Source: Aeromicrobium sp.
GTDB taxonomy: Bacteria > Actinomycetota > Actinomycetes > Propionibacteriales > Nocardioidaceae
NCBI GenBank assembly: GCA_023257515.1
Contig: JALRCA010000243.1
Coordinates: forward strand, 1 to 59,838
DNA: 59,838 bases
Direction: 5' to 3'
In this document: one piece after another, positions 1-59,838 of the stretch
Layout: each line of letters begins with the position of its first letter
Numbering within the stretch: position 1 is the first letter of the stretch
Notes under the pieces: model-generated
Seen by the model: only the letters and a program-made list of their open reading frames with translations
Database searches by the model: none
What the model was told of the DNA's origin: nothing
Position numbers and translations under genes: made by a program

Positions 1-1
1 C

Positions 2-247
2 ATCGACCGTTACGCCGCCATGCGCGACCACTACGGCGACTATCAGCGTCAGTTGTTCCTCATGGATCACGCCGGCCTGCCCCTGAAGACCGTGCTCGAG
101 CAGCTCGACCTGCTCGGCGAGATCCTGCCGACGCTGCGCGCCGAGTTCGACGCGCGTCGCCCGGCCGACGTGCCCGACGCCCCGACCCACGCGGCGCGGG
201 TCGCCGCCAAGCGCGAGGCCGAGCAGGTCGCCGAGGTGTCGGCGTGA
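2..247 (+). CDS. LLM-class flavin-dependent oxidoreductase, C-terminal end (partial)
   Basis: The reading frame is open from the window edge, so only the last 81 or so codons are visible. The segment is mostly helical (PLKTVLEQLDLLGEILPTLR) and ends in a charged Ala/Arg tail, as in the C-termini of bacterial luciferase-like flavin monooxygenases. The main support is context: the stop overlaps by 4 bp (GTGA) an FMN reductase gene, and such reductases are often paired with luciferase-like monooxygenases (the corynebacterial CE1758/CE1759 arrangement). The monooxygenase would use the reduced FMN made by its neighbour. The active-site part lies outside the window, so the family is inferred. Confidence 0.6.
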   Translation: MDRYAAMRDHYGDYQRQLFLMDHAGLPLKTVLEQLDLLGEILPTLRAEFDARRPADVPDAPTHAARVAAKREAEQVAEVSA

Positions 248-855
248 CCACGCGCATCGTCGCCGTCTCGGCGGGGCTGAGCGACTCCTCCAGCAGCACG
301 CTGCTCGCGGGCCGCATCACTGCGGCCCTCGGGCAGCGGCTGGACGAGGCCTCGATCGAGACGATCGAGCTGCGCCCCCTCGCGCACGAGATCATCGACG
401 CCTCGATCACGGGCTTCGCCTCGCCGCAGGTGCAGCACGCCTACGACGTGCTCGGCCAGGCCGACGCCATCGTCGTCGTCACGCCGATCTACAAGGCGTC
501 CTACCCGGGCCTGTTCAAGGCGTTCTTCGACGCCCTCGACCAGGACTTGCTGATCGGCAAGCCCGTCCTGATCGCCGCGACGGGCGGGACGGCGCGGCAC
601 TCGCTCGCGATCGACTTCGCGCTGCGGCCGCTGTTCGCCTACCTGCAGACGGTGCCGGTCCCGACCGGCGTCTTCGCCTCGCCGCACGACTGGGGCAGCG
701 ACGGCGCGGGCGCACTGACGAGCCGCGTCGAGCGCGCCGCAGGCGAGCTCGTCTCGCTGCTCGGCGGCCAGGGCACCGGCCGGTCCTACTCCGACGACAT
801 CGACCTCTTCAGCGAGACGATGCTGTCGATCTCGGACCCCCGCCGCGACGCCTGA
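244..855 (+). CDS. NADPH-dependent FMN reductase (CE1759-like)
   Basis: 203 aa flavodoxin-fold reductase that should supply reduced FMN to the upstream monooxygenase. The N-terminus (TTRIVAVSAGLSDSSSSTLL) is the beta1/phosphate-binding loop of NADPH:FMN reductases. A mid-protein segment (VVVTPIYKASYPGLFKAFFD) is the conserved flavin-contact region, followed by GKPVLIAATGG. The length is normal for the family. The GTG start lies in a GTGA overlap with the upstream stop, implying translational coupling. A long hairpin follows 12 bp after the stop. The substrate of the two-component system cannot be read from the sequence. Confidence 0.88.
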   Translation: MTTRIVAVSAGLSDSSSSTLLAGRITAALGQRLDEASIETIELRPLAHEIIDASITGFASPQVQHAYDVLGQADAIVVVTPIYKASYPGLFKAFFDALDQDLLIGKPVLIAATGGTARHSLAIDFALRPLFAYLQTVPVPTGVFASPHDWGSDGAGALTSRVERAAGELVSLLGGQGTGRSYSDDIDLFSETMLSISDPRRDA

Positions 856-866
856 CCCGTCCCCCT

Positions 867-935
867 CCCCCCGATTTGTCGAGTTCGATCGCCAAAACCA
901 CATCCGGAAGCGATCAAACTCGACAAATCGGGGGG
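867..935. repeat. Long inverted repeat, 25-bp stem (terminator or REP-like element)
   Basis: Arms 867-891 and 911-935 are complementary over 25 bp with one G.U-type mismatch, around a 19-nt loop. The outer part is six C facing six G and the inner part reads ATTTGTCGAGTT. It sits between the FMN reductase stop and the DUF2277 start. It could terminate the first operon, but it is longer and more A+T-rich inside than the other terminators here, so a REP-type intergenic repeat is an alternative. Confidence 0.75.
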
Positions 936-970
936 TGGGGGAGCGGGCAGGGGAGGCGTACCGTCGGGGC

Positions 971-1270
971 ATGTGCCGCAACATCCGCCGGCTCCACAAC
1001 TACGAGCCGCCCACCACCGACGACGAGGTCCGCGAGGCCGCGCTGCAGTTCGTCCGCAAGGTCAGCGGCTCCACGCGACCTTCGCAGGCCAACACCCAGG
1101 CCTTCGAGCAGGCGATCGACGAGATCGCCGAGGCCACGCGCCGCCTGCTCGACGGCCTGACGACGAACGCCCCTCCGCGCAGTCGCGAGGACGACGCGAT
1201 CAAGGGACGGGAGCGGCACGAGAAGCGCATGGAGCGTGAGGTGCGGCTGCGCACCGGCGCGACGGCCTGA
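971..1270 (+). CDS. DUF2277 family protein
   Basis: 99 aa. The N-terminus MCRNIRRLHNYEPPTTDDEV is the hallmark of DUF2277, which typically begins MCRNI-x-LhNfEPP. The ATG at 971 is chosen because it places this motif at the N-terminus; an in-frame GTG at 935 would add 12 residues lying partly in the preceding hairpin. The remainder is helical and ends in a basic, Glu/Arg-rich tail. Its function is unknown. It is a cytosolic single-domain protein and probably monocistronic. Confidence 0.88.
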   Translation: MCRNIRRLHNYEPPTTDDEVREAALQFVRKVSGSTRPSQANTQAFEQAIDEIAEATRRLLDGLTTNAPPRSREDDAIKGRERHEKRMEREVRLRTGATA

Positions 1271-1293
1271 CCCAGCGCCCCTACGGTGGACGG

Positions 1294-2361
1294 GTGCCTC
1301 CCGTCCCCTACCGACTCGTCCCCGACCGTCCGGAGCGGCGGCTCGCCGACCGGTTCTTCGGCCGCTTCCGCCGGGTCGGCCTGCGGGGCGTCCTGGCCGA
1401 CCTCGACCGCCGTGGGCGCCCGGCCGACGTCCCCGGGGAGGCCGCCGCGCGCGGCATGACGTGGGAGGACCGCGACGCGCGCACCACCCGGTGGTGGCCG
1501 CAGGGCATCACGACCTCGGCCGACGCCTACGGACCCGATCCGCAGTCCGGCACCTTCGAGGGCCGTTCGCTCGTGGTGGCCAGCTGGTACGGCCACGGCG
1601 CGCTCGGCTGGCTGTTCCTGGGGTCGCGCATCTCCGTCATCGACGGCGCCGACTCGGGCGACCCCCGTTACCGCCACGTGCTGCTCGTCGAGCCGCGCCG
1701 CCGGTTCGGTCTGCACCGACTCCGGCCCGTGCGCGTCCACGCCGGCGGCATCGTCTGGTACGGCGACCACCTGTTCGTGGCGGGCAGCTCGCGAGGCGTA
1801 CGGGTGTTCCGGCTCGACGACGTCGTGCGGGTCCGCAACCGCTGGCGGACGCGCGGCTACCGCTACGTGCTGCCGCAGCTGACCACCTACCGGGCCGACA
1901 CCGACCCGGGCGTGCGGCCCATGACCTACTCCTTCATGTCGCTCGACCGCGCCGGCGAGGTCGACCACCTCGTGGCCGGCGAGTACGGGCGGGCGGGCGG
2001 CAGCCACCGGATGGTGCGCTACGAGCTGGACCGCGAGACGCACCTGCTGCGCACGGGCGAGAGCGAGCCCGCCGTGCCGGTCGAGGTGCACGACGGGGTC
2101 GCTCCGCGCATGCAGGGCGCGGTCCTCGTCGGCGGCACCTGGGTCATCACTGCGAGCTCGGGCGAGGGGAACCCTGGCGACCTCTGGATCGGTCGACCCG
2201 GTGCCCTGAAGCGGCGGCGAGGGGTGCTGCCGACCGGCCCGGAGGACATCACCTGGTGGCCGCAGCACGGCGAGCTCTGGACCCTGACCGAGTGGCCCGG
2301 ACGCCGTTGGGTCTTCGGCATCGATGCCTCGCGGTGGGTGCCGGGCGGCGAGGACGGCTAG
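1294..2361 (+). CDS. Conserved hypothetical protein, possible beta-propeller
   Basis: 355 aa from a GTG start 23 bp after the DUF2277 gene. No signal peptide or membrane helix is evident. The sequence shows recurring short beta-strand blocks with Trp/Gly turns (VVASWYGHGALGWLFLG, GGIVWYGDHLFVAGSS, GGTWVITASSGEGNPGDLW, WPQHGELWTLTEWPGRRW), which suggests a propeller of about five blades. I do not recognise a catalytic motif. Its stop codon is interleaved with that of the convergent pxpC gene: both stops lie in CTAG at 2358-2361. Confidence 0.75.
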   Translation: MPPVPYRLVPDRPERRLADRFFGRFRRVGLRGVLADLDRRGRPADVPGEAAARGMTWEDRDARTTRWWPQGITTSADAYGPDPQSGTFEGRSLVVASWYGHGALGWLFLGSRISVIDGADSGDPRYRHVLLVEPRRRFGLHRLRPVRVHAGGIVWYGDHLFVAGSSRGVRVFRLDDVVRVRNRWRTRGYRYVLPQLTTYRADTDPGVRPMTYSFMSLDRAGEVDHLVAGEYGRAGGSHRMVRYELDRETHLLRTGESEPAVPVEVHDGVAPRMQGAVLVGGTWVITASSGEGNPGDLWIGRPGALKRRRGVLPTGPEDITWWPQHGELWTLTEWPGRRWVFGIDASRWVPGGEDG

Positions 2362-3212
2362 ACCCAGACGATCCGGACGGGCTGACCGGGGCGTACCTGG
2401 GCGGCGCGGTCGACGTCGTCGTCTAGAAGCACCGCGGCGACGGGGTAGCCGCCGGTGAGCGGGTGGTCGGCGAGGAAGATCACCGGCTCTCCGCCGGGCG
2501 GCACCTGGATCGCGCCGCGGACCGCACCCTCGCTCGGCAGCTGCGCGTCGGGATCGCGTGATGCGAGCGCCTCGCCGGTCAGACGCATGCCGACGCGGTC
2601 GCTGCGCTCCGACGCCGTCCACGTCGTGGTGACGAGCCGGCCGGCGTCGGCGAGCCAGTCGTCGCGTGGACCCCGGACGGCGCGCAGGACGACCTCGCCC
2701 GCAGCGGGCGGCGCGACGGGCGCGACGTCGAGCGGCGGGAGCCCCCACGGGGACGGACCGACCGGAAGAACCGAGCCCTCGCGGACCGGGTCGGGCCCGA
2801 TCCCGGCCAACGTGTCGGTGCTGCGCGATCCGAGGACGGGCTCGACGGCGATGCCGCCCCGGACACCCAGGTAGGCGCGCAGGCCCGACCTGGCCCAGCC
2901 GAGCGAGACGCGCTGGCCGTCGCGAACGGTGACGGGGGCGTTGGTCCCCACGCCCGCGCCGTCGACGAGCACGTCGAGGTCGGCGCCGGTGACGGCGAGC
3001 GTGACGGTGCCGCGGACGACGAGCTCCAGGCCGCCGAGCACGACCTCGAGTACCGCCGCGTCCTCGTCGTTGGCGAGGATCCGGTTGACCAGACGGAACG
3101 AGCGCCGGTCGGCGGCGCCGGAGCGTCCCACGCCCATGCCGGCCAGCCCCGGCCGGCCCGCGTCCTGCACGAGCACGCCTGGCCCCGTCACCACCACGTC
3201 CAGCGCGCTCAC
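2358..3212 (-). CDS. pxpC: 5-oxoprolinase subunit PxpC (biotin-dependent carboxyltransferase family)
   Basis: 284 aa, normal for the AHS2/KipA family. With PxpA and PxpB it forms the ATP-dependent enzyme that opens 5-oxoproline (pyroglutamate) to glutamate. The N-terminal signature VVTGPGVLVQDAGRPGLAGM is present, as is LGVRGGIAVEPVLGSRSTDT in the middle. The GTG start at 3212 overlaps the pxpB stop (GTGA); a longer in-frame extension reads back through pxpB and is rejected. It is last in a three-gene operon and ends tail-to-tail with the convergent hypothetical gene. Confidence 0.93.
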   Translation of the reverse strand: MSALDVVVTGPGVLVQDAGRPGLAGMGVGRSGAADRRSFRLVNRILANDEDAAVLEVVLGGLELVVRGTVTLAVTGADLDVLVDGAGVGTNAPVTVRDGQRVSLGWARSGLRAYLGVRGGIAVEPVLGSRSTDTLAGIGPDPVREGSVLPVGPSPWGLPPLDVAPVAPPAAGEVVLRAVRGPRDDWLADAGRLVTTTWTASERSDRVGMRLTGEALASRDPDAQLPSEGAVRGAIQVPPGGEPVIFLADHPLTGGYPVAAVLLDDDVDRAAQVRPGQPVRIVWV

Positions 3213-3820
3213 GGCTGCACCGCCACGAAGCGGACGGGGGTGCCGGGGACGAGGAGTGCGGGCGGGTCGCGGTCGAGGTCCCACAGGGCCAGGTCGGTCC
3301 GACCGATCAGCTGCCAGCCGCCGGGGGACGAGCGTGGGTAGACGCCGCTGAACTCCCCGGCGAGCCCGACCGAGCCTGCCGGGACGCTCGTGCGCGGCGA
3401 GTCGCGTCGCGGCACCGCGAGCCTCTCGTCCCCGCCGACGAGATAGGCGAAGCCGGGCGCGAAGCCGCCGAACGCGACCGACCACTCACGGCCGGTGTGG
3501 GCTGCCACGACGTCGTCGCGCGAGAGTCCGGTGAGGCGCGCGACCTCGTCCAGGTCGGGGCCGTCGTAGACCACCGGTACCTCGACGACGTCGCCGGTCG
3601 TGATCTCCACCGAGTCCGGAGTCAGCCCGCGGAGCCGGCCGGCGGCGGCCCCGAGGCGCCCCGGTCCGTCGAGCACGACCAGCACGGTCTCGGCGCCGGT
3701 CACGACGTCGACGAGCCCCTCGACCGGTGCGTCCCGCACGGCTGCCGACCACGCCACGACGTCGCGCGTCGACCCGACCTCGAGGAGCAGGGCGCGGTCG
3801 CCGTAGCGGCGCAGGTTCAC
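3209..3820 (-). CDS. pxpB: 5-oxoprolinase subunit PxpB (KipI/AHS1 family)
   Basis: 203 aa. Family signatures are clear: [15 protein letters not shown] at the N-terminus, the core [12 protein letters not shown], and [14 protein letters not shown] near the C-terminus, which precede the [10 protein letters not shown] block typical of AHS1 proteins. It pairs with PxpC as the cyclophilin-like subunits of 5-oxoprolinase. The GTG at 3820 forms a GTGA overlap with the pxpA stop. An in-frame extension upstream to 3913 reads inside pxpA and is low-complexity Arg-rich, so it is rejected. Confidence 0.93.
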
Positions 3821-4575
3821 GAGAACGCGGCCAGCTCGACGCCGTCGGCGAGAAGCCGTTCGCGCACGGCGCGCGCCATGTCCACGGCACCGGGGGAGTC
3901 GCCGTGCACGCACACGGACTCGGCGGGGACCCGGACGTCGGCGCCGTCCACGGCCCTCACCACGCCGTCGGACACGAGCCGCGCGACGCGCTCCGCGACC
4001 TCGCCGGGGTCGCTGAGGACGGCGCCGGCCTCGGTGCGCGGCACGAGCGTGCCGTCCGGGCGGTAGGCCCGGTCGGCGAACGCCTCGCTCACGGTGCGCA
4101 GGCCGCGCCGCTCGGCGGCGGCAAGGAGCTCCGAGCCGGGCAGGCCGAGCACGCTGAGCGACGGGTCGATCGCTGCGACCGCGTCGGCCACCGCGGCGGC
4201 GTGCTCCTGGTGCCGGACCGAGGTGTTGTAGAGCGCGCCGTGGGGTTTGACGTAGGTGACCCAGCCCCCGGCCGCCGCGGCGATGCCCTGCAGGGCGCCG
4301 ATCTGGTAGACGATGTCGTCGGTGAGCTCACGTCGCGAGGCGTCGACGAAACGTCGGCCGAAGCCGGCGAGGTCGCGATACGAGACCTGCGCGCCGATGC
4401 TCACGCCGTGGGCGACGGCGGTGCGGGTGGTCTCGGACAGCGTGCTGGGGTCGCCTGCGTGGAACCCGCAGGCGATGTTGGCGCTCGTGACGATCGAGAG
4501 CATCGCGCCGTCGTCGCCAAGCGTCCAGCGGCCGAACGACTCCCCGACGTCGCTGTTCAGGTCGATGGTGGCCAC
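3817..4575 (-). CDS. pxpA: 5-oxoprolinase subunit PxpA (LamB/YcsF family)
   Basis: 252 aa, the usual size. The N-terminus [14 protein letters not shown] and the segment [14 protein letters not shown] are the metal/substrate-site signatures of LamB/YcsF proteins; VKPHGALYN follows at about residue 120. It is the first gene of the pxpA-pxpB-pxpC operon, cytosolic, for pyroglutamate salvage to glutamate. Start GTG at 4575 gives the canonical N-terminus. The divergent membrane-protein gene begins 53 bp away, so the operon promoter must be in that gap or overlap it. Confidence 0.95.
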
Positions 4576-4627
4576 GGTCCCATCCTGGCAGGCGTGCAGG
4601 GGTCGCTGCGATCGCTAGCCTGGGGAC

Positions 4628-5473
4628 GTGTCGATCGGGCCCTACCTCGCCGCCAGCACGTGGGGCGCCAAGCGCGGTCCGTACTTCTTCCGTCGCGTCC
4701 TCGACACGGGCCGCACGGTGCGCGTCGTCCTGCTGCTCGTGGCGGTGTCCGTCTTCAGCGCGCCGTGGACGGCGTTGTGGGTCTATCTCGTGGCGACCGG
4801 GGTGCCGCTCGGCTCGCTCATGATGGGGCTCGCCGGCCTGAGCGGCTACGCGGTCGTCGCCGACGGGATCGCACGCTGGTGGTGGCACCCGCGCTCGACC
4901 TCGGGACCCGTGGTCACGACGGCACCGAGCGGTCGTCCGGCCACGGCCTGGCTGCGGTCGGGCGGCGCCCTCGTGCGGCCGGTCGCGGTCACCGTGGTGT
5001 TCGTGGTCCTCGCCGTCGGCGAGGTGGTGGCGTCGTTCGTCGGCGACCGGATGTGGGGACTGATCGGGGCGGCGGTGCTCGTCGCTTTCACGGCCTGGTT
5101 CGCCTGGCCGCTGCTGCTCGGCCGCGCGCGGGCCGGCGGCCTGTACCTGACCGAGCACGGTGTCGAGCACGTGTGGGGGTCGGACCGGGCGGACGTGCCG
5201 TGGGAGGCCGTCCAGCTGACGTCTCCCGTGCTGCCGCTCGGTCTCTCGCGGCACCCGCTCGCGCAGCGCGACAAGGGTGGCTGGCAGGTGTGGGACGTCC
5301 CGGACCGGCTGATCGGCAGCGACGACGTGCCCGTCCCGTCGGCCTACCTGACGGACCACGCCGAGGCTGTCCGCGCGGTCGTGCACCGCTTCGCCGTCGA
5401 CCCCCGCACGCGGTCGGCGCTGGGAACGCCGCAGTCGATCGAGTGGGCCCGCAGATGGAGAACGGGCGGATGA
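4628..5473 (+). CDS. Hypothetical integral membrane protein
   Basis: 281 aa from a GTG preceded by GGGGAC. Hydrophobic stretches near residues 32-60 (VVLLLVAVSVFSAPWTALWV), 60-80, 115-140 (VAVTVVFVVLAVGEVVASFV) and 145-165 indicate about four membrane helices. The C-terminal 110 residues are soluble (LYLTEHGVEHVWGSDRADVP) and resemble a PH-like/regulatory beta domain, but no family is recognised. It is divergent from pxpA with a short shared upstream region. Confidence 0.75.
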   Translation: MSIGPYLAASTWGAKRGPYFFRRVLDTGRTVRVVLLLVAVSVFSAPWTALWVYLVATGVPLGSLMMGLAGLSGYAVVADGIARWWWHPRSTSGPVVTTAPSGRPATAWLRSGGALVRPVAVTVVFVVLAVGEVVASFVGDRMWGLIGAAVLVAFTAWFAWPLLLGRARAGGLYLTEHGVEHVWGSDRADVPWEAVQLTSPVLPLGLSRHPLAQRDKGGWQVWDVPDRLIGSDDVPVPSAYLTDHAEAVRAVVHRFAVDPRTRSALGTPQSIEWARRWRTGG

Positions 5474-5512
5474 CAGCGCGCCGTAACGCAAGTCAGCCCT
5501 CGCCTTGACGGA

Positions 5513-5719
5513 CTACTTGTTCTTTGAGCCGTATGGAGACTGATTGGTTGGTTTCAAGGTCGTGTCCTGCTTCGATGCCTGACCACGAATCGAGTCCTCG
5601 GTGCGGCCCATCTTGAGACCGATGACTCGCGTCGGCGTGTTGCCTTTCGCGAGCTCCTTCAGCTGTTTCCGATCGGCGGAAGTCCACGGCTTTCCGTGAT
5701 TCTTCGGGGTCTTTGCCAT
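5513..5719 (-). CDS. Small basic SANT/Myb-like protein
   Basis: 68 aa, strongly basic. WTSADRKQLKELAKGNTPTR followed by VIGLKMGRTEDSIRGQAS looks like a short helix-turn-helix (SANT/Myb-like) unit of the kind found in widespread small bacterial proteins of unknown role. It is probably nucleic-acid binding; this is inference from the fold pattern. The gene is visibly lower in GC than its neighbours, as is the whole 5.5-6.9 kb patch, suggesting transfer. A small hairpin (CCGCGC/GCGCGG, 5746-5762) lies in its 5' leader. Confidence 0.7.
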   Translation of the reverse strand: MAKTPKNHGKPWTSADRKQLKELAKGNTPTRVIGLKMGRTEDSIRGQASKQDTTLKPTNQSPYGSKNK

Positions 5720-6003
5720 AGTCAGGTCCTCCCTGGAGGCTCAAGCCGCGCGTCCTGCGCGGGGATTTCAAGACTAGGAACTGGCTCGGACACTTTTGAG
5801 CGGAGACTAGAGGCAGGTCGTCAAACGGCGAATCGGACCAAGATGTTGAGGCGTTACGAGCGGTGGCCGAGGGCCGGACGTACGGCCGATCGGCACGTGG
5901 CGCCAAATGTCAGCGGCGCTAGCTAGCCTTCGAAGACGCTACTCGACCGCTGTATCGCCCCGCAGTCGAGCTTGGACGAACTTTGCGAAAGAGCGGAGAC
6001 CTC

Positions 6004-6639
6004 ATGGCGCCCACGTCGATCAATAGCTTGTTGATCTTCCTGCTCTTCGTCGTCCCTGGCTTCGTGTACCAGACGATGCGCATCTCAGTCAGAGGCCGTC
6101 TTCCACTCGACCTCGAATTGTCAACTCGCATCGTCAGGGCCGTAGTCACGTCCGGAATCTTCGGGCTGGTGTATCTGGCGATCTTGGGCGATGTTCTGAT
6201 CGAGACGGCAAGAGGAACGGGGGACGCCGTAAATCATCCGCGGTTGGGGGCCGTTCTTGCTCTTCTCGGGGGGATAGTCGTACCTGCCGCTCTCGCGCTG
6301 ATCCCGGCTCCGAACTGGAAATGGTTCTTGGCGATTCAAGAGAGGTTGCCTCAAGTAGCGAGGTACGACTTGACCCCAACGGCCTGGGACAAGGCGTTCC
6401 AGTCCGCCGAAGAGTGCTTCATCCGGATTCTTACAAACGATGACCGCTGGATCGCGGGCTACTACGGATCGTCCTCCTACGCGACTTCCTTTCCGGAGGA
6501 TCACCAGCTCTTCTTGGAGCGGGCGTTTGAGGTTGAAGCCGACGGCACGATCGGATCCGAGGTCGAAGGAACAAGTGGGGTCATCATCAATTGCACCGAG
6601 ATACAGTTGCTTCAGTTGCTAACCCCGGTCGAATCCTGA
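6004..6639 (+). CDS. DUF6338-like membrane protein
   Basis: 211 aa. The N-terminus SLLIFLLFVVPGFVYQTMRI plus two further hydrophobic helices (about residues 45-68 and 80-100) matches DUF6338 proteins, which have an N-terminal membrane region with a PGF motif and a soluble C-terminal half. The soluble part includes TPTAWDKAF and ends with a WxxGYYGSSSYATSFPEDHQLFLE block that is likely beta-rich. The ATG at 6004 is preferred to an in-frame ATG at 5983 because it puts the first helix at the N-terminus. Low GC compared with flanking genes. The stop is followed after 13 bp by a small ORF, so the two are probably cotranscribed. Function unknown. Confidence 0.75.
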   Translation: MAPTSINSLLIFLLFVVPGFVYQTMRISVRGRLPLDLELSTRIVRAVVTSGIFGLVYLAILGDVLIETARGTGDAVNHPRLGAVLALLGGIVVPAALALIPAPNWKWFLAIQERLPQVARYDLTPTAWDKAFQSAEECFIRILTNDDRWIAGYYGSSSYATSFPEDHQLFLERAFEVEADGTIGSEVEGTSGVIINCTEIQLLQLLTPVES

Positions 6640-6652
6640 GGAGTTGAGGTTC

Positions 6653-6835
6653 ATGGCAAAGCGGCTCCCCCCGGCGGGTAGCGGCTACTCCGGACGGTCT
6701 GCAGCGTCCGGCCGGTACGTGTCAAAGTCAGCGATGCGCAAGGGCGCGGCTGGGACGAGTAGGTCGAGTGCGCCGAACCGAGTTGGTGGGGCCACCCCGC
6801 CGAAGGGTTCCGGCGGGGTGACCCGTGCCAAGTAG
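6653..6835 (+). CDS. Small hypothetical protein, DUF6338 companion
   Basis: 60 aa, Ser/Gly/Arg-rich and basic (GSGYSGRSAASGRYVSKSAM), lacking hydrophobic segments. It starts 13 bp after the DUF6338-like stop with a GAGG-like site upstream. Short proteins with GRYVSKS-type motifs occur next to mobile accessory genes; the role is unknown. A 9-bp hairpin (CACCCCGCC/GGCGGGGTG, 6793-6820) overlaps its 3' end and may act as a terminator. Confidence 0.5.
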   Translation: MAKRLPPAGSGYSGRSAASGRYVSKSAMRKGAAGTSRSSAPNRVGGATPPKGSGGVTRAK

Positions 6836-6946
6836 TACCAGCGACTCTAGTCCGGGTCGGCGGCAATCCACCCAGTCTTCAGGGCCGGAACTGACTCACG
6901 GTTGGAAGCCGCCGTCAGGTTCTGCCGGTACACCGAAGGCGAGTGA

Positions 6947-7869
6947 CTAGAGGCCGAGCAGGTCCGACGCCTCCTCGCGCATCTGCACCTTGCGCACCTT
7001 GCCGGTGACCGTCATGGGGAACTCGTCGACGACGTGGACGTAGCGCGGGATCTTGTAGTGAGCGAGCTTGCCGGTGCAGAACGCGCGCAGCGACTCGGCC
7101 GTCAGCGGCTCGGCGCCGTCGCGCATGCGGATCCACGCCATGAGCTCCTCGCCGTACTTCGCGTCGGGTACGCCGATGACCTGTGCGTCGAGCACGTCGC
7201 CGTGGGTCAGCAGGAACTCCTCGATCTCGCGCGGGTAGATGTTCTCGCCGCCTCTGATCACCATGTCCTTGATGCGCCCGGTGATGCTCAGGTAGCCGTC
7301 GGCGTCCATGACGGCCAGGTCGCCGGTGTGCATCCAGCCTTCGGCGTCGATCGCCTCGGCGGTCTTCTTCGGCTCGTCCCAGTAGCCGATCATCACGGAG
7401 TACCCGCGCGTGCAGAGCTCGCCGGCCTCGCCCCGCGGCACCGCGTCACCCGTCACCGGGTCGACGACCCTGACCTCGAGGTGCGGGTGCACGCGCCCGA
7501 CCGTCGCGACGCGCCGCTCGACCGTGTCGTCGGTACGGGTCTGCGTCGAGACCGGTGACGTCTCGGTCATGCCGTACGCGATCGACACGTCCTCGGCGCC
7601 CATGCGATCGATGACCTGCTTCATGACCTCGACCGGGCACGGCGACCCGGCCATGATGCCGGTGCGCAGGGCGGACAGGTCGTGCTCCTCGAACGAGGGG
7701 TCGTTGAGCATCGCGATGAACATCGTCGGCACGCCGTAGAGCGAGGTGCACCGCTCCTCGGCCGTCGCGCGCAGCGTCGCGGCCGGGTCGAACGCCGGTG
7801 CCGGGATGACCATCGTCGCCCCGTGCGTCGTGGCCGCGAGGTTGCCCATGACCATGCCGAAGCAGTGGT
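6947..7869 (-). pseudogene. Fatty-acid-CoA ligase (AMP-binding), C-terminal part, split by integration
   Basis: About 305 codons of an acyl-CoA synthetase, beginning at ...H-C-F-G-M where the host gene meets the integrated element. It contains [18 protein letters not shown] (adenine-site loop), [17 protein letters not shown], the hinge/A8 motif [20 protein letters not shown], and a [10 protein letters not shown] segment with the C-terminal catalytic Lys. The matching N-terminal 231 codons lie at 14480-15175 on the same strand. Joining them at the shared AGTGGT gives [14 protein letters not shown] and a protein of about 536 aa, normal for the family. There is no internal stop or frameshift, so the disruption is recent or reversible. 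An internal ATG at 7855 could in principle start a fragment. Confidence 0.9.
7864..7869. other. attL core (shared AGTGGT)
   Basis: Left copy of the 6-bp identity between element ends. On the minus strand it spans the end of a CAC (His) codon and the first base of the TGC (Cys) codon of the split acyl-CoA synthetase. Serine integrases need only a 2-bp crossover dinucleotide, so the exact cut point inside these 6 bp is not determined. Confidence 0.75.
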
Positions 7870-7883
7870 GCTTAGTGCAGAAT

Positions 7884-7895
7884 GGTCATATGACC
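7884..7895. promoter_or_regulatory. 12-bp perfect palindrome over the integrase start codon
   Basis: GGTCATATGACC is fully self-complementary and contains the integrase ATG (7890-7892). It lies only 15 bp inside attL. It may be an operator or part of the integrase attachment-site arm; it may also be chance. No Shine-Dalgarno sequence is visible ahead of the start. Confidence 0.4.
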
Positions 7896-9386
7896 GAAAG
7901 AGACGCCGAGCAGCACGAGCGCACCGAGGCGGCAGGCATGGCCGTGGGGGTGTACGCCCGCATCAGCAGGGACGACACGGGCGACGCGCTCGGAGTCGCA
8001 CGTCAGATCGAGGACTGCGAGGCCCTGGCCGCGCGCAATGGCTGGCAGGTGCGCGAGCACTACGTGGACAACGACGTCAGCGCGTCCAAGGCCGTGCCAC
8101 GCCCTGAGTACCAGCGCCTCCTGGCCGACCTACAGCGCGGCGTCATCAGCGGACTGGTGGTCTATGACCTCGACCGACTCACCCGCAAGCCTGCCGAACT
8201 AGAGCACATCATCGAGTTGGCCGACGCCCACCGGTTCACGCTCGCGAACGTCTCGGGCGACGTCGACCTCATCACCAGCAACGGGCGGATGCTGGCCCGC
8301 ATCAAGGGCGCGGTGGCTCGCCAGGAAGCGGACCGCATCGGCGAGCGCGTCAAGCGCCAGAAGCACCAGCGCGCCCAGCGCGGGGAGTACCAGGGCGGGC
8401 GCTATCGGCTCTACGGGTACACCCGCGACATGGACGTCATCGAGGCTGAGGCCGAGGTGGTCCGCGAGGCGTTCGCCCGTAGGGCGGCGGGGGAGTCGAC
8501 GCGCTCGATTGCTGCCGACCTGGCGGCGCGCGGCCTGACCACGGTCACCGGCGGCCCGTTCAAGGCGTCGAGCGTCGACCACCTGCTACGCAAGGCCGCC
8601 TATGCCGGACTGCGCGAGTATCGCGGCGAGGTCGTGGGGCGGGGGCGGTGGGCCGCCATCGTGACCGAGGACGACCTGGCGGCGTGCCGGGAGGCGATGC
8701 GGGTCAGCGCACAGCGCGAGGGCCACAACGAACGCAGGCACCTGCTCAGCGGCCTCCTGCGCTGCGGTGTGGTGCTCGACGAGGCCCAGGAGGGGCGGGC
8801 ATGCCGCGCGCCGCTGTCTGGTTCTCACCGGGCCATCAACGGCGGCGAGAAGCGCACCCGCTACGCCTGTGCGGCAGGAGGTCACAGCCTGTCGACCTAC
8901 GCCGAGTGGGTCGAGACGCTGGTCGTCGGCTACGTCCTCGACCAGCACGCGCGCAGGCTCGACCAGCCCGCGGACGCCGACGCCGTCAAGGCCGCGCGCG
9001 AGGTCGAGGACGCCCTGGCCGACATCGAGTCGCTGTGGGCCCGCTACCGAGCCGGGGAGGTCCCTGACGCCCGCTTCGAGCGGATGCTGGACGCCAAGGA
9101 GGCCCGGCTGCGCCGAGTCGAGCAGCAGGCCCCGCGTCGCCGCCGGTTCGACCACCTCCTCGCGCAACGGCAGTGGTCTGACCTCAATCTCGGCGAGCGG
9201 CGCGGGCTCGTGGCTCAGTACGTCGACTCCGTGACGCTGCTCCCAGGCCGGGGGGAGCACCACACCCGCCTGCGCATCCACGGCACGGACGGCACGACCA
9301 CGGTGCCCACGAGCACGTCAGGGACCGTGGCGGGGGCGCCGGTCGCCAACGAGCAACTGGTGCGCATGGCCCTGGGCAGGGCGTGA
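7890..9386 (+). CDS. Large serine recombinase (integrase)
   Basis: 498 aa. The catalytic domain holds VYARISRDDTG with nucleophile Ser26 and the DRLTR motif (VVYDLDRLTRKPAELE) at about residue 95. A recombinase domain follows (GRYRLYGYTRDMDVIEAEAE; about residues 165-280), then a zinc-ribbon-like segment (LLSGLLRCGVVLDE...CRAPL...RYACAAGG) with three Cys and one His, then a coiled-coil region near 370-420. It catalyses site-specific integration/excision between attP and the acyl-CoA synthetase attB. The gene starts 20 bp from attL with no clear ribosome site, so its own promoter is probably not next to it in the integrated state. A perfect 16-bp hairpin follows the stop. Confidence 0.95.
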   Translation: MTERDAEQHERTEAAGMAVGVYARISRDDTGDALGVARQIEDCEALAARNGWQVREHYVDNDVSASKAVPRPEYQRLLADLQRGVISGLVVYDLDRLTRKPAELEHIIELADAHRFTLANVSGDVDLITSNGRMLARIKGAVARQEADRIGERVKRQKHQRAQRGEYQGGRYRLYGYTRDMDVIEAEAEVVREAFARRAAGESTRSIAADLAARGLTTVTGGPFKASSVDHLLRKAAYAGLREYRGEVVGRGRWAAIVTEDDLAACREAMRVSAQREGHNERRHLLSGLLRCGVVLDEAQEGRACRAPLSGSHRAINGGEKRTRYACAAGGHSLSTYAEWVETLVVGYVLDQHARRLDQPADADAVKAAREVEDALADIESLWARYRAGEVPDARFERMLDAKEARLRRVEQQAPRRRRFDHLLAQRQWSDLNLGERRGLVAQYVDSVTLLPGRGEHHTRLRIHGTDGTTTVPTSTSGTVAGAPVANEQLVRMALGRA

Positions 9387-9388
9387 GT

Positions 9389-9427
9389 GTCAAGTCCCCG
9401 TCTCGATCGAAGAGACGGGGACTTGAC
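9389..9427. terminator. Perfect 16-bp hairpin after the integrase gene
   Basis: Arms 9389-9404 (GTCAAGTCCCCGTCTC) and 9412-9427 are perfectly complementary with a 7-nt loop. It begins 2 bp after the integrase stop codon. There is no U-tract, as usual for high-GC Actinobacteria. It probably separates integrase transcription from the downstream operon. Confidence 0.8.
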
Positions 9428-9535
9428 AAGGATGCGCAGCCGTGCATTCAAGTTCTGCTATCCTGCTACTGACGGAACGGGCGGCTAGAGTCGCCCCAGC
9501 CGGGCAAGCGCCCGCACCGCACTGACCAGTCGGTC

Positions 9536-9560
9536 TGTCACTTGGCGAGACGCCGTGACA
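9536..9560. promoter_or_regulatory. Inverted repeat upstream of the xis-like gene
   Basis: TGTCAC (9536-9541) pairs with GTGACA (9555-9560), with an inner GGCG/CGCC pair. It lies 29 bp before the start of the Xis-like gene, at the expected place of a promoter or operator for the element's main operon. A hairpin in the leader is equally possible. Confidence 0.4.
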
Positions 9561-9589
9561 TCCCCTTCCGACTGGTTAGGAGCACCATC

Positions 9590-9793
9590 GTGCCGAACCC
9601 CCCAGCGCCATCCGAGCGCTATCTCTCTCCCGCCGAAGTGGCCGAAATGCTTGGCCTCACGACGCGCAGTGTCTACACCCACGTGGCCGAGGGCCGACTA
9701 CCTGCCTCTCGCCTCTCGCGCAAAATGCTGCGCATCGCCGAGTCGGACGTGCACGCGTTCGTGGCCGCGCGCCGCATCGGGGCGACGGCATGA
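9590..9793 (+). CDS. Excisionase/AlpA-like helix-turn-helix protein
   Basis: 67 aa. The sequence SPAEVAEMLGLTTRSVYTHV followed by AEGRLPASRLSRKMLRIAES is a winged HTH of the MerR/excisionase (HTH_17) type covering the whole protein. It should bind DNA as a recombination directionality factor or as the operon regulator. The GTG start is chosen because AGGAG lies 7 bp upstream; an earlier in-frame start would run through the inverted repeat. Its stop overlaps the next gene's ATG by 4 bp. Confidence 0.85.
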   Translation: MPNPPAPSERYLSPAEVAEMLGLTTRSVYTHVAEGRLPASRLSRKMLRIAESDVHAFVAARRIGATA

Positions 9794-10008
9794 CCGCCGC
9801 CGACGTCCGCTACGGCCCGCACGCACGCCGCACGAACCGCACGCCGATCAGCCTCGCCGAGGCTGCCCGTCGGCTCGACACGGGCGTGGACGGCGTCTGG
9901 GCGCTCATCGCGGCGGGCCAGATCCCGCGGCACAGCGTCATCACCTGGAACGGCGTCCTCAGCCTGCCGCCCCGTTACGTCCAGCGCCTCGTCGAGGCCG
10001 CTCGATGA
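9790..10008 (+). CDS. Small hypothetical protein, possible second HTH
   Basis: 72 aa in an ATGA overlap with the Xis-like gene. TPISLAEAARRLDTGVDGVW then ALIAAGQIPRHSVITWNG has the spacing of a degenerate HTH_17 (helix, turn, helix, wing), so it may be a DNA-binding partner of the preceding protein. No known family is recognised. It belongs to the element's plus-strand operon. Confidence 0.6.
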   Translation: MTAADVRYGPHARRTNRTPISLAEAARRLDTGVDGVWALIAAGQIPRHSVITWNGVLSLPPRYVQRLVEAAR

Positions 10009-10101
10009 CGCGCAGCGACGGCGCCGAGAACCACCTCAGCGCCGCCACCCGTTCTACCTACACCCAGCCGTCTGACCACCGGCACCACACCGGAGGTCAC
10101 C

Positions 10102-10425
10102 GTGACGAGTACGCGCACGCCATCGTCGGCATCTACGCCGATTCTAGCCGCCTCGACCCTTGGCGACGCGGTCCGCGAGGCGGAAGCCGCAGTCACCGCG
10201 GAGCGCTGGCACGGCTGCGCGTGCTGGGACTCCCCACGGCTCGACCGGTGCTCGTCAGCGGAGCACGCCGTGCTCTGGACGAGGGCCAGGCTCGCCCGGC
10301 TCGAATCGGTGCGGCACATCGCCGAGGTGGTCCGCGAGGCGCTGCCGACGCTCCGGCCGGACGACGTCGCGCGCCTCGTCGAGATGAGCACGCCGCCGCC
10401 GTTCCCGGGGGTGCGCGATGAGTGA
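10102..10425 (+). CDS. Hypothetical protein of the integrated element
   Basis: 107 aa. GGAGG at 10092-10096 sits at ideal distance from the GTG at 10102. The C-terminal half is helical (RLESVRHIAEVVREALPTLR, PDDVARLVEMS); the middle has a Cys-containing WHGCACWDS. No family recognised. It overlaps the next ORF by 8 bp (ATG at 10418). A competing frame from ATG 10005 exists but has poorer composition. Confidence 0.55.
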   Translation: MTSTRTPSSASTPILAASTLGDAVREAEAAVTAERWHGCACWDSPRLDRCSSAEHAVLWTRARLARLESVRHIAEVVREALPTLRPDDVARLVEMSTPPPFPGVRDE

Positions 10426-10729
10426 GACCTGGGACGACTTCCTGGCCCGCACGGGCGCCGTGCTCTATCGAGGTCGCACCGAGGCCGAAGTGCTGGCTGA
10501 GCGGAACGACCCGTGTCTGCTCGACGTGACGGACGCCGAGCCGACAGACGCCGCGAGCCTTCGCGCCGACATCGAGCGCGAGCAGCAGGTGGCACGAGAG
10601 CGGATCGACGCGTTCTACCGCACCGCCGCGGGACGGGACCTCCTGCTCGACCTCGCCGACCGGTACGACCGCGCCGGGGATGCCGAAGCGCTCGCCGAGG
10701 TCGTCGCCCGACTTGGGGAGGCCCAGTGA
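10418..10729 (+). CDS. Hypothetical protein of the integrated element
   Basis: 103 aa, acidic and predicted helical (SLRADIEREQQVARERIDAF, LLDLADRYDRAGDAEALAEV). It begins inside the end of the preceding gene and its own stop overlaps the GTG of the ATPase gene (GTGA), so it is translationally coupled to both. No domain is recognised. The position just ahead of a RecA-like ATPase suggests a replication or regulation accessory role, which is inference only. Confidence 0.6.
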   Translation: MSETWDDFLARTGAVLYRGRTEAEVLAERNDPCLLDVTDAEPTDAASLRADIEREQQVARERIDAFYRTAAGRDLLLDLADRYDRAGDAEALAEVVARLGEAQ

Positions 10730-11814
10730 CCACGCCCAGCCTTGAGGAGTTGCGTACCCGCCTCGCCGTGCTGCGCGCAGCGCACGAGGCCGAGCGTGCC
10801 GCCGAGGCCCAGGCCGCTGCCCGGCGCACGGAGCGACAGCGTCAGGCCCAGGTGGCCGCACGCTACCTGGGAGCGCAGATCCCGCTGCCTGTGCCGCCGT
10901 CCGTGGACTGGTCGAGCGAGTGGGACAAGGCTCCCGAGGAGACGGAGTGGCTGGCCGAGCCGCTGGTGCCTGCTCGGCGCTCAGTCTCGATCTACTCGGC
11001 GCCGAAGGTCGGCAAGTCGCTGATCCTCCAGGACATCGCGGCGTCGCTGGCAGCCGGGCGCGGCGTTCTGGGAGGACCAGCCCGCGCGCCCCTGTCGGTC
11101 CTGTACGTCGACCTGGAGAACTCGCTGCATGACGACGTGATCCCCCGACTCAAGGCGATGGGACACGAGCCCGCCGACCTGGAGCGCCTGCACTACCTGT
11201 CGTTCCCAGACCTCGCCGCGCTCGACTCCCCGGCGGGCGGCGAGCAGATCATGCGCGCGGTCGCGACGTACGACGCCGATCTGGTCGTGGTCGACACGAT
11301 GAGCCGCACGCACGACGGCGAGGAGAACAGCAACGACACGTCGCTGGCCTGGCACCGCTACACCGGCGCCCGGCTCAAGGCGGCGGGCGTGGCCCTCGTG
11401 CGGCTCGACCACTCCGGCCACGAAGGCAGCCACGCGCGTGGCGCATCGGCCAAGGCTGGCGACGTGGACGCGATCTGGTCCCTGACGAAGGTCGACGACA
11501 CCCACGTGCGGCTGAAGTGTGACGACGCCCGGTTCGTGTTCGCCGAGAACGACCTCACGCTGGAGCGCGTCGCCGAGCCTCACCTGCACCACAAGGTCGT
11601 GCCCAGGCCGTCGTCCCACGTCATTGCCGCGACGAAGGAGACCGAGCGCGTCGAGGCGCTGGACGCCTCAGACCTCGACCCGGCCACGGCCTCGATGCGC
11701 GACGCCAAGGCCCACCTACGAGAGGTCGGCCTGCGCGGGAAGGACGAGCACTTGCAGACCGCGATCCGGGTGTGGAGGCAGCGCCACGGACACGCCGACG
11801 AGGACCAGTCGTGA
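10726..11814 (+). CDS. RecA/RepA-like AAA ATPase of the integrated element
   Basis: 362 aa. A helical N-terminus (residues 5-50) precedes the ATPase core. The Walker A SAPKVGKS lies at about residues 91-98; LSVLYVDLENS is the following strand; the Walker B LVVVDTMSR is near residue 190, followed by VALVRLDHSGHEGSHARGAS. This is the hexameric RepA/DnaB-like or RecA-like family used by plasmids and phages as a replicative helicase or loader. A short C-terminal domain (residues 300-360) is HTH-like (ASMRDAKAHLREVGLRGKDE). It probably drives replication of the excised element. A structured 324-bp non-coding region follows. Confidence 0.85.
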   Translation: MTTPSLEELRTRLAVLRAAHEAERAAEAQAAARRTERQRQAQVAARYLGAQIPLPVPPSVDWSSEWDKAPEETEWLAEPLVPARRSVSIYSAPKVGKSLILQDIAASLAAGRGVLGGPARAPLSVLYVDLENSLHDDVIPRLKAMGHEPADLERLHYLSFPDLAALDSPAGGEQIMRAVATYDADLVVVDTMSRTHDGEENSNDTSLAWHRYTGARLKAAGVALVRLDHSGHEGSHARGASAKAGDVDAIWSLTKVDDTHVRLKCDDARFVFAENDLTLERVAEPHLHHKVVPRPSSHVIAATKETERVEALDASDLDPATASMRDAKAHLREVGLRGKDEHLQTAIRVWRQRHGHADEDQS

Positions 11815-12138
11815 GCCGCCGGAGCGTATCCCGAGAGGCCCAGATCGGCTACACGTCCGGGATTCACGATTTCGGCTGGCGTTCCAGGCCATCCGGCAGG
11901 TGTATCCCCCGTATCGGGGGGAGCGCTAGCGACCCCCGAGGGGACACGCCGTCGGTGGCGCCACGGGGATTCGAATCCTCAGCGAATCCCCCCTGTGGTC
12001 CTCCCCTAGAAGCACCACCCCCCCCAGAACTCACGAGCAGATCGGAGCACCGAGCGCGGCAGCAGGTCGCGCACATGGCTAGCCCACGCAGCCGAGGACC
12101 AGCCCTCTGGCCCTCACCCACTACCGAAGGAGCACACC
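11815..12138. other. Structured intergenic region of the element (possible origin, packaging site or ncRNA)
   Basis: 324 bp with no convincing gene, between the ATPase and the coiled-coil gene. It holds a short hairpin CCCCCG-TAT-CGGGGG (11906-11920), the palindromic AGCGCTAGCG nearby with flanking GGGGG/CCCCC, a 9-bp perfect stem GGGGATTCG/CGAATCCCC (11965-11973 with 11983-11991) extended by CCAC/GTGG, and C-runs further on. A replication origin next to the replication ATPase, a terminase-recognised pac/cos site, or a structured RNA are all possible. GAAGGAG at 12125-12132 is the ribosome site for the next gene. Confidence 0.45.
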
Positions 12139-13152
12139 GTGCCCGAGCCCCAGCAGAACGACACCACCAGCACCGAGGTGCTGCCCACCCTGACCGTCGT
12201 CGAGGACGGCGCGCAGTCGACCCCCAGGGCGAGGCCCACCGACGGATTCGCCGACCTCGGCCTCAGCGGCAGCCCGCACGACTACGAGACGCCCAAGGCG
12301 CCGTGGGTCCCGCTCGGCGAGCGCCCGAAGCGCGCGCCCCGTCCCGGCCTGACCGCCGCGTCGCCGCTGCTCGAAGCGGTCGAGGACTGGCACAGCGCGT
12401 TCGAGTCCGAGGCCATCGCGCAGGCCGACGCCGACCTGCGCGGCGCCGTCGAGGCCGCGAACGACGCCGCCGGGCGCCTCAAGTTGGCCGACCGCGAGCA
12501 GCGCGACGAGCCGGGCCAGCGCGCCGCGGCCATCTCGGCGGGCCGGGAGGCTGCCCCCGCGACTGACTGGACGGTCGAGCGCGCGCTGCGCGGCAAGGCC
12601 TGGAACGAGACGTACGCCGCCGCCCAGGCTGCGCAGCGCGAGTACGTGCGCATCGTGCAGGAGGAGGCCCACCGCCTCATCGGCAAGGTTCGTGAGTCCG
12701 CGGCGGTCGAGCGCGCCAAGGCTGAGAAGGCGCTCGAGAAGGCTCGAGGCCAGGTGGCCCGCGCGGTGCTCGCGTCCGAGGCGATCAATCGATACGCGAA
12801 GAAGGTCGGCGCCCTGAAGCGTGATGGCCTGTGGCGCACGAAGGACGCCGGAGCCCTCGGGGCGGTCCTGCCGTCGCTTGACCAGGCGCTCGACCTGCTG
12901 AGGACGATCGACCGCGACCCGGTGCTGAACGGCGACCTGCTCGACGACCCGAAGCCTGCTCAGGTGCCCGAGGTCACCCGCGATGCCCTGTGGGCCTCCC
13001 GTCGCCAGTCCGACCTCGGGAAGCTCGAAGCGATCGAGACCTACGAGGAGCGCACCGAGGGCGTCAAGCGCCTCTCGCACCGCAGCCCCGCGCAGTCGCG
13101 GTACGCCCCGCAGGACGTCGCCGCTCGGCTGCGTGAAGGCCTCCTGCCGTGA
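12139..13152 (+). CDS. Coiled-coil hypothetical protein of the integrated element
   Basis: 337 aa from GTG with GAAGGAG upstream. Residues 1-70 are low-complexity and Pro/Thr-rich; residues 85-250 are long Ala/Glu/Arg helices (AAQAAQREYVRIVQEEAHRL, ERAKAEKALEKARGQVARAV) typical of coiled coils. There is no transmembrane segment or enzymatic motif. It may be a structural, scaffold-interfering or DNA-binding protein of the element; no family is recognised. Confidence 0.65.
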   Translation: MPEPQQNDTTSTEVLPTLTVVEDGAQSTPRARPTDGFADLGLSGSPHDYETPKAPWVPLGERPKRAPRPGLTAASPLLEAVEDWHSAFESEAIAQADADLRGAVEAANDAAGRLKLADREQRDEPGQRAAAISAGREAAPATDWTVERALRGKAWNETYAAAQAAQREYVRIVQEEAHRLIGKVRESAAVERAKAEKALEKARGQVARAVLASEAINRYAKKVGALKRDGLWRTKDAGALGAVLPSLDQALDLLRTIDRDPVLNGDLLDDPKPAQVPEVTRDALWASRRQSDLGKLEAIETYEERTEGVKRLSHRSPAQSRYAPQDVAARLREGLLP

Positions 13153-13206
13153 CCTAGAGCCACGCAGGCAGCGGCCCGGGCCGGAGTGACGCCCGGCAGC
13201 CTGCGG

Positions 13207-13238
13207 CCAGCACGGCGGCGTCTCCTACGCCGTGCTGG
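13207..13238. terminator. 11-bp perfect hairpin
   Basis: CCAGCACGGCG (13207-13217) pairs with CGCCGTGCTGG (13228-13238), 10-nt loop. It lies 55 bp after the coiled-coil gene and ahead of the next ribosome site (AAGGAG, 13270-13275), so it may end or attenuate the upstream transcript. Confidence 0.65.
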
Positions 13239-13282
13239 TTCGGGCCGCCCCCGAATCCCCCGACAATCGAAGGAGCCACATC

Positions 13283-13639
13283 GTGGCCAGCAGATGGGAC
13301 AGCGCGAAGCGCCCCCGAGTCTCGACGTACACCCCCACGCCCATCCCGCAGCACCTCGCGGCGCCGATCATCTCCGACTTCGTGAACCGAGACGAGGCCC
13401 AGCACCACGGCTGGCCCTCTCCCGCCGAGGTGGACGTGCAGACCTGGCGCGACATCCGCCACCCGCTCGTCCGACTCGCGAGGAAGCGCCACGCCGCCGC
13501 CGTGCTGAAGTGGCGCGCGCAGATACAGCGCGATGCCCAGTACCCCGACGACGAGGCCCTGAACCGGCGGCTCGGCTCGTCGGCCATCTGGCCGCGTCTC
13601 GACCGTGAGGCCCACCAGCGGCACGAGGTCGTGGCATGA
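13283..13639 (+). CDS. Hypothetical protein of the integrated element
   Basis: 118 aa from a GTG with AAGGAG 7 bp upstream. It is basic and Trp-containing (WPSPAEVDVQTWRDIRHPLV, RKRHAAAVLKWRAQIQRDAQ), without hydrophobic segments. It overlaps the small-terminase start by 4 bp (ATGA), so the two are coupled and this protein may act in packaging. No family recognised. Confidence 0.6.
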   Translation: MASRWDSAKRPRVSTYTPTPIPQHLAAPIISDFVNRDEAQHHGWPSPAEVDVQTWRDIRHPLVRLARKRHAAAVLKWRAQIQRDAQYPDDEALNRRLGSSAIWPRLDREAHQRHEVVA

Positions 13640-14022
13640 GCGCCTCGCCGAGGCCCAGGGCGCCCCGCGGGCTCGGGCGCAGTGGCAAGCGCCTGTGGTC
13701 CTCGATCGTCGAGCAGTTCGACCTCGCCACGCACGAGCAGATCCTGCTCGCCGAGTTGTGCCGCGTGGCGGACCGGCTGGACCTCATCGCCGACGCCATG
13801 AAGGACGCGCCGCTGACCGTGGTGAACACCAAGGGTGACGAGGTCGCGCAGCCGCTGCTCGTCGAGGCCCGCCAGCAGGGCATCGTCTACGCGCGACTCA
13901 TGGCCGCGCTGCGCCTGCCCGACGACGCCGTGGACGCCGAGGGCGACGGCGAGCAGGTGTCGAGGCCACAGCGTCGCGGCGGCGCACGAGGCGTTTACGG
14001 GATCCGTGGAGTCGTCCAGTGA
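13636..14022 (+). CDS. Phage terminase small subunit, P27-family-like
   Basis: 128 aa. The order GLGRSGKRLWSSIVEQFDL, then THEQILLAELCRVADRLDLI, then VEARQQGIVYARLMAALRLP follows the P27-type small terminase pattern (basic N-terminus, helical DNA-binding domain, acid/Arg helix ending in ALRLPD). Small terminases recognise the packaging site and recruit the large subunit. No large subunit is encoded in the element, as in phage satellites that redirect a helper phage's packaging motor. Its last bases overlap the next ATG-less ORF (AGTGAGG), implying coupling. Confidence 0.75.
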   Translation: MSASPRPRAPRGLGRSGKRLWSSIVEQFDLATHEQILLAELCRVADRLDLIADAMKDAPLTVVNTKGDEVAQPLLVEARQQGIVYARLMAALRLPDDAVDAEGDGEQVSRPQRRGGARGVYGIRGVVQ

Positions 14023-14270
14023 GGCGCCGCGCGGCCGCAGCGCGACCGCTCACCGAGGCCGAGCCGCCGCCCCAGCACCTCGTCGACCCCACGGTGGACT
14101 ACTGGTGCCCCGAGCACCTGCGAGGCACGGAGAGCGCCAGGCAGGCTGCACAGGACGCCTGGCAGGCCGCCTACGACGCCTGGGGGCCCTCGATCGAGGG
14201 CCAGATGCTCCCTCGCGAGTACGTGACGTGGGCTCGTCGCGCGTCGGTCGGCGCGATCATCGTGCGCTGA
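14019..14270 (+). CDS. Hypothetical protein, last gene of the element
   Basis: 83 aa, GTG start overlapping the terminase stop (GTGA). It contains DYWCPEHLRGTESARQAAQD and a Trp-rich helix (AWQAAYDAWGPSIEGQMLPR). The single Cys-Pro-x-His motif is too little for a zinc site. No family known. A strong hairpin starts 12 bp after the stop. Confidence 0.55.
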   Translation: MRRRAAAARPLTEAEPPPQHLVDPTVDYWCPEHLRGTESARQAAQDAWQAAYDAWGPSIEGQMLPREYVTWARRASVGAIIVR

Positions 14271-14281
14271 GCCTGGACCCC

Positions 14282-14326
14282 GAGCGCCCTGGGATTGCTG
14301 AGATTTCTTCGGCACCCGGGGCGCTC
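14282..14326. terminator. Terminator hairpin at the end of the element operon
   Basis: GAGCGCCCTGGG (14282-14293) pairs with CCCGGGGCGCTC (14315-14326), 12 bp with one G.U. It follows the last gene of the element by 12 bp. The 155 bp from here to attR hold no gene; in the circular form they would lie directly upstream of the integrase. Confidence 0.75.
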
Positions 14327-14479
14327 TCATGCGTTCCGTGAGGCCCAGAATCAGGGCGTGGGGTCGCCGGGACCCGGGACGGTTCAGGTCGCGGTGCTGC
14401 TCGCTCGCTATGCGATACGGTCCCCTGCGTTTCACGAGGCCGGGGGACCCTCCCCCCGTCTATTACGGTGCGTTGCTAT

Positions 14480-15175
14480 CTAGTGGTAGAAGGGCACGGG
14501 GATGCAGATGCGGTCGTCCTGCGTGTAGTCGATGAGCTCGCCCACGAAGTACCCGTTGTTCAGGATGTTGCGGTGCGAGAGCGTCGCGCCCTTGGGGAAC
14601 CCGGTCGTGCCCGACGTGTACTGGATGTTGATCGGGTCGGTCGGCTCGAGACCGGCCTCGATCGCGGCCAGGTCCGTGTCGTCGTCGCGGCCGGCGGCCA
14701 CGAGCTCGTCCCACGACGCCTCGCCGATCAGCACCACGTCCTGCAGCGTCGGGTTGTCGGGACGGACCTCGTCGATCATGTCGGCGAACGACGAGCCCTT
14801 GAAGTCGCGGACGGCCACGATCGTGCGCATGCCGGACTGCCGGACGACATAGCCGAGCTCGTGCGCGCGATAGGCCGGGTTGACGTTGACGAGGATCGCG
14901 CCGAGCCGCGCCGTCGCGTACTGGATGACGGTCCACTCCGCGCAGTTGGGCGCCCAGATGCCGACGCGGTCGCCCTTCGTCACGCCGAGCGTGGCGAGTC
15001 CCCGCGCGACGGTGTCGACGTCGGCGAGCAGCTCGCGGTAGCTCCAGCGGCGACCGGTGGCGCACTCGACGAGCGCCTCGTGGTCGCCCATGCGCTCGAC
15101 GGTCGCGACGAGATCGGCGCCGATCGTGGTCTCCAGCAGGGCGACGTCGGTGTTGCCGGCGGTCGTGCTGTCCAT
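14480..15175 (-). pseudogene. Fatty-acid-CoA ligase (AMP-binding), N-terminal part, split by integration
   Basis: 231 codons ending at PVPFYH followed at once by a TAG that is created at the element junction. It contains GRRWSYRELLADVDTVARGL and the phosphate-binding A3 motif YTSGTTGFPKGATLSHRN near the end. The remainder is at 6947-7869. Start ATG 15175 is preferred to GTG 15181 because AAGGGG lies at proper spacing only for the ATG. On its own this half lacks the adenylate-forming C-terminal domain and should be inactive. Confidence 0.9.
14482..14487. other. attR core (shared AGTGGT)
   Basis: Right copy of the 6-bp identity, inside the TAC-CAC codons of the N-terminal half of the acyl-CoA synthetase. 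Distance to the left copy is 6618 bp. Flanking bases outside the core differ between ends, as expected for attP versus attB half-sites of a serine integrase. Confidence 0.75.
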
Positions 15176-15335
15176 GTCCACCCCTTCGTGCGGGGAACGT
15201 GACCCCCGTCACGCTCCAGCCTGCCACGGGTGACGTTGCTGCTTCGCAGCGCGCCCGCAGCCGATCCGCAGGACCGGGCGGCACCGTGGTGCGCAGAGCC
15301 CGGTCGGGGGACCGGGCGGATCGGGGGATCGAGAG

Positions 15336-16079
15336 ATGTCAACGTCCACGCGCCTCGGCGCACGACTCGTGGCGCTCGTCGGCGCCGTCGCGTCGCTGCT
15401 GCTCGCGGTCACGCCGGCACACGCCGCGGCCCAGGTGACGATCGCGACGCACAACACCTGGCACGGCAAGGCCGAGTTCCGGCCGCTCGCGGACGTGATC
15501 GGCTGGCAGGAGGTCGACACCGCCGCCGGCCACCGCAAGCTCGACGCGCTCTCGGGCTACGCGACCTACCGTCCTCGGCAGGCCGAGGGGGCAGCCGCGG
15601 CCGCGAACGCCGTCCCGATCTCGTGGAAGCGCTCGGTGTTCGACAAGACCGGGTCAGGCTTCGTGCGCACGCACGCGGGCGAGGCCGGCGTCACGCCCGC
15701 ACGCTTCGTGACGTGGGTCGTGCTCAAGCACCGCGAGTCGGGCCTGAAGCTCGGGTTCGTCAACACCCACTACATCAGCGGCGCGTGGAGCGGGAAGCCC
15801 GAGCGCCAGGAGCGCTGGCTGCAGCACAACCGCGAGGTCACCAAGGTCGTCGCCGACCTGAAGGCGCGCGGCATCACCACGGCCCTCGTCGGCGACTTCA
15901 ACCGCCACCTCGCCCAGGGCTCCACGTTCGGTCTCGAGCGCTTCGCCACACCGCAGGCCGGGACCGTGCCCTACGACCAGCTCTACGTCACGAGGGGCCG
16001 CACCATCGGCCAGGCCGAGCGTCTGCAGAAGTTCGGCTCCGACGTCCACTACGCGTGGCGCGCCCGCGTCCAGCTCTGA
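15336..16079 (+). CDS. Secreted endonuclease/exonuclease/phosphatase-family protein
   Basis: 247 aa. A Sec signal peptide (residues 1-30, LVALVGAVASLLLAVTPAHA with cleavage after AHA) precedes an EEP/DNase I-like fold: THNTW (metal Asn), GWQEVD (metal Glu), FVNTHYISG (catalytic His), LVGDFNRH (Asp/Asn) and a C-terminal SDVHYAW. It should hydrolyse phosphodiester or phosphomonoester bonds outside the cell; the substrate is not readable. It is followed 43 bp later by a secreted M23-type protein. Confidence 0.85.
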   Translation: MSTSTRLGARLVALVGAVASLLLAVTPAHAAAQVTIATHNTWHGKAEFRPLADVIGWQEVDTAAGHRKLDALSGYATYRPRQAEGAAAAANAVPISWKRSVFDKTGSGFVRTHAGEAGVTPARFVTWVVLKHRESGLKLGFVNTHYISGAWSGKPERQERWLQHNREVTKVVADLKARGITTALVGDFNRHLAQGSTFGLERFATPQAGTVPYDQLYVTRGRTIGQAERLQKFGSDVHYAWRARVQL

Positions 16080-16121
16080 ACCGCAGACCATCACCGCACC
16101 ACCACATCGAGGGGAAACGCC

Positions 16122-16703
16122 ATGAAGAACGTCCGCACCACCGCCACCGTCCTGTCCGTCGTCGCGCTGGGTCTCGGCACCCTTGTCGGGACGGGTGCCG
16201 CCCAGGCAGCGCCCGGCGCCGAGGTCGAGACGCTTGCGCGTCCCGTGCTCAAGGTGCCCTTCCCGTGCCAGCAGGACTGGCGCGGCTCGACCCGCGCGAA
16301 CCACGCCGGCTCGCCCAACCGCGCGATGGACATGAACAAGGCGGGCACGAGCGGCGACGGCGACGCCGGGCTGCCGGTCAAGGCGAGCGCTGCCGGCACC
16401 GTCGCCAAGGCCTCGACCGGTGGCGGGGGTCTCGGCAACACCGTCATCATCAACCACTCCGGCGGCTACTCCACGCTGTACGCGCACCTGGGCCGGATCT
16501 CGGTCAGCCGCGGTGCCACGGTGTCGGCGACGACCACCATCGGCACCGTCGGCAAGAGCGGGCTGAGCTCGAGCACGCCGACGCACCTGCACTACGAGCA
16601 GCACGACGCCCCCAACGCCGGTCACGCGGTCAGCATCCGCTTCGGTACGTCGACGAATGCGCTCTACTACGGGGAGAGGGTCTACACCCGCACGAGCTGC
16701 TGA
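16122..16703 (+). CDS. Secreted M23-family peptidase-like protein
   Basis: 193 aa with a signal peptide (VLSVVALGLGTLVGTGAAQA). The LytM/M23 core has the zinc-ligand pair pattern H-x8-D (NHAGSPNRAMDMN), IGTVGKSGLSS and the HxH motif THLHYE. NTVIINHSGGYSTLYAHLGR is the typical central strand pair. It probably cleaves peptidoglycan cross-bridges or is a cell-wall-binding relative. A mature C-terminal Cys pairs with Cys in KVPFPCQQDW. A 14-bp hairpin terminator follows. Confidence 0.87.
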   Translation: MKNVRTTATVLSVVALGLGTLVGTGAAQAAPGAEVETLARPVLKVPFPCQQDWRGSTRANHAGSPNRAMDMNKAGTSGDGDAGLPVKASAAGTVAKASTGGGGLGNTVIINHSGGYSTLYAHLGRISVSRGATVSATTTIGTVGKSGLSSSTPTHLHYEQHDAPNAGHAVSIRFGTSTNALYYGERVYTRTSC

Positions 16704-16715
16704 CGACGCGCGTCG

Positions 16716-16749
16716 AGGAGGGTGGTCCGCCGCAGCGGGCCACCCTCCT
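16716..16749. terminator. Hairpin after the M23 gene
   Basis: AGGAGGGTGG (16716-16725) pairs with CCACCCTCCT (16740-16749), extended inward by four further pairs including one wobble. It ends the secreted-protein transcript and insulates the padR promoter that follows. Confidence 0.75.
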
Positions 16750-16773
16750 TGCGTGCCACGACATACCTCTGAC

Positions 16774-16802
16774 TTGCATTACTGTGTGGCACACAGTAAT
16801 GT
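16774..16802 (+). promoter_or_regulatory. padR promoter with embedded operator
   Basis: TTGCAT (16774-16779) and TAATGT (16797-16802) are separated by exactly 17 bp, a good housekeeping-sigma promoter. A perfect 10-bp inverted repeat ATTACTGTGT-GGC-ACACAGTAAT (16778-16800) fills the spacer and touches both boxes, a fitting autoregulatory PadR operator. The expected transcription start is within a few bases of the ATG at 16810, so the mRNA may be leaderless. Confidence 0.7.
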
Positions 16803-16809
16803 CGTGAAC

Positions 16810-17151
16810 ATGACCTGGAACGACACCTTGCCGACGCACCTGCAGGAGCTGCGTCGCGGCACCGCGGTCGTCGCGAGCCTCGCGGCGTTGCGGTCGCCCG
16901 GCCACGGCTACCGGCTGCTGCAGACCCTCGGCGACGCCGGAATCAACGTCGACGCGAACACGCTGTACCCGCTGTTGCGTCGGCTGGAGGACCAAGGCCT
17001 GCTGACCAGCGAGTGGGACACCACGGAGTCGCGGCCGCGCAAGGTCTATCGCACGAGCGCGGACGGCGAGCAGATGCTCGACGCGCTGCTCACCGATCTC
17101 GAGGCGGTCCGCACCGCCATCGCCACACTCACCGACAGGGGAATCTCATGA
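16810..17151 (+). CDS. PadR-family transcriptional regulator
   Basis: 113 aa. Winged HTH with the PadR pattern RSPGHGYRLLQTLGDAGINV then ANTLYPLLRRLEDQGLLTSEW and the beta-wing RPRKVYRTSADGEQML, ending in a short C-terminal helix (PadR-s1 type). Small PadR proteins usually repress the gene they precede; here that is a HAAS/membrane protein whose ATG overlaps this stop (ATGA). A GTG at 16804 is an alternative start. Confidence 0.9.
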   Translation: MTWNDTLPTHLQELRRGTAVVASLAALRSPGHGYRLLQTLGDAGINVDANTLYPLLRRLEDQGLLTSEWDTTESRPRKVYRTSADGEQMLDALLTDLEAVRTAIATLTDRGIS

Positions 17152-18119
17152 CCACGCTCACCGACCGTTACGTGCACGCGACCGTGCGTTCCGTGCCGGA
17201 GTCGCGCCGCGACGAGATCGCGGCCGAGCTCCGCAGCTCGATCGACGACATGGTCGCCGGTCGCGTCGAGACCGGCGAGGACACCGAGTCCGCCGAGCGC
17301 GCGGTGCTCACCGACCTGGGTGAGCCGGGCAGGCTCGCCAGCCAGTACACGGGCGAGAAGCTGCAGCTCATCGGGCCCCGCTACTTCCTCGTCTGGAAGC
17401 GGATCACGATCAAGCTCATGATCTGGGTGCCCGCCCTGATCGCCGTCGTCTCGGCGGGGTCGGCCTGGATCAACGGCGACGGTGGCGACGCCATCGGCGG
17501 GTTCATCGCCGGTCTCCTCTCCGGCATCGTCCACGTCGGCTTCTGGACCACGCTCGCCTTCGCGATCCTGGAGCGCGCGAACGTCGACTCGGGCATCCCG
17601 GAGTGGACCGTCGACCGGCTGCCGTCCGTGCCGCGCAAGCGCGACATCCCGGTCGCGGAGCCCGTCGCGGCGATCGTCTGGTTCGTCGTGGTCGGGGTGT
17701 TCCTGGTGCTCGCGACGTCGGTCGCCTGGTTCGAGGTCGACGGAGGTGGCAAGGAGGTGCTGCTCGACTCCGGGCTGTGGTCCGGGTGGCTCCCGCTGAT
17801 CCTGCTCTCGCTCGCCGTGTCGATCGCCCTCGAGGTCGTCAAGCTCGTCACGGGCCACTGGACTTGGGCTCTGGCGATCGGGAACCTGGCGGCATCGTCG
17901 TTGTTCGTGGTCGCCGCCGGCTGGCCGGCTGTGCAGCGCGAGCTGCTGAACCCGGACCTCGTCGCGAGCTTCGGCTGGGAGGCTGACGCCTACCGCTACG
18001 CCAGCATCGGCATCACCGTCGGCGTCGCCGCCGCGCTGCTCTACAGCGTCATCGACGGCTTCGTCTCCGCTGCCCGTCGCTCACGAACCGCCGTCGAGAG
18101 CGTGGAACCGGTCCGGTAA
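17148..18119 (+). CDS. HAAS domain-containing membrane protein
   Basis: 323 aa. The N-terminal 70 residues (ESRRDEIAAELRSSIDDMVA, AERAVLTDLGEPGRLASQYT) match the HAAS/permease-prefix domain that accompanies PadR-s1 regulators. Six or so membrane helices follow (about residues 85-105, 112-140, 180-200, 215-235, 245-265, 290-310). It probably senses or responds to envelope conditions as the PadR partner. It overlaps padR by 4 bp, and tRNA-Ser starts 10 bp after its stop. Confidence 0.85.
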   Translation: MTTLTDRYVHATVRSVPESRRDEIAAELRSSIDDMVAGRVETGEDTESAERAVLTDLGEPGRLASQYTGEKLQLIGPRYFLVWKRITIKLMIWVPALIAVVSAGSAWINGDGGDAIGGFIAGLLSGIVHVGFWTTLAFAILERANVDSGIPEWTVDRLPSVPRKRDIPVAEPVAAIVWFVVVGVFLVLATSVAWFEVDGGGKEVLLDSGLWSGWLPLILLSLAVSIALEVVKLVTGHWTWALAIGNLAASSLFVVAAGWPAVQRELLNPDLVASFGWEADAYRYASIGITVGVAAALLYSVIDGFVSAARRSRTAVESVEPVR

Positions 18120-18129
18120 GGTACCCCGC

Positions 18130-18219
18130 GGTGGCGTGTCCGAGCGGCCGAAGGTGCATCACTCGAAATGATGTGTGGGGTCAAACCCACCGTGGGTTCA
18201 AATCCCACCGCCACCGCCA
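18130..18219 (+). tRNA. tRNA-Ser (anticodon CGA)
   Basis: 90 nt class II tRNA. Acceptor GGTGGCG pairs with CGCCACC at 18209-18215, discriminator G, encoded CCA at 18217-18219. The anticodon loop CTCGAAA (stem GCATCA/TGATGT) reads CGA for codon UCG. A long variable arm (GTGGGGTCAAACCCAC) and T-arm GTGGG-TTCAAAT-CCCAC are present, as expected for tRNA-Ser. Confidence 0.95.
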
Positions 18220-18224
18220 GACGA

Positions 18225-18270
18225 AGACCCCGTGTGCTCCCTGCGACAGCAGGGAGCACACGGGGTCTTT
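18225..18270 (+). terminator. Strong terminator after tRNA-Ser
   Basis: A perfect 19-bp stem (18225-18243 with 18250-18268), 6-nt loop, ending in TCTTT. It begins 6 bp after the tRNA 3' end and should terminate the tRNA transcript. Confidence 0.9.
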
Positions 18271-18443
18271 CTCTGCTTGTAGCGGCCCGATTTCACGCGC
18301 AGTCCTCCGTGATCTCCCTGTTGATCCCGCGCACCGCCGTCTACCCTCAATGATCCGGGGGTGATGTAGTGACACCGATGACGCCAGACGATCACGCGGC
18401 AGCCGATCCATTCCGGTTCGTTGCGAGACCTCCCGGAGAATAG

Positions 18444-18935
18444 ATGCATACGCTGTCCGACCTCTGTATTCAATCGAACAGGCAGCCCATCCAGAAGGAT
18501 GGGCTGACCATCCATCCGAGCTTCTCGATCGATATCGAGACGGCGACTGTCTGCGCTTTCTCGTTGGACGTGTCTGCCCCACAGCCTCAAGGCTTCGTGG
18601 TGGGGGTAGAGCACGGTCGGCTGGAAGTTGAGCGCTTGGAGGATCACCGGAAGGTGGTGACGCTCTGGTCAGACACCGTCGACTGGGACGTGCGAGTGCG
18701 CGTCGTTCCCTCGAAGCGTGGGCCGTGTCGCTTGCGCTTCTCTCATCGCTGGAAGATCGGCGGGATCGCTGAGTACGGACTCGGCAACTACGGAATGCTG
18801 GTCCAACACTCACCAGACAGCGGCAGTTGGACTGGCCGTTGCAGCGATGGGGATGGAGATGCCAACTTCGACGATCTCATCGTGATCGCCCGCATGGCGG
18901 AGGATCATTCCGGAAGCCTCGCGGCGAGTTCATGA
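18444..18935 (+). CDS. Hypothetical protein (accessory, possible immunity protein)
   Basis: 163 aa, with GGAG upstream of the ATG. No signal peptide or transmembrane segment. The C-terminal half is beta-rich with Trp and charged residues (KVVTLWSDTVDWDVRVRVVP, CRLRFSHRWKIGGIAEYGLG). Codon use and GC are lower than in core genes. It overlaps the DUF4304 gene by 4 bp (ATGA). No family is recognised; the small size, position after a tRNA and neighbours fit an immunity-gene array. Confidence 0.6.
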   Translation: MHTLSDLCIQSNRQPIQKDGLTIHPSFSIDIETATVCAFSLDVSAPQPQGFVVGVEHGRLEVERLEDHRKVVTLWSDTVDWDVRVRVVPSKRGPCRLRFSHRWKIGGIAEYGLGNYGMLVQHSPDSGSWTGRCSDGDGDANFDDLIVIARMAEDHSGSLAASS

Positions 18936-19390
18936 TTTCCAAGGCGAATGTCGAAGCCTGGATCGCGGACTGCCTGAAGGCCAATGGTCTCCGTGGGCGC
19001 GGTCGTGTATGGCGATTGAAGGGTGCGGAGGTCCAATGGGTGGTCCACGTGGACAGGTTGCCGGTTGGTCGTCGTTTAGGCGTTGACATCGGGCTTGCTC
19101 TGCAGACCGACGTGACTCCTCGCCTCCCGACCGACTGTCCGGTGCTCGTGCACCTGGAGAACTTGCCGTGGGCGCGGGACCTGGCCGTGGTGGAGTCACT
19201 GGACCTGAAATCCCCACTTGACCCGGACGGACGCCGTAGCGAGATTGAGGCTGCCACGCGCCGCCTAGCTGACTACCTGGCGGGATTGTTGACCTTTGAG
19301 GCGGTACGCGATGCCTATCGAGCGGGTGACCTCAAGGCAGCATTCATCCACCGGGACGCTCGCGCGTTCCTGGAGTCCAGCGGCGAGTAG
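18932..19390 (+). CDS. DUF4304-family protein
   Basis: 152 aa. LKANGLRGRGRVWRLKGAEV followed by VQWVVHVDR matches DUF4304, whose start is typically L-x-x-x-G-F-x-x-x-G-x-x-F/W. The rest has IEAATRRLADYLAGLLTFEA and a C-terminal DAYRAGDLKAAFIH helix. DUF4304 proteins are common in polymorphic-toxin immunity loci. Coupled to the preceding gene; the following 3' region is a decayed lysR on the other strand. Confidence 0.7.
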   Translation: MISKANVEAWIADCLKANGLRGRGRVWRLKGAEVQWVVHVDRLPVGRRLGVDIGLALQTDVTPRLPTDCPVLVHLENLPWARDLAVVESLDLKSPLDPDGRRSEIEAATRRLADYLAGLLTFEAVRDAYRAGDLKAAFIHRDARAFLESSGE

Positions 19391-19399
19391 CGGCGGCGC

Positions 19400-20040
19400 G
19401 CCTGACCCACCGGCCAGCTCGAAGTTCCCTGCCGTGAACAGCCAGCCCCAGTGCGCCAGAGCAGGCCGATGGAGCGAGGGGCGACGGGGGGCGGTCGTGC
19501 GGAGGGCGGCACCGCAGGTGCCGGATCGCCCGGCGAACGGCTCGGGCACGATCGCGACGCCGAGTCCGGCGGCCACGAGTCCCTCGATCGTCGCGAGGTC
19601 CTGGCTCTCGAACGACACGGGGAGCTGACCCCGTTGTCGCGGAGCAAGTCGCCGACGAAGGGGCGGAAGTCGAATGCCACCGGCGTCGTGACGATCTCCT
19701 CGTCCGTCAGTTCTCCGATGTCGACGTGTCGACGGCTGGCCAGCCGTCGACAGGGCGGGACCACGAGCACCAGACGCTCGTCCTGAACGTGCGTCAGCCC
19801 CACGGACCGTCGGGCGGCGCCGACGTGACGGCCACGCCGACGGTTCCCGATTCCAAGTCGGCGAGAATGTCGTGCGCCGGCTCCTGGCTCAGCTGAACCC
19901 GGGTACCGGGCGACGCTTGGTGGGAGCCGCGCAGCAGGTCCGGCACGAGCGAGGTCGCCAAAGACTCGAGGAACGCGAGCCGCACCAGTCCGCGCAGGCC
20001 GGACGAGAGCCGCGGCCGGTGACCATGCATGTCGGCGGCG
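19400..20040 (-). pseudogene. LysR-family regulator remnant (effector domain only, two frameshifts)
   Basis: Reading on the minus strand, pieces of one LysR substrate-binding domain appear in three frames: LVRLAFLESLATSLVPDLLR...LADLESGTVGVAVTSAP (to about 19797), LTHVQDERLVLVVPPCRRLA...TTPVAFDFRPFVGDLL (to about 19615), then ESQDLATIEGLVAAGLGVAI-VPEPF. The N-terminal HTH is absent and the sequence before about 20040 does not resemble it. This is a truncated, decayed gene. Boundaries are approximate. Confidence 0.75.
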
Positions 20041-20215
20041 GGGGTCGTTCTAGTGAGCGCGGAGGGCCGACGCCGCGCGCACGGGTGCAACGCGCACGTC
20101 GCGACCGGGGTCAGGTGCTTCGCGATGAGCACCTTCGCGCGCGGCGTCGCGGATCGCCTCGAGGGGAAAGTCTTTCTGCGTGTGGCGGCCAGGGCCCGAA
20201 TACACTTGTCGTCAG

Positions 20216-20440
20216 ATGACTCTAGAAATCCGGCCGTTCGACACGGTCAGGATCCCCGCGGGGATCCCAGAGCGCTCCGTGCCCGCAGGCTGCCTTGCCA
20301 CGATCTTGGACGTGTACACCGCGCCGATTCCCGGGTACGAGATCGAGGTGGTCGACACGAGCGGTCGAACGTTGTTCGTCGGTGGGGTCGAGGCTTCGCA
20401 GGTCGAGCTCGTGGAGTCCCACGGCATCGAGGACGGCTAG
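20216..20440 (+). CDS. DUF4926-like small protein
   Basis: 74 aa. FDTVRIPAGIPERSVPAGCL then ATILDVYTAPIPGYEIEVVD and GRTLFVGGVEASQVELV follow the DUF4926 pattern of a small SH3-like beta-barrel. Members often lie in toxin-immunity or toxin-antitoxin neighbourhoods. The ATG at 20216 begins the conserved strand; no strong ribosome site is visible. Role uncertain. Confidence 0.6.
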   Translation: MTLEIRPFDTVRIPAGIPERSVPAGCLATILDVYTAPIPGYEIEVVDTSGRTLFVGGVEASQVELVESHGIEDG

Positions 20441-20642
20441 CGGGACGGCCGACGTCCGCCTCGGTGCAGCCGTGAACCGGGGGCCGGAGACGACAGGGAT
20501 TCATGCGCGCGGGCCAGGTGACGCGGACGACGGCACGACGCAGATCGACGCCGAGCTGAACCGCTACCGTGAGGACGCTCCCGACTGTGGCTGCTGCGGG
20601 TGGGTGGGCTGAATCCGGCGACCGAACCGCGACGGGAGTCTT

Positions 20643-21188
20643 GTGAGTGACATCGAGAGGTCTGTCCGTCAGTTCGAGGCGATGCTCCGTGATGGCGGCG
20701 AGCGCGTCGATCGCTGCGTTGCTGCCTTCGTGGGCGAGCGCGACGAGGACGTTCGCTTCTTGATGGCGGAGCGGCTTCCGGTCCTGGGTTCAGCGGTCGG
20801 CCCGGCGCTCCAGGCAGTGATCAGGCAGCATGTTCATGACCCTTCGCTGCAGTACCTCGCGGCGTGCGTAGCCGTTGTGGTCGGCGAACGAGGCGACGCC
20901 GTCGCGATCCTCTGCCGAGAGGTGGAGGAGCGAACCGTGTGGGCTCTGCCCGCCGCCAACGCCATGGCGAGGTGGGGGATCCGCGAAGGCCTGGGACCGA
21001 TCACCCGGGCACTGGAGGCCACGTCGGCCACGGATGTGCAGGCGATGAGCGATCTCGTGACGGCACTGCGAGACCTCGGTGGCGAGCTGCCGTCGTCCGT
21101 TCGCGATCGACTCCTACGCGACGCGCCCGGATGGCTCGCCCAGCCTCTGTTGCGCGACTTCCCGGACAGCGGCGACGCTGAGGAGTAG
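20643..21188 (+). CDS. HEAT-repeat-like hypothetical protein
   Basis: 181 aa from GTG. The sequence is built of short helical pairs (VRFLMAERLPVLGSAVGPAL, YLAACVAVVVGERGDAVAIL, ANAMARWGIREGLGPITRAL, DLVTALRDLGGELPSSV), about four HEAT-like units. No catalytic residues are evident. In this neighbourhood it may be an immunity or adaptor protein; that is inference. Confidence 0.65.
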   Translation: MSDIERSVRQFEAMLRDGGERVDRCVAAFVGERDEDVRFLMAERLPVLGSAVGPALQAVIRQHVHDPSLQYLAACVAVVVGERGDAVAILCREVEERTVWALPAANAMARWGIREGLGPITRALEATSATDVQAMSDLVTALRDLGGELPSSVRDRLLRDAPGWLAQPLLRDFPDSGDAEE

Positions 21189-21267
21189 GGCACACCGCCG
21201 CTGGGCACGCGCGTGACCGATGAGCCACGGAAGGTGAAGGATCAGCTCATGAGAGGAGGTGCTCGCC

Positions 21268-21648
21268 GTGAGTACCCATTTGAGCAGAGGCCGCAGGTTC
21301 GACCAGCCTGATCGCGACTTTCACCTTCACGTCCTCAAGGGAGGGATGAATCGTCTGCTCTACCGCTCCGACAAGACTGACGAGCTTCCGACCAGGGTCG
21401 AGATCCTGTTCATGAACGTGAAGTACCTGAGCATCGGCACCCGCCTCCGTGGTCCCCAGATCGAGCATCTCGGCCCGCTCGTGCAGCGCGAGGACGCGCC
21501 TCCGTGGTCGTTCGACTACCCGGGAGACCTGGACGTCATCTCGGTGCGAACCCGCATGGGTGACGGAGTCGTCGTTGCCGGTTCAGTGAGCTGGGACGAG
21601 ACCGACGCGAATCCGTATGACCCGAGCTCGTACTTCATGATGGACTGA
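21268..21648 (+). CDS. Hypothetical protein (possible immunity protein)
   Basis: 126 aa. GAGAGGAGGTG lies just upstream of the GTG at 21268, a very strong ribosome site, which decides against an in-frame ATG at 21259. Beta-rich core (RVEILFMNVKYLSIGTRLRG, DVISVRTRMGDGVVVAGSVS) and acidic C-terminus. No family recognised. Size and context are like immunity proteins. Confidence 0.6.
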   Translation: MSTHLSRGRRFDQPDRDFHLHVLKGGMNRLLYRSDKTDELPTRVEILFMNVKYLSIGTRLRGPQIEHLGPLVQREDAPPWSFDYPGDLDVISVRTRMGDGVVVAGSVSWDETDANPYDPSSYFMMD

Positions 21649-21673
21649 GGTGCGTGGGCAGGAGTCGCGGTCG

Positions 21674-21943
21674 ATGACACGAGTGTGGGTGGTGTGCCGG
21701 TGCGACGACAACCACCGGTGGGAGTACCTGCAGACGTCGAACGAGGAACCGAGTGAGGCCCCGTGCTCCGTGGACGGGGGACCAGCGGTGCTCACGGCTG
21801 AGCTTCGAGCAGGAAAGCGCCCTCGCGAAGGCGGCCAGCTTCAGGCGCGTCTCGTCTGCCGACGCTCTGCGTCGGCGGGAGCGCGTGGGTCTGGCCCATC
21901 TGGCTGCAGGAGAAGGACCCCCGAACATCTAGGCGCCCTCTGA
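21674..21943 (+). CDS. Small zinc-ribbon-like ORF, uncertain
   Basis: 89 codons. The first 45 (RVWVVCRCDDNHRWEYLQTS...EAPCSVDGGPAVLTAELRAG) look coding, with Cys pairs suggesting a small metal site; the remaining codons are Arg/Ser/Gly-rich like an out-of-frame read, so the gene may be frameshifted near 21830. It lies 25 bp after the previous stop in the same accessory run. Confidence 0.35.
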   Translation: MTRVWVVCRCDDNHRWEYLQTSNEEPSEAPCSVDGGPAVLTAELRAGKRPREGGQLQARLVCRRSASAGARGSGPSGCRRRTPEHLGAL

Positions 21944-21957
21944 GGTGGATTGACTCC

Positions 21958-22506
21958 ATGGTCAGCACGAGAGAGGCGTACTGCCGCATCTGCGGATATG
22001 AACCCGCCGAGCCGCCGTGGGGGTGGGACAGCAGGGTTCCGTCGTACGCCTTCTGTCCATGTTGTGATGTCGAGTGGGGTTATCAGGACTTCTGGGAGAG
22101 GTCGATCGACATCTTCCGTTCGGCCTGGCTGGAGGCCGGTGCTCCATGGCGCAACGCCAAGGTCCCGCACGACGGCTTGACGGTCGCGGAGAGGCTTCGT
22201 CGCGTCGGGGTGCTGGGACGACTCGAGGTCGTCCACGTCTTCCGTGTCGCACAGCGCGCTGGTCCCGTCGTCGTGGGTGAGTCGACGAGCTCCGTCACGG
22301 TGGGGGACTGGTTGGTGGCCGTCGGGACCGCGACATGGCGAACTCGGGTGCTGGCAGTGGACTTCCCAGGCCCGGGCACTCCGGTCGGCAGGGTGACGGT
22401 AGTGGTGGGTCCAGATCCGGGCAGTGAGCTCCGTGCCGGCGTGAGCCTGCAGGTCGAGGACTCAGAAGTCGTTCGCGACGGGCGCGGCGGTCCGAGGACT
22501 CGGTAA
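21958..22506 (+). CDS. Zinc-ribbon hypothetical protein (accessory)
   Basis: 182 aa. The N-terminus has two Cys pairs (YCRICGYEP and FCPCCDVEWGYQDF), the pattern of small Cys-rich proteins common beside polymorphic toxins. The C-terminal half (residues 75-180) is a separate beta-rich region (VGDWLVAVGTATWRTRVLAV, VGRVTVVVGPDPG) unlike the N-terminal family, so this may be a fusion. Function unknown. It is the last gene of the 18.4-22.5 kb accessory run. Confidence 0.65.
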   Translation: MVSTREAYCRICGYEPAEPPWGWDSRVPSYAFCPCCDVEWGYQDFWERSIDIFRSAWLEAGAPWRNAKVPHDGLTVAERLRRVGVLGRLEVVHVFRVAQRAGPVVVGESTSSVTVGDWLVAVGTATWRTRVLAVDFPGPGTPVGRVTVVVGPDPGSELRAGVSLQVEDSEVVRDGRGGPRTR

Positions 22507-22751
22507 CGATGTGGCCGAGCTGACTCAGGCGCCTGGTGAGGCCGCGGTCCGGATCCGGTCTCGCAGAAGACTGCAGCGGCCCGCCTCTTCCCTTCGAGAA
22601 CCTGAAGTGATCGGAGTCGAGGCAGCGATGTCGACCGCGAGGTGGTGCAGGACCTTCGACATCTCGGAGCGAACACGGCGGGGCGGGCCCGCGCGGCGAA
22701 CGTCGAGCTCGGGAGTTGACGCGGCCAGGTGCCACGTCGCGCCGCCACCTT

Positions 22752-23513
22752 CTACTCCTGGGCGGAGTCCGCTCGGGCGCGCCGACGCAGCTCGTGGGCC
22801 GCGCGCACGAGGTCGACGTTCCTGTCGGCGGTGCCGCCGTCGGGAAGGAGGATGGAGTCCTCGAAGCCGACTCGCGTGTCGTGGCCGCGCCGGAAGGCAT
22901 CTTCGACGAGCGGCCACGTCCAGGATTCCACGCCGTGCGTCAGTCGCCGGCCACCGAACCCGGCGTCGTCGAGCGCGTCGTTGATGCGCTGCGCCACGCC
23001 TTCCGGTGAGCCCTGGAGGAAGTACGGCTCGCCGGGGTCGAGCTCGATGCTGACCCGCTGCGCCGTCGGGAGATGGCCGGACCGCAGCAGGAGGTCGAGC
23101 TCTCGCGGCGCCCACAGGCCGACGTCGACCCCGACCCCGATGTCGAGCAGGGTCTGCATGACCTGCTCGAAACCGTCCTCGGAGAGGTTCACGGTCGCGC
23201 AGTCCACCCCCTCCCACTCGCGGATCATCGCGATTCGCTCGCTCAGCCTCGGGTGGATCCATGCGCCGGTGGTGAGCCCGACCTCGACCGGGGTGCCGAG
23301 CTGCGCGGCGAGCTCGCGCACGCGCGCGGCCACGACGTTGACATGCGCCGGGTCCAGCGTCTCCGCCCCGGCCTCGTCGCGCACGTGCAGGTGCACCCCG
23401 TCGGCGCCGGCCAGGAAGCACTCACGCAGATCGGTGAGCAGCTCGTCCACGTCGACCGGCAGACCTGGATGCCTGTCCTTCCCGAACGGCCCAGTGGGCG
23501 TGATCTGGAGCAT
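22752..23513 (-). CDS. BKACE-family beta-keto acid cleavage enzyme (3-keto-5-aminohexanoate cleavage protein family)
   Basis: 253 aa, slightly short for the family. TIM-barrel enzymes of this type condense a beta-keto acid with acetyl-CoA and cleave it to acetoacetate and a new acyl-CoA, using Zn. Visible signatures are the metal motif GVHLHVRDEAG, GLTTGAWIHPRL, VNLSEDGFEQVM, and VGFEDSILLPDG near the C-terminus. The substrate is not deducible. GGAGGA abuts the ATG, an unusually short spacing. It is divergent from the TetR gene at 23623, whose product may control it. Confidence 0.85.
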   Translation of the reverse strand: MLQITPTGPFGKDRHPGLPVDVDELLTDLRECFLAGADGVHLHVRDEAGAETLDPAHVNVVAARVRELAAQLGTPVEVGLTTGAWIHPRLSERIAMIREWEGVDCATVNLSEDGFEQVMQTLLDIGVGVDVGLWAPRELDLLLRSGHLPTAQRVSIELDPGEPYFLQGSPEGVAQRINDALDDAGFGGRRLTHGVESWTWPLVEDAFRRGHDTRVGFEDSILLPDGGTADRNVDLVRAAHELRRRARADSAQE

Positions 23514-23622
23514 TCCTCCACGCTACGGAGCACCACCGACACCGGGTGCACGGGTCGGCGCCGACCGGGGCTATGCCGGGCGAGGACGCCCCTACCGACG
23601 CTATACGAGTTACACTAGCGTC

Positions 23623-24339
23623 ATGTCAGACCCCAAGGATCTTTCGTCGAAGGACCGGCTGCTCGTCGCCGCCACCGACCTGATGTCCGCCGGCAGCGAC
23701 CTGTCGACGCGCGAGGTCCTGGCGGCTGCGGACGTCACGGCCCCGACGCTGTACTTCCACTTCGGCAGCAAGCAGGGCCTGGTCGACGCGGTCGCGCAGC
23801 ACGGCTTCGCCCAGTACGTCCCGACCTCAGCGCCGGGTTCGGACCCTCTCGACGCGATCCGCGAGGGCTGGGACCAGCACGTGCAGTTCGGCCTCGACCA
23901 TCCCCGGTTCTACGCCCGCCTGTACGGCAACATCGAGCCGGGCGTCCCGTGCGCGGTGACAGGGCCGGCGCTGGACATGATGCTGCTCATCCTCGAGCCG
24001 GCCGCAGCGCAGGGCCACCTCTCGGTGGATGCGAGGATGGCCGCCACCCGGATCCTGGCAGCCAACGTCGGCGTGACCCTGAGCCTCATCGGACAGCCAG
24101 AGGACGAGCGCGACCTCGACCTCTCGCGCGCGGTACGAGAAGCCGTCCTGGGAGCGACCTTCGTCGAGCACGCCCCGGGGTCCGACGAACGGCACGCAGC
24201 GGCCCGCGCGGTCGCGCTGGCGGCAGACGTCCGCTCCGGCGACCTCCCTCTGAGCGAGGGCGAGAAGGCCATGATGGGCGAGCTCCTGGACCGGATCGCG
24301 GCCAGCAGGACCAGCGCGGCGTCCTCGTCCGCGCGATGA
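23623..24339 (+). CDS. TetR-family transcriptional regulator
   Basis: 238 aa. The N-terminal HTH (KDRLLVAATDLMSAGSDLST, REVLAAADVTAPTLYFHFGS, KQGLVDAVAQHG) is typical TetR; the C-terminal ligand domain is helical. No ribosome site is visible; TACACT at 23611-23616 is a possible -10 box placing the transcription start at or near the ATG, so the mRNA may be leaderless. It is divergent from the BKACE gene and 52 bp before the AlkD-like gene. Confidence 0.87.
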   Translation: MSDPKDLSSKDRLLVAATDLMSAGSDLSTREVLAAADVTAPTLYFHFGSKQGLVDAVAQHGFAQYVPTSAPGSDPLDAIREGWDQHVQFGLDHPRFYARLYGNIEPGVPCAVTGPALDMMLLILEPAAAQGHLSVDARMAATRILAANVGVTLSLIGQPEDERDLDLSRAVREAVLGATFVEHAPGSDERHAAARAVALAADVRSGDLPLSEGEKAMMGELLDRIAASRTSAASSSAR

Positions 24340-24391
24340 GGGACGCTCGTGGCCGAGGTGCCGAGGCAGCCACAGGAGGTCTGTTCCAGCC

Positions 24392-25492
24392 ATGCCCCTT
24401 GCTGACGAGCTGCTCGGTCGGGACGTCGTCGACAGCCTCGCGGAGGTACTGACCCGGGTCGCGCCCGAACGCGACTGGACCGACCTCGCGAGCGTGTGGG
24501 ACCGCGTCGACGACCTGGGACTGAGCGATCGCGCTCGAGCCGTGGGGGACGCCGTCCTGCACGGCCTTCCCTCGGAGGTGGACGACGTCGAGTCGTTGCT
24601 CGACGCGGCGTTGGCCGAGACCGACTTCGCCGGGTGGATGATCTGGCCGGTGACCGAGGCGACAGCCCGGCTCACGAGCGACGCCGGGCCCGAGCGGTTC
24701 GACCGGGGACTGCGGATCCTGGAGAAGCTGACGCCGAGACTGAGCTCGGAGTTCGCCATCCGGTCGTTCCTCAACCACGACCTCGAGCGCACCCTGGCTC
24801 GTGCCATGACGTGGACGAGCTCGCCCGACGAGCACGTCCGGCGCCTCGCCAGCGAGGGCACGCGCCCCCGGCTGCCGTGGGCGAAGAGCGTCCCCCTGCT
24901 GCGGGCGAACCCGCATGCCACGATCGGCATCCTCGACGCGCTCTACCGGGACGAGAGCGTCACCGTCCGACGCTCCGTCGCCAACCATCTCAACGACATC
25001 AGCTGGCTCGATCCGGCGCTCGCGGTCACGACGGCACGGCGATGGGCAGCGAGCCCCGACGCGAACACCGATCGCGTCGTCGCTCACGCCATGCGGACGT
25101 TGGTCAAGCAGGCGGACCCGGATGCCCTGGACCTCCTGGGATTCGGCACGCCCGCGGGGCTCGACGTCGAGGGACCCCGCCTGGGCTCGGAGCGCGTCTC
25201 GCTCGGAGGGGCGTTGGAGTTCACGGCGACGGTCACGAACGAGGCAGACATCGAGGCCCGCGTCGCGATCGACTACGTCATCCACTTCCGCAAGGCGAAC
25301 GGTTCGTCCTCCCCCAAGGTCTTCAAGCTGGCCAAACGCACCATCGGGCCGGGTGAGTCGGTCGACCTGCGGGCGATGCACGCGTTCAAGGAGCTGACGA
25401 CCCGACGACACCACGCGGGGGAGCACGCCGTCGAGATCCAGGTGAACGGCCGCCGGCACGGCTACGTGGGCTTCATCCTGACCGTCAGTTAG
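24392..25492 (+). CDS. DNA alkylation repair (AlkD-like) protein
   Basis: 366 aa all-helical protein of HEAT-like repeats. FAIRSFLNHDLERTLARAMT, HVRRLASEGTRPRLPWAKSV, and SVTVRRSVANHLNDISWLDP are the signature blocks of the AlkD/DNA-alkylation-repair family. The C-terminal 100 residues (LEFTATVTNEADIEARVAID...) are a beta domain found in the longer members. AlkD proteins excise bulky alkylated bases; whether this longer type is a glycosylase is not proven. GGAGG lies upstream. An MGMT gene is also in the window (56578), but unlinked. Confidence 0.85.
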   Translation: MPLADELLGRDVVDSLAEVLTRVAPERDWTDLASVWDRVDDLGLSDRARAVGDAVLHGLPSEVDDVESLLDAALAETDFAGWMIWPVTEATARLTSDAGPERFDRGLRILEKLTPRLSSEFAIRSFLNHDLERTLARAMTWTSSPDEHVRRLASEGTRPRLPWAKSVPLLRANPHATIGILDALYRDESVTVRRSVANHLNDISWLDPALAVTTARRWAASPDANTDRVVAHAMRTLVKQADPDALDLLGFGTPAGLDVEGPRLGSERVSLGGALEFTATVTNEADIEARVAIDYVIHFRKANGSSSPKVFKLAKRTIGPGESVDLRAMHAFKELTTRRHHAGEHAVEIQVNGRRHGYVGFILTVS

Positions 25493-25620
25493 CAGTGCTA
25501 TACATACGGCTATATCGGTGGTAATATTCTGCGTGTCAACCGCACCGGGTCCATCGATCTGCGCCGCACCGCGGCCCACTGGCTCGAGGCCCGGTCGTGC
25601 CACCAGCAGAGGAGAACGCC

Positions 25621-26406
25621 ATGACCACCACCGATCGGGATCGGCTCGACGGCCGACGGGCCCTGGTGACCGGGGGAACGAAGGGCGCCGGGAGGGCCGT
25701 GGTCGCGCGACTGCGCGAGATGGGTGCCGACGTCTACGTCACGGCTCGTACGCAGCCCGACGGCTACGAGCGCCCGGACCGGTTCGTCGCGGCGGACACC
25801 TCGACCGTCGAAGGAGTCGAGACCGTCGCCGGACGGGTCGGCGAGGACGGACCACTCGACATCCTCGTCCACGTCGTCGGCGGTTCCACGACACCACCCG
25901 GGGGCTTCGCCGCAGCTGGCGACGAGCACTGGCTCAAGGAGCTGAACCTCAACCTCCTGGGTGCGGTACGACTCGACCGGGCGCTCGTCCCGGCGATGCT
26001 CGAGCAAGGCTCCGGGACGGTGCTTCACTTCACCTCGATCCAGCGGGAGATGCCGCTGCACGACGCCACGCTCCCCTATGCAGCGGCCAAGGGTGCGTTG
26101 CGGACCTACAGCAAAGGTCTGGCCAACGAGCTCGCGCCCCACGGCGTCCGCGTCAACTCCATCAGCCCCGGCGGCATCATGACCGAGGCCTACGGTGACT
26201 TCGTCGAGCTGCTCGCCAGCGGGAGCGGCATCACGCACGACGAGGCCAAGCAGGGCATCCTCGACTCCCTGGGCGGGGTGCCGCTGGGACGCTTCGCGAC
26301 GCCCGAGGAAGTCGCGGACCTGGTCGGGTTCCTGGTCTCCGACCGCGCCACGGCGATCGTGGGGGCGGAGTACGTCATCGACGGAGGGACCGTGCGGACG
26401 GTCTGA
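25621..26406 (+). CDS. SDR-family oxidoreductase
   Basis: 261 aa classical short-chain dehydrogenase: cofactor motif TGGTKGAGRAVV, catalytic Ser in HFTSIQRE, YAAAKGAL with the Tyr/Lys pair, and the C-terminal SDRATAIVGAEYVIDGGTV. GGAGAACGCC precedes the ATG. The upstream 128 bp contain an unusually A+T-rich stretch (TATACATACGGCTATATC, 25500-25517), probably the promoter or an operator. Substrate unknown. Convergent with the membrane gene at 26414. Confidence 0.88.
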   Translation: MTTTDRDRLDGRRALVTGGTKGAGRAVVARLREMGADVYVTARTQPDGYERPDRFVAADTSTVEGVETVAGRVGEDGPLDILVHVVGGSTTPPGGFAAAGDEHWLKELNLNLLGAVRLDRALVPAMLEQGSGTVLHFTSIQREMPLHDATLPYAAAKGALRTYSKGLANELAPHGVRVNSISPGGIMTEAYGDFVELLASGSGITHDEAKQGILDSLGGVPLGRFATPEEVADLVGFLVSDRATAIVGAEYVIDGGTVRTV

Positions 26407-26413
26407 CGCGAGG

Positions 26414-27625
26414 TCACGAGCCGAGGTAGCGGCCGGCCATGCGGATCGTGCCCGGGCCGACCTCGATCCGCCGGTTCGTGCAGTCACCCGAGCCGGCGTC
26501 ACACGTCGTGATGGTAGAGCCCTCGACACGGATCAGGCGTCCGTCAGGCGTCCAGCCGTAGGTCTGGGCGTGACCCGGGAGGCTGATGCGGTGACCGCTC
26601 GCGACCTCGGTCACGTAGACCCTCGGATCGGAGATCGTCCTGCCCGTCGCGGCGTCGGTGACGCCCACGAAGCGCTTCTTCTCGTCGTAGGAGACGAAGG
26701 TGTTCGTCGTCTGGACGTACCGTCCGTCCGGCGAGAGCTCGTTGTTCGCCCACGGGGGCAGGTCCTCGTCCGTGGGTGAGTAGACCGCGAGGTCCTTGGT
26801 CGAGCGCAGTCGCGCCGAGTCGCCCACGCGGTAGGTGGTCCAGCCGAGGTCGGACCCGAGTGCGTGTCCGCCGCCGGTGGAAGGCAGCTGGACGCCGGGC
26901 ACGTCGGCGACGCGCCTGCCCGTCCGCCAGTTGATGACGCGCTGCGCGCCGTCGACACCGACGACCACGTAGTCGCCCGTCAGGCCCACCGGCGGCACGT
27001 CCCAGCCGGCCCAGGTGTAGCGGGCCTCGAAGTCGCGAGTCGTCAGCTCCCGACCGGTCGAGGCCTGCACCACGTGGATGCGGTAGCCGGGACCCCGCTT
27101 CGTCACGTACGCGAAGCGGTCGGCCTGTGCGTCCGCACCGGGTACGACCTTGCCCGGGAGGTGGAGCCGCCGGACGGTCCCGTCCGTGCCGACGTAGACG
27201 TACCCACGCCTGGCGGTACCGGCGTCGTCGTCGGTGACGCCGGCGATCACGCCGTCGGCGGTGTAGTACATCAGCTGGATGGTGACGCCGAGGTCGACGG
27301 AGTAGTCGGGGTCGCTGAACCAGAGGGTGTCGCCGCGGGAGAAGGCCCCGCCGGTCCGGTAAGCGGCCGATACCAGCCGCGTGTCGCTCTCGTCGAGCCG
27401 CGACGTGACGGTGAGGCCGACGTCCGGCGAGTCCTCGCCGCGGACCCCGACGAGAACGATGCTCCCCACGACGGCGCCGAGCACCAGCGCCACGAACGAC
27501 CGCCGTGCGACCGAGCGCCGTCGGCGCAGGCGTCGACCTCGGCCGATGACGTCCTCCAGGTCGAGCTCGGGCACGGTCTCGTCAGCGGCGTGCCGGCGGA
27601 GGTGGTCGAGGAGCTGGTCAGTCAT
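26414..27625 (-). CDS. SigE-associated membrane protein (anti-sigma-like)
   Basis: 403 aa. A cytoplasmic N-terminus (DQLLDHLRRHAADETVPELD) with an Arg-rich stretch precedes one membrane helix (SFVALVLGAVVGSIVLVGVR, about residues 44-62); the rest is extracytoplasmic and beta-rich with propeller-like blades (VVVGVDGAQRVINWRTGRRV, GRYVQTTNTFVSYDEKKRFV). It overlaps the sigma factor by 8 bp and has a perfect GGAGGT site within it. By position it is a regulator or sensor partner of that sigma factor; no zinc anti-sigma motif is seen. Confidence 0.75.
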   Translation of the reverse strand: MTDQLLDHLRRHAADETVPELDLEDVIGRGRRLRRRRSVARRSFVALVLGAVVGSIVLVGVRGEDSPDVGLTVTSRLDESDTRLVSAAYRTGGAFSRGDTLWFSDPDYSVDLGVTIQLMYYTADGVIAGVTDDDAGTARRGYVYVGTDGTVRRLHLPGKVVPGADAQADRFAYVTKRGPGYRIHVVQASTGRELTTRDFEARYTWAGWDVPPVGLTGDYVVVGVDGAQRVINWRTGRRVADVPGVQLPSTGGGHALGSDLGWTTYRVGDSARLRSTKDLAVYSPTDEDLPPWANNELSPDGRYVQTTNTFVSYDEKKRFVGVTDAATGRTISDPRVYVTEVASGHRISLPGHAQTYGWTPDGRLIRVEGSTITTCDAGSGDCTNRRIEVGPGTIRMAGRYLGS

Positions 27626-28172
27626 GGTCGTTACCTCCGGGGACGAGCTGGACGTGCAGACGAAGCGCGGCGAGCGCCGCGCTCGTCTGGCTCTTGACGG
27701 TGCCGGTGGACACGTTCAGGAGATCGGCGGTCTCCCGGACGGACAGGTCGTCGAGGAAGCGGAGCACGACCACCGAGCGCTGACCCGGTGGCAGGGACCG
27801 GAGCGCCTCGGCGAGCGCGACGCGCTCCACGAGCTCGGCCACGTGGTCGTCGTCGGACCCGCCGTCGCGTGCGGCGACGTCGACGGTGCTCTCGTGGGTC
27901 CAGGCGTGCTTGCGGAACCAGTCGCGCGACAGGTTCACCATGGCGCGACGGGCGTAGGTCAGGGCCTTGTCCGGTTGTCGCAGCCGGGGCCATGCGACGT
28001 ACGTCTTGACCAGGGCGGTCTGCACGAGGTCCTCGGCGAGCTGTCGATCGCCCAGGATCATGACGGCCGAGCGGTACAGCCTCGGCCATGCGGCTCTGGC
28101 GAACTCGCCGTACTCGGCCTCCGTGGGCTGACGCACGCTGGGACTCCCTGGTCGTGACGACTCTGTCACCAC
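27618..28172 (-). CDS. SigE-family RNA polymerase sigma factor
   Basis: 184 aa ECF-type sigma of the actinobacterial SigE family. Region 2 is MILGDRQLAEDLVQTALVKT with YVAWPRLRQPDKALTYARRA; region 4 is LPPGQRSVVVLRFLDDLSVR then ETADLLNVSTGTVKSQTSAA. Start GTG at 28172 (a GTG also at 28169). It leads a two-gene operon with the membrane protein. Its target promoters are not evident in the window. Confidence 0.9.
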   Translation of the reverse strand: MVTESSRPGSPSVRQPTEAEYGEFARAAWPRLYRSAVMILGDRQLAEDLVQTALVKTYVAWPRLRQPDKALTYARRAMVNLSRDWFRKHAWTHESTVDVAARDGGSDDDHVAELVERVALAEALRSLPPGQRSVVVLRFLDDLSVRETADLLNVSTGTVKSQTSAALAALRLHVQLVPGGNDHD

Positions 28173-28371
28173 CTAGACGCGGTGGGGTGCCCGTTCGGTT
28201 GGGTCCGCGGAGGCCGTTCCCCGGACCGCACCCGGGCGGGCGTCAGCCGAGCCTAGTGATCGCGGGCAGCGTCAGGGGGTGGCCGGGCCGCCTGTCATCG
28301 ACGGACTGGCGTGGTCGTGAGGCTCTCGTTCCTCAGCGGTGGTCGAGCCCCCGCGCAGGTCGGCACCTCGT

Positions 28372-29610
28372 TCAGCGTCGGACCGAGCGACGCTCACGGA
28401 CCTCCTGATGCACCGTCGCACGCGCATCGAGCTCCCCGCCCGCGCGGCGGCTCCGGACCGTCTGCGCCACCCACGCCAGGACGGCCAGGGCGATGACGAC
28501 GGCGCCGTACGCGACGACCGTCGGTCGGAGGCCGAACGCCTCGTCGGCCAGACCTGCCACGAGGGCCGGGAGGCTGAAGGCCAGGTAGCTGACGATGAAC
28601 ATGGTCGCGAAGACCTCGCCCCGGCGGTCGCTCGGAGCCGCCTGGCCGAGCCCGGCGACCACGAAGCTGAACGCGGCGCCGAAGCCGAAGCCGGCGAGGA
28701 CCGAGCCGACGACGTAGGGCGCCAGGGAGCCCGTGACGCTGGCGGCGATGGTGGCCGTGACCCCGACGACCAGGCTGCCGTAGGCGACGCCGTCGCGCCG
28801 ACGGGCCGGCAGCGACGACGCGGCGAGGGTGCCGACGACGCCGGCGAGGAAGAAGGCGGCGAGCGCGACGCCGACCACGAAGTGGCTGCGCACGCCCAGG
28901 ATCGCGCCGAGCACCGATGAGCCGAGCGACAGGTACAGGCCGCCGAGCGCCCAGGTCGCCACCATGGCAGGCACCAGCGCGACGAAGACGGGGCGGACCT
29001 CCGGCGGCACCGCGGCGCTCGGTCGCAGCGTCTGCCACAGGGACGTGGTCGACGTCCGCGCGCTCCCGGGCGTCAGCCACACCAGGGCGGCGATCACGAC
29101 GTAGCCCGCGGCGAACAGCCAGAAGACGAGCTGGCGCGGGTGGGGTGCGAACTCGACCAGGGCCCCGGAGACGACGAGCCCGATCGAGAGGCCCAGGGTC
29201 GGCACGACGCCGCTGACCGTGGATCCGCGCCGTGCGGCGGGCGCGTGGTCCATGATCATGGCCGTCGTGGTGCTGGCCGCGGCGCCGACGGCGAGTCCCT
29301 GGACGATCCGCGCGAGCATCAGGTCGGCAGCGCTGTCCGCCCGGACGAACAGCAGCATGCCGATCGCCAGCAGGACGAGCGCGGCCGAGGCGACGGGCCG
29401 ACGCCCGACGTGGTCGGACAACGAGCCCACGGTGAGCAGTGCGGCCAGGAGCGCGAACACGTAGACGGCGAAGACCGCCGTGAGCGTGAAGGCCGAGAAG
29501 TCCCAGAGCTGTCGGTAGACCGGGTACAACGGCGACGGTGCCGAGGCGGCCGTCAGGGCGGCGGTGCCTGCGGTGCCGGCGACGCCGAAGGATGCGGATC
29601 GGCTGAGCAC
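28372..29610 (-). CDS. MFS transporter (drug-efflux type)
   Basis: 412 aa, 12 membrane helices. The loop 2-3 motif SDHVGRRPVASAALVLLA is the MFS signature, and APSPLYPVYRQLW in helix 1 is typical of actinobacterial DHA1 exporters. GTG start with GAGGAGG upstream. It is divergent from a TetR gene, and two GCAA-n-TTTGC operators lie between them, one just 12 bp upstream of the GTG. Substrate not known. Confidence 0.9.
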   Translation of the reverse strand: MLSRSASFGVAGTAGTAALTAASAPSPLYPVYRQLWDFSAFTLTAVFAVYVFALLAALLTVGSLSDHVGRRPVASAALVLLAIGMLLFVRADSAADLMLARIVQGLAVGAAASTTTAMIMDHAPAARRGSTVSGVVPTLGLSIGLVVSGALVEFAPHPRQLVFWLFAAGYVVIAALVWLTPGSARTSTTSLWQTLRPSAAVPPEVRPVFVALVPAMVATWALGGLYLSLGSSVLGAILGVRSHFVVGVALAAFFLAGVVGTLAASSLPARRRDGVAYGSLVVGVTATIAASVTGSLAPYVVGSVLAGFGFGAAFSFVVAGLGQAAPSDRRGEVFATMFIVSYLAFSLPALVAGLADEAFGLRPTVVAYGAVVIALAVLAWVAQTVRSRRAGGELDARATVHQEVRERRSVRR

Positions 29611-29621
29611 GGGTCCTCCTC

Positions 29622-29685
29622 GAAAGCAATGATCTTTGCTTTCCTGAGCGTAGGGCTCTCGACTGGCTTGCGCAAACTTCTTTGC
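29622..29685. promoter_or_regulatory. Twin TetR-type operators between MFS and tetR genes
   Basis: Two inverted repeats of the same 14-bp form: GCAATGATCTTTGC (29626-29639, extended to GAAAGCAA/TTGCTTTC at 29622-29643) and GCAAACTTCTTTGC (29672-29685). The shared pattern GCAAnnnTCTTTGC, one copy near each divergent start, is what a local TetR repressor controlling both genes would use. Confidence 0.7.
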
Positions 29686-29699
29686 TTTATGGTCGGGTC

Positions 29700-30272
29700 A
29701 TGGTCACGTCCGCCGGCAGCCGTCCCGAGAGCCGAAGCACCCGGGTCCGCCACGCGATCTACACCGCGGTCGGCGAGCTCGTGGGCGAGGGTGCAGAGAA
29801 GATCAGCTTCCCCGTCATCGCCGAGCGTGCCGGGGTCAACCCGACGACCCTCTACCGTCGCTGGGAGGACGTCGGGTCGCTGCTCGAGGAGGTCTCCGTC
29901 GCGGCGCTGACGCGAGACGGGGACGAGCCGCCGGACACGGGCTCGATCGAGGGTGACCTGGCGCAGTGGGCCGGCGCGATCGCTCACGACATCAGTCGTC
30001 CGGCGCGTACGCGCTACCTGCGCGCCATGGTCGCCGCCCGCACCGAGGCCCTGATCGAGTGCCCCGTCAACGAGCGTCGGCGTGGGCAGGCCGAGGTCAT
30101 GCTGGCCCGTGCGCGGGGGCGAGGTGAGGCGACGCCCACGGTGGCCCAGGTCCTCGACCACGTCGTCGCGCCGCTGTACTACCGCACCGTCTTCGGTCTC
30201 GGCATCGCCGACGACCAGCCGCAGCGGCTCGTGCGAGACGTGCTCGCCATGGCCGGCGAGGTCCAGCCGTGA
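29700..30272 (+). CDS. TetR/AcrR-family regulator of the MFS exporter
   Basis: 190 aa. HTH region VRHAIYTAVGELVGEGAEKI, SFPVIAERAGVNPTTLYRRW then EDVGSLLEEVSVAAL; the C-terminal domain resembles TetR_C_16/AcrR types. ATG at 29700 is preferred to the in-frame start at 29682, which lies in the operator. It is divergently arranged with the MFS gene and flanked by the operators described, so it probably represses the exporter and itself. Confidence 0.87.
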   Translation: MVTSAGSRPESRSTRVRHAIYTAVGELVGEGAEKISFPVIAERAGVNPTTLYRRWEDVGSLLEEVSVAALTRDGDEPPDTGSIEGDLAQWAGAIAHDISRPARTRYLRAMVAARTEALIECPVNERRRGQAEVMLARARGRGEATPTVAQVLDHVVAPLYYRTVFGLGIADDQPQRLVRDVLAMAGEVQP

Positions 30273-30290
30273 GGTGAGCGCCGACGCGTC

Positions 30291-30602
30291 TCAGACGCTG
30301 CCGCGCCGTTCGACCACCAGGACCCGTGCCTCGGGTGCGGGCACGGCACGGTGCTCGTCGCCCGGCTCGGCGTGGAAGATCGAGCCCGGCCGCAAGCGCG
30401 TCACGGACTCGACCCCCTCGAGGCGGGTGTGCATGTCGACGGCGCCGTCGAGCACGACGAACACCTCCGGGCCGTCGTTGACGTGCCAGACGTAGGCCTC
30501 GTCGGTCCAGTGGAGGCGGACGGTGGCGTCGTCGATCGCCTCGACGTCGAGGGCTCCCCAGGCGCGCTCGCTCGTGAACGCGGCCGCGTCGATGATCCTC
30601 AT
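30291..30602 (-). CDS. Small cupin-domain protein
   Basis: 103 aa single cupin. EAYVWHVNDGPEVFVVLDGA and GSIFHAEPGDEHRAVPAPEA hold the two cupin motifs, with His, Glu and a second His as possible metal ligands. The ATG overlaps the stop of the upstream DJ-1/PfpI gene (ATGA), so the two are coupled. Specific function unknown. Confidence 0.8.
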   Translation of the reverse strand: MRIIDAAAFTSERAWGALDVEAIDDATVRLHWTDEAYVWHVNDGPEVFVVLDGAVDMHTRLEGVESVTRLRPGSIFHAEPGDEHRAVPAPEARVLVVERRGSV

Positions 30603-31225
30603 GCCGTCGCGCCGCGATCGTCGGTGCCGGTCCAGCCCCACTCCATCTCCGCGACGACCCGGTCGTGGAGATCGGTGCCCGCGAGCAGCCGCACGATCCG
30701 CAGTGCCAGGTCGACGCCGGCCGAGACGCCCGCCGAGGTCCACGCGCGCTCCGAGCCCTGGACGTAGCGGGCGCCGGTGACCACCCGGGTGGACGGGGCG
30801 AGCCGGCCGAGCGTCTCGAACGCGGTGTGGTGCGTGGTCGCAGGCCGGTCGTCCAGGAGTCCTGCGGCAGCGAGCACGAGCGCGCCGGTGCAGACCGACA
30901 GGACGATCTCGGCCTCGTCGGCGGCGGTCCGCACCCAGCCGACGACGGCCGGGTCGCGCACGAGGTCGCGGGCGCCCGCGCCGCCCGGGACGACGAGCAC
31001 GTCGGGAGTCGCCGCCGTCGCGATCGTCTCGTGCGGCCGGACGGCGAACCCGCCGCGTCCCTCGATCACACCCGGCGCGACGCCGATCGTGCGGACATCG
31101 AAGCGAGGACCGGTGGTCAGCTCGCCGGCGACGTTGAACACCTCGTAGGGGCCGGCGAAGTCGAGCACCTCCATGGCGTCGAACGCCAGGATGCCCACCG
31201 TGCGGGTCGTTCGTGCGTCGGTCAT
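30599..31225 (-). CDS. DJ-1/PfpI-family protein (isonitrile-hydratase-like)
   Basis: 208 aa. TVGILAFDAMEVLDFAGPYE is the family N-terminus with the conserved Asp; DVLVVPGGAGARDL and the nucleophile elbow LSVCTGALVLAAAGLLDDRP carry the catalytic Cys; RYVQGSERAWTSAGVSAGVD ends the fold. The ATG at 31225 is chosen because the in-frame upstream start (31306) would run into the divergent regulator's operator. It shares its promoter region with the GlxA-type gene and is coupled to the cupin gene. Confidence 0.85.
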   Translation of the reverse strand: MTDARTTRTVGILAFDAMEVLDFAGPYEVFNVAGELTTGPRFDVRTIGVAPGVIEGRGGFAVRPHETIATAATPDVLVVPGGAGARDLVRDPAVVGWVRTAADEAEIVLSVCTGALVLAAAGLLDDRPATTHHTAFETLGRLAPSTRVVTGARYVQGSERAWTSAGVSAGVDLALRIVRLLAGTDLHDRVVAEMEWGWTGTDDRGATA

Positions 31226-31260
31226 CGCACCAGCCTCGTGCTGCGGGGCCGTGCCGACGA

Positions 31261-31276
31261 GTGGCACGGATGCCAC
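31261..31276. promoter_or_regulatory. Inverted repeat, candidate GlxA-type operator
   Basis: GTGGCA-CGGA-TGCCAC has perfect 6-bp arms with a 4-bp spacer. It lies between the divergent DJ-1 gene (start 31225) and the AraC/GlxA gene (start 31296), a good place for a shared operator. Confidence 0.5.
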
Positions 31277-31295
31277 ATGGTGCAAGAATCTGGCC

Positions 31296-32285
31296 ATGTC
31301 CGTCACCCGCGTCGCCGTCCTCCTCGTGGAGCCCGTCGTCGCCTACGACGCCACCATTCCCGCGGAGGTGCTCGGCGCCGCCGTCGACGACGAGGGTCGC
31401 GCGCTCTACGAGGTGGTGCTCGTGAGCCCCGATGGCGCACCGGTGCGCACGACCCACGACTACGGCATCACGCCCCACGGCGGACCCGAGCTGATGGCGG
31501 ACGCGGACCTCGTGATCGTGCCCGGCTCGCACGGCCGGGCTGCGCGCCACGACGGACGTCCGGGGCCGGGCGTGGCCGAGGCGCTGGCCCGCCGGCGGCA
31601 CGGCGCACGCGTCGCGTCCATCTGCAGCGGCGCCTTCGTGCTCGCCGCGGCCGGCCTGCTCGACGGTCGCCGGGCCACCACCCACTGGAGCGCCGCCGAG
31701 GACTTCTGCCGGCTCTACCCGCAGGTCGAGCTCGATCCGCGCGTCCTCTGGGTCGACGAGGGGCCCGTCGTCACCTCGGCCGGCCTGAGCGCCGGTGTCG
31801 ACCTGTGCCTGCACCTCGTCCGCACGACGCACGGTGCCGGCGTCGCGAACCGGGCCGCCCGCCAGATGGTCGTCGCGCCGTGGCGAGATGGCGGCCAGGC
31901 GCAGTTCATCGAGTCGCCCGTGCCCGATCCCGACGACCACTCCACGAGCGGCACGCGGGCGTGGGCCCTCGACCGGCTGGACGAACGCCTGACCCTCGCC
32001 GACCTGGCCGGACACGCCCACATGAGCGTGCGGACGTTCAACCGGCGGTTCCGCGCCGAGACCGGCACGACCCCGGGAACGTGGCTCGTCCAGCAACGCG
32101 TCCGGCGTGCCCAGCACCTGCTCGAGACCGAGGAGCTGAGTGTCGACGAGGTCGCCGATCGATCCGGCTTCGGCACCGCTGCGTCGATGCGCACCCACCT
32201 GCACACCGCCGCGGGACTGTCTCCCAGCGCGTACCGGAGGGCGTTCCGGCGGGACGAGACGCGGACCTCGGGGACGAGCGCCTGA
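31296..32285 (+). CDS. GlxA-family transcriptional regulator (DJ-1/PfpI plus AraC HTH)
   Basis: 329 aa. Residues 1-180 form a DJ-1/PfpI domain with elbow ASICSGAFVLAAAGLLDGRR; residues 225-320 carry an AraC HTH pair (LTLADLAGHAHMSVRTFNRR and LSVDEVADRSGFGTAASMRT). Such proteins sense small metabolites and often control a neighbouring PfpI-like enzyme, here the divergent gene. No good ribosome site is seen before the ATG. Confidence 0.9.
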   Translation: MSVTRVAVLLVEPVVAYDATIPAEVLGAAVDDEGRALYEVVLVSPDGAPVRTTHDYGITPHGGPELMADADLVIVPGSHGRAARHDGRPGPGVAEALARRRHGARVASICSGAFVLAAAGLLDGRRATTHWSAAEDFCRLYPQVELDPRVLWVDEGPVVTSAGLSAGVDLCLHLVRTTHGAGVANRAARQMVVAPWRDGGQAQFIESPVPDPDDHSTSGTRAWALDRLDERLTLADLAGHAHMSVRTFNRRFRAETGTTPGTWLVQQRVRRAQHLLETEELSVDEVADRSGFGTAASMRTHLHTAAGLSPSAYRRAFRRDETRTSGTSA

Positions 32286-32305
32286 CATCGCCGAGGTCCG
32301 GCTGC

Positions 32306-32560
32306 TCAGCGAGCCGGCCTCGGACCCACCAGCTCCTCCACCAGGTCGACGGCCGTGCGTCCGGCGGTGGCGGGGTCGGTGGCGCCGTAGACGCCGTCGT
32401 GGAACAGCCAGATCCGGTCGGCGAGCTCGGGCGGCCCACCCATCTGCGCGACGAGCCCCTCGATCCGCGCGCGCCAGGAGGCGAGGGCGCGGTCCGCTGC
32501 CCGGACCGCGACGTCGTCCAGCCCGACGAGCGCTCGGCAGCGGGCCCAGCGCATCGAGAA
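32306..32560 (-). pseudogene. TetR-family regulator remnant (C-terminal part)
   Basis: Only a ligand-binding-domain tail is readable: RALASWRARIEGLVAQMGGP then ELADRIWLFHDGVYGATDPA and TAVDLVEELVG. It resembles the C-terminus of TetR_C-type regulators; the DNA-binding half is missing and the frame upstream of about 32560 becomes Arg/Ser-rich and enters the neighbouring operator. It is likely a deletion remnant cut by arrival of the HTH/nucleotidyltransferase pair. Limits are approximate. Confidence 0.5.
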
Positions 32561-32582
32561 GGGACGTGACCTCCACCGGCCT

Positions 32583-32599
32583 TGATACACTGCGTATCA
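32583..32599. promoter_or_regulatory. Operator of the HTH/nucleotidyltransferase operon
   Basis: TGATAC-ACTGC-GTATCA, perfect 6-bp arms. It lies 23 bp before the start of the HTH gene and contains -10-like sequences, consistent with autorepression by the HTH (antitoxin-like) product. Confidence 0.6.
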
Positions 32600-32621
32600 G
32601 GCAGGAGTTGAGGTGGGAACG

Positions 32622-33095
32622 ATGACCGAGAGCACGCACACGGGCCAGCAGCCCGACCAGGCGGCACGTCGCCGTCGAGCACTGGAGCGACTCATCCGAA
32701 TCGACGATGCCCGCGCCGCAGCGGACCTGCGCGACGAGGGCCTCTCCCAGCGCGACATCGCCACTCGCCTCGGCATCACCCAGCCCCGGGTGCACCGGCT
32801 CCTTCGCGCCGTCGAGAACCACCTGAGCGAGACCGACGAGGTGCTGCTGCGCCTGACCGCCGGGATGATCGCCCGCGAGGATGCCATCGCTCGTCTCGTC
32901 GAGGAACCGCTCGACGACATCCGCCGCTCCCTGGCGTCCGCCGTCGAAGCCGGGACCATCACCCCCGCCGAGTACGAGACGGTCCGCTCAGCCTCGTGGC
33001 CCGAACCGAGCACCGCCACGATGCCGCTGCAGGAGTGGGCGGCCGTCGAAGACCTGGGCATGCGGTTCCTGCGCCCGACCAAGGCCGAAGCGTGA
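32622..33095 (+). CDS. HTH protein, putative antitoxin of a nucleotidyltransferase pair
   Basis: 157 aa. The HTH is LSQRDIATRLGITQPRVHRL at about residues 45-64, preceded by a basic helix; the C-terminal half is helical and acidic and ends in WAAVEDLGMRFLRPTKAEA. AGGTGG sits at 5-6 bp from the ATG; a GTG at 32613 is also possible. It overlaps the nucleotidyltransferase gene by 4 bp (GTGA), the arrangement of antitoxin-toxin operons. Confidence 0.75.
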   Translation: MTESTHTGQQPDQAARRRRALERLIRIDDARAAADLRDEGLSQRDIATRLGITQPRVHRLLRAVENHLSETDEVLLRLTAGMIAREDAIARLVEEPLDDIRRSLASAVEAGTITPAEYETVRSASWPEPSTATMPLQEWAAVEDLGMRFLRPTKAEA

Positions 33096-33739
33096 GCCTG
33101 CCGGGAGGCAGCGAGACGACCCTGCTTCTGGATCGTCTGCGAACAGTCCACACCGCGCTGGCTGATGCCGGGTTCGACCACGCCATCGGCGGCGGCATCG
33201 CCTTGGCCCACTGGGTCAGCCGGCCCCGATTCACCGCAGACATCGACATCAACGTCGTCGCCAGCCTCCAGCAGGTTGATCGCCTCCTGGAGCTCCTCGG
33301 TGAGTTCGTCGAGGTCACCGAGAAGAACCGCGACGACCTGTCCGACCCCGACATCGGCCAGGCCCGACTGTTCTTCCCCGCCCCCAGGACACCGCTGGAC
33401 GTCTTCCTGCCCCAGCATCCGCAGTACCACGAACTCGTCACCACCCGGGCCGTCCCCTCAGCGGTCCTCGACGGCATCCCGGTGATGACCGCCACCGACC
33501 TGACCGTGTTCAAGGTGCTGTTCGACCGGGCCAAGGACTGGGCCGACATCGAGGCGATGCTCGGTCACGGGCACGTCGAGACCGAGGAAGCCCTGACCTG
33601 GCTGGAACGCATCGTCGGTCAGGACTCGCGCATCGACCGCCTGCGTCACCTCAGCGAGATCACCGCCGCGACCGACGACGAGACTGATGACATCCCGACC
33701 TTCAAGAACGCCATCAGAAAGCCCGACCCGAGTCCTTGA
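33092..33739 (+). CDS. Nucleotidyltransferase (AbiEii/AbiGii-like)
   Basis: 215 aa. GFDHAIGGGIALAHWVSRPR is the GG-containing helix of MNT-type transferases, and FTADIDINV supplies the DxD catalytic pair; later LDVFLPQ and ATDLTVFKVLFDRAKDWADI are also typical. Relatives act as toxins (AbiEii, type IV-like systems) that modify tRNA or NTPs and are held by an HTH antitoxin such as the upstream gene. It is shorter than AbiEii proper, so a different branch is likely. GTG start in a GTGA overlap. Confidence 0.8.
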   Translation: MSLPGGSETTLLLDRLRTVHTALADAGFDHAIGGGIALAHWVSRPRFTADIDINVVASLQQVDRLLELLGEFVEVTEKNRDDLSDPDIGQARLFFPAPRTPLDVFLPQHPQYHELVTTRAVPSAVLDGIPVMTATDLTVFKVLFDRAKDWADIEAMLGHGHVETEEALTWLERIVGQDSRIDRLRHLSEITAATDDETDDIPTFKNAIRKPDPSP

Positions 33740-33961
33740 TCGTCCACGCCTCGCTTCCGCCCTTGTCCGAGGGACCGTCACACGAAGCGAGGAGACCGGG
33801 GAGAAGATCCCGTCTCGGCTCGCATCACTCACCCCCAGGACATGGGCCTCGTTCACCCGGCGAATCGCCCCGTGGAACGGTTCTTGGACAGCTCCACTCG
33901 CACCCCGGAGGCCTTCACCGATCCAGCAGACAACCCGAGACGACGTCCCGGGACATCACAC

Positions 33962-34708
33962 CTAGACCTGGCGCCCCAGCTGGGCCGCCGCGTTGCGGAC
34001 GGTGTCGGCCAGCGCGGCGGTGCGTCCCTCGGGGAAGGCCTCCGCTGTGCCGGTGATCTGGAGCGCGGCCACGGCGACGTCCTCGCGGTTCCGCACGGGG
34101 GTGGCGACCGATCGGGTCCCGAGGACGCGCTCGCCGATCGAGACGGCGAAGCCGGCGGCTCGGATCTGCGCGAGGGACTCGCGCATCTCGTCGGCGCTCA
34201 TGACCTGGCCCGAGGCGAGCGTGTACGGCGCGACCTCGAGGACCAGGCGCTCCTGCTCCTCGGGCTCGAGCTGCGCAGCGAGCACCTTGCCGGCGCCGAC
34301 GTGCAGCGGCAGCCGCTCGCCGACCGGCAGCTCGTAGCGCAGCGGGTCCGTGCCCTCGACGCGAGCGATGACGGCGCGGTGGAAGCCGGTCCGGACGAAG
34401 ACCGAGGCGGTCAGGCCGGTGCTCGCGGCGATCTCCTGCAGCACCGGTCGTGCCGACAGCACGATCGGGCTGCCGGTCAGGTAGGCGTGCGCGCCGAAGA
34501 GCAGCCCGACGCCCGCGCGGTAGCGGCCGTCCACCTTGTCGACCCGACCGCGCTGCTCGAGGGCCGCCAGGATGCGCTGGGTGGTGGCGACGTGCAGACC
34601 CGACAGGCGCGCGACCTCGCTCAGGCGCAGGCCCGACGGGGCGCCCTCGAGGACCTCGAGCACGTCGATGGCCCCGTCCAGCGAGCGCATCGTCGTCGAC
34701 TCGGCCAC
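33962..34708 (-). CDS. IclR-family transcriptional regulator
   Basis: 248 aa. N-terminal wHTH (SLDGAIDVLEVLEGAPSGLR, LSEVARLSGLHVATTQRILA) and C-terminal IclR effector domain (YELPVGERLPLHVGAGKVLA, QIRAAGFAVSIGERVLGTRS). GTG start with GAGGAG at good spacing. It is isolated: the 222 bp before it (33740-33961) hold no gene, and its target is not obvious among the neighbours. Confidence 0.9.
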   Translation of the reverse strand: MAESTTMRSLDGAIDVLEVLEGAPSGLRLSEVARLSGLHVATTQRILAALEQRGRVDKVDGRYRAGVGLLFGAHAYLTGSPIVLSARPVLQEIAASTGLTASVFVRTGFHRAVIARVEGTDPLRYELPVGERLPLHVGAGKVLAAQLEPEEQERLVLEVAPYTLASGQVMSADEMRESLAQIRAAGFAVSIGERVLGTRSVATPVRNREDVAVAALQITGTAEAFPEGRTAALADTVRNAAAQLGRQV

Positions 34709-34813
34709 CTGATCACTCCTCGCATCGACGTCTCACAGGATGAGAGTCCCCGGTCCTCGCGACCGTCGTCGACGGACACGCTGCCCCCACGGCGTCGCGT
34801 GGTTCCGCGCTCG

Positions 34814-35502
34814 TCAGGACGTCACGGAAGCGACGAGTTGCTCCTGGTCCCGGGCGATGCTCCGTACGACCCTGAGCCACGCCGACAGGGCCGCGACCCA
34901 CAGGAGTGCGAGAGCGCTCGCGAGGTACGGCAGGGCCGAGGCGAGCTCGGGGACCGTGAAGACTCCGCTGGCCCCCTCCATGAACATCGTCACCAGGAAG
35001 AGTGCCCACCGCGTGCCGAAGCCCGGTGGTGTCGGGGCGCCGTGGCGTCGCGCCGCACGTCGCGCACGACCTGGAACGGGAACCAGAGCGAGACCACCGG
35101 GATGAGCCAACCCAGGACGACCCACGCCGGTGATCGGGTCTGCGTGGCCTCGGGTCGCAGGGACACCACGTTCTGCCGGGCGCGGAACAACCACACGGAC
35201 GTCACGACGAGGGCGAGCGCCTGGAAGGGCAGGCGCAGGACGCCGACGACGTCGTAGGGCGTGAGGACGAGCTCGTCCGCCCGAGCCTCCTGCAGCCGGT
35301 CGACCGAGAAGAAGGCGGCCACGACCGCCGCCAGCGTCGTCGCCGTCAGCAGCACGGAGCAGATCACGACCCACCGGGTGAGGTCGCCGAGCGGCTCCAC
35401 CGGTCCGCGCCGTGCTGGTCGGTCGTCGGGCTCGGGCTGGGGCCCGACCGGGTACGGCGGGTGGCTCGGCTGCGAGGGGCCGTCCTCGGGACGATCGTTC
35501 AC
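34814..35502 (-). pseudogene. DUF4328-family membrane protein with a frameshift
   Basis: The N-terminal part runs in one frame (LTRWVVICSVLLTATTLAAV, LFRARQNVVSLRPEATQTRS, AWVVLGWLIPVVSLWFPFQV, VRDVRRDAT), the last two helices in another (GFGTRWALFLVTMFMEGASG, LASALALLWVAALSAWLRVV). The break is at about 35030-35060, near a CCCC run. The NxWxxR and GW-x-P-x3-LxxPxxxxRD motifs of DUF4328 are present. It may be a real inactivated gene or a one-base sequence error. GTG start at 35502. Confidence 0.75.
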
Positions 35503-35534
35503 GGGCGCTCTCTTCGGTCCAGGGTGACTGAATC

Positions 35535-36245
35535 CTATGCGGGTCGCAGTCCCCGGGAGAGGGAGTCGTGGGACGGGGGCGGCCAGGCCGCGAGGAACGG
35601 CGCGCGTCGCAGCCAGGCCCCGGCGACGACCAGGTCGAGCATCGTGGCGGCAGCGGCGCGGTAGGGGACGGTGGCCGCAGGAGGCGGCGCCTCGTGCGTC
35701 AGAGCCGTCCCGCCGGCATCGCCGCCGAGCGTCATGAACGGCACGCGGACCGTCGTCCACTCGACCTCGCACCCGGCGAGCACGGCGAGGTGGGCGTCGC
35801 CGTCGGCCAGCAGGTCGGGCGCCCCGTGTCGCATCTGGTCACGCTTCACGGCGTGGGACGGCCCCACATGCTCGCCGGGGAGTCGTGCGCCTGAACCGGT
35901 CACCGTCACGAGTCGGGTCGGTCCGTTCTCGGACATGAGCCGACAGATGACCCGAGCACCGGTCCCGGAGACGTCCGGTCGCCGGGCGTGGGCGCTGCCG
36001 AGCGCGACGAGGACCGCGTCCGCGTCGGCGACGTGGTCCTCCAGGGTCCGCGGCGCGTGCACGTCACCGTGGACGACCTCCAGCCGTGGGTGTCGTGGGA
36101 GCGGGTCGACGCGGTGCACGACGGCACGCACGTGGTGACCGCGACCCAGCGCCTCGGCCGTCAGGATGCGGCCCAGGCGTCCTCCCGCCCCGACCACGAG
36201 GAGGGCCGGGAGGCCGGCGTCGACCCGCCGGTCGCCGGTGCTCAC
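35535..36245 (-). CDS. NAD(P)-binding (atypical SDR/NmrA-like) protein
   Basis: 236 aa. ALLVVGAGGRLGRILTAEAL is the Rossmann dinucleotide motif, with DADAVLVALGSAHARRPDVS and RLVTVTGSGARLPGEHVGPS after it. No classical YxxxK is seen, as in NmrA/atypical SDRs. GTG at 36245 is chosen as the nearest start to the Rossmann fold. It lies 28 bp downstream of the DHA2 exporter stop on the same strand and may be cotranscribed. Confidence 0.75.
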   Translation of the reverse strand: MSTGDRRVDAGLPALLVVGAGGRLGRILTAEALGRGHHVRAVVHRVDPLPRHPRLEVVHGDVHAPRTLEDHVADADAVLVALGSAHARRPDVSGTGARVICRLMSENGPTRLVTVTGSGARLPGEHVGPSHAVKRDQMRHGAPDLLADGDAHLAVLAGCEVEWTTVRVPFMTLGGDAGGTALTHEAPPPAATVPYRAAAATMLDLVVAGAWLRRAPFLAAWPPPSHDSLSRGLRPA

Positions 36246-36273
36246 CAGGGCCTCGCCACGCCACCGCGCGCGG

Positions 36274-37752
36274 TCACGCGACGACCGGTCCGTCGTGGCG
36301 CGGAATGCTCGGCAGCAGGGCGATCGAGACGAGCAACGCGGCACCGGCGAATCCCGCACCCGCGAGGAAGCCGTCGTGGAAGACGATGATCCGCGCGGCA
36401 TCGACGAGCCCTGCGTCGTCCCCCGCTGCGGCGGTCAGCTCGTCGATGCGGCGGAAGGCATAGGTGGCTGCCACCGCGACGCCGAGTGCGCCACCGACCT
36501 CCTGGCTCGTGTTGATGAGTCCGGCAGCGAGACCGGCGCGCTCCTCCGGCACGCCCACCTGGGCCGCGATCTGCAGAGGCACGAACGACAGGCCGAGCCC
36601 CAGGCCGAGCAGCAGGAACACCGGCAGGACGCCCGTCGCGTAGGAGGCGGAGCCCGACATCCGAGCGAGCAGGAGGAGCCCCGACGTGACGAGCACGAGC
36701 CCGGCGACCAGCACGATCTTGGAGGGGATCCTGGCCGCCAGCGCCGACGCCGCTGCGGCGCCGACCGCGACCAGGAGGGCGAGCGGGACGTAGGCCAGGC
36801 CGGTCCGCACCGGGGTGTAGTCGAGCACCTGCTGCAGGAACAGGCTCGCGAAGAAGAACACCGTCACGACGGTGCCGAGGAGGAACACGGTGGCCACGTT
36901 CGCGACGAGGAGCGTGCGCCGGCGGAGGACGTCGAACGGCACCAGCGGCGCCGGGCTGCGGCGTTCCGCCACGACGAACGCGACGACCAGCACGGCCGCG
37001 ACGGCCAGGCAGGTCAGGACGACGGTGTCGTCCCACCCGTGGCCGATGGCCTCCTCGAGCGCGTAGAGCAGCGTCAGGAGCGCCGTGGTGAGCAGGAGTG
37101 CACCGACGAGGTCGAACCGGCGGCGGACGCCGCGGCTCTCCGGCAGCACGCGAGGGGCGAGCAGCACGGCCGCGACTGCGATCGGGAGATTGATGAAGAA
37201 GATCCATCGCCAGCCGGGCCCGTCCGCGAGCACACCGCCGAGGCTGACGCCGACGACGGACGCGATACCGGCGAGCGCGCCCCACACGCCGAGGGCTCTG
37301 GCACGTTCCGCTCCGCCGACGAACGTGGTCGTCAGCGTGGACAGCGCGGCCGGGGCGATCATCGCCGAGCCGAGCCCTTGGAGGCCTCGCGCGGCGAAGA
37401 GCACGCCCTGGTCCTGGGCGACGCCCGCGGCGAGCGAGGCGAGACCGAAGACGGCCAGGCCGACCTGGAGCACCCGCCGTCGCCCGAACGTGTCGGCGAG
37501 GCGCGACCCGAGCAGCAGGAATCCGCCGAGCACCGTCCCGTACAGGGTGACGACGTACGTCAGGTCCGCCTCGTCGATGTCGAGCGCGGTCTCGATGGAC
37601 GGCAGGGCGACGTTCACGATGCTGACGTCGAGGAACACCATGAACTGGGCCACGGACAGGAAGGCCAGGACGAGGCCCGGCCGTCGCACACCCGGGGCGA
37701 TGCCCGGTAGTCCGTCATCGGTGGGTCGTCCGGGTCCGTGCAGGTCGGTCAT
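36274..37752 (-). CDS. MFS transporter, DHA2 (EmrB/QacA) type
   Basis: 492 aa, 14 helices. FMVFLDVSIVNVALPSIETA is the DHA2 motif in helix 1; LGSRLADTFGRRRVLQVGL is the loop motif; GVLADGPGWRWIFFINLPIA is motif C-like. ATG at 37752 with GGAG upstream. It is divergent from the HxlR regulator and a 12-bp palindrome sits between, so efflux is probably induced by a drug or reactive compound sensed by HxlR. Confidence 0.92.
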   Translation of the reverse strand: MTDLHGPGRPTDDGLPGIAPGVRRPGLVLAFLSVAQFMVFLDVSIVNVALPSIETALDIDEADLTYVVTLYGTVLGGFLLLGSRLADTFGRRRVLQVGLAVFGLASLAAGVAQDQGVLFAARGLQGLGSAMIAPAALSTLTTTFVGGAERARALGVWGALAGIASVVGVSLGGVLADGPGWRWIFFINLPIAVAAVLLAPRVLPESRGVRRRFDLVGALLLTTALLTLLYALEEAIGHGWDDTVVLTCLAVAAVLVVAFVVAERRSPAPLVPFDVLRRRTLLVANVATVFLLGTVVTVFFFASLFLQQVLDYTPVRTGLAYVPLALLVAVGAAAASALAARIPSKIVLVAGLVLVTSGLLLLARMSGSASYATGVLPVFLLLGLGLGLSFVPLQIAAQVGVPEERAGLAAGLINTSQEVGGALGVAVAATYAFRRIDELTAAAGDDAGLVDAARIIVFHDGFLAGAGFAGAALLVSIALLPSIPRHDGPVVA

Positions 37753-37810
37753 CTGGTCTCCTCGAGGCGAGTCGTGGACGTGGGAGCTCGACGTTAGTTG
37801 CCCGAGTACA

Positions 37811-37822
37811 CTAGGTACCTAG
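37811..37822. promoter_or_regulatory. Palindrome between the MFS and hxlR genes
   Basis: CTAGGTACCTAG is a perfect 12-bp palindrome, 20 bp before the HxlR start and 59 bp from the MFS start. HxlR-type regulators bind short palindromes of this sort (TAC/GTA centred), so it is the best local operator candidate. Confidence 0.6.
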
Positions 37823-37841
37823 AAGAAACTGAGGTGGCGTC

Positions 37842-38228
37842 ATGGACGAGCTCCGCACGACCCGTTCCGTCCCGGCAGAGGGCTGTCCCATCACTCCGGT
37901 GGTCGACATCGTGTTCAGTCGGTGGACGACGCCGATCCTGTGGCAGCTCCACCAGCACGGTCGGCAACGCTTCGGAGACCTCCGCGCGCTCGTGGGGGGC
38001 ATCACCGCCAAGGTCCTGACCCAGCGTCTGCGGCAGCTCGAGCGTGACGGACTCGTCGCGCGGACGACCTATCCGCAGATCCCGCCCCGAGTGGAGTACG
38101 AGATCACCGAGCTCGGCCGGAGCCTGGCGCCCGTGTTCGCCTCGCTCGTGACCTGGTCGGACCGGAACTTGACGAGCGTGGTCGCCGCGCGGTCGGAGTA
38201 CGACGCCTCGGACCGTCCGCTGCCGTAG
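37842..38228 (+). CDS. HxlR-family winged-HTH regulator
   Basis: 128 aa. EGCPITPVVDIVFSRWTTPI is the family N-terminus with the conserved Cys (position about 15) that can act as a redox or electrophile sensor. GITAKVLTQRLRQLERDGLV and RTTYPQIPPRVEYEITELG complete the wing. It is divergent from the DHA2 exporter and 90 bp before the DJ-1 family gene, both plausible targets. Confidence 0.9.
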   Translation: MDELRTTRSVPAEGCPITPVVDIVFSRWTTPILWQLHQHGRQRFGDLRALVGGITAKVLTQRLRQLERDGLVARTTYPQIPPRVEYEITELGRSLAPVFASLVTWSDRNLTSVVAARSEYDASDRPLP

Positions 38229-38318
38229 GAGCACCCGCACCCACTCAGGCACGTGCTGCGGTCCGGCTCACGTCATCATGGTGTCCGTGCCAGCACGTCG
38301 ACGAGCCAGGAGCATGAC

Positions 38319-39014
38319 ATGACCAAGCGCATCCTCCTCGTGGTCACGAACGTCGGCCACTACGACGATCCCGAGCACGAGACCGGACTGTGGCTCTCCG
38401 AGCTCACGCACGCGTGGGAGGTGTTCGAGGAGCACGGCTTCGAGCAGACCCTGGTCAGCCCCGCCGGCGGGCACGTGCCGCTCGAGCCGCGCTCGCTCAG
38501 GTTCCCGAGCTACGACAGGACGGCCAAGGCGTGGCGTGCCGACCCGTCTCGGATGGCGCTCCTCGAGGACACGCTGAGGCCCGACCAGGTGGACTCGGCC
38601 GACTACGACGCGATCTACTTCACCGGCGGCCACGCCGTCATGTACGACTTCCCGGACAGCGAAGGACTGCAGCGCATCACGCGCGAGCTGTACGAGCGCG
38701 GGGCCGTCGTCTCGTCGGTGTGCCACGGCTACTGCGGCCTGCTGAACACCAGGCTCTCCGACGGCAGCCACCTGGTCGCGGGGCGCCGGATCACCGGGTT
38801 CGCGTGGGCCGAGGAGGTCCTGGCGCGGGTGGACAAGTTCGTGCCGTACAACGCGGAGCAGGTCGCGAAGGACCGGGGCGCGCTGTACGAGAAGGCGAAG
38901 CTGCCCTTCGTCTCCTACGCCGTGGTCGACGGCAACTTCGTGACGGGGCAGAACCCCGGCTCGGCCAAGGAGACCGCGAGGAAGGTCGTCGATGTGCTGG
39001 GTCGCACGCCCTGA
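38319..39014 (+). CDS. Type 1 glutamine amidotransferase-like (DJ-1/HSP31 family) protein
   Basis: 231 aa. RILLVVTNVGHYDDPEHETG is the family N-terminus; IYFTGGHAVMYDFPDSEGL holds the conserved GGH, and SVCHGYCGLLN has the catalytic Cys-His; LVAGRRITGFAWAEEVLARV and GNFVTGQNPGSAKETA finish the fold. Members are glutathione-independent glyoxalase III or chaperone-like detoxification enzymes. AGGAG precedes the ATG. It sits next to an HxlR regulator, a common partner for aldehyde-stress genes. Confidence 0.88.
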   Translation: MTKRILLVVTNVGHYDDPEHETGLWLSELTHAWEVFEEHGFEQTLVSPAGGHVPLEPRSLRFPSYDRTAKAWRADPSRMALLEDTLRPDQVDSADYDAIYFTGGHAVMYDFPDSEGLQRITRELYERGAVVSSVCHGYCGLLNTRLSDGSHLVAGRRITGFAWAEEVLARVDKFVPYNAEQVAKDRGALYEKAKLPFVSYAVVDGNFVTGQNPGSAKETARKVVDVLGRTP

Positions 39015-39017
39015 TCG

Positions 39018-39893
39018 TCAGTCCCGGTAGGCGGCGAACAGGTGCTCGAGCAGGGCGCTCGCGGCAGGCGGCGGCATGCGGCGGGTGACGACGTTGAAGT
39101 CCCACGCGATGCGTTCGACGAGTGGGAGGACCTCGACCTCCATGCCGGGAGGGACCAGGACCTCGGGGAGCAGCCCGACGCCGAGCCCGCTGGCGACGAA
39201 GGCCGGGATCGCGGCGGTCTCGGTGACCTCGACGGCGACGTCGCGCACGAATCCGCGGGCGCGCAGGTCGGCGTCGAGCACGTCCCGGTTACCGAAGCCC
39301 GCCGGTGAGTCGACGAACGGCTCGCCGGCGAGGTCGTCGAGTCGCACCTGGTCGCGTCCGGCCAGCCGGTGCGTCACCGGCAGCAGGGCGCAGTACGGAC
39401 TCGTGACCAGGCGGTGCACGCTGAGGCCGGGTGCGGACGGGGCGGGCAGGCCGAAGAGGCTCACGTCGAGCCGACCCTCGCGGACGGCGTGGGCGAGCTC
39501 CCCCGAGCCGCTGGGTGCCGATCGCAGCCGCAGCTCCACGTGGGGGTGGGCCTCGCGGAAGGCGCCGACGGCTCGGGGGACGGCCAGGTAGCTGACGCTC
39601 GAGAACACGCCGACCCGCAGCTGACCACGCAGCGCACCGTGCGAGTCGGCCGCCGTGCGGGCCCGGTCGCCGGCACCGACGAACTCGCGCAGCACCGGCA
39701 GGACCGCCTCGCCGGCCGACGTCAGCCGGACGCCGCGCTGGTCGCGCTCGAACAACGTGACGCCCAGCTCGGTCTCCAGGGCCCGCACGCCGGCCGAGAC
39801 GGTGGACTGGACGGCGTGGACGCGCCAGGCCGCCCGCGTGAAGCTCAGCTCGTCGGCGACCGCGAGGGCGTACTCGGCCTGTCTGGTGTCCAT
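39018..39893 (-). CDS. LysR-family transcriptional regulator
   Basis: 291 aa. HTH: YALAVADELSFTRAAWRVHA with VQSTVSAGVRALETELGVTL, followed by the standard effector domain (LRVGVFSSVSYLAVPRAVGA, FVASGLGVGLLPEVLVPP). GAGGAGG before the ATG. It is divergent from the MFS gene at 39983 and probably controls it; the 89-bp gap is A+T-richer and contains overlapping ATCATG/CATGAT-like boxes around 39920-39962. Confidence 0.9.
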   Translation of the reverse strand: MDTRQAEYALAVADELSFTRAAWRVHAVQSTVSAGVRALETELGVTLFERDQRGVRLTSAGEAVLPVLREFVGAGDRARTAADSHGALRGQLRVGVFSSVSYLAVPRAVGAFREAHPHVELRLRSAPSGSGELAHAVREGRLDVSLFGLPAPSAPGLSVHRLVTSPYCALLPVTHRLAGRDQVRLDDLAGEPFVDSPAGFGNRDVLDADLRARGFVRDVAVEVTETAAIPAFVASGLGVGLLPEVLVPPGMEVEVLPLVERIAWDFNVVTRRMPPPAASALLEHLFAAYRD

Positions 39894-39982
39894 GGCGCCG
39901 CCTCCTCTGAATCGGTGTCATCGATCATGGTCATCAAAAGTGTTCGTTGGACTAGATCATGATGCCCGACGACGCTGGGGGC

Positions 39983-41191
39983 ATGACAGCTCTTGCGACG
40001 CCGCAGTCCCGGACGGACGGGCGCATGCCCCACGGCATCGGCTTCTGGGTCATCGCCCTGGCCTTCCTCACCCAGATGGCGTTCTGCGCCGTCCCCACCC
40101 CGCTCTACGCGATCTACCAGGAGCGCGACGGCTTCGCGACGATCGTCGTGACGGTGATCTTCTCCGTCTACGCCCTCGGCGTGGTGCTGAGCCTCTACCT
40201 GGCGGGTCACGTCTCGGACTGGCTCGGACGGCGGCGGGTGATCGTCGGCTCGCTCCTGGTCAACGCCGCGGCGTCGATGCTCTTCCTGGTGTGGAACGAC
40301 GTGGCAGGTCTGGTCGTCGCCCGCTTCGTGAGCGGGCTCGGCATCGGTGCCCTGACGGCCACGGCCACGGCACACCTCGCCGAGCTGAACGTGGCCGCGC
40401 GGCGTCCGGACGGCCGCGCGGGGATGGTGTCGACGTCGGCCAACCTCGGCGGCATCGGCCTCGGCCCGCTGGTCGGCGGGTTCTTCGCCACGTGGTCCGA
40501 CCATCCGCTCACGGTGCCGTTCGTCGTGTTCGCGGTCGTGATGGCTGTCGAGGCCGTCCTCGTCGCCCTCGTGCCCGAGACCGTGGACCGGCCCGATCAG
40601 CGTCCGGCCTACGCCCCCCAGCGGATCGCCGTGCCGGCCGGGTCCCGGTCCGTCTTCTGGTCCGCCGGCGCCTCGGCCTTCGGCTCCTTCGCGGTGCTCG
40701 GCACGTTCATGGGCCTGTCGCCGACCTTCCTGGTGGGCCTGCTCGGCCACCACTCGCACCTGCTGGCCGGCGTGGTCCCGTTCGTGGTGTTCGCCTCCGC
40801 GGCGGCAGCCCAGCTGCTGACGGTGAGCCTGCTCCCGCGGACCCAGACACTCGTGGGGATCGGCCTCGCCGTGCTCGGGCTGGCCGGACTCGCGGTCAGC
40901 GCCCCGACCGCCTCGCTCACGTTCTTCGTCGTCGGTGGCGGGATCGCCGGCGCGGGCGTGGGCATCCTGTTCCGCGCTGCCCTGGGGGCGGCGGCGTCCG
41001 TGGCCGCCCCGGGTCGTCGCGGCGAGACCTTGGCCGGGATCTTCCTGGTCGCCTACGCCGGCATGACCGTTCCCGTCCTGCTCACCGCGGTCGCGCTCAG
41101 CGTGTGGCCCCCGGTCGACGTGCTGGTGGGGCTGAGCGTCCTCGCTGCGGCGGTGGTCACGGTCGCCGGGGCCCGCATGCTGCGGCGCTGA
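39983..41191 (+). CDS. MFS transporter
   Basis: 402 aa, 12 helices. FCAVPTPLYAIYQERDGFAT in helix 1 and YLAGHVSDWLGRRRVIVGSL (loop motif) identify it as a DHA1-like exporter. The ATG at 39983 is preceded by GGGGG; the in-frame start at 39959 is less well placed. It is divergent from LysR and convergent with IclR at 41211 (19-bp gap). Substrate unknown. Confidence 0.9.
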   Translation: MTALATPQSRTDGRMPHGIGFWVIALAFLTQMAFCAVPTPLYAIYQERDGFATIVVTVIFSVYALGVVLSLYLAGHVSDWLGRRRVIVGSLLVNAAASMLFLVWNDVAGLVVARFVSGLGIGALTATATAHLAELNVAARRPDGRAGMVSTSANLGGIGLGPLVGGFFATWSDHPLTVPFVVFAVVMAVEAVLVALVPETVDRPDQRPAYAPQRIAVPAGSRSVFWSAGASAFGSFAVLGTFMGLSPTFLVGLLGHHSHLLAGVVPFVVFASAAAAQLLTVSLLPRTQTLVGIGLAVLGLAGLAVSAPTASLTFFVVGGGIAGAGVGILFRAALGAAASVAAPGRRGETLAGIFLVAYAGMTVPVLLTAVALSVWPPVDVLVGLSVLAAAVVTVAGARMLRR

Positions 41192-41210
41192 GCGACGACG
41201 TCCCTCGCCG

Positions 41211-42011
41211 TCAGGAGACGGACGTCCCGGCTGACGACCCGCCGAGTCGGGTCGAGAGCAGCTCGGCCGCCTCGCGGAGCGCACCCGTGAACCCGACGAG
41301 CTCCTCACGGCCGGCGCGCGCCGCCGGCACGGACACGCTGAGCGCCCCCGCCAACCCGCTGTGGTCGAAGACAGGCATGGCCACGGCGACCACTCCCGCG
41401 ATGCGCTCCTGGAGCGAGATCGCGTAGCCGTTCGCCCGGACCTCTGCGAGCCGTTCGTCGAGCTCGTCGACGGCGCCGCCCTGTGCCTCGAGGCGGGCGC
41501 GGGCGGCGTCGAGCCGATCGTCGGTCGTGAAGGCCAGCAGGGCCTTGCCGGGCGCCCCGAGGTGCGGTTCGCGCGCAGCGCCCAGGTCCGTGTACGTGCG
41601 TCTCAGCGGGTGGTGCGACTCGACCTGAGCGATCGTGCGACGACTCGGCTCCTCGTCGAGCACGTGCAGGCCGACCGTCTCGCCGGTCCGGTCCCGGAGC
41701 CAGGTCATGACCGGCTTCGCCTGGATCTCGAGCGACAGGTGCTCGCGAGCGACGTCGGCCAGGTTCAGCAGCCGAGGACCGAGGGAGTAGGCCGTCGTCT
41801 CGGGCACCTGGGTCATGAGCCCGTGACTGACGAGGGCCATGACGAGGCGGTGGGTGGTGCCCCGCGTGAGACCTGTGTGCCGGGCGATCTCGGAGATCCC
41901 GGCGACGGGTCGAGCGCGCGAGAACGTCGACAGGATCGCGACGGCACGGTCGATCGACTGGACGCCCCCTGCGCCGCTCGACCCCTCGCGCTCCGCGCCC
42001 CGCTCGCTCAC
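41211..42011 (-). CDS. IclR-family regulator, probably of the SLC13/PrpD genes
   Basis: 266 aa. wHTH SIDRAVAILSTFSRARPVAG, ISEIARHTGLTRGTTHRLVM; effector domain EPHLGAPGKALLAFTTDDRL and RANGYAISLQERIAGVVAVA. GTG start. It is divergent from the SLC13 transporter and MmgE/PrpD genes, 123 bp away, so it likely senses the transported acid or its product. Confidence 0.9.
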   Translation of the reverse strand: MSERGAEREGSSGAGGVQSIDRAVAILSTFSRARPVAGISEIARHTGLTRGTTHRLVMALVSHGLMTQVPETTAYSLGPRLLNLADVAREHLSLEIQAKPVMTWLRDRTGETVGLHVLDEEPSRRTIAQVESHHPLRRTYTDLGAAREPHLGAPGKALLAFTTDDRLDAARARLEAQGGAVDELDERLAEVRANGYAISLQERIAGVVAVAMPVFDHSGLAGALSVSVPAARAGREELVGFTGALREAAELLSTRLGGSSAGTSVS

Positions 42012-42099
42012 CCGCCGATCGTAGTCGGGCGCTCGACCGGCTACGCCCGCGCCGTCGACAGGGGTTGTGCTGTGGCGACCGTCACGTTACGGTGATGCC

Positions 42100-42116
42100 C
42101 GTTATACGGAACAACG
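42100..42116. promoter_or_regulatory. Candidate IclR operator
   Basis: CGTTATACGGAACAACG has CGTT/AACG ends and a partly palindromic, A+T-richer centre, 18 bp before the SLC13 start. It resembles IclR-type sites, but the match is imperfect. Confidence 0.35.
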
Positions 42117-42134
42117 TTTCAGGAAGTGGGCACT

Positions 42135-43691
42135 ATGGCGACGCTGACAGATCCTCCGACACGCGGCGACGGGCCTGCGGCCCTCACCGGGCAGGAACGC
42201 TTCGACGACCTCCGCGGCCGTATCGGTCTGTGGCTCGGCCCGCTGCTGTTCGGCGTCGTGCTGCTGACGGCCGACGGTCTGGAGTGGCCCCAGCGCGCAC
42301 TCGCGGCGATCTTCGCCCTGGTGATCGTGTGGTGGATCTCCGAGGCCCTGCCACTGGCCGTCACGGCGATCTTCGCCGTCCTGATGTGCGTGTTCATGGG
42401 CGTCGGTGACGAGGAGACGGTGCTGGGAGCGTTCGGCAACGACACGATCTTCACGTTCCTCGGCGGGTTCGTCGTGGCACGGTCGATGACCGTCCACGGG
42501 CTCGACCGACGGCTGGCTCTCAAGCTGCTCTCGTCCTCGTCGATCGTGAGGTCGCCGGCCCGGACCGTGATCGCCTTCGGAGGCATGGCCGCGCTCATCT
42601 CGGCCTTCGTCTCCAACACGGCGACGGTCGCGATGCTCTTCCCGATCGGCGTGGGCATCGTCCTCGCCGTCAGCCGCATCAGCCAGGCCGACGGTGGCCC
42701 GGACCTGTCTCGGTCGCGGTGGGCCACGGCGATGATGCTCATGATCGCCTACGGTGCGTCCATCGGCGGTCTGCTGACGCCGGTCGGTGCCCCCCACCAG
42801 CTGATCGGTCGAGACCTGGTCGAGAAGCAGACCGGTGAGACGATCTCGTTCGTCGAGTGGGTGCTCATGTTCGCCCCGATCGTGCTCGTCATGTTCGTCG
42901 TGCTCGCCTTCGTCCTGCTCCTGCTCAACCGTCCGGAGGTCAAGGAGCTGCGCGGCGCCGAGGAGTACGTGGCCCAGCAGCGCCAGGAGATCGGCGGGTT
43001 CAGCCGAGGAGAGGCGAACACCCTCGTCGCGTTCGCCGCGGCCGTCACGCTGTGGACGCTCCCCGGCGTCCTGAGCATCGTGATCGGCGAGGACAGCGCA
43101 CCGGTGACGTGGCTGACCGAGCACGTCACCGAGGGCGTCGCCGCCGTCTTCGCCGCGACCCTGCTGTTCGTCCTGCCCCTGCCGCGCGCCGCGTCGGGTG
43201 GTCGTCGCTCCGCGACCCTCACGTGGTCCGAGGCCGTCAAGATCGACTGGGGCGTCATCCTGCTCTTCGGCGCCGGCACCGTGATCGGCAAGCTCTCGTT
43301 CGAGACCGGCCTGGCCAGGGTGCTCGGCGACGGGCTCGCCGAGAAGACCGGGGTGTCGTCGCTCGTCGCCATCACGATCCTGGCCGCGGTGACGGCGTTG
43401 CTCGTCTCCGAGACCACGAGCAACACCGCGAGCGCGGGGATCGTCGTGCCGATCGTCGTGCCGATCGCCGTCGCCGCGGGAGTCGACCCGCTCATCCCCG
43501 GCCTCGTCGCCACGGCCGCCGCCGGCTACGGCTTCATGCTCCCGGTCTCGACGCCGCCGAACGCGATCGTCTACGGCTCCGGAATGGTCCCGCTGACCAA
43601 GATGCTGCGCAGCGGCATCGTCTTCGACGTCCTCGGGATGGTCGTCCTCGTCACCGGCGTCCTGCTCGTGGCACCCCTCGTGGGCCTCTGA
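42135..43691 (+). CDS. SLC13/DASS-family anion (dicarboxylate) permease
   Basis: 518 aa, about 11-12 helices. The two repeat signatures are intact: FVSNTATVAMLFPI and SETTSNTASAGIVVPIVVPI (the SNT motifs that bind sodium and carboxylate), and PVSTPPNAIVYGSG, the DASS C-terminal signature. Sodium-coupled uptake of di- or tricarboxylates is the usual role. ATG at 42135 with AGGAAG upstream. It precedes the MmgE/PrpD gene by 37 bp, so uptake and catabolism are likely cotranscribed. Confidence 0.92.
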   Translation: MATLTDPPTRGDGPAALTGQERFDDLRGRIGLWLGPLLFGVVLLTADGLEWPQRALAAIFALVIVWWISEALPLAVTAIFAVLMCVFMGVGDEETVLGAFGNDTIFTFLGGFVVARSMTVHGLDRRLALKLLSSSSIVRSPARTVIAFGGMAALISAFVSNTATVAMLFPIGVGIVLAVSRISQADGGPDLSRSRWATAMMLMIAYGASIGGLLTPVGAPHQLIGRDLVEKQTGETISFVEWVLMFAPIVLVMFVVLAFVLLLLNRPEVKELRGAEEYVAQQRQEIGGFSRGEANTLVAFAAAVTLWTLPGVLSIVIGEDSAPVTWLTEHVTEGVAAVFAATLLFVLPLPRAASGGRRSATLTWSEAVKIDWGVILLFGAGTVIGKLSFETGLARVLGDGLAEKTGVSSLVAITILAAVTALLVSETTSNTASAGIVVPIVVPIAVAAGVDPLIPGLVATAAAGYGFMLPVSTPPNAIVYGSGMVPLTKMLRSGIVFDVLGMVVLVTGVLLVAPLVGL

Positions 43692-43728
43692 GCGCCCCGT
43701 CCACCGCATCCTCACCGAAGGGACCGAC

Positions 43729-45741
43729 ATGTCCTCCGTTCTCGACCGACTCGCCCACGACCTCACGACGGCAGCGCGCTCGCCGCTGCCCCCGCCCGTG
43801 CTCGACGCCGCCCGCCGAACACTCTTCAACGTCCTCGCGACGACCGTCGGAGCCGCCGAGCAACCCGCGACCGAGATCGTCGTCGGTGCTCTCGCACCGT
43901 TCGCCGAGTCGGCCGGGGCCGGCCTCGCGTGCTCCGTCCCCGGACGCGTCGAACGGCTGGCGCCGCTCGATGCAGCCCTCGCCGTCGGGGTGGCCGCGCA
44001 CCTCGACGACTACGACGACACCCATCTGCGCACGGTGATCCACCCCGGCGCCGTCGAGCTCGCGACCCTCGTCGCCCTGCAGCACGACATCGGTGATCGC
44101 GCCGCCGAGGACGTGCTCGCTGCCGTGGCGTGGGGGGTCGAGGCACAGCTACGCCTCGGCAATGCCGTCTCGCCGGAGCACTACGACGCCGGCTGGCACA
44201 TCACCGGCACCTGTGGACCGGTCGGCGCGGCCGTCACCGGCGCACTCCTGGCGGGTCTCTCGGCCGAAGAGCTCACCACGGCGCTGAGGCTGGCCGTCGC
44301 CGGTGCGGTCGGCAATCGTGAGGGGTTCGGCTCCATGACCAAGCCCTTCCACCCGGGCGTCGCCCCGGTCCACGGCCTCCGGGCCGTCGAGCTGGCGCAA
44401 CGGGGGATCTCGGTCGACGACACGCTGGACGGACCCGACGGCTTCTCGGCGCGGCTCGCCGACGGCGTGCTCCGTGCGGAGGAGGTTCTGTCCGACCTGG
44501 GACACCGGTGGGAGATCCTCGACAACGCCTTCAAGCCGTACCCGTGCGGGATCGTCACGCACCCGGCGATCGAGGCCGCCGAGGCACTGCACTCGGCGGA
44601 GGACGAGCTGGCGGCCGAGGTCGACGAGATCGTGCTGACCTGCCACCCGCTCGTCCCCGAGCTCACCGGCAACCTGGCGCCGACCGACGGCCTGCAGGCT
44701 CGGTTCTCGACGGCCCACGGGGTGGCCGCCGGCCTCCTGACCGGCCGTGTCGACCTCGCCGCCTACGCCGACGACTTCGTCGGCTCCGAGGCCGCCGTGC
44801 GCCTGCGCTCACGGGTCCGGCTCGTCCCCGACGAGGGATGCGCCCGCGACGAGGCCCACCTCGCGGTGCGCCGCGGCACGACCTGGACGAAGTCCCACGT
44901 CGAGCACGCGCGCGGGAGCCTCGCGCGCCCGCTGACCGAGCCCGAGCTCCTCCGCAAGGCGGAGGGTCTGGTCGAGCCGATCCTGCCAGGGGGTGCGCGA
45001 CTCCTCGACGAGCTGTTGCGGTCGACGACGGACCGCTGGTGGGCCGACGTCCTGAGCGGTGTCACGCCCGACCGGCCCCCGCGGGTGACGACCCCTGCCC
45101 TGCGGGTCCCGGAGCCCAGCCCGGACCGGCGGCTCGCGGAGTGGCTCGTGAGCGACCCCGTCGGGGCCGACCCGCGGCTGAGCGAGGTCATGGCTGCTCG
45201 CTGGCCGACGATCGTCCGGGCCGAGGACCCACGAGTCACGGCCATGGCGCTGGCCCGCGATCTCGACGGGGTGCTTCCCCCGGCATGGGTCGCTGCGATG
45301 GCCGGGGCCGCCGCGGTCGCTGAGGACCGTCGGCGTGCGGTCCGCGCGGCATCGACCGGGTCGTCGTTCGCGGTCCTGCTCGGGGAGCTCCTCGACATCG
45401 ACTCCGGACTCCTGTGCCAGGTCGCCTCGGGGACCGCGGCGGCCGCCGCCGCGGGGGTGGGTGCGGGCGCGATGCTCGACCTGCTGGGTCTCACCGCGAC
45501 CCAGGTCACCGGGATCCGCCCGAGGAGCGGTGACGGTCCGACGGACCTCCTCCAGGACTGTGCGGACGGTGTCACGGCGGCCCTCCTCGCGGGCGCGGGC
45601 TTCACGGGCCCGGCACGTCCCCTCACCGGGCGTCGCGGTCTGGTGACCCTGCTCGGCGTGCGAGCACCCGACCCCGGGACGGTGATCGACACGCAGCGAG
45701 CGCGACAGTTCCACGACGTCGCGTCCGCCGGAGTCCTCTGA
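43729..45741 (+). CDS. MmgE/PrpD-family protein with a duplicated C-terminal segment
   Basis: 670 aa, whereas the family is usually 440-500. Residues 1-455 are a complete MmgE/PrpD unit (AAHLDDYDDTHLRTVIHPGA, GSMTKPFHPGVAPVHGLRAV, NAFKPYPCGIVTHPAI, RSRVRLVPDE). From about residue 465 a second part begins that repeats the family's N-terminal helical pattern: VASGTAAAAAAGVGAGAMLD, LLGLTATQVTGI, CADGVTAALLAGAGFTGPAR and LTGRRGLVTLLG. Family members include 2-methylcitrate dehydratase and related lyases, epimerases and decarboxylases; the reaction here is probably on the acid brought in by the SLC13 permease. Convergent with the CocE gene, 10-bp gap. Confidence 0.88.
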   Translation: MSSVLDRLAHDLTTAARSPLPPPVLDAARRTLFNVLATTVGAAEQPATEIVVGALAPFAESAGAGLACSVPGRVERLAPLDAALAVGVAAHLDDYDDTHLRTVIHPGAVELATLVALQHDIGDRAAEDVLAAVAWGVEAQLRLGNAVSPEHYDAGWHITGTCGPVGAAVTGALLAGLSAEELTTALRLAVAGAVGNREGFGSMTKPFHPGVAPVHGLRAVELAQRGISVDDTLDGPDGFSARLADGVLRAEEVLSDLGHRWEILDNAFKPYPCGIVTHPAIEAAEALHSAEDELAAEVDEIVLTCHPLVPELTGNLAPTDGLQARFSTAHGVAAGLLTGRVDLAAYADDFVGSEAAVRLRSRVRLVPDEGCARDEAHLAVRRGTTWTKSHVEHARGSLARPLTEPELLRKAEGLVEPILPGGARLLDELLRSTTDRWWADVLSGVTPDRPPRVTTPALRVPEPSPDRRLAEWLVSDPVGADPRLSEVMAARWPTIVRAEDPRVTAMALARDLDGVLPPAWVAAMAGAAAVAEDRRRAVRAASTGSSFAVLLGELLDIDSGLLCQVASGTAAAAAAGVGAGAMLDLLGLTATQVTGIRPRSGDGPTDLLQDCADGVTAALLAGAGFTGPARPLTGRRGLVTLLGVRAPDPGTVIDTQRARQFHDVASAGVL

Positions 45742-45751
45742 GTCGTGACGG

Positions 45752-47386
45752 TCACGACCTCGTCGGCACGGTGAGGACGGGGTCGTGACCGGGCTCGACG
45801 GCGATCTCGTGCACCCGTGGACGGGCAGCACGGATGTCGCCCGGCTCGGCGAGGGCCACGGGCGAGGCGAACGCCGGGTGAGCGGTGCCGCTGAGGACGA
45901 GACGCAGACGTGTCCCGGCGGCCAGGTCGACGGCGACAGGCCTCAGGCGGATGATCGACGTGTGGAGTGCGCCCGGTTCGCCGACGACGCGAAGGTGACC
46001 GTCCGCCATGCCGGTGGAGCGGCCCCGGTGATCGACCCGGCAGAGCCGGACGTGGAGCTCGGCGTCCTCGCTGTCGACGGTGTGGTGGAGCGTGACCGTG
46101 GGCTCGCCGAGCAGTGTGGTGGCGCCCGGCAAGGGGGCGCTCGTCAGCACCAGGACGTCGGGCCGGGACTCCGTCGCGCCGTCGTCGCGAGGGCCCGACG
46201 GTGGGAAGAGGGCATGGCCGCCGGGGACCGGTGTGGGATCGGCGGGATCGTGGGTGAACCGGAGCCGGGTCGGACCCTCGACAGGACGAGTCCCGAGCCC
46301 GCTGCCGGACGCGAGGTGCACCACCGTCGGTCGCGACGTCGCCGGCCATGCCGCGGTCTCGTGCCATGTGGTGCCGCCGCTGGTCTTGATCCGGACGGCT
46401 GACCGACGGGCCAGGGGTCGTCCGCGCAGGTGGTGGTCGAACCAGTCCAGAGCCTCCTGCACGAGCAGGCGGAGTGCGCCTTTGAGCAGCAGGTCGGGGC
46501 CGTGGGCCCAGGGCCCGACGGTCAGCGCGGTCTCGACCCCGCGCTCGGTGAGCCGCTGGTGCTGCTCGAGCGTCTGGCGGATCATGACGTCGTGCCAGCC
46601 GCCCACGAGCAGCACGGGCGCGGTCGTCGACTCCAGGACCCCGTCGAGCCGGTGCGGGGCCCAGTACTCGTCCTCGACGTCGGGGTGCGTGAGCCAGTCG
46701 ACGAACCAGGGCGCCCGATCGCCGAGCAGTGCTCGCGCCGACCCGATCACGGGTGCGGGAGCGAGAGCGGGCGCGATGCGCCTGCGACGCGTCAGGTCGT
46801 GGCGGAGTGCGGCGAGCCCGGCGTGGTCCTCCTGGGTCGCGACCGACTCCGTCCACCCGAGCATGTCGTCGAGGCGGAGCGCTCCGCCGTCCCACACCAG
46901 GCGCGCGAGGTCGTGGGGGGCCACGGCGATGACCGACGCGGCCAGGTCGGCGGGCTCGTCGACGCGCAGGGCCCACTGGGTGAACCCGGTGTACGAGCCG
47001 CCGAGGGTCGCGAACGCCCCGGTGTACCAGGGCTGGTTCCGCATCCACGCGACCGTGTCGATGGCGTCGGCGACCTCGTGCCGGGCGGGCTCGAACGTCC
47101 CCTCGGAGCCGAACGTCCCGCGGCAGCTCTGGTACACCACCACGTAGCCGTTGCTGACGAACGGACGTGTGAAGAACCACGGCAGCACCCCCCTGCGCCC
47201 GTACGGGTCGCGCACGAGCACGGTGCCGACGGGCGTGCCCTCGGGCCGGTGGACGTCGGTGCGCAGACGGACCCCGTCGCGCATTGGGACGAGTGCGTCG
47301 TGGACGCGCCACCTCCTGGGCCCGAGCGGGGTCCCCGCGGCACGACCCACCAGTGCCGCGCCGCGGGGACGTCTCTCACCCGACAC
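45752..47386 (-). CDS. CocE/NonD-family hydrolase
   Basis: 544 aa. Alpha/beta-hydrolase N-terminal domain with nucleophile LGGSYTGFTQWAL, the acid region LLVGGWHDVMIRQTLEQHQR and catalytic His in VGPWAHGPDLL; the C-terminal jelly-roll (LLGEPTVTLHHTVDSEDAEL, LRLVLSGTAHPAF) is the X-Pro dipeptidyl-peptidase type. These enzymes cleave esters or amides. The GTG start at 47386 lies within the end of the upstream alpha/beta hydrolase gene (11-bp overlap), so the two hydrolases are coupled. Confidence 0.88.
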   Translation of the reverse strand: MSGERRPRGAALVGRAAGTPLGPRRWRVHDALVPMRDGVRLRTDVHRPEGTPVGTVLVRDPYGRRGVLPWFFTRPFVSNGYVVVYQSCRGTFGSEGTFEPARHEVADAIDTVAWMRNQPWYTGAFATLGGSYTGFTQWALRVDEPADLAASVIAVAPHDLARLVWDGGALRLDDMLGWTESVATQEDHAGLAALRHDLTRRRRIAPALAPAPVIGSARALLGDRAPWFVDWLTHPDVEDEYWAPHRLDGVLESTTAPVLLVGGWHDVMIRQTLEQHQRLTERGVETALTVGPWAHGPDLLLKGALRLLVQEALDWFDHHLRGRPLARRSAVRIKTSGGTTWHETAAWPATSRPTVVHLASGSGLGTRPVEGPTRLRFTHDPADPTPVPGGHALFPPSGPRDDGATESRPDVLVLTSAPLPGATTLLGEPTVTLHHTVDSEDAELHVRLCRVDHRGRSTGMADGHLRVVGEPGALHTSIIRLRPVAVDLAAGTRLRLVLSGTAHPAFASPVALAEPGDIRAARPRVHEIAVEPGHDPVLTVPTRS

Positions 47387-48227
47387 GCGTGGCCTCCCGC
47401 CGCCCGGCCGAGCGGGCGTTGGCGACGATGCGGTCGGTGAATCGGGGCCACAGCTCCTGCGGCAGCTCGTGGCCCATGCCGTCGACGATCCAGAGCTCGC
47501 TGCCAGGGATCGTCCGGTGCAGCTCGCGGGAACCATCCGGGGAGATCAGGCCGTCGGCGTCACCGTGGACCAGCAGGGTGGGGACGTCGACGGTGCTCAG
47601 CGCGTCCAGGTCGAGCCCGACGTCACCGAGGGCTTCGCGCTGCCGGACGACACCGCCGGGGTCGTAGCAGCGGTCCCACATGAGGCCTCCGAGCGTGGCC
47701 CTCCACTCGGCGTCGAAGACGTAGGTCGCCGAGGCGCAGACGCGTTCCTGCTCGACGTGGCGGGCCACGGCCTCCTCGCGCGTCGTCGCCCGGGGGATGG
47801 CTCCCAGGGACGAGGCGTCGCGGTCGTCGCCGACGAGATGCCTGGCAGAGGCGGCCGTGTAGAACAGCGCCAGGGACCGGACGTCGTGGCGGTGATGGAT
47901 CGCGAGCGCCTGTGCGACCATGCCGCCCATCGACTGACCGACGACGTGGACCGGGCCGAGGTCGAGTGCTTCGACGAGGTGATGGGTGTCGTGCGCCAGG
48001 TCGCTGAGTCCGTACGTCTGCCCGGGATACTTCTGCGACAGTCCGACGTCCCGGTTGTCGAAGCGGACGACGCGGAACCCGGCATCGGCGAGCGGTGCCC
48101 AGAACCCTTCGCGCCAGCCGAGCAGGTGGGCACCCAGGCCCTCGATCAGGACGAGGGGCTCTGCGTCGTCCGGTCCGTGCACGTCGTAGTGGATGACGGC
48201 GCCGGCGGGAGTGCGTACCTCAGGCAT
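47376..48227 (-). CDS. Alpha/beta hydrolase
   Basis: 283 aa. Oxyanion-hole region VLIEGLGAHLLGWREGFWAP; FDNRDVGLSQKYPGQTYGLS; nucleophile VVGQSMGGMVAQALA; acid VPTLLVHGDADGLISPDGSR; His DGMGHELPQELW. The cytosolic enzyme should cleave an ester, lactone or similar bond. The ATG at 48227 overlaps the ABC ATPase end by 8 bp. In an operon with a sugar-type importer it likely acts on the imported compound. Confidence 0.9.
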   Translation of the reverse strand: MPEVRTPAGAVIHYDVHGPDDAEPLVLIEGLGAHLLGWREGFWAPLADAGFRVVRFDNRDVGLSQKYPGQTYGLSDLAHDTHHLVEALDLGPVHVVGQSMGGMVAQALAIHHRHDVRSLALFYTAASARHLVGDDRDASSLGAIPRATTREEAVARHVEQERVCASATYVFDAEWRATLGGLMWDRCYDPGGVVRQREALGDVGLDLDALSTVDVPTLLVHGDADGLISPDGSRELHRTIPGSELWIVDGMGHELPQELWPRFTDRIVANARSAGRREATRVG

Positions 48228-49032
48228 GCCGTGCAACCTCCTTGGCCCGACGCATCGCCTCGATCTCCTCTTCCATGTCCTCGAACTCCTCGCCGCCGGC
48301 CATGAGGTTCAGCAGCTCGGACTTCGTCTTCTCGCCCCGTGTGAACGAGGCTGCCACGCGACCCTGGATCAGCACGACGAAGCGGTCGCCCACGGCGAGC
48401 GCGTGCTGGGCGTTGTGGGTGATGAAGACGACGGCGACACCGCGGTCCTTGGCCCGCATGATGAGCTTGAGGGTCTCGCTCGACTCCTTGACCCCCAGGG
48501 CGGACGTCGGCTCGTCGAGGATCAGGACCTGCGCACCGAAGTGCATCGCGCGTGCGATCGACAGCGCCTGGCGCTCACCGCCGGACAGCGTTCCGGCGAG
48601 CTGTCGCCCATCGGTGACGCGGCGGATCCCCATCGCCTGCAGCTCGCGCACCGCGATCGTGTTCGCCGTCCTCTCGTCGAACCGACGGAACGGGACGACG
48701 CCCTTCTTGGGCTCGGCACCGAGGAAGAAGTTCCTCGCGACGCTCATCAGGGGCACAGTGCCCCCGTACTGGTGGACCGTGCTGAGGCCCGCGGTCCGCG
48801 CGGCGTGGGGACCGTCGAACCGCACGACCTCGCCGTCGATGAGGATCTCGCCCGAGCTCGGGGTGTGGACGCCCGACATCGTCTTGATCAACGTCGACTT
48901 GCCGGCTCCATTGTCGCCAAGAAGGCAGAGTGTCTCGCCCGCGTAGGCGCTCAGTGAGATGTCCTCGAGCGCTCGGACGCCCGGGAAGGTCTTGCTGATG
49001 TGTCGCATCTCCAGCTTGGGGACGGTCGTCAT
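48220..49032 (-). CDS. ABC transporter ATP-binding protein (sugar/CUT2-type)
   Basis: 270 aa, one nucleotide-binding domain. Walker A LLGDNGAGKSTLIK, signature LSGGERQALSIARA, Walker B AQVLILDEPTSALG and H-loop VVFITHN. CUT2 ATPases such as RbsA have two fused domains; here there is one, as in FrcA-like systems. It energises the permease and binding protein encoded upstream. The C-terminus is extended with an acidic helix (EEFEDMEEEIEAMRR). Confidence 0.93.
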   Translation of the reverse strand: MTTVPKLEMRHISKTFPGVRALEDISLSAYAGETLCLLGDNGAGKSTLIKTMSGVHTPSSGEILIDGEVVRFDGPHAARTAGLSTVHQYGGTVPLMSVARNFFLGAEPKKGVVPFRRFDERTANTIAVRELQAMGIRRVTDGRQLAGTLSGGERQALSIARAMHFGAQVLILDEPTSALGVKESSETLKLIMRAKDRGVAVVFITHNAQHALAVGDRFVVLIQGRVAASFTRGEKTKSELLNLMAGGEEFEDMEEEIEAMRRAKEVARHA

Positions 49033-49037
49033 CGAGA

Positions 49038-50090
49038 TCACTTCTTTCCGGCCGCGAGCGCGAGCTTGCGGAAGTAGTCGTTCGCGAGGACCGCCAGCAG
49101 CACCAGCGCGCCGAGGAAGAGGGACGTCCAGTCCGTGCTCCACCCGGTGTAGAAGACGCCGATGTTGACGATGCCGTAGGTGAGGCCGCCGATCATGATC
49201 CCGGTGACCGTGCCGTACCCGCCGGAGAGCAGGACGCCACCGATGACGGCGGCCGCGACGGCCGAGAACACGAAGTCGGCCCCGCGGGTCGCGTCGCCGC
49301 TGCTGAACTGCACGGTCTGCAGCACACCCACGAGCGTCGCGCACAGCGAGCTGAGGACGAACAGCGACGCCTTGACCCGCGCGACGGGGACGCCGTTGGT
49401 CGTGGCCGCGTCGATGTCGCCCCCGACGGCGTAGGTCCAGTTGCCGAACACGGTGCGCCGCAGCATCCACGCGATCAGCGCCCCGAGGCCGAACCACCAG
49501 AACACGGTCGAGGACAAAGCGCCGAAGGAGCCGCCGAACACGACGTGGGCGACGCCGTCCGACGGGACGGTCAGGTTCGTGGTGCCGGTCAGGAGCCGGC
49601 CCATGCCGAGCGAGGCACCCACCACGGCGAGCATCATGGCCAGCGTCACGATGAAGGAGGGCAGGCCGGTCCTGAGCGTGAGGAACGCGTTGGTCAGTCC
49701 CACGGCGATCGCGAGCAGCGCGGCGATCGCGACGCACACCCAGATCGAGAGCCCGTAGTGTCCGACACCGATGCCCATCACCGCTGATCCGGCTCCGACC
49801 ATCGAGCCGATCGAGAGGTCGAACTCGCCGGCGATCAGCAGACAGCTCGCTCCCAGCGCGACGATGCCGATCTCGGCCGCCGACCCGAGCCAGCCCGCCG
49901 TGGCGTCCTGGGTGAGGAACCCCTTGCCACCGGCGACCGCGGCGAAGAAGACGTAGAGGACGACGGCCGCGAGCAGCACCCCGAACTCCGGCCGCAGGAC
50001 AGCCGTCCGCACACGGTCGCCACTGGCCCGTCGTCGGGGCCGCTCGTCGCTCGACGGGGAGGCCGCTGGTCGTTCCATCACCGCGCTCAC
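49038..50090 (-). CDS. ABC transporter permease (sugar/CUT2-type)
   Basis: 350 aa, about 9-10 helices. IAGEFDLSIGSMVGAGSAVM (the RbsC-family motif), SFIVTLAMMLAVVGASLGMG, and SAVAAAVIGGVLLSGGYGTV (EAA-like coupling loop) identify a CUT2 permease. A GTG start in a GTGA overlap with the binding-protein gene; second gene of the importer operon. Confidence 0.93.
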   Translation of the reverse strand: MSAVMERPAASPSSDERPRRRASGDRVRTAVLRPEFGVLLAAVVLYVFFAAVAGGKGFLTQDATAGWLGSAAEIGIVALGASCLLIAGEFDLSIGSMVGAGSAVMGIGVGHYGLSIWVCVAIAALLAIAVGLTNAFLTLRTGLPSFIVTLAMMLAVVGASLGMGRLLTGTTNLTVPSDGVAHVVFGGSFGALSSTVFWWFGLGALIAWMLRRTVFGNWTYAVGGDIDAATTNGVPVARVKASLFVLSSLCATLVGVLQTVQFSSGDATRGADFVFSAVAAAVIGGVLLSGGYGTVTGIMIGGLTYGIVNIGVFYTGWSTDWTSLFLGALVLLAVLANDYFRKLALAAGKK

Positions 50091-51094
50091 GCGGCGCCCC
50101 GGATGCCCTTGGCGCCCTTGTTGGACTCGATGACCTGGTCGACGTTGTCCTTCGTGATCCAGTTCGGGGCGGTGTCGATCGGGCCGACCGGGTGCAGTCC
50201 GGCCTGCAGGTACTGCGCCGCGATCAGCACCGAGTAGTAGCCGGTCAGGTAGGGCTGCTGGTCCGCCGCGAACTCGATGTCACCGGACTTGATGAGCTTG
50301 AGCACGTTGGTCGACAGGTCGGTCGTCCCGATGACTGCCTTGCTGCCGACGGAGTCCACGGAGCGGGCCGCGCTCTCCGCGAGCGCTGAGCCGAGGGTGA
50401 AGACCGCGTCGATGGACGTGTCCTTGCGCAAAGCGCCGGAGATGGCGTTCCCGACGGCGGTGGGGTTGCCGCCCTGGTTCGCGGCGAGCGTGATGCGGGT
50501 GGACTTTCCTCCGTTGGCCTTCAGGACCTTGTCCAAGGCGTTGCACCGCGCCTCCAGGACGGGGTTGCCGGGGACCCCGGCGACGCAGAGGACGTTCTTC
50601 TTGCCGGCGTCGACGAAGCGTTGTCCGACGCCGGTGCCGACGACCGTCGGGTCCTCGCCGACGTAGTTGAGTCCGCCCAGCTTCTGCCAGTTGGGGCCGG
50701 CGTTCATGAACACCGTGGGGATCTTGGCGTCGGTGAACTTCTTGATGCCGGGGTCCTGCTCGGGGAAGAACTCGCTCACGACGATGGCGTCGGGCTTGCC
50801 TGCCAAGGCAGCGGTCTGGAGGCGGGTGATGTCGGCCACCGGGTTGGAGAGGTCCTTCGGCGCCGTGTACTTCACGGTGATCCCGAGGTCCTTGCCGGCC
50901 GCCTCGGTGCCGGACTTGATGGCGCTGAAGAACGGGTCGGACAGTGGCCCGCTCACGACGGTCACCGTGTAGTCCTTCCCGATGCTCGTGGTCCCGGAGG
51001 ACGACCCGCTGCCGCTCGAGCAGGCGGACACTCCGGTCACGAGGGCGATGGTCGCGGCGGCCACTGCGGCCTGCCGGCGGCGAGAGAGTTTCAT
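50087..51094 (-). CDS. Sugar-type ABC transporter substrate-binding lipoprotein
   Basis: 335 aa. Signal peptide and lipobox TGVSAC (lipidated Cys at about residue 25). The mature protein is a Peripla_BP_4/RbsB-like fold (DYTVTVVSGPLSDPFFSAIK, PDAIVVSEFFPEQDPGIKKF, AVIGTTDLSTNVLKLIKSGD). It is first in the five-gene operon and would define the substrate; AAGGAG precedes the ATG. A LacI operator covers its 5' leader. Confidence 0.93.
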   Translation of the reverse strand: MKLSRRRQAAVAAATIALVTGVSACSSGSGSSSGTTSIGKDYTVTVVSGPLSDPFFSAIKSGTEAAGKDLGITVKYTAPKDLSNPVADITRLQTAALAGKPDAIVVSEFFPEQDPGIKKFTDAKIPTVFMNAGPNWQKLGGLNYVGEDPTVVGTGVGQRFVDAGKKNVLCVAGVPGNPVLEARCNALDKVLKANGGKSTRITLAANQGGNPTAVGNAISGALRKDTSIDAVFTLGSALAESAARSVDSVGSKAVIGTTDLSTNVLKLIKSGDIEFAADQQPYLTGYYSVLIAAQYLQAGLHPVGPIDTAPNWITKDNVDQVIESNKGAKGIRGAA

Positions 51095-51108
51095 GGGGAG
51101 CTCCTTGG

Positions 51109-51133
51109 TAACACGTGTTAGTAATACGTGTGA
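51109..51133. promoter_or_regulatory. LacI-type operator pair
   Basis: TAACACGTGTTA (51109-51120) is a perfect 12-bp palindrome centred on CG, typical of LacI-family sites. A weaker second copy, TAATACGTGTGA (51122-51133), has its centre 13 bp further on. Both lie in the gap between the importer operon and the divergent lacI gene. Confidence 0.8.
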
Positions 51134-51189
51134 GGACTGTAATGTAGGTCACGCCAGAGCGACAAGCGTTTGACCGAGAAAGTTGTGAC

Positions 51190-52200
51190 GTGACTCACCC
51201 CCGAGGGACCCGACCCAGCAGCAAGGATGTGGCGGAGGCGGCCGGAGTCTCCCGTACGACCGTCAGCTTCGTGCTGAACGACCGTCCGGGGGCGGCCATC
51301 TCCGAGACCACCCGCCAACGGGTCCTGCAGGCGGCCGCGACGCTGGGCTACGTCCCCTCGCCGGAGGCGCGCGCGCTGAAGACCGGACGGAGCGACATCG
51401 TGCTCTGCCTGCTGCCGGACTGGCCGATCACCGGTCCGCTCGGCGTGCTGCTCAAGAAGCTCAGTGCGCACCTGGCCGAGGCCGGGCTGACGATGTTCTC
51501 CCACCAGCGGAACGCGGTCGACGACCTCACACAGGTCTTGCAGTCGACCACGCCGGCTGCCGTCGTCGCGATGTGCGACCTCACGCCGGCCGAGGCGGCC
51601 TTCGCCCAGCAGCGTGGGGTGCACCTGGTCGCCTGGATGGGTGTCATCCCCGGCTACCCCGACGAGGCCGGTCTGAGGCAGAGCGATGTGGGCAGGCTGC
51701 AGGTCTCGGCCCTCGCCGGCCTCGGCCACGAGCGGGTGGCCTACGTGCTCCCGCACGACACCGATCTCGCGTGGTTCAGCGATCCGCGACGGGACGGCGC
51801 CAGCGAGCGGGCAGCGGAGCTCGGTCTTGCGTTCGAGCACGTCAGGCTGACCGACGACGTCGGATCGACCACAGGTCTCGTGGACGGATTGACGACGTCG
51901 GGCACCACGGGCGTGTGCGCCTACAACGACGAGGTCGCCTTCTCGGTCGTCAAGGCGGCCCAGCGCCTGGGCCGGGAGGTCCCGCGCGACCTGTCCGTCG
52001 TGGGGGTCGACGACTCGGTGATCGGTCGGCTCTCCGAGCCCTCGATCACGACCGTCTCGTTCGAGCTGGCGCACGAGGCAGAGAACCTGGCCGCGCTCCT
52101 CGCCGTCGGAAGGAACCTGCCGGCACGATCGTCCGCGCGACCTGCGGAGGTCATCCGGCTGGTCCCGCGAGCGTCGACGGCTCCGCCGGGACGTGCCTGA
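51190..52200 (+). CDS. LacI-family transcriptional regulator
   Basis: 336 aa from GTG. HTH SSKDVAEAAGVSRTTVSFVL with NDRPGAAISETTRQRVLQAA and hinge ALKTGRSDIVLCL; the C-terminal effector domain has CAYNDEVAFSVVKAAQRLGR and VGVDDSVIGRLSEPSITTVS. It likely represses the divergent importer/hydrolase operon through the TAACACGTGTTA site. Convergent with the next gene, 4-bp gap. Confidence 0.93.
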   Translation: MTHPRGTRPSSKDVAEAAGVSRTTVSFVLNDRPGAAISETTRQRVLQAAATLGYVPSPEARALKTGRSDIVLCLLPDWPITGPLGVLLKKLSAHLAEAGLTMFSHQRNAVDDLTQVLQSTTPAAVVAMCDLTPAEAAFAQQRGVHLVAWMGVIPGYPDEAGLRQSDVGRLQVSALAGLGHERVAYVLPHDTDLAWFSDPRRDGASERAAELGLAFEHVRLTDDVGSTTGLVDGLTTSGTTGVCAYNDEVAFSVVKAAQRLGREVPRDLSVVGVDDSVIGRLSEPSITTVSFELAHEAENLAALLAVGRNLPARSSARPAEVIRLVPRASTAPPGRA

Positions 52201-52204
52201 CTCG

Positions 52205-52919
52205 TCAGGCCCGCAGCGCGGCGGGGTCCACGTGCGACGGGGCTGGCGGCACGAACGGGGCCGACCGGCCGTCGAGCAGGACGGCGAGGACGTGTCGGAG
52301 GGAGGACTGGATCCGCTCGTGTTTCAGGCGCCCGGCGGTCTCGGGGTCGCCATCGGCGACCGCCACGCACACGGCGGCTCGGTGCCGGGCGGCGGCGGTG
52401 AGTCGCTCGGCGTCGAGGGAGGAGAGCCGACGCAGACGCAGCAGCGCGGCACGCACGGCGCCGAGCGGTCCGAGGAGCCAGGCGTTCGGCACCGCCTCGG
52501 TCAGGACGTCGCCGAACGTGTCGAGCAGCGACTGCAGCGTCGGGTCCGTCAGGGTGCCGCTGGTCGACATCTCGTCCGTCGCGAGCGCCAGGAGCTCGAG
52601 CTCCTCGCCGATGCCGGTCACGAGGTCGTCGTTCGACAGCGCCTCGATCCGTTCGCTCGTCCGTCCCGCGTCGCGCGCCATCTGCTCGTTGGCCTGCCAC
52701 TCGTAGGGGACGTCCAGGACGCTCGCCGCACGCAGGATGATCACCTCGCGGTGCTGGGCGTCGGTGCCCTCGGTGCCGAAGATCGCCTGCACCATCGAGA
52801 GGAGTGCCGGGTGGATGTCTCCGGTGCCGGCGAACAGCTGCACGACGTCGAGCGTGCTCGCCGGGTTGTCGTCATCGCCGATGACCGCGCGGACGGTGCT
52901 CTCGTCGGGCAGCGGAACC
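52205..52919 (-). CDS. Carboxymuconolactone decarboxylase-like protein with a helical C-terminal domain; start uncertain
   Basis: Clear coding from at least 52843 (GTG; 212 aa). The CMD/AhpD-like part is AGTGDIHPALLSMVQAIFGT with AQHREVIILRAASVLDVPYE; the conserved CxxC is replaced, so peroxidase activity is doubtful. The C-terminal part (ERLTAAARHRAAVCVAVADG, DPETAGRLKHERIQSSL) resembles an FCD-type helical bundle. Sensible codons continue upstream (PYTSQVAVPLPDESTVRAV) back to the XRE stop codon at 52964, but no ATG, GTG or TTG is in frame there; CTG at 52919 is the only near-start. Confidence 0.65.
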
Positions 52920-52963
52920 GCGACCTGAGAGGTGTAGGGAGGCGCCCGCCGGAGCCGGCGACC

Positions 52964-53800
52964 TCAGACCGGTGTGGCGGCCAGCACGGCGAGCAGCTGC
53001 AGCTTCTCGTAGCTGTCGCTGCCCGGGACCGCGGTGTAGACGAGCAGAGAGTGCGACTGGACGGGGTCGAGCAGCACCTGGCAGTTCAGCTCGAGCAGCC
53101 CGACCTCCGGGTGCTGGTAACGCTTGACCTCCGGCGGCCCGACGCCCACCTCGTGCAGGTCCCAGACGGCACGGAACTCCTCGCTCTCGTCCAGGAGCAG
53201 GTTCAGGAGGTGCCCGGCGGTCGAGTCGGGTCCGCGCCGAGCGACCAGCTCGCGCAGTCCCGCGGCGTACATGCGGGAGTGGAACGCGTGGTCCTGCTCC
53301 GGGTGCAGCGCCCGCGCACGAGGATCGGTGAACCAGCGGTAGCCGATGCTGCGCGCGGGACCCGTGCGCAGCGAGGCGTCGCCCACCAGCGCCCTCGCGC
53401 TCGGGGTCTGGCGCAGCGTCTCGCCGACCTCGGTGACGATCTCGGCGGGGGTGTCGCCGAGCCGGTCGAAGATCCGCAGCATCCCGGGACTCACGTGCTG
53501 GCTGGCCGCGCCCCGCGACGGCGGCTGCAGCCCGGCGAGGTGGAACAGGTGATCGCGCTCGTCGAGGGTGAGCCGAAGGCCCTGCGCGATGGAGGCGACC
53601 ATCTGCTCCGAGGGTGTCGGGCCCTGGCCGCGCTCCAGCCGCGAGTAGTAGTCGGGCGACATGTGCGACAGCGCGGCGACCTCCTCGCGGCGCAGTCCGC
53701 TCGTGCGACGGCGCGGACCGCGAGGGAAGCCGACGTCCTCGGGCTGCAGGGCGTCGCGTCGCGCCCGGAGGAACTCACCGAGGCCGGCCCGATCGATCAT
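52964..53800 (-). CDS. XRE-family regulator (MmyB-like ligand domain)
   Basis: 278 aa. N-terminal HTH_31: [60 protein letters not shown]. The C-terminal MmyB domain ([37 protein letters not shown]) binds small ligands. Such regulators usually repress a divergent SDR-type reductase, here the gene at 53928, 127 bp away. The ribosome site before the ATG at 53800 is weak. Confidence 0.92.
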
Positions 53801-53927
53801 GGCTCCATCATCGCGGCCGGCTGACCGCCGATCCACTGATCGTGAGGCCCTGGATCCGGTGCCGCCTCGCTGCGACCGTGGTGCCACGACCCGATCCCCG
53901 GGACCCGATCAGCCGAGAGGACGAACC

Positions 53928-54872
53928 GTGAGACCCAGGACGTACGAGATCGACGTGCCGGACCTGACCGGCACCCGGGCCCTGGTCACGGGCGCGAGCG
54001 ACGGCATGGGCATCGGCATCGCCGCCCGGCTCGCAGGGGCCGGCGCCGAGGTGCTGATGCCGGTGCGCAACTCCGCGAAGGGGGAGTCGGCCGCCGCGTC
54101 CATCCGGGCCCTGCACCCGGACGCGGCGATCGTGCTGCACACCCTCGACCTGGCGTCGCTCGACTCCGTCGCGGACCTGAGCGAGCGGTTGCTGGCCGAC
54201 GGGAGGCCGATCCACCGCCTCGTCAACAACGCCGGCGTCATGACCCCGCCGGAGCGCCGGACGACACAGGACGGCTTCGAGCTGCAGCTCGGCACCAACC
54301 ACCTCGGGCACGTCGCCCTGACCGCGCGGCTCATGCCGCTGCTGCGCGCAGGTCAGGCTCGCATCACGTCGCAGTCGAGCATCGCCGCCCGCAGCGGGAG
54401 CATCCACTGGGACGACCTGCAGTGGGAGCGCGACTACGACGCCATGGCCGCGTACCGCCAGTCCAAGATCGCCGTCGGGCTGTTCGCCCTGGAGCTCGGT
54501 CGACGCAGCGCGGCCGGCGGCTGGGGCGTGACCAGCACGCTCTCGCACCCGGGCGTCGCACCCACGAGCCTGCTCGCGGCACGTCCGGAGGTGGGCCGCG
54601 CCGAGGACACGGTCGGGGTGAGGGTGATCCGATGGCTGTCCTCGCACGGCGTGCTCGTGGGCACGGTCGAGTCCGCCACGCTGCCGGCCCTGCTCGCCTC
54701 GACCGATCCGGAGGCACGTGACGGCGCCTTCTACGGTCCGCAGGGACCGGGCGGCGTCGGTGGTCGTCCGGGTCGCCTCGCACCGTGGAAGCCGCTGCGC
54801 GACGAGGCGGCGGCCACGCGGATGTGGGAGGTCTCCGAGGAGCTCACCGGCGTCCGGTTCCCGGGGGAGTGA
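53928..54872 (+). CDS. SDR-family oxidoreductase (divergent to XRE)
   Basis: 314 aa. [20 protein letters not shown] is the Rossmann motif; [37 protein letters not shown]; catalytic Ser in SSIAARSG and [15 protein letters not shown] with Tyr/Lys; C-terminal [19 protein letters not shown] precedes the GTG. Same arrangement with XRE/MmyB as widely seen in Actinobacteria. A 12-bp perfect hairpin follows. Confidence 0.9.
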
Positions 54873-54885
54873 CGGCACGAGGGCG

Positions 54886-54920
54886 CGCTTCCCGGTCGCG
54901 TCCCGGCGGACCGGGAAGCG
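54886..54920 (+). terminator. Terminator after the SDR gene
   Basis: CGCTTCCCGGTC (54886-54897) pairs perfectly with GACCGGGAAGCG (54909-54920); 11-nt loop. It begins 13 bp after the stop. Confidence 0.8.
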
Positions 54921-55032
54921 ACGAGGGCTCCGCGGACGGAGACCGCCTGCGCGCTCAAGCGGCTCCTCGACGGTACGTCGAACACCGCATGGCTGCAGGA
55001 CGAACGCACCAGAAGGCGCGGCGGGACCGAGG

Positions 55033-55068
55033 GGGCCGGGCGCGGCTCAGGGCTGCCGCGCCCGGCCC
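55033..55068 (-). terminator. Terminator after the lipase gene
   Basis: GGGCCGGGCGCGG (55033-55045) pairs perfectly with CCGCGCCCGGCCC (55056-55068), 10-nt loop, 13 bp beyond the lipase stop on the minus strand. With the hairpin at 54886 it separates two convergent genes. Confidence 0.8.
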
Positions 55069-55081
55069 GATCCTCAGGCGG

Positions 55082-56395
55082 TCAGGGCAGGATCGGCAGG
55101 AGTGCGCAGTTCGAAGGCGCGCTCTTGCCGTTGAACCGGTCGATCAGGTAGCTGCGGGCCTTGCCGGCCTCGCTGAAGATCGGCGTGATGTGGTTCAGCC
55201 CCGTCCCGCCGGTCCCGACGACCTGGATGGCCGGGGCGTACTCCACCTTCGAGCCGAGCGAGCACCAGTTCTGCGCCACCTTCTTGGCCTGCGCGTGGTC
55301 GACGATGTCGTCCTGCGTGCCGGTCACCACGAGCGTCGGGACGCCGGCCTTGACCTTGCCCAGGCGCTGCTTCTCGACGATGGCGAGTGCGGCGGGGTTC
55401 TCCTCGACGACCTCGGCCGCGGACTTGCCGTTCGTGGTCCACTCGGACGTCTTCTTGAACCCGAAGCCCAGGGCGGTGTCGACCGTGCACTGGGTCTGGA
55501 CCTTCGCCAGGGCATCCTTGCCGGCCTGGTTCGTCTCGCGGTCCAGGATGGTCCTGAGCTCGGGCGAGTACTCCAGGAGACCGTTGATCGCATAGCCGAT
55601 CACGCCGGTCAGCAGGGTCCCGTCGACCTTCTTGAGGACGGCGAGCAGGTCGGCCGGCGGGGCGCCGACGTAGGCACCCTTGATGTTCAGCTCGGGTGCG
55701 TAGGACGGTGCGAGCTCGGCAGCCGCCCCGGTGGCGCCGCCGCCCTGGGAGTAGCCGTACAGGCCGATCGGTGACGAGCTCGTCAGCGACGTGCCCGGCA
55801 GGTTGCGGGCCGCTCGCGCGGCGTCGAGCAGGGCGTTGCCGACGTCGGTGCGGGTCGTGTAGGTGTGCAGCCGGTCGGGCGTGCCGAGCCCGATGTAGTC
55901 GGTGACGACCACGGCGATGCCCTGGTCGAGCAGGCCGTAGATGGCCGGGACCTCGTAGCCCGCGCTCAGCGCACCGGGACGGACGTCGATCGTCGAGGAC
56001 AGCTGCTTGGAGGGTGCGCACAGGTCGCCCTGGCCCTGCGTGCCGGCAGCGAACGCGACGAGCGGGCGCGGTCCGGAGCCGGTCCACCTCTTCGCCGGCT
56101 CGAGGTACGAACCGGTGACGGCGACGGCCCTGCCGGCGGCGTCGGTGCTCTTGTACATGATTCGCGTTCCCGTGCCCGGGGCACCGCCGTCCTGGCCCTC
56201 GATCGTGACCGCGAGCTTTTGCGGCTCGGATCGGATGACCTGGCCGTTCGCCGACGGCAGCTGCGCCGGCGGCGTGTAGAACGCCTCGTCGTACGGCGCC
56301 GCCTGGGCCGACGACGACACCGCGGTCGCGAGGGCTGCCGCGGTGAGGGTGAGAGCGCTGACGACGCTGGCGCGCCGGATGATGAAGGACTTCAT
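55082..56395 (-). CDS. Secreted lipase-family protein (secretory lipase/LIP type)
   Basis: 437 aa. Signal peptide (ASVVSALTLTAAALATAVSS, cleavage after AQA). LIP-family alpha/beta hydrolase: VVVTDYIGLGTPDRLHTYTT, nucleophile elbow GLYGYSQGGGATGAAAELAP, acid in TLVVTGTQDDIVDHAQAKKV, His in GTGGTGLNHITPIFSE. It acts outside the cell on lipids or esters. GGGGG lies just upstream of the ATG. Two Cys pairs suggest disulfides. Confidence 0.9.
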   Translation of the reverse strand: MKSFIIRRASVVSALTLTAAALATAVSSSAQAAPYDEAFYTPPAQLPSANGQVIRSEPQKLAVTIEGQDGGAPGTGTRIMYKSTDAAGRAVAVTGSYLEPAKRWTGSGPRPLVAFAAGTQGQGDLCAPSKQLSSTIDVRPGALSAGYEVPAIYGLLDQGIAVVVTDYIGLGTPDRLHTYTTRTDVGNALLDAARAARNLPGTSLTSSSPIGLYGYSQGGGATGAAAELAPSYAPELNIKGAYVGAPPADLLAVLKKVDGTLLTGVIGYAINGLLEYSPELRTILDRETNQAGKDALAKVQTQCTVDTALGFGFKKTSEWTTNGKSAAEVVEENPAALAIVEKQRLGKVKAGVPTLVVTGTQDDIVDHAQAKKVAQNWCSLGSKVEYAPAIQVVGTGGTGLNHITPIFSEAGKARSYLIDRFNGKSAPSNCALLPILP

Positions 56396-56577
56396 GGATC
56401 CCCCCGAGTGGGATGGCTGGATGTGACGCCACGCACGTTAGGCGCGCCACGGAGCTGCTGTAACTCCCGTTTGCGCCGAAGTTCGGGGGTCCGTCCGAAA
56501 CGACGCGGCACGCGACGAACAACTGGTGCGAACGTGTCACACCGGCCGGGACGGCCACGCGCCGGCTCGAGGGCGAC

Positions 56578-57090
56578 TCAGAACAGTCGCTGCATCCTGA
56601 CCTCGTCCGGCTCCTCGAGCTCGAGCAGGCGACGCTTCCGATCGAGTCCGCCGGCGAACCCGGTGAGCGAGCCGTCGGCGCCGACCACCCGGTGGCAGGG
56701 GATCATGATGCTGACGGGGTTGTGCCCGACGGCCTGCCCCACCAGCTGTGCCCATCTCCGGTCGCCCAGCTCGGCGGCGATCTCGCCGTAGGTCACGGTG
56801 CTGCCGTACGGGATGCTCCTCAGCCGGTCCCACACGCGTTCGGACCTCGCCGACCCGGTCGCCCGGACCTCGACGTCGAACGACCGCCGTCGGCCGTCGA
56901 AGTACTCCCCGAGCTCCGCCGACGCCTGCGCCAGGACGTCGTGCCGGTCGACCTCGACGAGCCGCCCCGTCGTGTCGTCGGCGGGCGGGTACCAGTGCCC
57001 GGGGAAGTACAGGCCGACCACCGCTCGCGAGTCGGCGACCACGAGCAGGTCCCCCAGTGGTGACGGGACGAACGTGTGGCAGGTGCTCAT
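56578..57090 (-). CDS. ogt: Methylated-DNA-[protein]-cysteine S-methyltransferase
   Basis: 170 aa suicide repair enzyme for O6-alkylguanine. The active-site motif MIPCHRVVGADGSLTGFAGG has the acceptor Cys; upstream YGSTVTYGEIAAELGDRRWA supplies the Arg-finger helix. The N-terminal domain lacks an Ada regulatory part, so Ogt-type. ATG at 57090 gives the standard N-terminus (TFVPSPLGDLLVVADS). It follows the NADP-oxidoreductase gene on the same strand by 37 bp. Confidence 0.93.
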   Translation of the reverse strand: MSTCHTFVPSPLGDLLVVADSRAVVGLYFPGHWYPPADDTTGRLVEVDRHDVLAQASAELGEYFDGRRRSFDVEVRATGSARSERVWDRLRSIPYGSTVTYGEIAAELGDRRWAQLVGQAVGHNPVSIMIPCHRVVGADGSLTGFAGGLDRKRRLLELEEPDEVRMQRLF

Positions 57091-57127
57091 GGCTCCGCGG
57101 GGGGTGGGGGTCGGATGAGAGTCGTCG

Positions 57128-58027
57128 TCAGGTGACGAGGACGGCCTTGCCGTCCAGTCCACCGGCCTGGACGTGGCTCACGGCGCCCCGGACGTCGCTG
57201 AGCGGCCACAGCGAGTCGAGGCGAGTCGTGATCACGCTGCGGTCCGCGAGCTCGGCGAGCTCCCTCAGGTCGTTCTGGTCGTTCTGCACCTGGTGGCGGA
57301 CGACGCGGACGGGTCGTGGCGACGCGGGAGGAGGTCCGGCCTCGGTGGCGATCGACAGGTACGTGCCGTGGTCGACGACGGCATCGACCACGAACGCGCC
57401 GTACGTGTCGAGCACCGCGTCGTACGTGGCTGTCGGGATCGCTCGCACGTGGGTGTGGGTCGCGGTCTCGCCGAGCGCGCTCGCCAACCGGGCGCGGTGC
57501 CGAGCCGTCACGAGCACCTCGACGGCGACGCCGCGTGCCTGGGCGGCCTGCACGGCGATGGCCCCGACGGCACCGGACCCGCCGGCGACCAGCAGGCGCT
57601 GCCCGGGCTCGAGGGCGAGCTCTGCCAGGGACTGCAGAGCCGTCAGGCCGGCCAGCGGCAGCGTCGCCGCCTCGACCAGACCGATGCTCCGAGGTGCCGG
57701 GGCGAGGGCCGGGCGAGGCAGCGCGACTCGTTCCGCCCACGTGCCGGTCCCGCTGCTCAGCTGGTGCGACATGCCGATGACCCGGGTGCCGACGCGCAGG
57801 TCCGTGCCGTTGGCGTCGACGACGACGCCGGCGACGTCCCACCCCGGCGAGAGCGGGGCATCCTCGCGCGGGACGCCGAACGTCCCGCCGATCGTCTTGA
57901 CGTCCACCGGGTTGATGCTCGACGCGACGACGTCGACCAGGACCTCTCCGTCTCGTGGGACGGGGTCCGGTCGAGGGACGACGCGCAGTCCGTCGAGTCC
58001 GGCACGCTCGAGCTGCGCGGCACGCAT
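57128..58027 (-). CDS. NADP-dependent quinone-oxidoreductase-type (MDR) enzyme
   Basis: 299 aa. GroES-like N-terminus (VLVDVVASSINPVDVKTIGG, LSPGWDVAGVVVDANGTDLR) and Rossmann motif QRLLVAGGSGAVGAIAVQAA. The zinc ligands of alcohol dehydrogenases are absent, as in QOR-like reductases. Probably reduces quinones or enones with NADPH. It may be cotranscribed with ogt downstream. A short ORF with a good ribosome site lies 56 bp upstream. Confidence 0.9.
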   Translation of the reverse strand: MRAAQLERAGLDGLRVVPRPDPVPRDGEVLVDVVASSINPVDVKTIGGTFGVPREDAPLSPGWDVAGVVVDANGTDLRVGTRVIGMSHQLSSGTGTWAERVALPRPALAPAPRSIGLVEAATLPLAGLTALQSLAELALEPGQRLLVAGGSGAVGAIAVQAAQARGVAVEVLVTARHRARLASALGETATHTHVRAIPTATYDAVLDTYGAFVVDAVVDHGTYLSIATEAGPPPASPRPVRVVRHQVQNDQNDLRELAELADRSVITTRLDSLWPLSDVRGAVSHVQAGGLDGKAVLVT

Positions 58028-58083
58028 CCTGGCTTCCTCTCCTGGTCGGGTCGTCGACGCGGTTCACCCGGCGGCGGGCCGTG

Positions 58084-58161
58084 TCACTCCCAGTCCACGG
58101 CGGACCGGGGACCGCGTGACGGGGCGACGTGCTCGACGTGGGGTGAGGGACTGGTGCGCAT
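58084..58161 (-). CDS. Possible 25-aa small protein
   Basis: ATG at 58161 is preceded by CGGAGGACCAGATC, a strong ribosome site at proper spacing, unlike most random short ORFs here. The peptide starts MRTSPSPHVEHVAPSRG and ends SAVDWE. It is upstream of the oxidoreductase on the same strand and could be a leader peptide or free small protein. An in-frame ATG at 58185 has no ribosome site. No homologue known to me. The rest of 58028-58330 holds only the terminator below. Confidence 0.35.
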   Translation of the reverse strand: MRTSPSPHVEHVAPSRGPRSAVDWE

Positions 58162-58283
58162 GATCTGGTCCTCCGTCCGTGGCATGCAAAGGGGGCGGCT
58201 GTGACGTGCCTCCACCAGGGGACCATGCCGCGCTTTCACCGTGCTGTCGTGCGGGCTCGCCCCTCGCCCATGCCCGCACGTGC

Positions 58284-58313
58284 GAGGGGCGCAGCCCGGC
58301 GGCTGCGCCCCTC
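58284..58313 (-). terminator. Terminator of the ECF sigma operon
   Basis: GAGGGGCGCAG (58284-58294) pairs perfectly with CTGCGCCCCTC (58303-58313), 8-nt loop, 17 bp beyond the stop of the sigma partner gene. A competing, longer fold pairs GCCCCTCGC upstream (58256-58267 area) with GCGAGGGGC. Confidence 0.75.
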
Positions 58314-58330
58314 CTGATCCTGGGGGGGGG

Positions 58331-59290
58331 TCAGAGGCAGCCCTCCGCGGGACCGTCGGCCCGTGGCGCGCGATCGGCAGGCCCGGCCGACAGGATCGTC
58401 GAGGTGTACGGGTCCTCGTCGGCGGCACGGAAGGTGCGCTCGAGCAGGGCACCGGTGGCGGTGTCGACCAGCACGGACTGCGAGACCGCACCCTGCCCGT
58501 ACGGTCCCTCGACGTCCTCACGGTAGGTCAGCCGCCAGCCGGTCCGCCCCAGCGCGTCCTTCTTCCTGCCGTCCAGCGTGACGTTCGGCAGGTGCTTGAT
58601 CCCGTCCCAGAGCTGCCTGCGGATCGTCCGGGACGCGGGTGACATGAGCAGCAGCTCGGTCGTGTTCTTGAAGACGTAGTAGTCCGAGCTGGCCCGCCCC
58701 GGCTTGTCGCTGCCGCCGTCGGCGACCATCGACGCGACGTCCTTCGCGGTCCAGCGGCGGTCGTTGACCTGGCTCCACGGGAGCGAGACGCCGTTGACGG
58801 CCACGGTCGCGGGACAGATGGCCCACGCCTCCTCGCCCGAGTGCTTCGTCACGCCGGGCCGATCGATACCGGACCACAGGGTGGTCGTGCACGGAGGCTT
58901 CGACCCCTCCTGGCACGTCTCCCGCGAGGCGATCTTCCAGTACGGGGCGTCCGTGGGATCGACGCTGCGCGACCGTCCTGCCGCCGTGTCGACGAGCTGG
59001 CCCACCGTCGTGAACTCGGGCGCGGCCGTGGGTGGTGCCGCGATCGGGCCGGCGCTGGGAGCCGGGACGGGAGCCGGGTCGTGCGAGATCACGAGCGCCC
59101 CGCCCACCGCGGCTGCGACGAGCGACGCCGCCGCCGTGGCACGGACGACGCGGGATCGTAGGGCGGACCGGGCGCGGCGTGCGCCCAGGTGATCGGTCTC
59201 GGGTGTGGCCATGATGTCCTCCAGGAGCTCGGCTCGGGCACCGGAGAGCTGCAGGTCGGCGACCTGCTCGTCGGTGAGGGACGTCCTCAT
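58331..59290 (-). CDS. ECF sigma-associated membrane protein (CU044_5270-like)
   Basis: 319 aa. A cytoplasmic N-terminus of about 48 residues, one membrane helix (ATAAASLVAAAVGGALVISH), a Pro-rich linker, then an extracytoplasmic domain (PYWKIASRETCQEGSKPPC, VNGVSLPWSQVNDRRWTAKD, SQSVLVDTATGALLERTF). It resembles CU044_5270-family proteins that follow ECF sigma genes in Actinobacteria. ATG overlaps the sigma stop (ATGA). Likely a sigma regulator or sensor. Confidence 0.8.
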   Translation of the reverse strand: MRTSLTDEQVADLQLSGARAELLEDIMATPETDHLGARRARSALRSRVVRATAAASLVAAAVGGALVISHDPAPVPAPSAGPIAAPPTAAPEFTTVGQLVDTAAGRSRSVDPTDAPYWKIASRETCQEGSKPPCTTTLWSGIDRPGVTKHSGEEAWAICPATVAVNGVSLPWSQVNDRRWTAKDVASMVADGGSDKPGRASSDYYVFKNTTELLLMSPASRTIRRQLWDGIKHLPNVTLDGRKKDALGRTGWRLTYREDVEGPYGQGAVSQSVLVDTATGALLERTFRAADEDPYTSTILSAGPADRAPRADGPAEGCL

Positions 59291-59835
59291 GTCCCCTCCT
59301 TCTGCGATAGTGCTCGGGCTGTACCAGGGAGATGTCCGGGTCTTCGGTCTTCGTTGCCCATGAGCTCGCGAAGTCGGGCCCGTGCCCGGGACAGCCGCGG
59401 TCGCACGGTGGCGTCACCCAGCCCCAGCACCTCGGCGATCTCGCGCGGCCGGAGCCCTTCCCACAGGTGCAGCTGGAGGATCTCGCGGTCGCGTGCGCTC
59501 ATGCGGTCGAGCGCGGCGTCCAGGTCGACGTCGATCACCACCTGGTCGGCGACGTCGGCGACGGCCGCGGGGAGCTCGGCGCGCAGCCGCGCGCCGAGCG
59601 CCATGCGTCGTGAGTCGCTGCGTCGCTGGTTGGCCAGGACGCGGCGCGCGACCCCGTAGAGCCACGGTCTGGTGCCGGGCTCGGCCGGCACGTGCGCACG
59701 ACGGCGCCAGGCCACGAGGAACGTGTCCGTCGTCGCGTCCGCGGCGTCCTCGGGTCGCTCCGTCCGTCGGAGCGAGAACCCGAGGACGGCGTCGAAGTGC
59801 GCGCCGTACAGCCGACGGAAGTCGTCGTCGTCCAC
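59287..59835 (-). CDS. ECF RNA polymerase sigma factor (start at or beyond the window edge)
   Basis: 182 aa visible from a GTG three bases inside the window; a longer N-terminus is possible. Region 2: AHFDAVLGFSLRRTERPEDA then ADATTDTFLVAWRR; region 4: RMSARDREILQLHLWEGLRP, REIAEVLGLGDATVRPRLSR. Coupled by ATGA overlap to the membrane partner. No target promoter deduced. Confidence 0.88.
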   Translation of the reverse strand: MDDDDFRRLYGAHFDAVLGFSLRRTERPEDAADATTDTFLVAWRRRAHVPAEPGTRPWLYGVARRVLANQRRSDSRRMALGARLRAELPAAVADVADQVVIDVDLDAALDRMSARDREILQLHLWEGLRPREIAEVLGLGDATVRPRLSRARARLRELMGNEDRRPGHLPGTARALSQKEGT

Positions 59836-59838
59836 CGT

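Follow-up and report, generated by a model that had tools for sequence, protein, structure and literature searches.

A probable PICI-like phage satellite with a lone small terminase in an R4-type attachment site of Aeromicrobium

The window (the whole stretch of Aeromicrobium DNA analysed, 59,838 nucleotides) holds a short element that carries a small terminase subunit (TerS) and lacks recognisable genes for the large subunit (TerL). The mobile element measures 6,618 bp, has a 6-bp core (AGTGGT) and interrupts an acyl-CoA synthetase gene. Aligning both flanks by blastn with acyl-CoA synthetase loci of other Aeromicrobium genomes revealed the empty site in all 17 aligned homologues (17 of the 18 matches with at least 70% identity; the 18th had no locus). 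The left-flank alignment ends at position 7869 in 16 of the 17 loci and at 7867 in one, and the right-flank alignment begins at 14482 in all of them, which defines the common core. Thus, the ends that the initial annotation had placed at 7864 and 14487 are the exact att ends. All ten genes lie on the + strand and all ten open reading frames are intact. What can be read directly from the sequence is the exact integration, an integrase and an excisionase of its own, a replicative-type ATPase and a TerS with no TerL; genes for virion structure or conjugation were not recognised. The features are as follows.

6947-7855, acyl-CoA synthetase, C-terminal part of the split gene (left junction inside this gene)
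7864..7869, no strand, att core AGTGGT, left junction (from blastn of the flanks and likeness to R4 attB)
7890..9386, +, large serine integrase, 498 aa (PF00239 1.1e-31, PF07508 2.1e-13, phrog_95 4.7e-87)
9590..9793, +, Xis/AlpA-type HTH protein (HTH_17), 67 aa (PF12728 3.1e-13; TIGR01764 2.9e-10, above cut-off)
9790..10008, +, second HTH-like protein, 72 aa (PF12728 7.5e-4, below cut-off)
10102..10425, +, 107-aa protein, ORF intact, no convincing family
10418..10729, +, 103-aa protein, ORF intact, no convincing family
10726..11814, +, AAA_25 RepA-like ATPase, 362 aa (PF13481 7.2e-26)
11815..12138, +, structured non-coding gap, candidate replication origin
12139..13152, +, 337-aa helical protein, homologue in the G034 element
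13153..13282, no strand, non-coding gap ahead of the 118-aa gene and terS (from position)
13283..13639, +, 118-aa protein overlapping the start of terS, ORF intact, no family
13636..14022, +, small terminase subunit TerS, 128 aa (phrog_1496 2.4e-21)
14019..14270, +, 83-aa protein overlapping the end of terS; counterparts follow terS in G034 and A. flavum
14482..14487, no strand, att core AGTGGT, right junction (from blastn of the flanks)
14480-15181, acyl-CoA synthetase, N-terminal part of the split gene

The attachment site matches attB of Streptomyces phage R4 at 44 of 50 bases, and the sequences point to an R4-type attB used by the element's own serine integrase. Phage-inducible chromosomal islands (PICIs) are expected to use a specific att site with an integrase of their own; here the exact junctions and the phrog_95 integrase correspond to this. 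When phage records were searched with the integrase, the best 15 of 58 records showed 30-42% identity and did not include the R4 integrase, so kinship of the two integrases is not established.

An excisionase/AlpA-type regulator, likewise expected of PICIs, is encoded by the 67-aa gene, for which both PF12728 and TIGR01764 exceed their cut-offs. Gram-positive PICIs also have a divergent repressor on the integrase side (Stl/Rpr); here the ten genes share one strand and profiles recognised no repressor family. At the repressor's place, the related G034 element has an HTH protein (a weak match, E 0.0087), and HTH proteins were read by eye in loci L019 and L021.

The AAA_25 ATPase is probably a replication protein. 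It matches the phrog_906 primase/polymerase family (2.7e-19 across residues 28-265), and Pfam found no primase domain in it. Where PICIs have a primase-replication initiator and an origin, this element has the primase-less ATPase followed by the structured gap. None of 100 shuffles folds as well as the gap at 11815-12138 (z -4.05), which bears out the structured non-coding region annotated initially; the corresponding gap in G034 is not unusual (z -1.79), and no similarity was found between the two. Neither the candidate origin nor an 81-base block matched phage records. At 1e-20, a search of 198 related genomes with the ATPase returned only its own copy and one in G033; in IMG/VR it gave 12 pattern stretches, none confirmed.

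The predicted TerS model (pLDDT 81) finds small terminases among the structures of BFVD (best E 3.4e-6), so the 128-aa protein does model as a small terminase. Foldseek against the PDB gave no match at E <= 0.001, with HK97 TerS entries at E 1.4 or worse, and sequence searches of the PDB with TerS and the ATPase gave no useful match. The NCBIfam P27 model stays below its cut-off (E 0.048), so the "P27-type" label of the initial annotation relies on PHROG and structure matches. TerS keeps the complete conserved core and tail. Among the ten proteins, Pfam, PHROG and NCBIfam gave no match to a family of large terminases, portals, capsids, tails or conjugation proteins, leaving terS without other virion genes, as in PICIs. 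The initial description of a serine integrase, an Xis-like HTH protein, an ATPase and a small terminase without structural genes is thereby upheld. A match to Rfam s2m within terS (E 0.16, far under gathering) was taken as chance.

No convincing Pfam, PHROG or NCBIfam match was obtained for five proteins of the element (those of 107, 103, 337, 118 and 83 aa). The initial count of at least six unrecognised small genes stands for these five and, with a weak HTH match, for the 72-aa protein, except that the 337-aa protein is not small. This protein has a helical model of low confidence (pLDDT 59) and matches a 336-aa protein in L104 (phmmer 5.3e-14); across 396 Actinomycetota genomes it found itself and one match at 7.2e-4. 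No significant homology links it to the proteins encoded upstream in the elements of A. flavum, G260, Streptomyces and Kocuria, so position alone is common to them. Our guess is that it serves as an assembly or packaging adaptor. The 83-aa protein is linked to its counterparts by phmmer (0.0016) and hhalign (92.7%). The gap at 13153-13282 is a possible packaging or regulatory site. The motif CGAATCCCC occurs three times in the window, always within gaps of the element (two copies in 11815-12138, the third in 13153-13282); it was chosen after being seen, so it is weak evidence.

We then examined the relatives of TerS. The family occurs in three of 49 Aeromicrobium genomes, each time in a small element without TerL, and the three elements carry different integrases. 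A scan of 84,980 species genomes showed no adjacent TerL at the seven closest TerS loci and a phrog_9 TerL directly downstream at all five more distant loci (two of the seven, L016 and L020, and also G260, are truncated by contig ends near terS); in the G-handle genomes and L016-L021, TerL was sought with the phrog_9 profile only. Relatives with terL, portal or capsid genes beside terS, which the initial annotation had named as contrary evidence, were thus not seen among the three Aeromicrobium elements, and adjacent TerL was absent from the seven closest loci. The G034 element has a tyrosine integrase where this one has a serine integrase, but its helical protein, TerS and small protein follow one another just as they do here. 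Some TerL-less members at a greater distance do have one virion gene or a few, namely for a capsid in L013, L029 and JSForest2 and for a tape measure in L018. Searching 16 loci by tblastn with 21 structural proteins yielded self matches and one tape-measure fragment, in L016 alone. This search missed the L018 tape measure and the L013 and L029 capsids detected by profiles, and tblastn with eight TerLs missed those that profiles detected in L023-L027, so its negatives are given little weight. In IMG/VR, a single-sequence TerS query gave 60 pattern stretches, none confirmed; alignment A2 gave 33. Related islands are present in several other actinobacteria.

The host genome has two regions with large terminases, both phrog_9 TerLs (on contigs C77 and C232 only; phrog_10 matches on C3 only). 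A host prophage with a matching terS, as the initial annotation suggested looking for, was not found: neither TerL region has a TerS of this family, and the next match elsewhere in the assembly (87.7% complete) has E 0.2.

Taken together, we consider it likely that the element is a PICI-like phage satellite that would redirect the HK97-type packaging motor of a helper. During growth of a helper phage in the cell, the integrase and Xis would excise the element. The ATPase would work on an origin within the gap that follows its gene, and host or helper replisomes would copy the DNA. The satellite TerS would then mark this DNA and deliver it to a phrog_9 (HK97-type) large terminase of the helper, with the result that satellite DNA fills the helper's capsids. 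In favour of this reading, phages combine a TerS of this family with phrog_9 TerLs, and the host has two such TerLs. The 337-aa and 83-aa proteins, which accompany TerS, probably modify how the helper assembles or packages, through capsid size or the TerS-TerL contact; this is the least certain step.

More tentatively, and with a little under an even chance of holding as a whole, the element may belong to a modular, widespread lineage of actinobacterial satellites. Its constant part would be an HK97-type TerS with the tail RPQRRGxARGxYG, set between a helical and a small protein, while the integrase (serine or tyrosine) and the genes for regulation and replication are swapped. Some members would reside on conjugative plasmids, giving two transfer routes, and others would have acquired one virion gene, for a tape measure or a capsid. 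In the Streptomyces members, TerS would read its packaging site in a conserved non-coding block that precedes terS. The 13153-13282 gap does not match this block, and the 15-base Streptomyces block is absent from the host genome; none of 58 IMG/VR stretches with the 15-mer has a TerS-like ORF, so those matches are taken as chance.

A similar set of genes could be left by a degraded prophage, in which the structural genes of a temperate phage were lost while integration, replication and terS happened to survive. Phages with a TerS of this family exist; related TerS have an adjacent TerL in ten phage rows, and in the TerS tree the lone rows do not form one clade, with phage rows L028 and L030 sitting among them. 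Such decay is unlikely given that TerL is missing from three elements of a single genus whose integrases differ, that G034 shares the helical protein, TerS and small protein, and that none of the ten ORFs is broken and profiles recognised no phage remnant family in the ten proteins. The lone TerS is also under purifying selection in four pairs (dN/dS 0.05-0.22; the window/G260 value of 0.51 is uninformative at that distance).

The element might instead spread by conjugation or mobilisation, or be a phage-interference island whose TerS is a decoy against phage packaging. In this direction point a related TerS (55%) on the Streptomyces plasmid pSM17B, alongside TraA and TraB, and an ORF of L017, roughly 1 kb beyond terS, that looks TraB-like by eye only. 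We regard this as very unlikely, as the element has no TraB/FtsK or relaxase family, its defence matches are weak at most (best E 0.0071), and TerS has its entire conserved core and tail.

A PICI-like satellite of this kind would bring PICI-style packaging hijack into a phylum in which experimental validation is said to lag (PMC10023795). It supplies a testable pair, the satellite TerS and a helper phrog_9 TerL, and the R4-type attB makes the integrase readily testable in standard Streptomyces hosts. A lone TerS offers a further search marker: the Streptomyces satellites (PMC10690885) and the JSForest records have capsid genes, and the integrase-plus-major-capsid criterion by which the Mycobacterium survey defined candidate PICIs would miss this type of element (PMC10654092).

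Among known systems, actinomycete conjugative elements (AICEs) have a TraB/FtsK-type translocase, a family not matched in the ten proteins. P4-like satellites are marked by Psu, Delta, Sid and the alpha-protein, and none of these names occurs among the Pfam and PHROG matches. Profiles also found none of the features of cf-PICIs (own capsid, portal and terminases). Phage R4 shares the attB in a fatty-acyl-CoA synthetase gene and differs in being a full phage. MulchRoom and MiniFlayer of Streptomyces are likewise actinobacterial phage satellites, but encode both terminases, portal and capsid; MulchRoom has a tyrosine integrase, MiniFlayer is without a lysogeny module and the helpers are presumed virulent (PMC10690885). 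The PICMIs of Vibrionaceae resemble this element in their size of about 6 kb, in having a minimal set of genes with an AlpA/HTH_17 regulator and in lacking capsid remodelling genes, whereas they sit at fis and carry a DUF3987/DUF5906 primase; the main text of the paper that describes them does not use the word "terminase" (PMC10803314). Here the site is an acyl-CoA synthetase gene and Pfam matched neither DUF. Also actinobacterial are the Mycobacterium candidate PICIs (PMC10654092) and JSForest/Maddie (Mycolicibacterium aichiense), some with a serine integrase; the survey definition requires a major capsid protein, and these elements carry it and other virion genes, unlike ours, which has none. 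JSForest2 has a TerS 42% identical to this one and no phrog_9 TerL. The suggestion of an undescribed serine-integrase satellite family is qualified by these actinobacterial precedents, although they carry capsid genes. PICIs with terS (such as SaPIs) share the size class, integrase and xis, a replication protein and terS without other virion genes. The PICI map has a divergent int-regulator and xis-rep arrangement (PMC6092414), also seen in G034 (tyrosine integrase, HTH protein, divergent xis, AAA_25 protein, gap). The present element differs in its serine integrase, AAA_25 ATPase without primase, lack of a recognised repressor and actinobacterial host. The PICI-type satellite proposed initially is supported in the sense of an element that works like a PICI, not of membership.

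The element interrupts an acyl-CoA synthetase gene on the minus strand, with the C-terminal part left at 6947-7855 and the N-terminal part at 14480-15181. The C-terminal part matches 32 of 49 Aeromicrobium genomes at 1e-60; besides the window there are 18 matches 70-87% identical, and both flanks were aligned for 17 of these (17 loci in 17 genomes). The left flank aligned as far as 7869 in 16 of the homologous loci and to 7867 in the remaining one, and the right flank aligned from 14482 onward in all 17. The core common to both junctions is six bases, AGTGGT, and the element itself measures 6,618 bp. These alignments to intact genes give the same ends as the initial annotation, which had placed the element exactly at 7864-14487. 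Upstream of the split gene, a stretch of low GC content (5501-7000; 0.59-0.61 vs about 0.70 around it) contains a 218-aa ORF and is possibly another acquired segment.

Once rejoined, the site agrees with the attB of Streptomyces phage R4 at 44 of 50 bases and with its Amycolatopsis counterpart at 47 of 52; both sequences are from a primer table in PMC6549336, a paper that assigns the Amycolatopsis site to a fatty-acyl-CoA synthase gene. The element integrase is 30-42% identical to the phage integrases in the 15 records listed out of 58. Because the R4 integrase is absent among those 15, common descent of the two enzymes is not established.

The element carries 10 intact ORFs, every one on the + strand:

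Features of the element (window coordinates)
7890-9386, + strand: serine integrase (PF00239, PF07508; phrog_95, 4.7e-87)
9590-9793, + strand: Xis-type HTH protein (TIGR01764, over cut-off)
9790-10008, + strand: HTH-like protein (weak match)
10102-10425, + strand: ORF without convincing family match
10418-10729, + strand: ORF without convincing family match
10726-11814, + strand: AAA_25 ATPase (PF13481, 7.2e-26; phrog_906, 2.7e-19)
324-bp gap between the ATPase and 337-aa genes
12139-13152, + strand: 337-aa protein
130-bp gap between the 337-aa and 118-aa genes
13283-13639, + strand: 118-aa protein
13636-14022, + strand: small terminase (TerS)
14019-14270, + strand: 83-aa protein

Profile searches of the 10 proteins gave no convincing match to portal, capsid, tail, large terminase (TerL), relaxase or TraB families. 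Weak matches of one protein to a PHROG "spike protein" (E 0.31) and of the Xis-type HTH to terminase HTHs (E 0.018 and 0.044) were treated as noise.

The 128-aa protein, which had been called a P27-type small terminase, matches the TerS profile phrog_1496 (E 2.4e-21), and its structural model agrees. Predicted with 16 relatives, the AlphaFold model has a mean pLDDT of 81, with 77 of 128 residues at or above 90 and a disordered tail; the motif RPQRRGxARGxYG in the tail is common to close relatives. Against BFVD the model had eight matches at E <= 0.001 (best 3.4e-6), and nine of the top ten carry a small-terminase name, while the other has none. No PDB entry matched at 0.001; the HK97 small terminase entries began at E 1.4 and reached a target TM of at most 0.54. 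The NCBIfam P27 model stayed under its cut-off (E 0.048), so the P27-type label depends on the PHROG and structure matches.

The element does not look like a decayed prophage, the main rival to a phage satellite, and related elements bear on this choice. Within the genus, phrog_1496 is present in 3 of 49 genomes, always within a small element, and we read no TerL or capsid gene in any of the three, which supports the satellite reading first proposed. The whole genomes of A. flavum and G034 have no TerL (phrog_9, E <= 1e-5) and no capsid (phrog_10, E <= 1e-3). The G034 element (locus L104, 8731-14652) has a tyrosine integrase (phrog_1, 4.4e-57) followed by an HTH protein (phrog_8, 0.0087). Divergent to the integrase side lie, in order, xis, a small HTH gene, a gene for a 546-aa AAA_25 protein (4.3e-18), a 356-bp gap, a gene whose 336-aa product is homologous to the 337-aa protein (phmmer 5.3e-14), terS, and a gene for a 92-aa protein that corresponds to the 83-aa one (phmmer 0.0016). 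Five iteron-like copies of TGAGCGGGT lie in the G034 gap, whose fold is unremarkable (z -1.79) and which has no similarity to the window gap. The A. flavum element, with a tyrosine-type integrase read by eye, has TerS and the small protein in common with the window (hhalign 92.7% probability); its 394-aa protein upstream of TerS has no detectable homology to the 337-aa protein.

Beyond the genus, a TerS alignment scanned against 84,980 species genomes gave 166 pattern stretches and 12 confirmed loci. The seven closest (L016-L022, 47-58%) come from one MAG, three Streptomyces, two Kocuria and A. flavum, and no TerL adjoining TerS was read in any of them. Contig ends near terS leave only one side visible in L016, L020 and the G260 locus (L010). 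Over whole genomes, phrog_9 found no TerL in the hosts of L016, L017, L019 and L020 or in A. flavum; the L018 host has two, both on contigs other than the element's, and the L021 host has one about 37 kb away. In each of the five remoter loci (L023-L027, 28-38%), a phrog_9 TerL follows TerS immediately (E 3.3e-42 or better); the same scan detects ordinary prophages where present. Phages L028, L030, Mendokysei and Footloose likewise carry a TerS of this family directly before TerL.

By eye, L016-L019 and L021 read as elements that have a tyrosine integrase along with small HTH proteins and replication genes; the L018 ATPase is AAA_25, and that of L019 has phrog_906 and phrog_6357 in common with the window ATPase. 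In the Kocuria element L019, an HNH endonuclease (9323-9760; phrog_333, 4.8e-30) immediately precedes the lone TerS. In S. flavochromogenes (L018, 10638-15443) a 1,601-aa tail tape-measure protein adjoins it, with no other tail genes read nearby, and in L016 a tape-measure fragment (10399-10654) resembling that of JSForest2 follows TerS. The more distant TerL-less loci L013 and L029 include a major capsid protein. A weaker TerS (39%) occurs in genome G089 (L012, 10045-16983), where the element, read by eye, encodes a serine integrase and lies inside a tadA-like gene. Another serine-integrase element beside a tadA-like gene, in G033 (L014, 4203-9445), has an AAA_25-like protein (also by eye). 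The 11-kb Mycolicibacterium record JSForest2 (OR387116.1, 1-11036) encodes TerS, capsid, scaffold, adaptor, stopper, tape measure and serine integrase; it has no phrog_9 TerL, and its annotation lists neither portal nor TerL. Recorded as a "phage", it looks like a satellite. Streptomyces plasmid pSM17B (NZ_CP029340.1), a tandem-dimer assembly, carries TerS of the window family at 5061-5405 and 19756-20100, adjoining TraA/TraB conjugation genes and primases, and may be a conjugative element equipped with the packaging module of a satellite.

A non-coding block with CCCTGAAACG[CA]TCCC, which may be a TerS/cos site or a promoter, is conserved between the upstream gene and terS in L016 and in four Streptomyces elements, three of them chromosomal and one on a plasmid. 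It starts at about 9838 in L017, 9857 in L018 and 9850 in L021, and lies near 5517 (minus strand) in pSM17B and at 9536-9551 in L016. A search of seven whole genomes placed a single copy in each of the L016, L017, L018 and L021 hosts, at the element, and none in G000 (the window's host, window included), G260 or the L019 genome; a reversed control pattern had zero occurrences.

The TerS tree has 26 rows, 15 without and 11 with adjacent TerL (supported by profile, annotation or blastp in 10 and by eye only in L032). TerL adjacency changes four times, below chance (2 of 500 shuffles were equally low). The lone TerS rows do not form one clade, with phages L028 and L030 placed among them, and the tree neither demonstrates nor rules out a single origin. 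For lone TerS, crude Nei-Gojobori dN/dS ratios came to 0.16, 0.05, 0.16 and 0.22 across four pairs, some of them non-independent; the distant window/G260 pair gave 0.51.

In the host assembly (288 contigs, 87.7% complete), phrog_9 TerLs occur only on contigs 77 (2.1e-50) and 232 (3.1e-25), each among genes that, by eye, resemble those for portal, capsid and tail; a capsid match (phrog_10) lies on contig 3. The contig 77 TerL is 29-30% identical to those of L030 and L031, two records that have TerS of the satellite's family. No TerS of that family was found in either region, and the gene preceding the contig 77 TerL hits phrog_226, a PHROG annotated as minor tail protein. The two regions are plausible candidate helpers. 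In the contig 232 prophage region (locus L103, 2241-4283), HNH and TerL matches fall within one continuous ORF.

The element is precisely integrated, with this gene set, a conserved TerS and no recognised virion genes. On the model of PICI biology (PMC6092414), Int and Xis would excise it, the ATPase would replicate it at the gap, and its TerS with a helper TerL would package its DNA. The 337-aa protein, modelled as long helices at low confidence (pLDDT 59), might be a scaffold-like or capsid-size factor, a guess made because it is paired with TerS.

Many actinobacterial elements under 15 kb were assumed to be satellites in a prophage survey, where experimental validation is said to lag (PMC10023795). 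A search of the open literature by title and start of abstract found no description of capsid-less lone-TerS satellites in actinobacteria; an earlier mention in the SatelliteFinder paper is possible. Some candidate PICIs described from Mycobacterium share the serine integrase but also carry a capsid (PMC10654092), and the satellites described from Streptomyces have full capsid modules (PMC10690885), whereas the window element has no recognised capsid.
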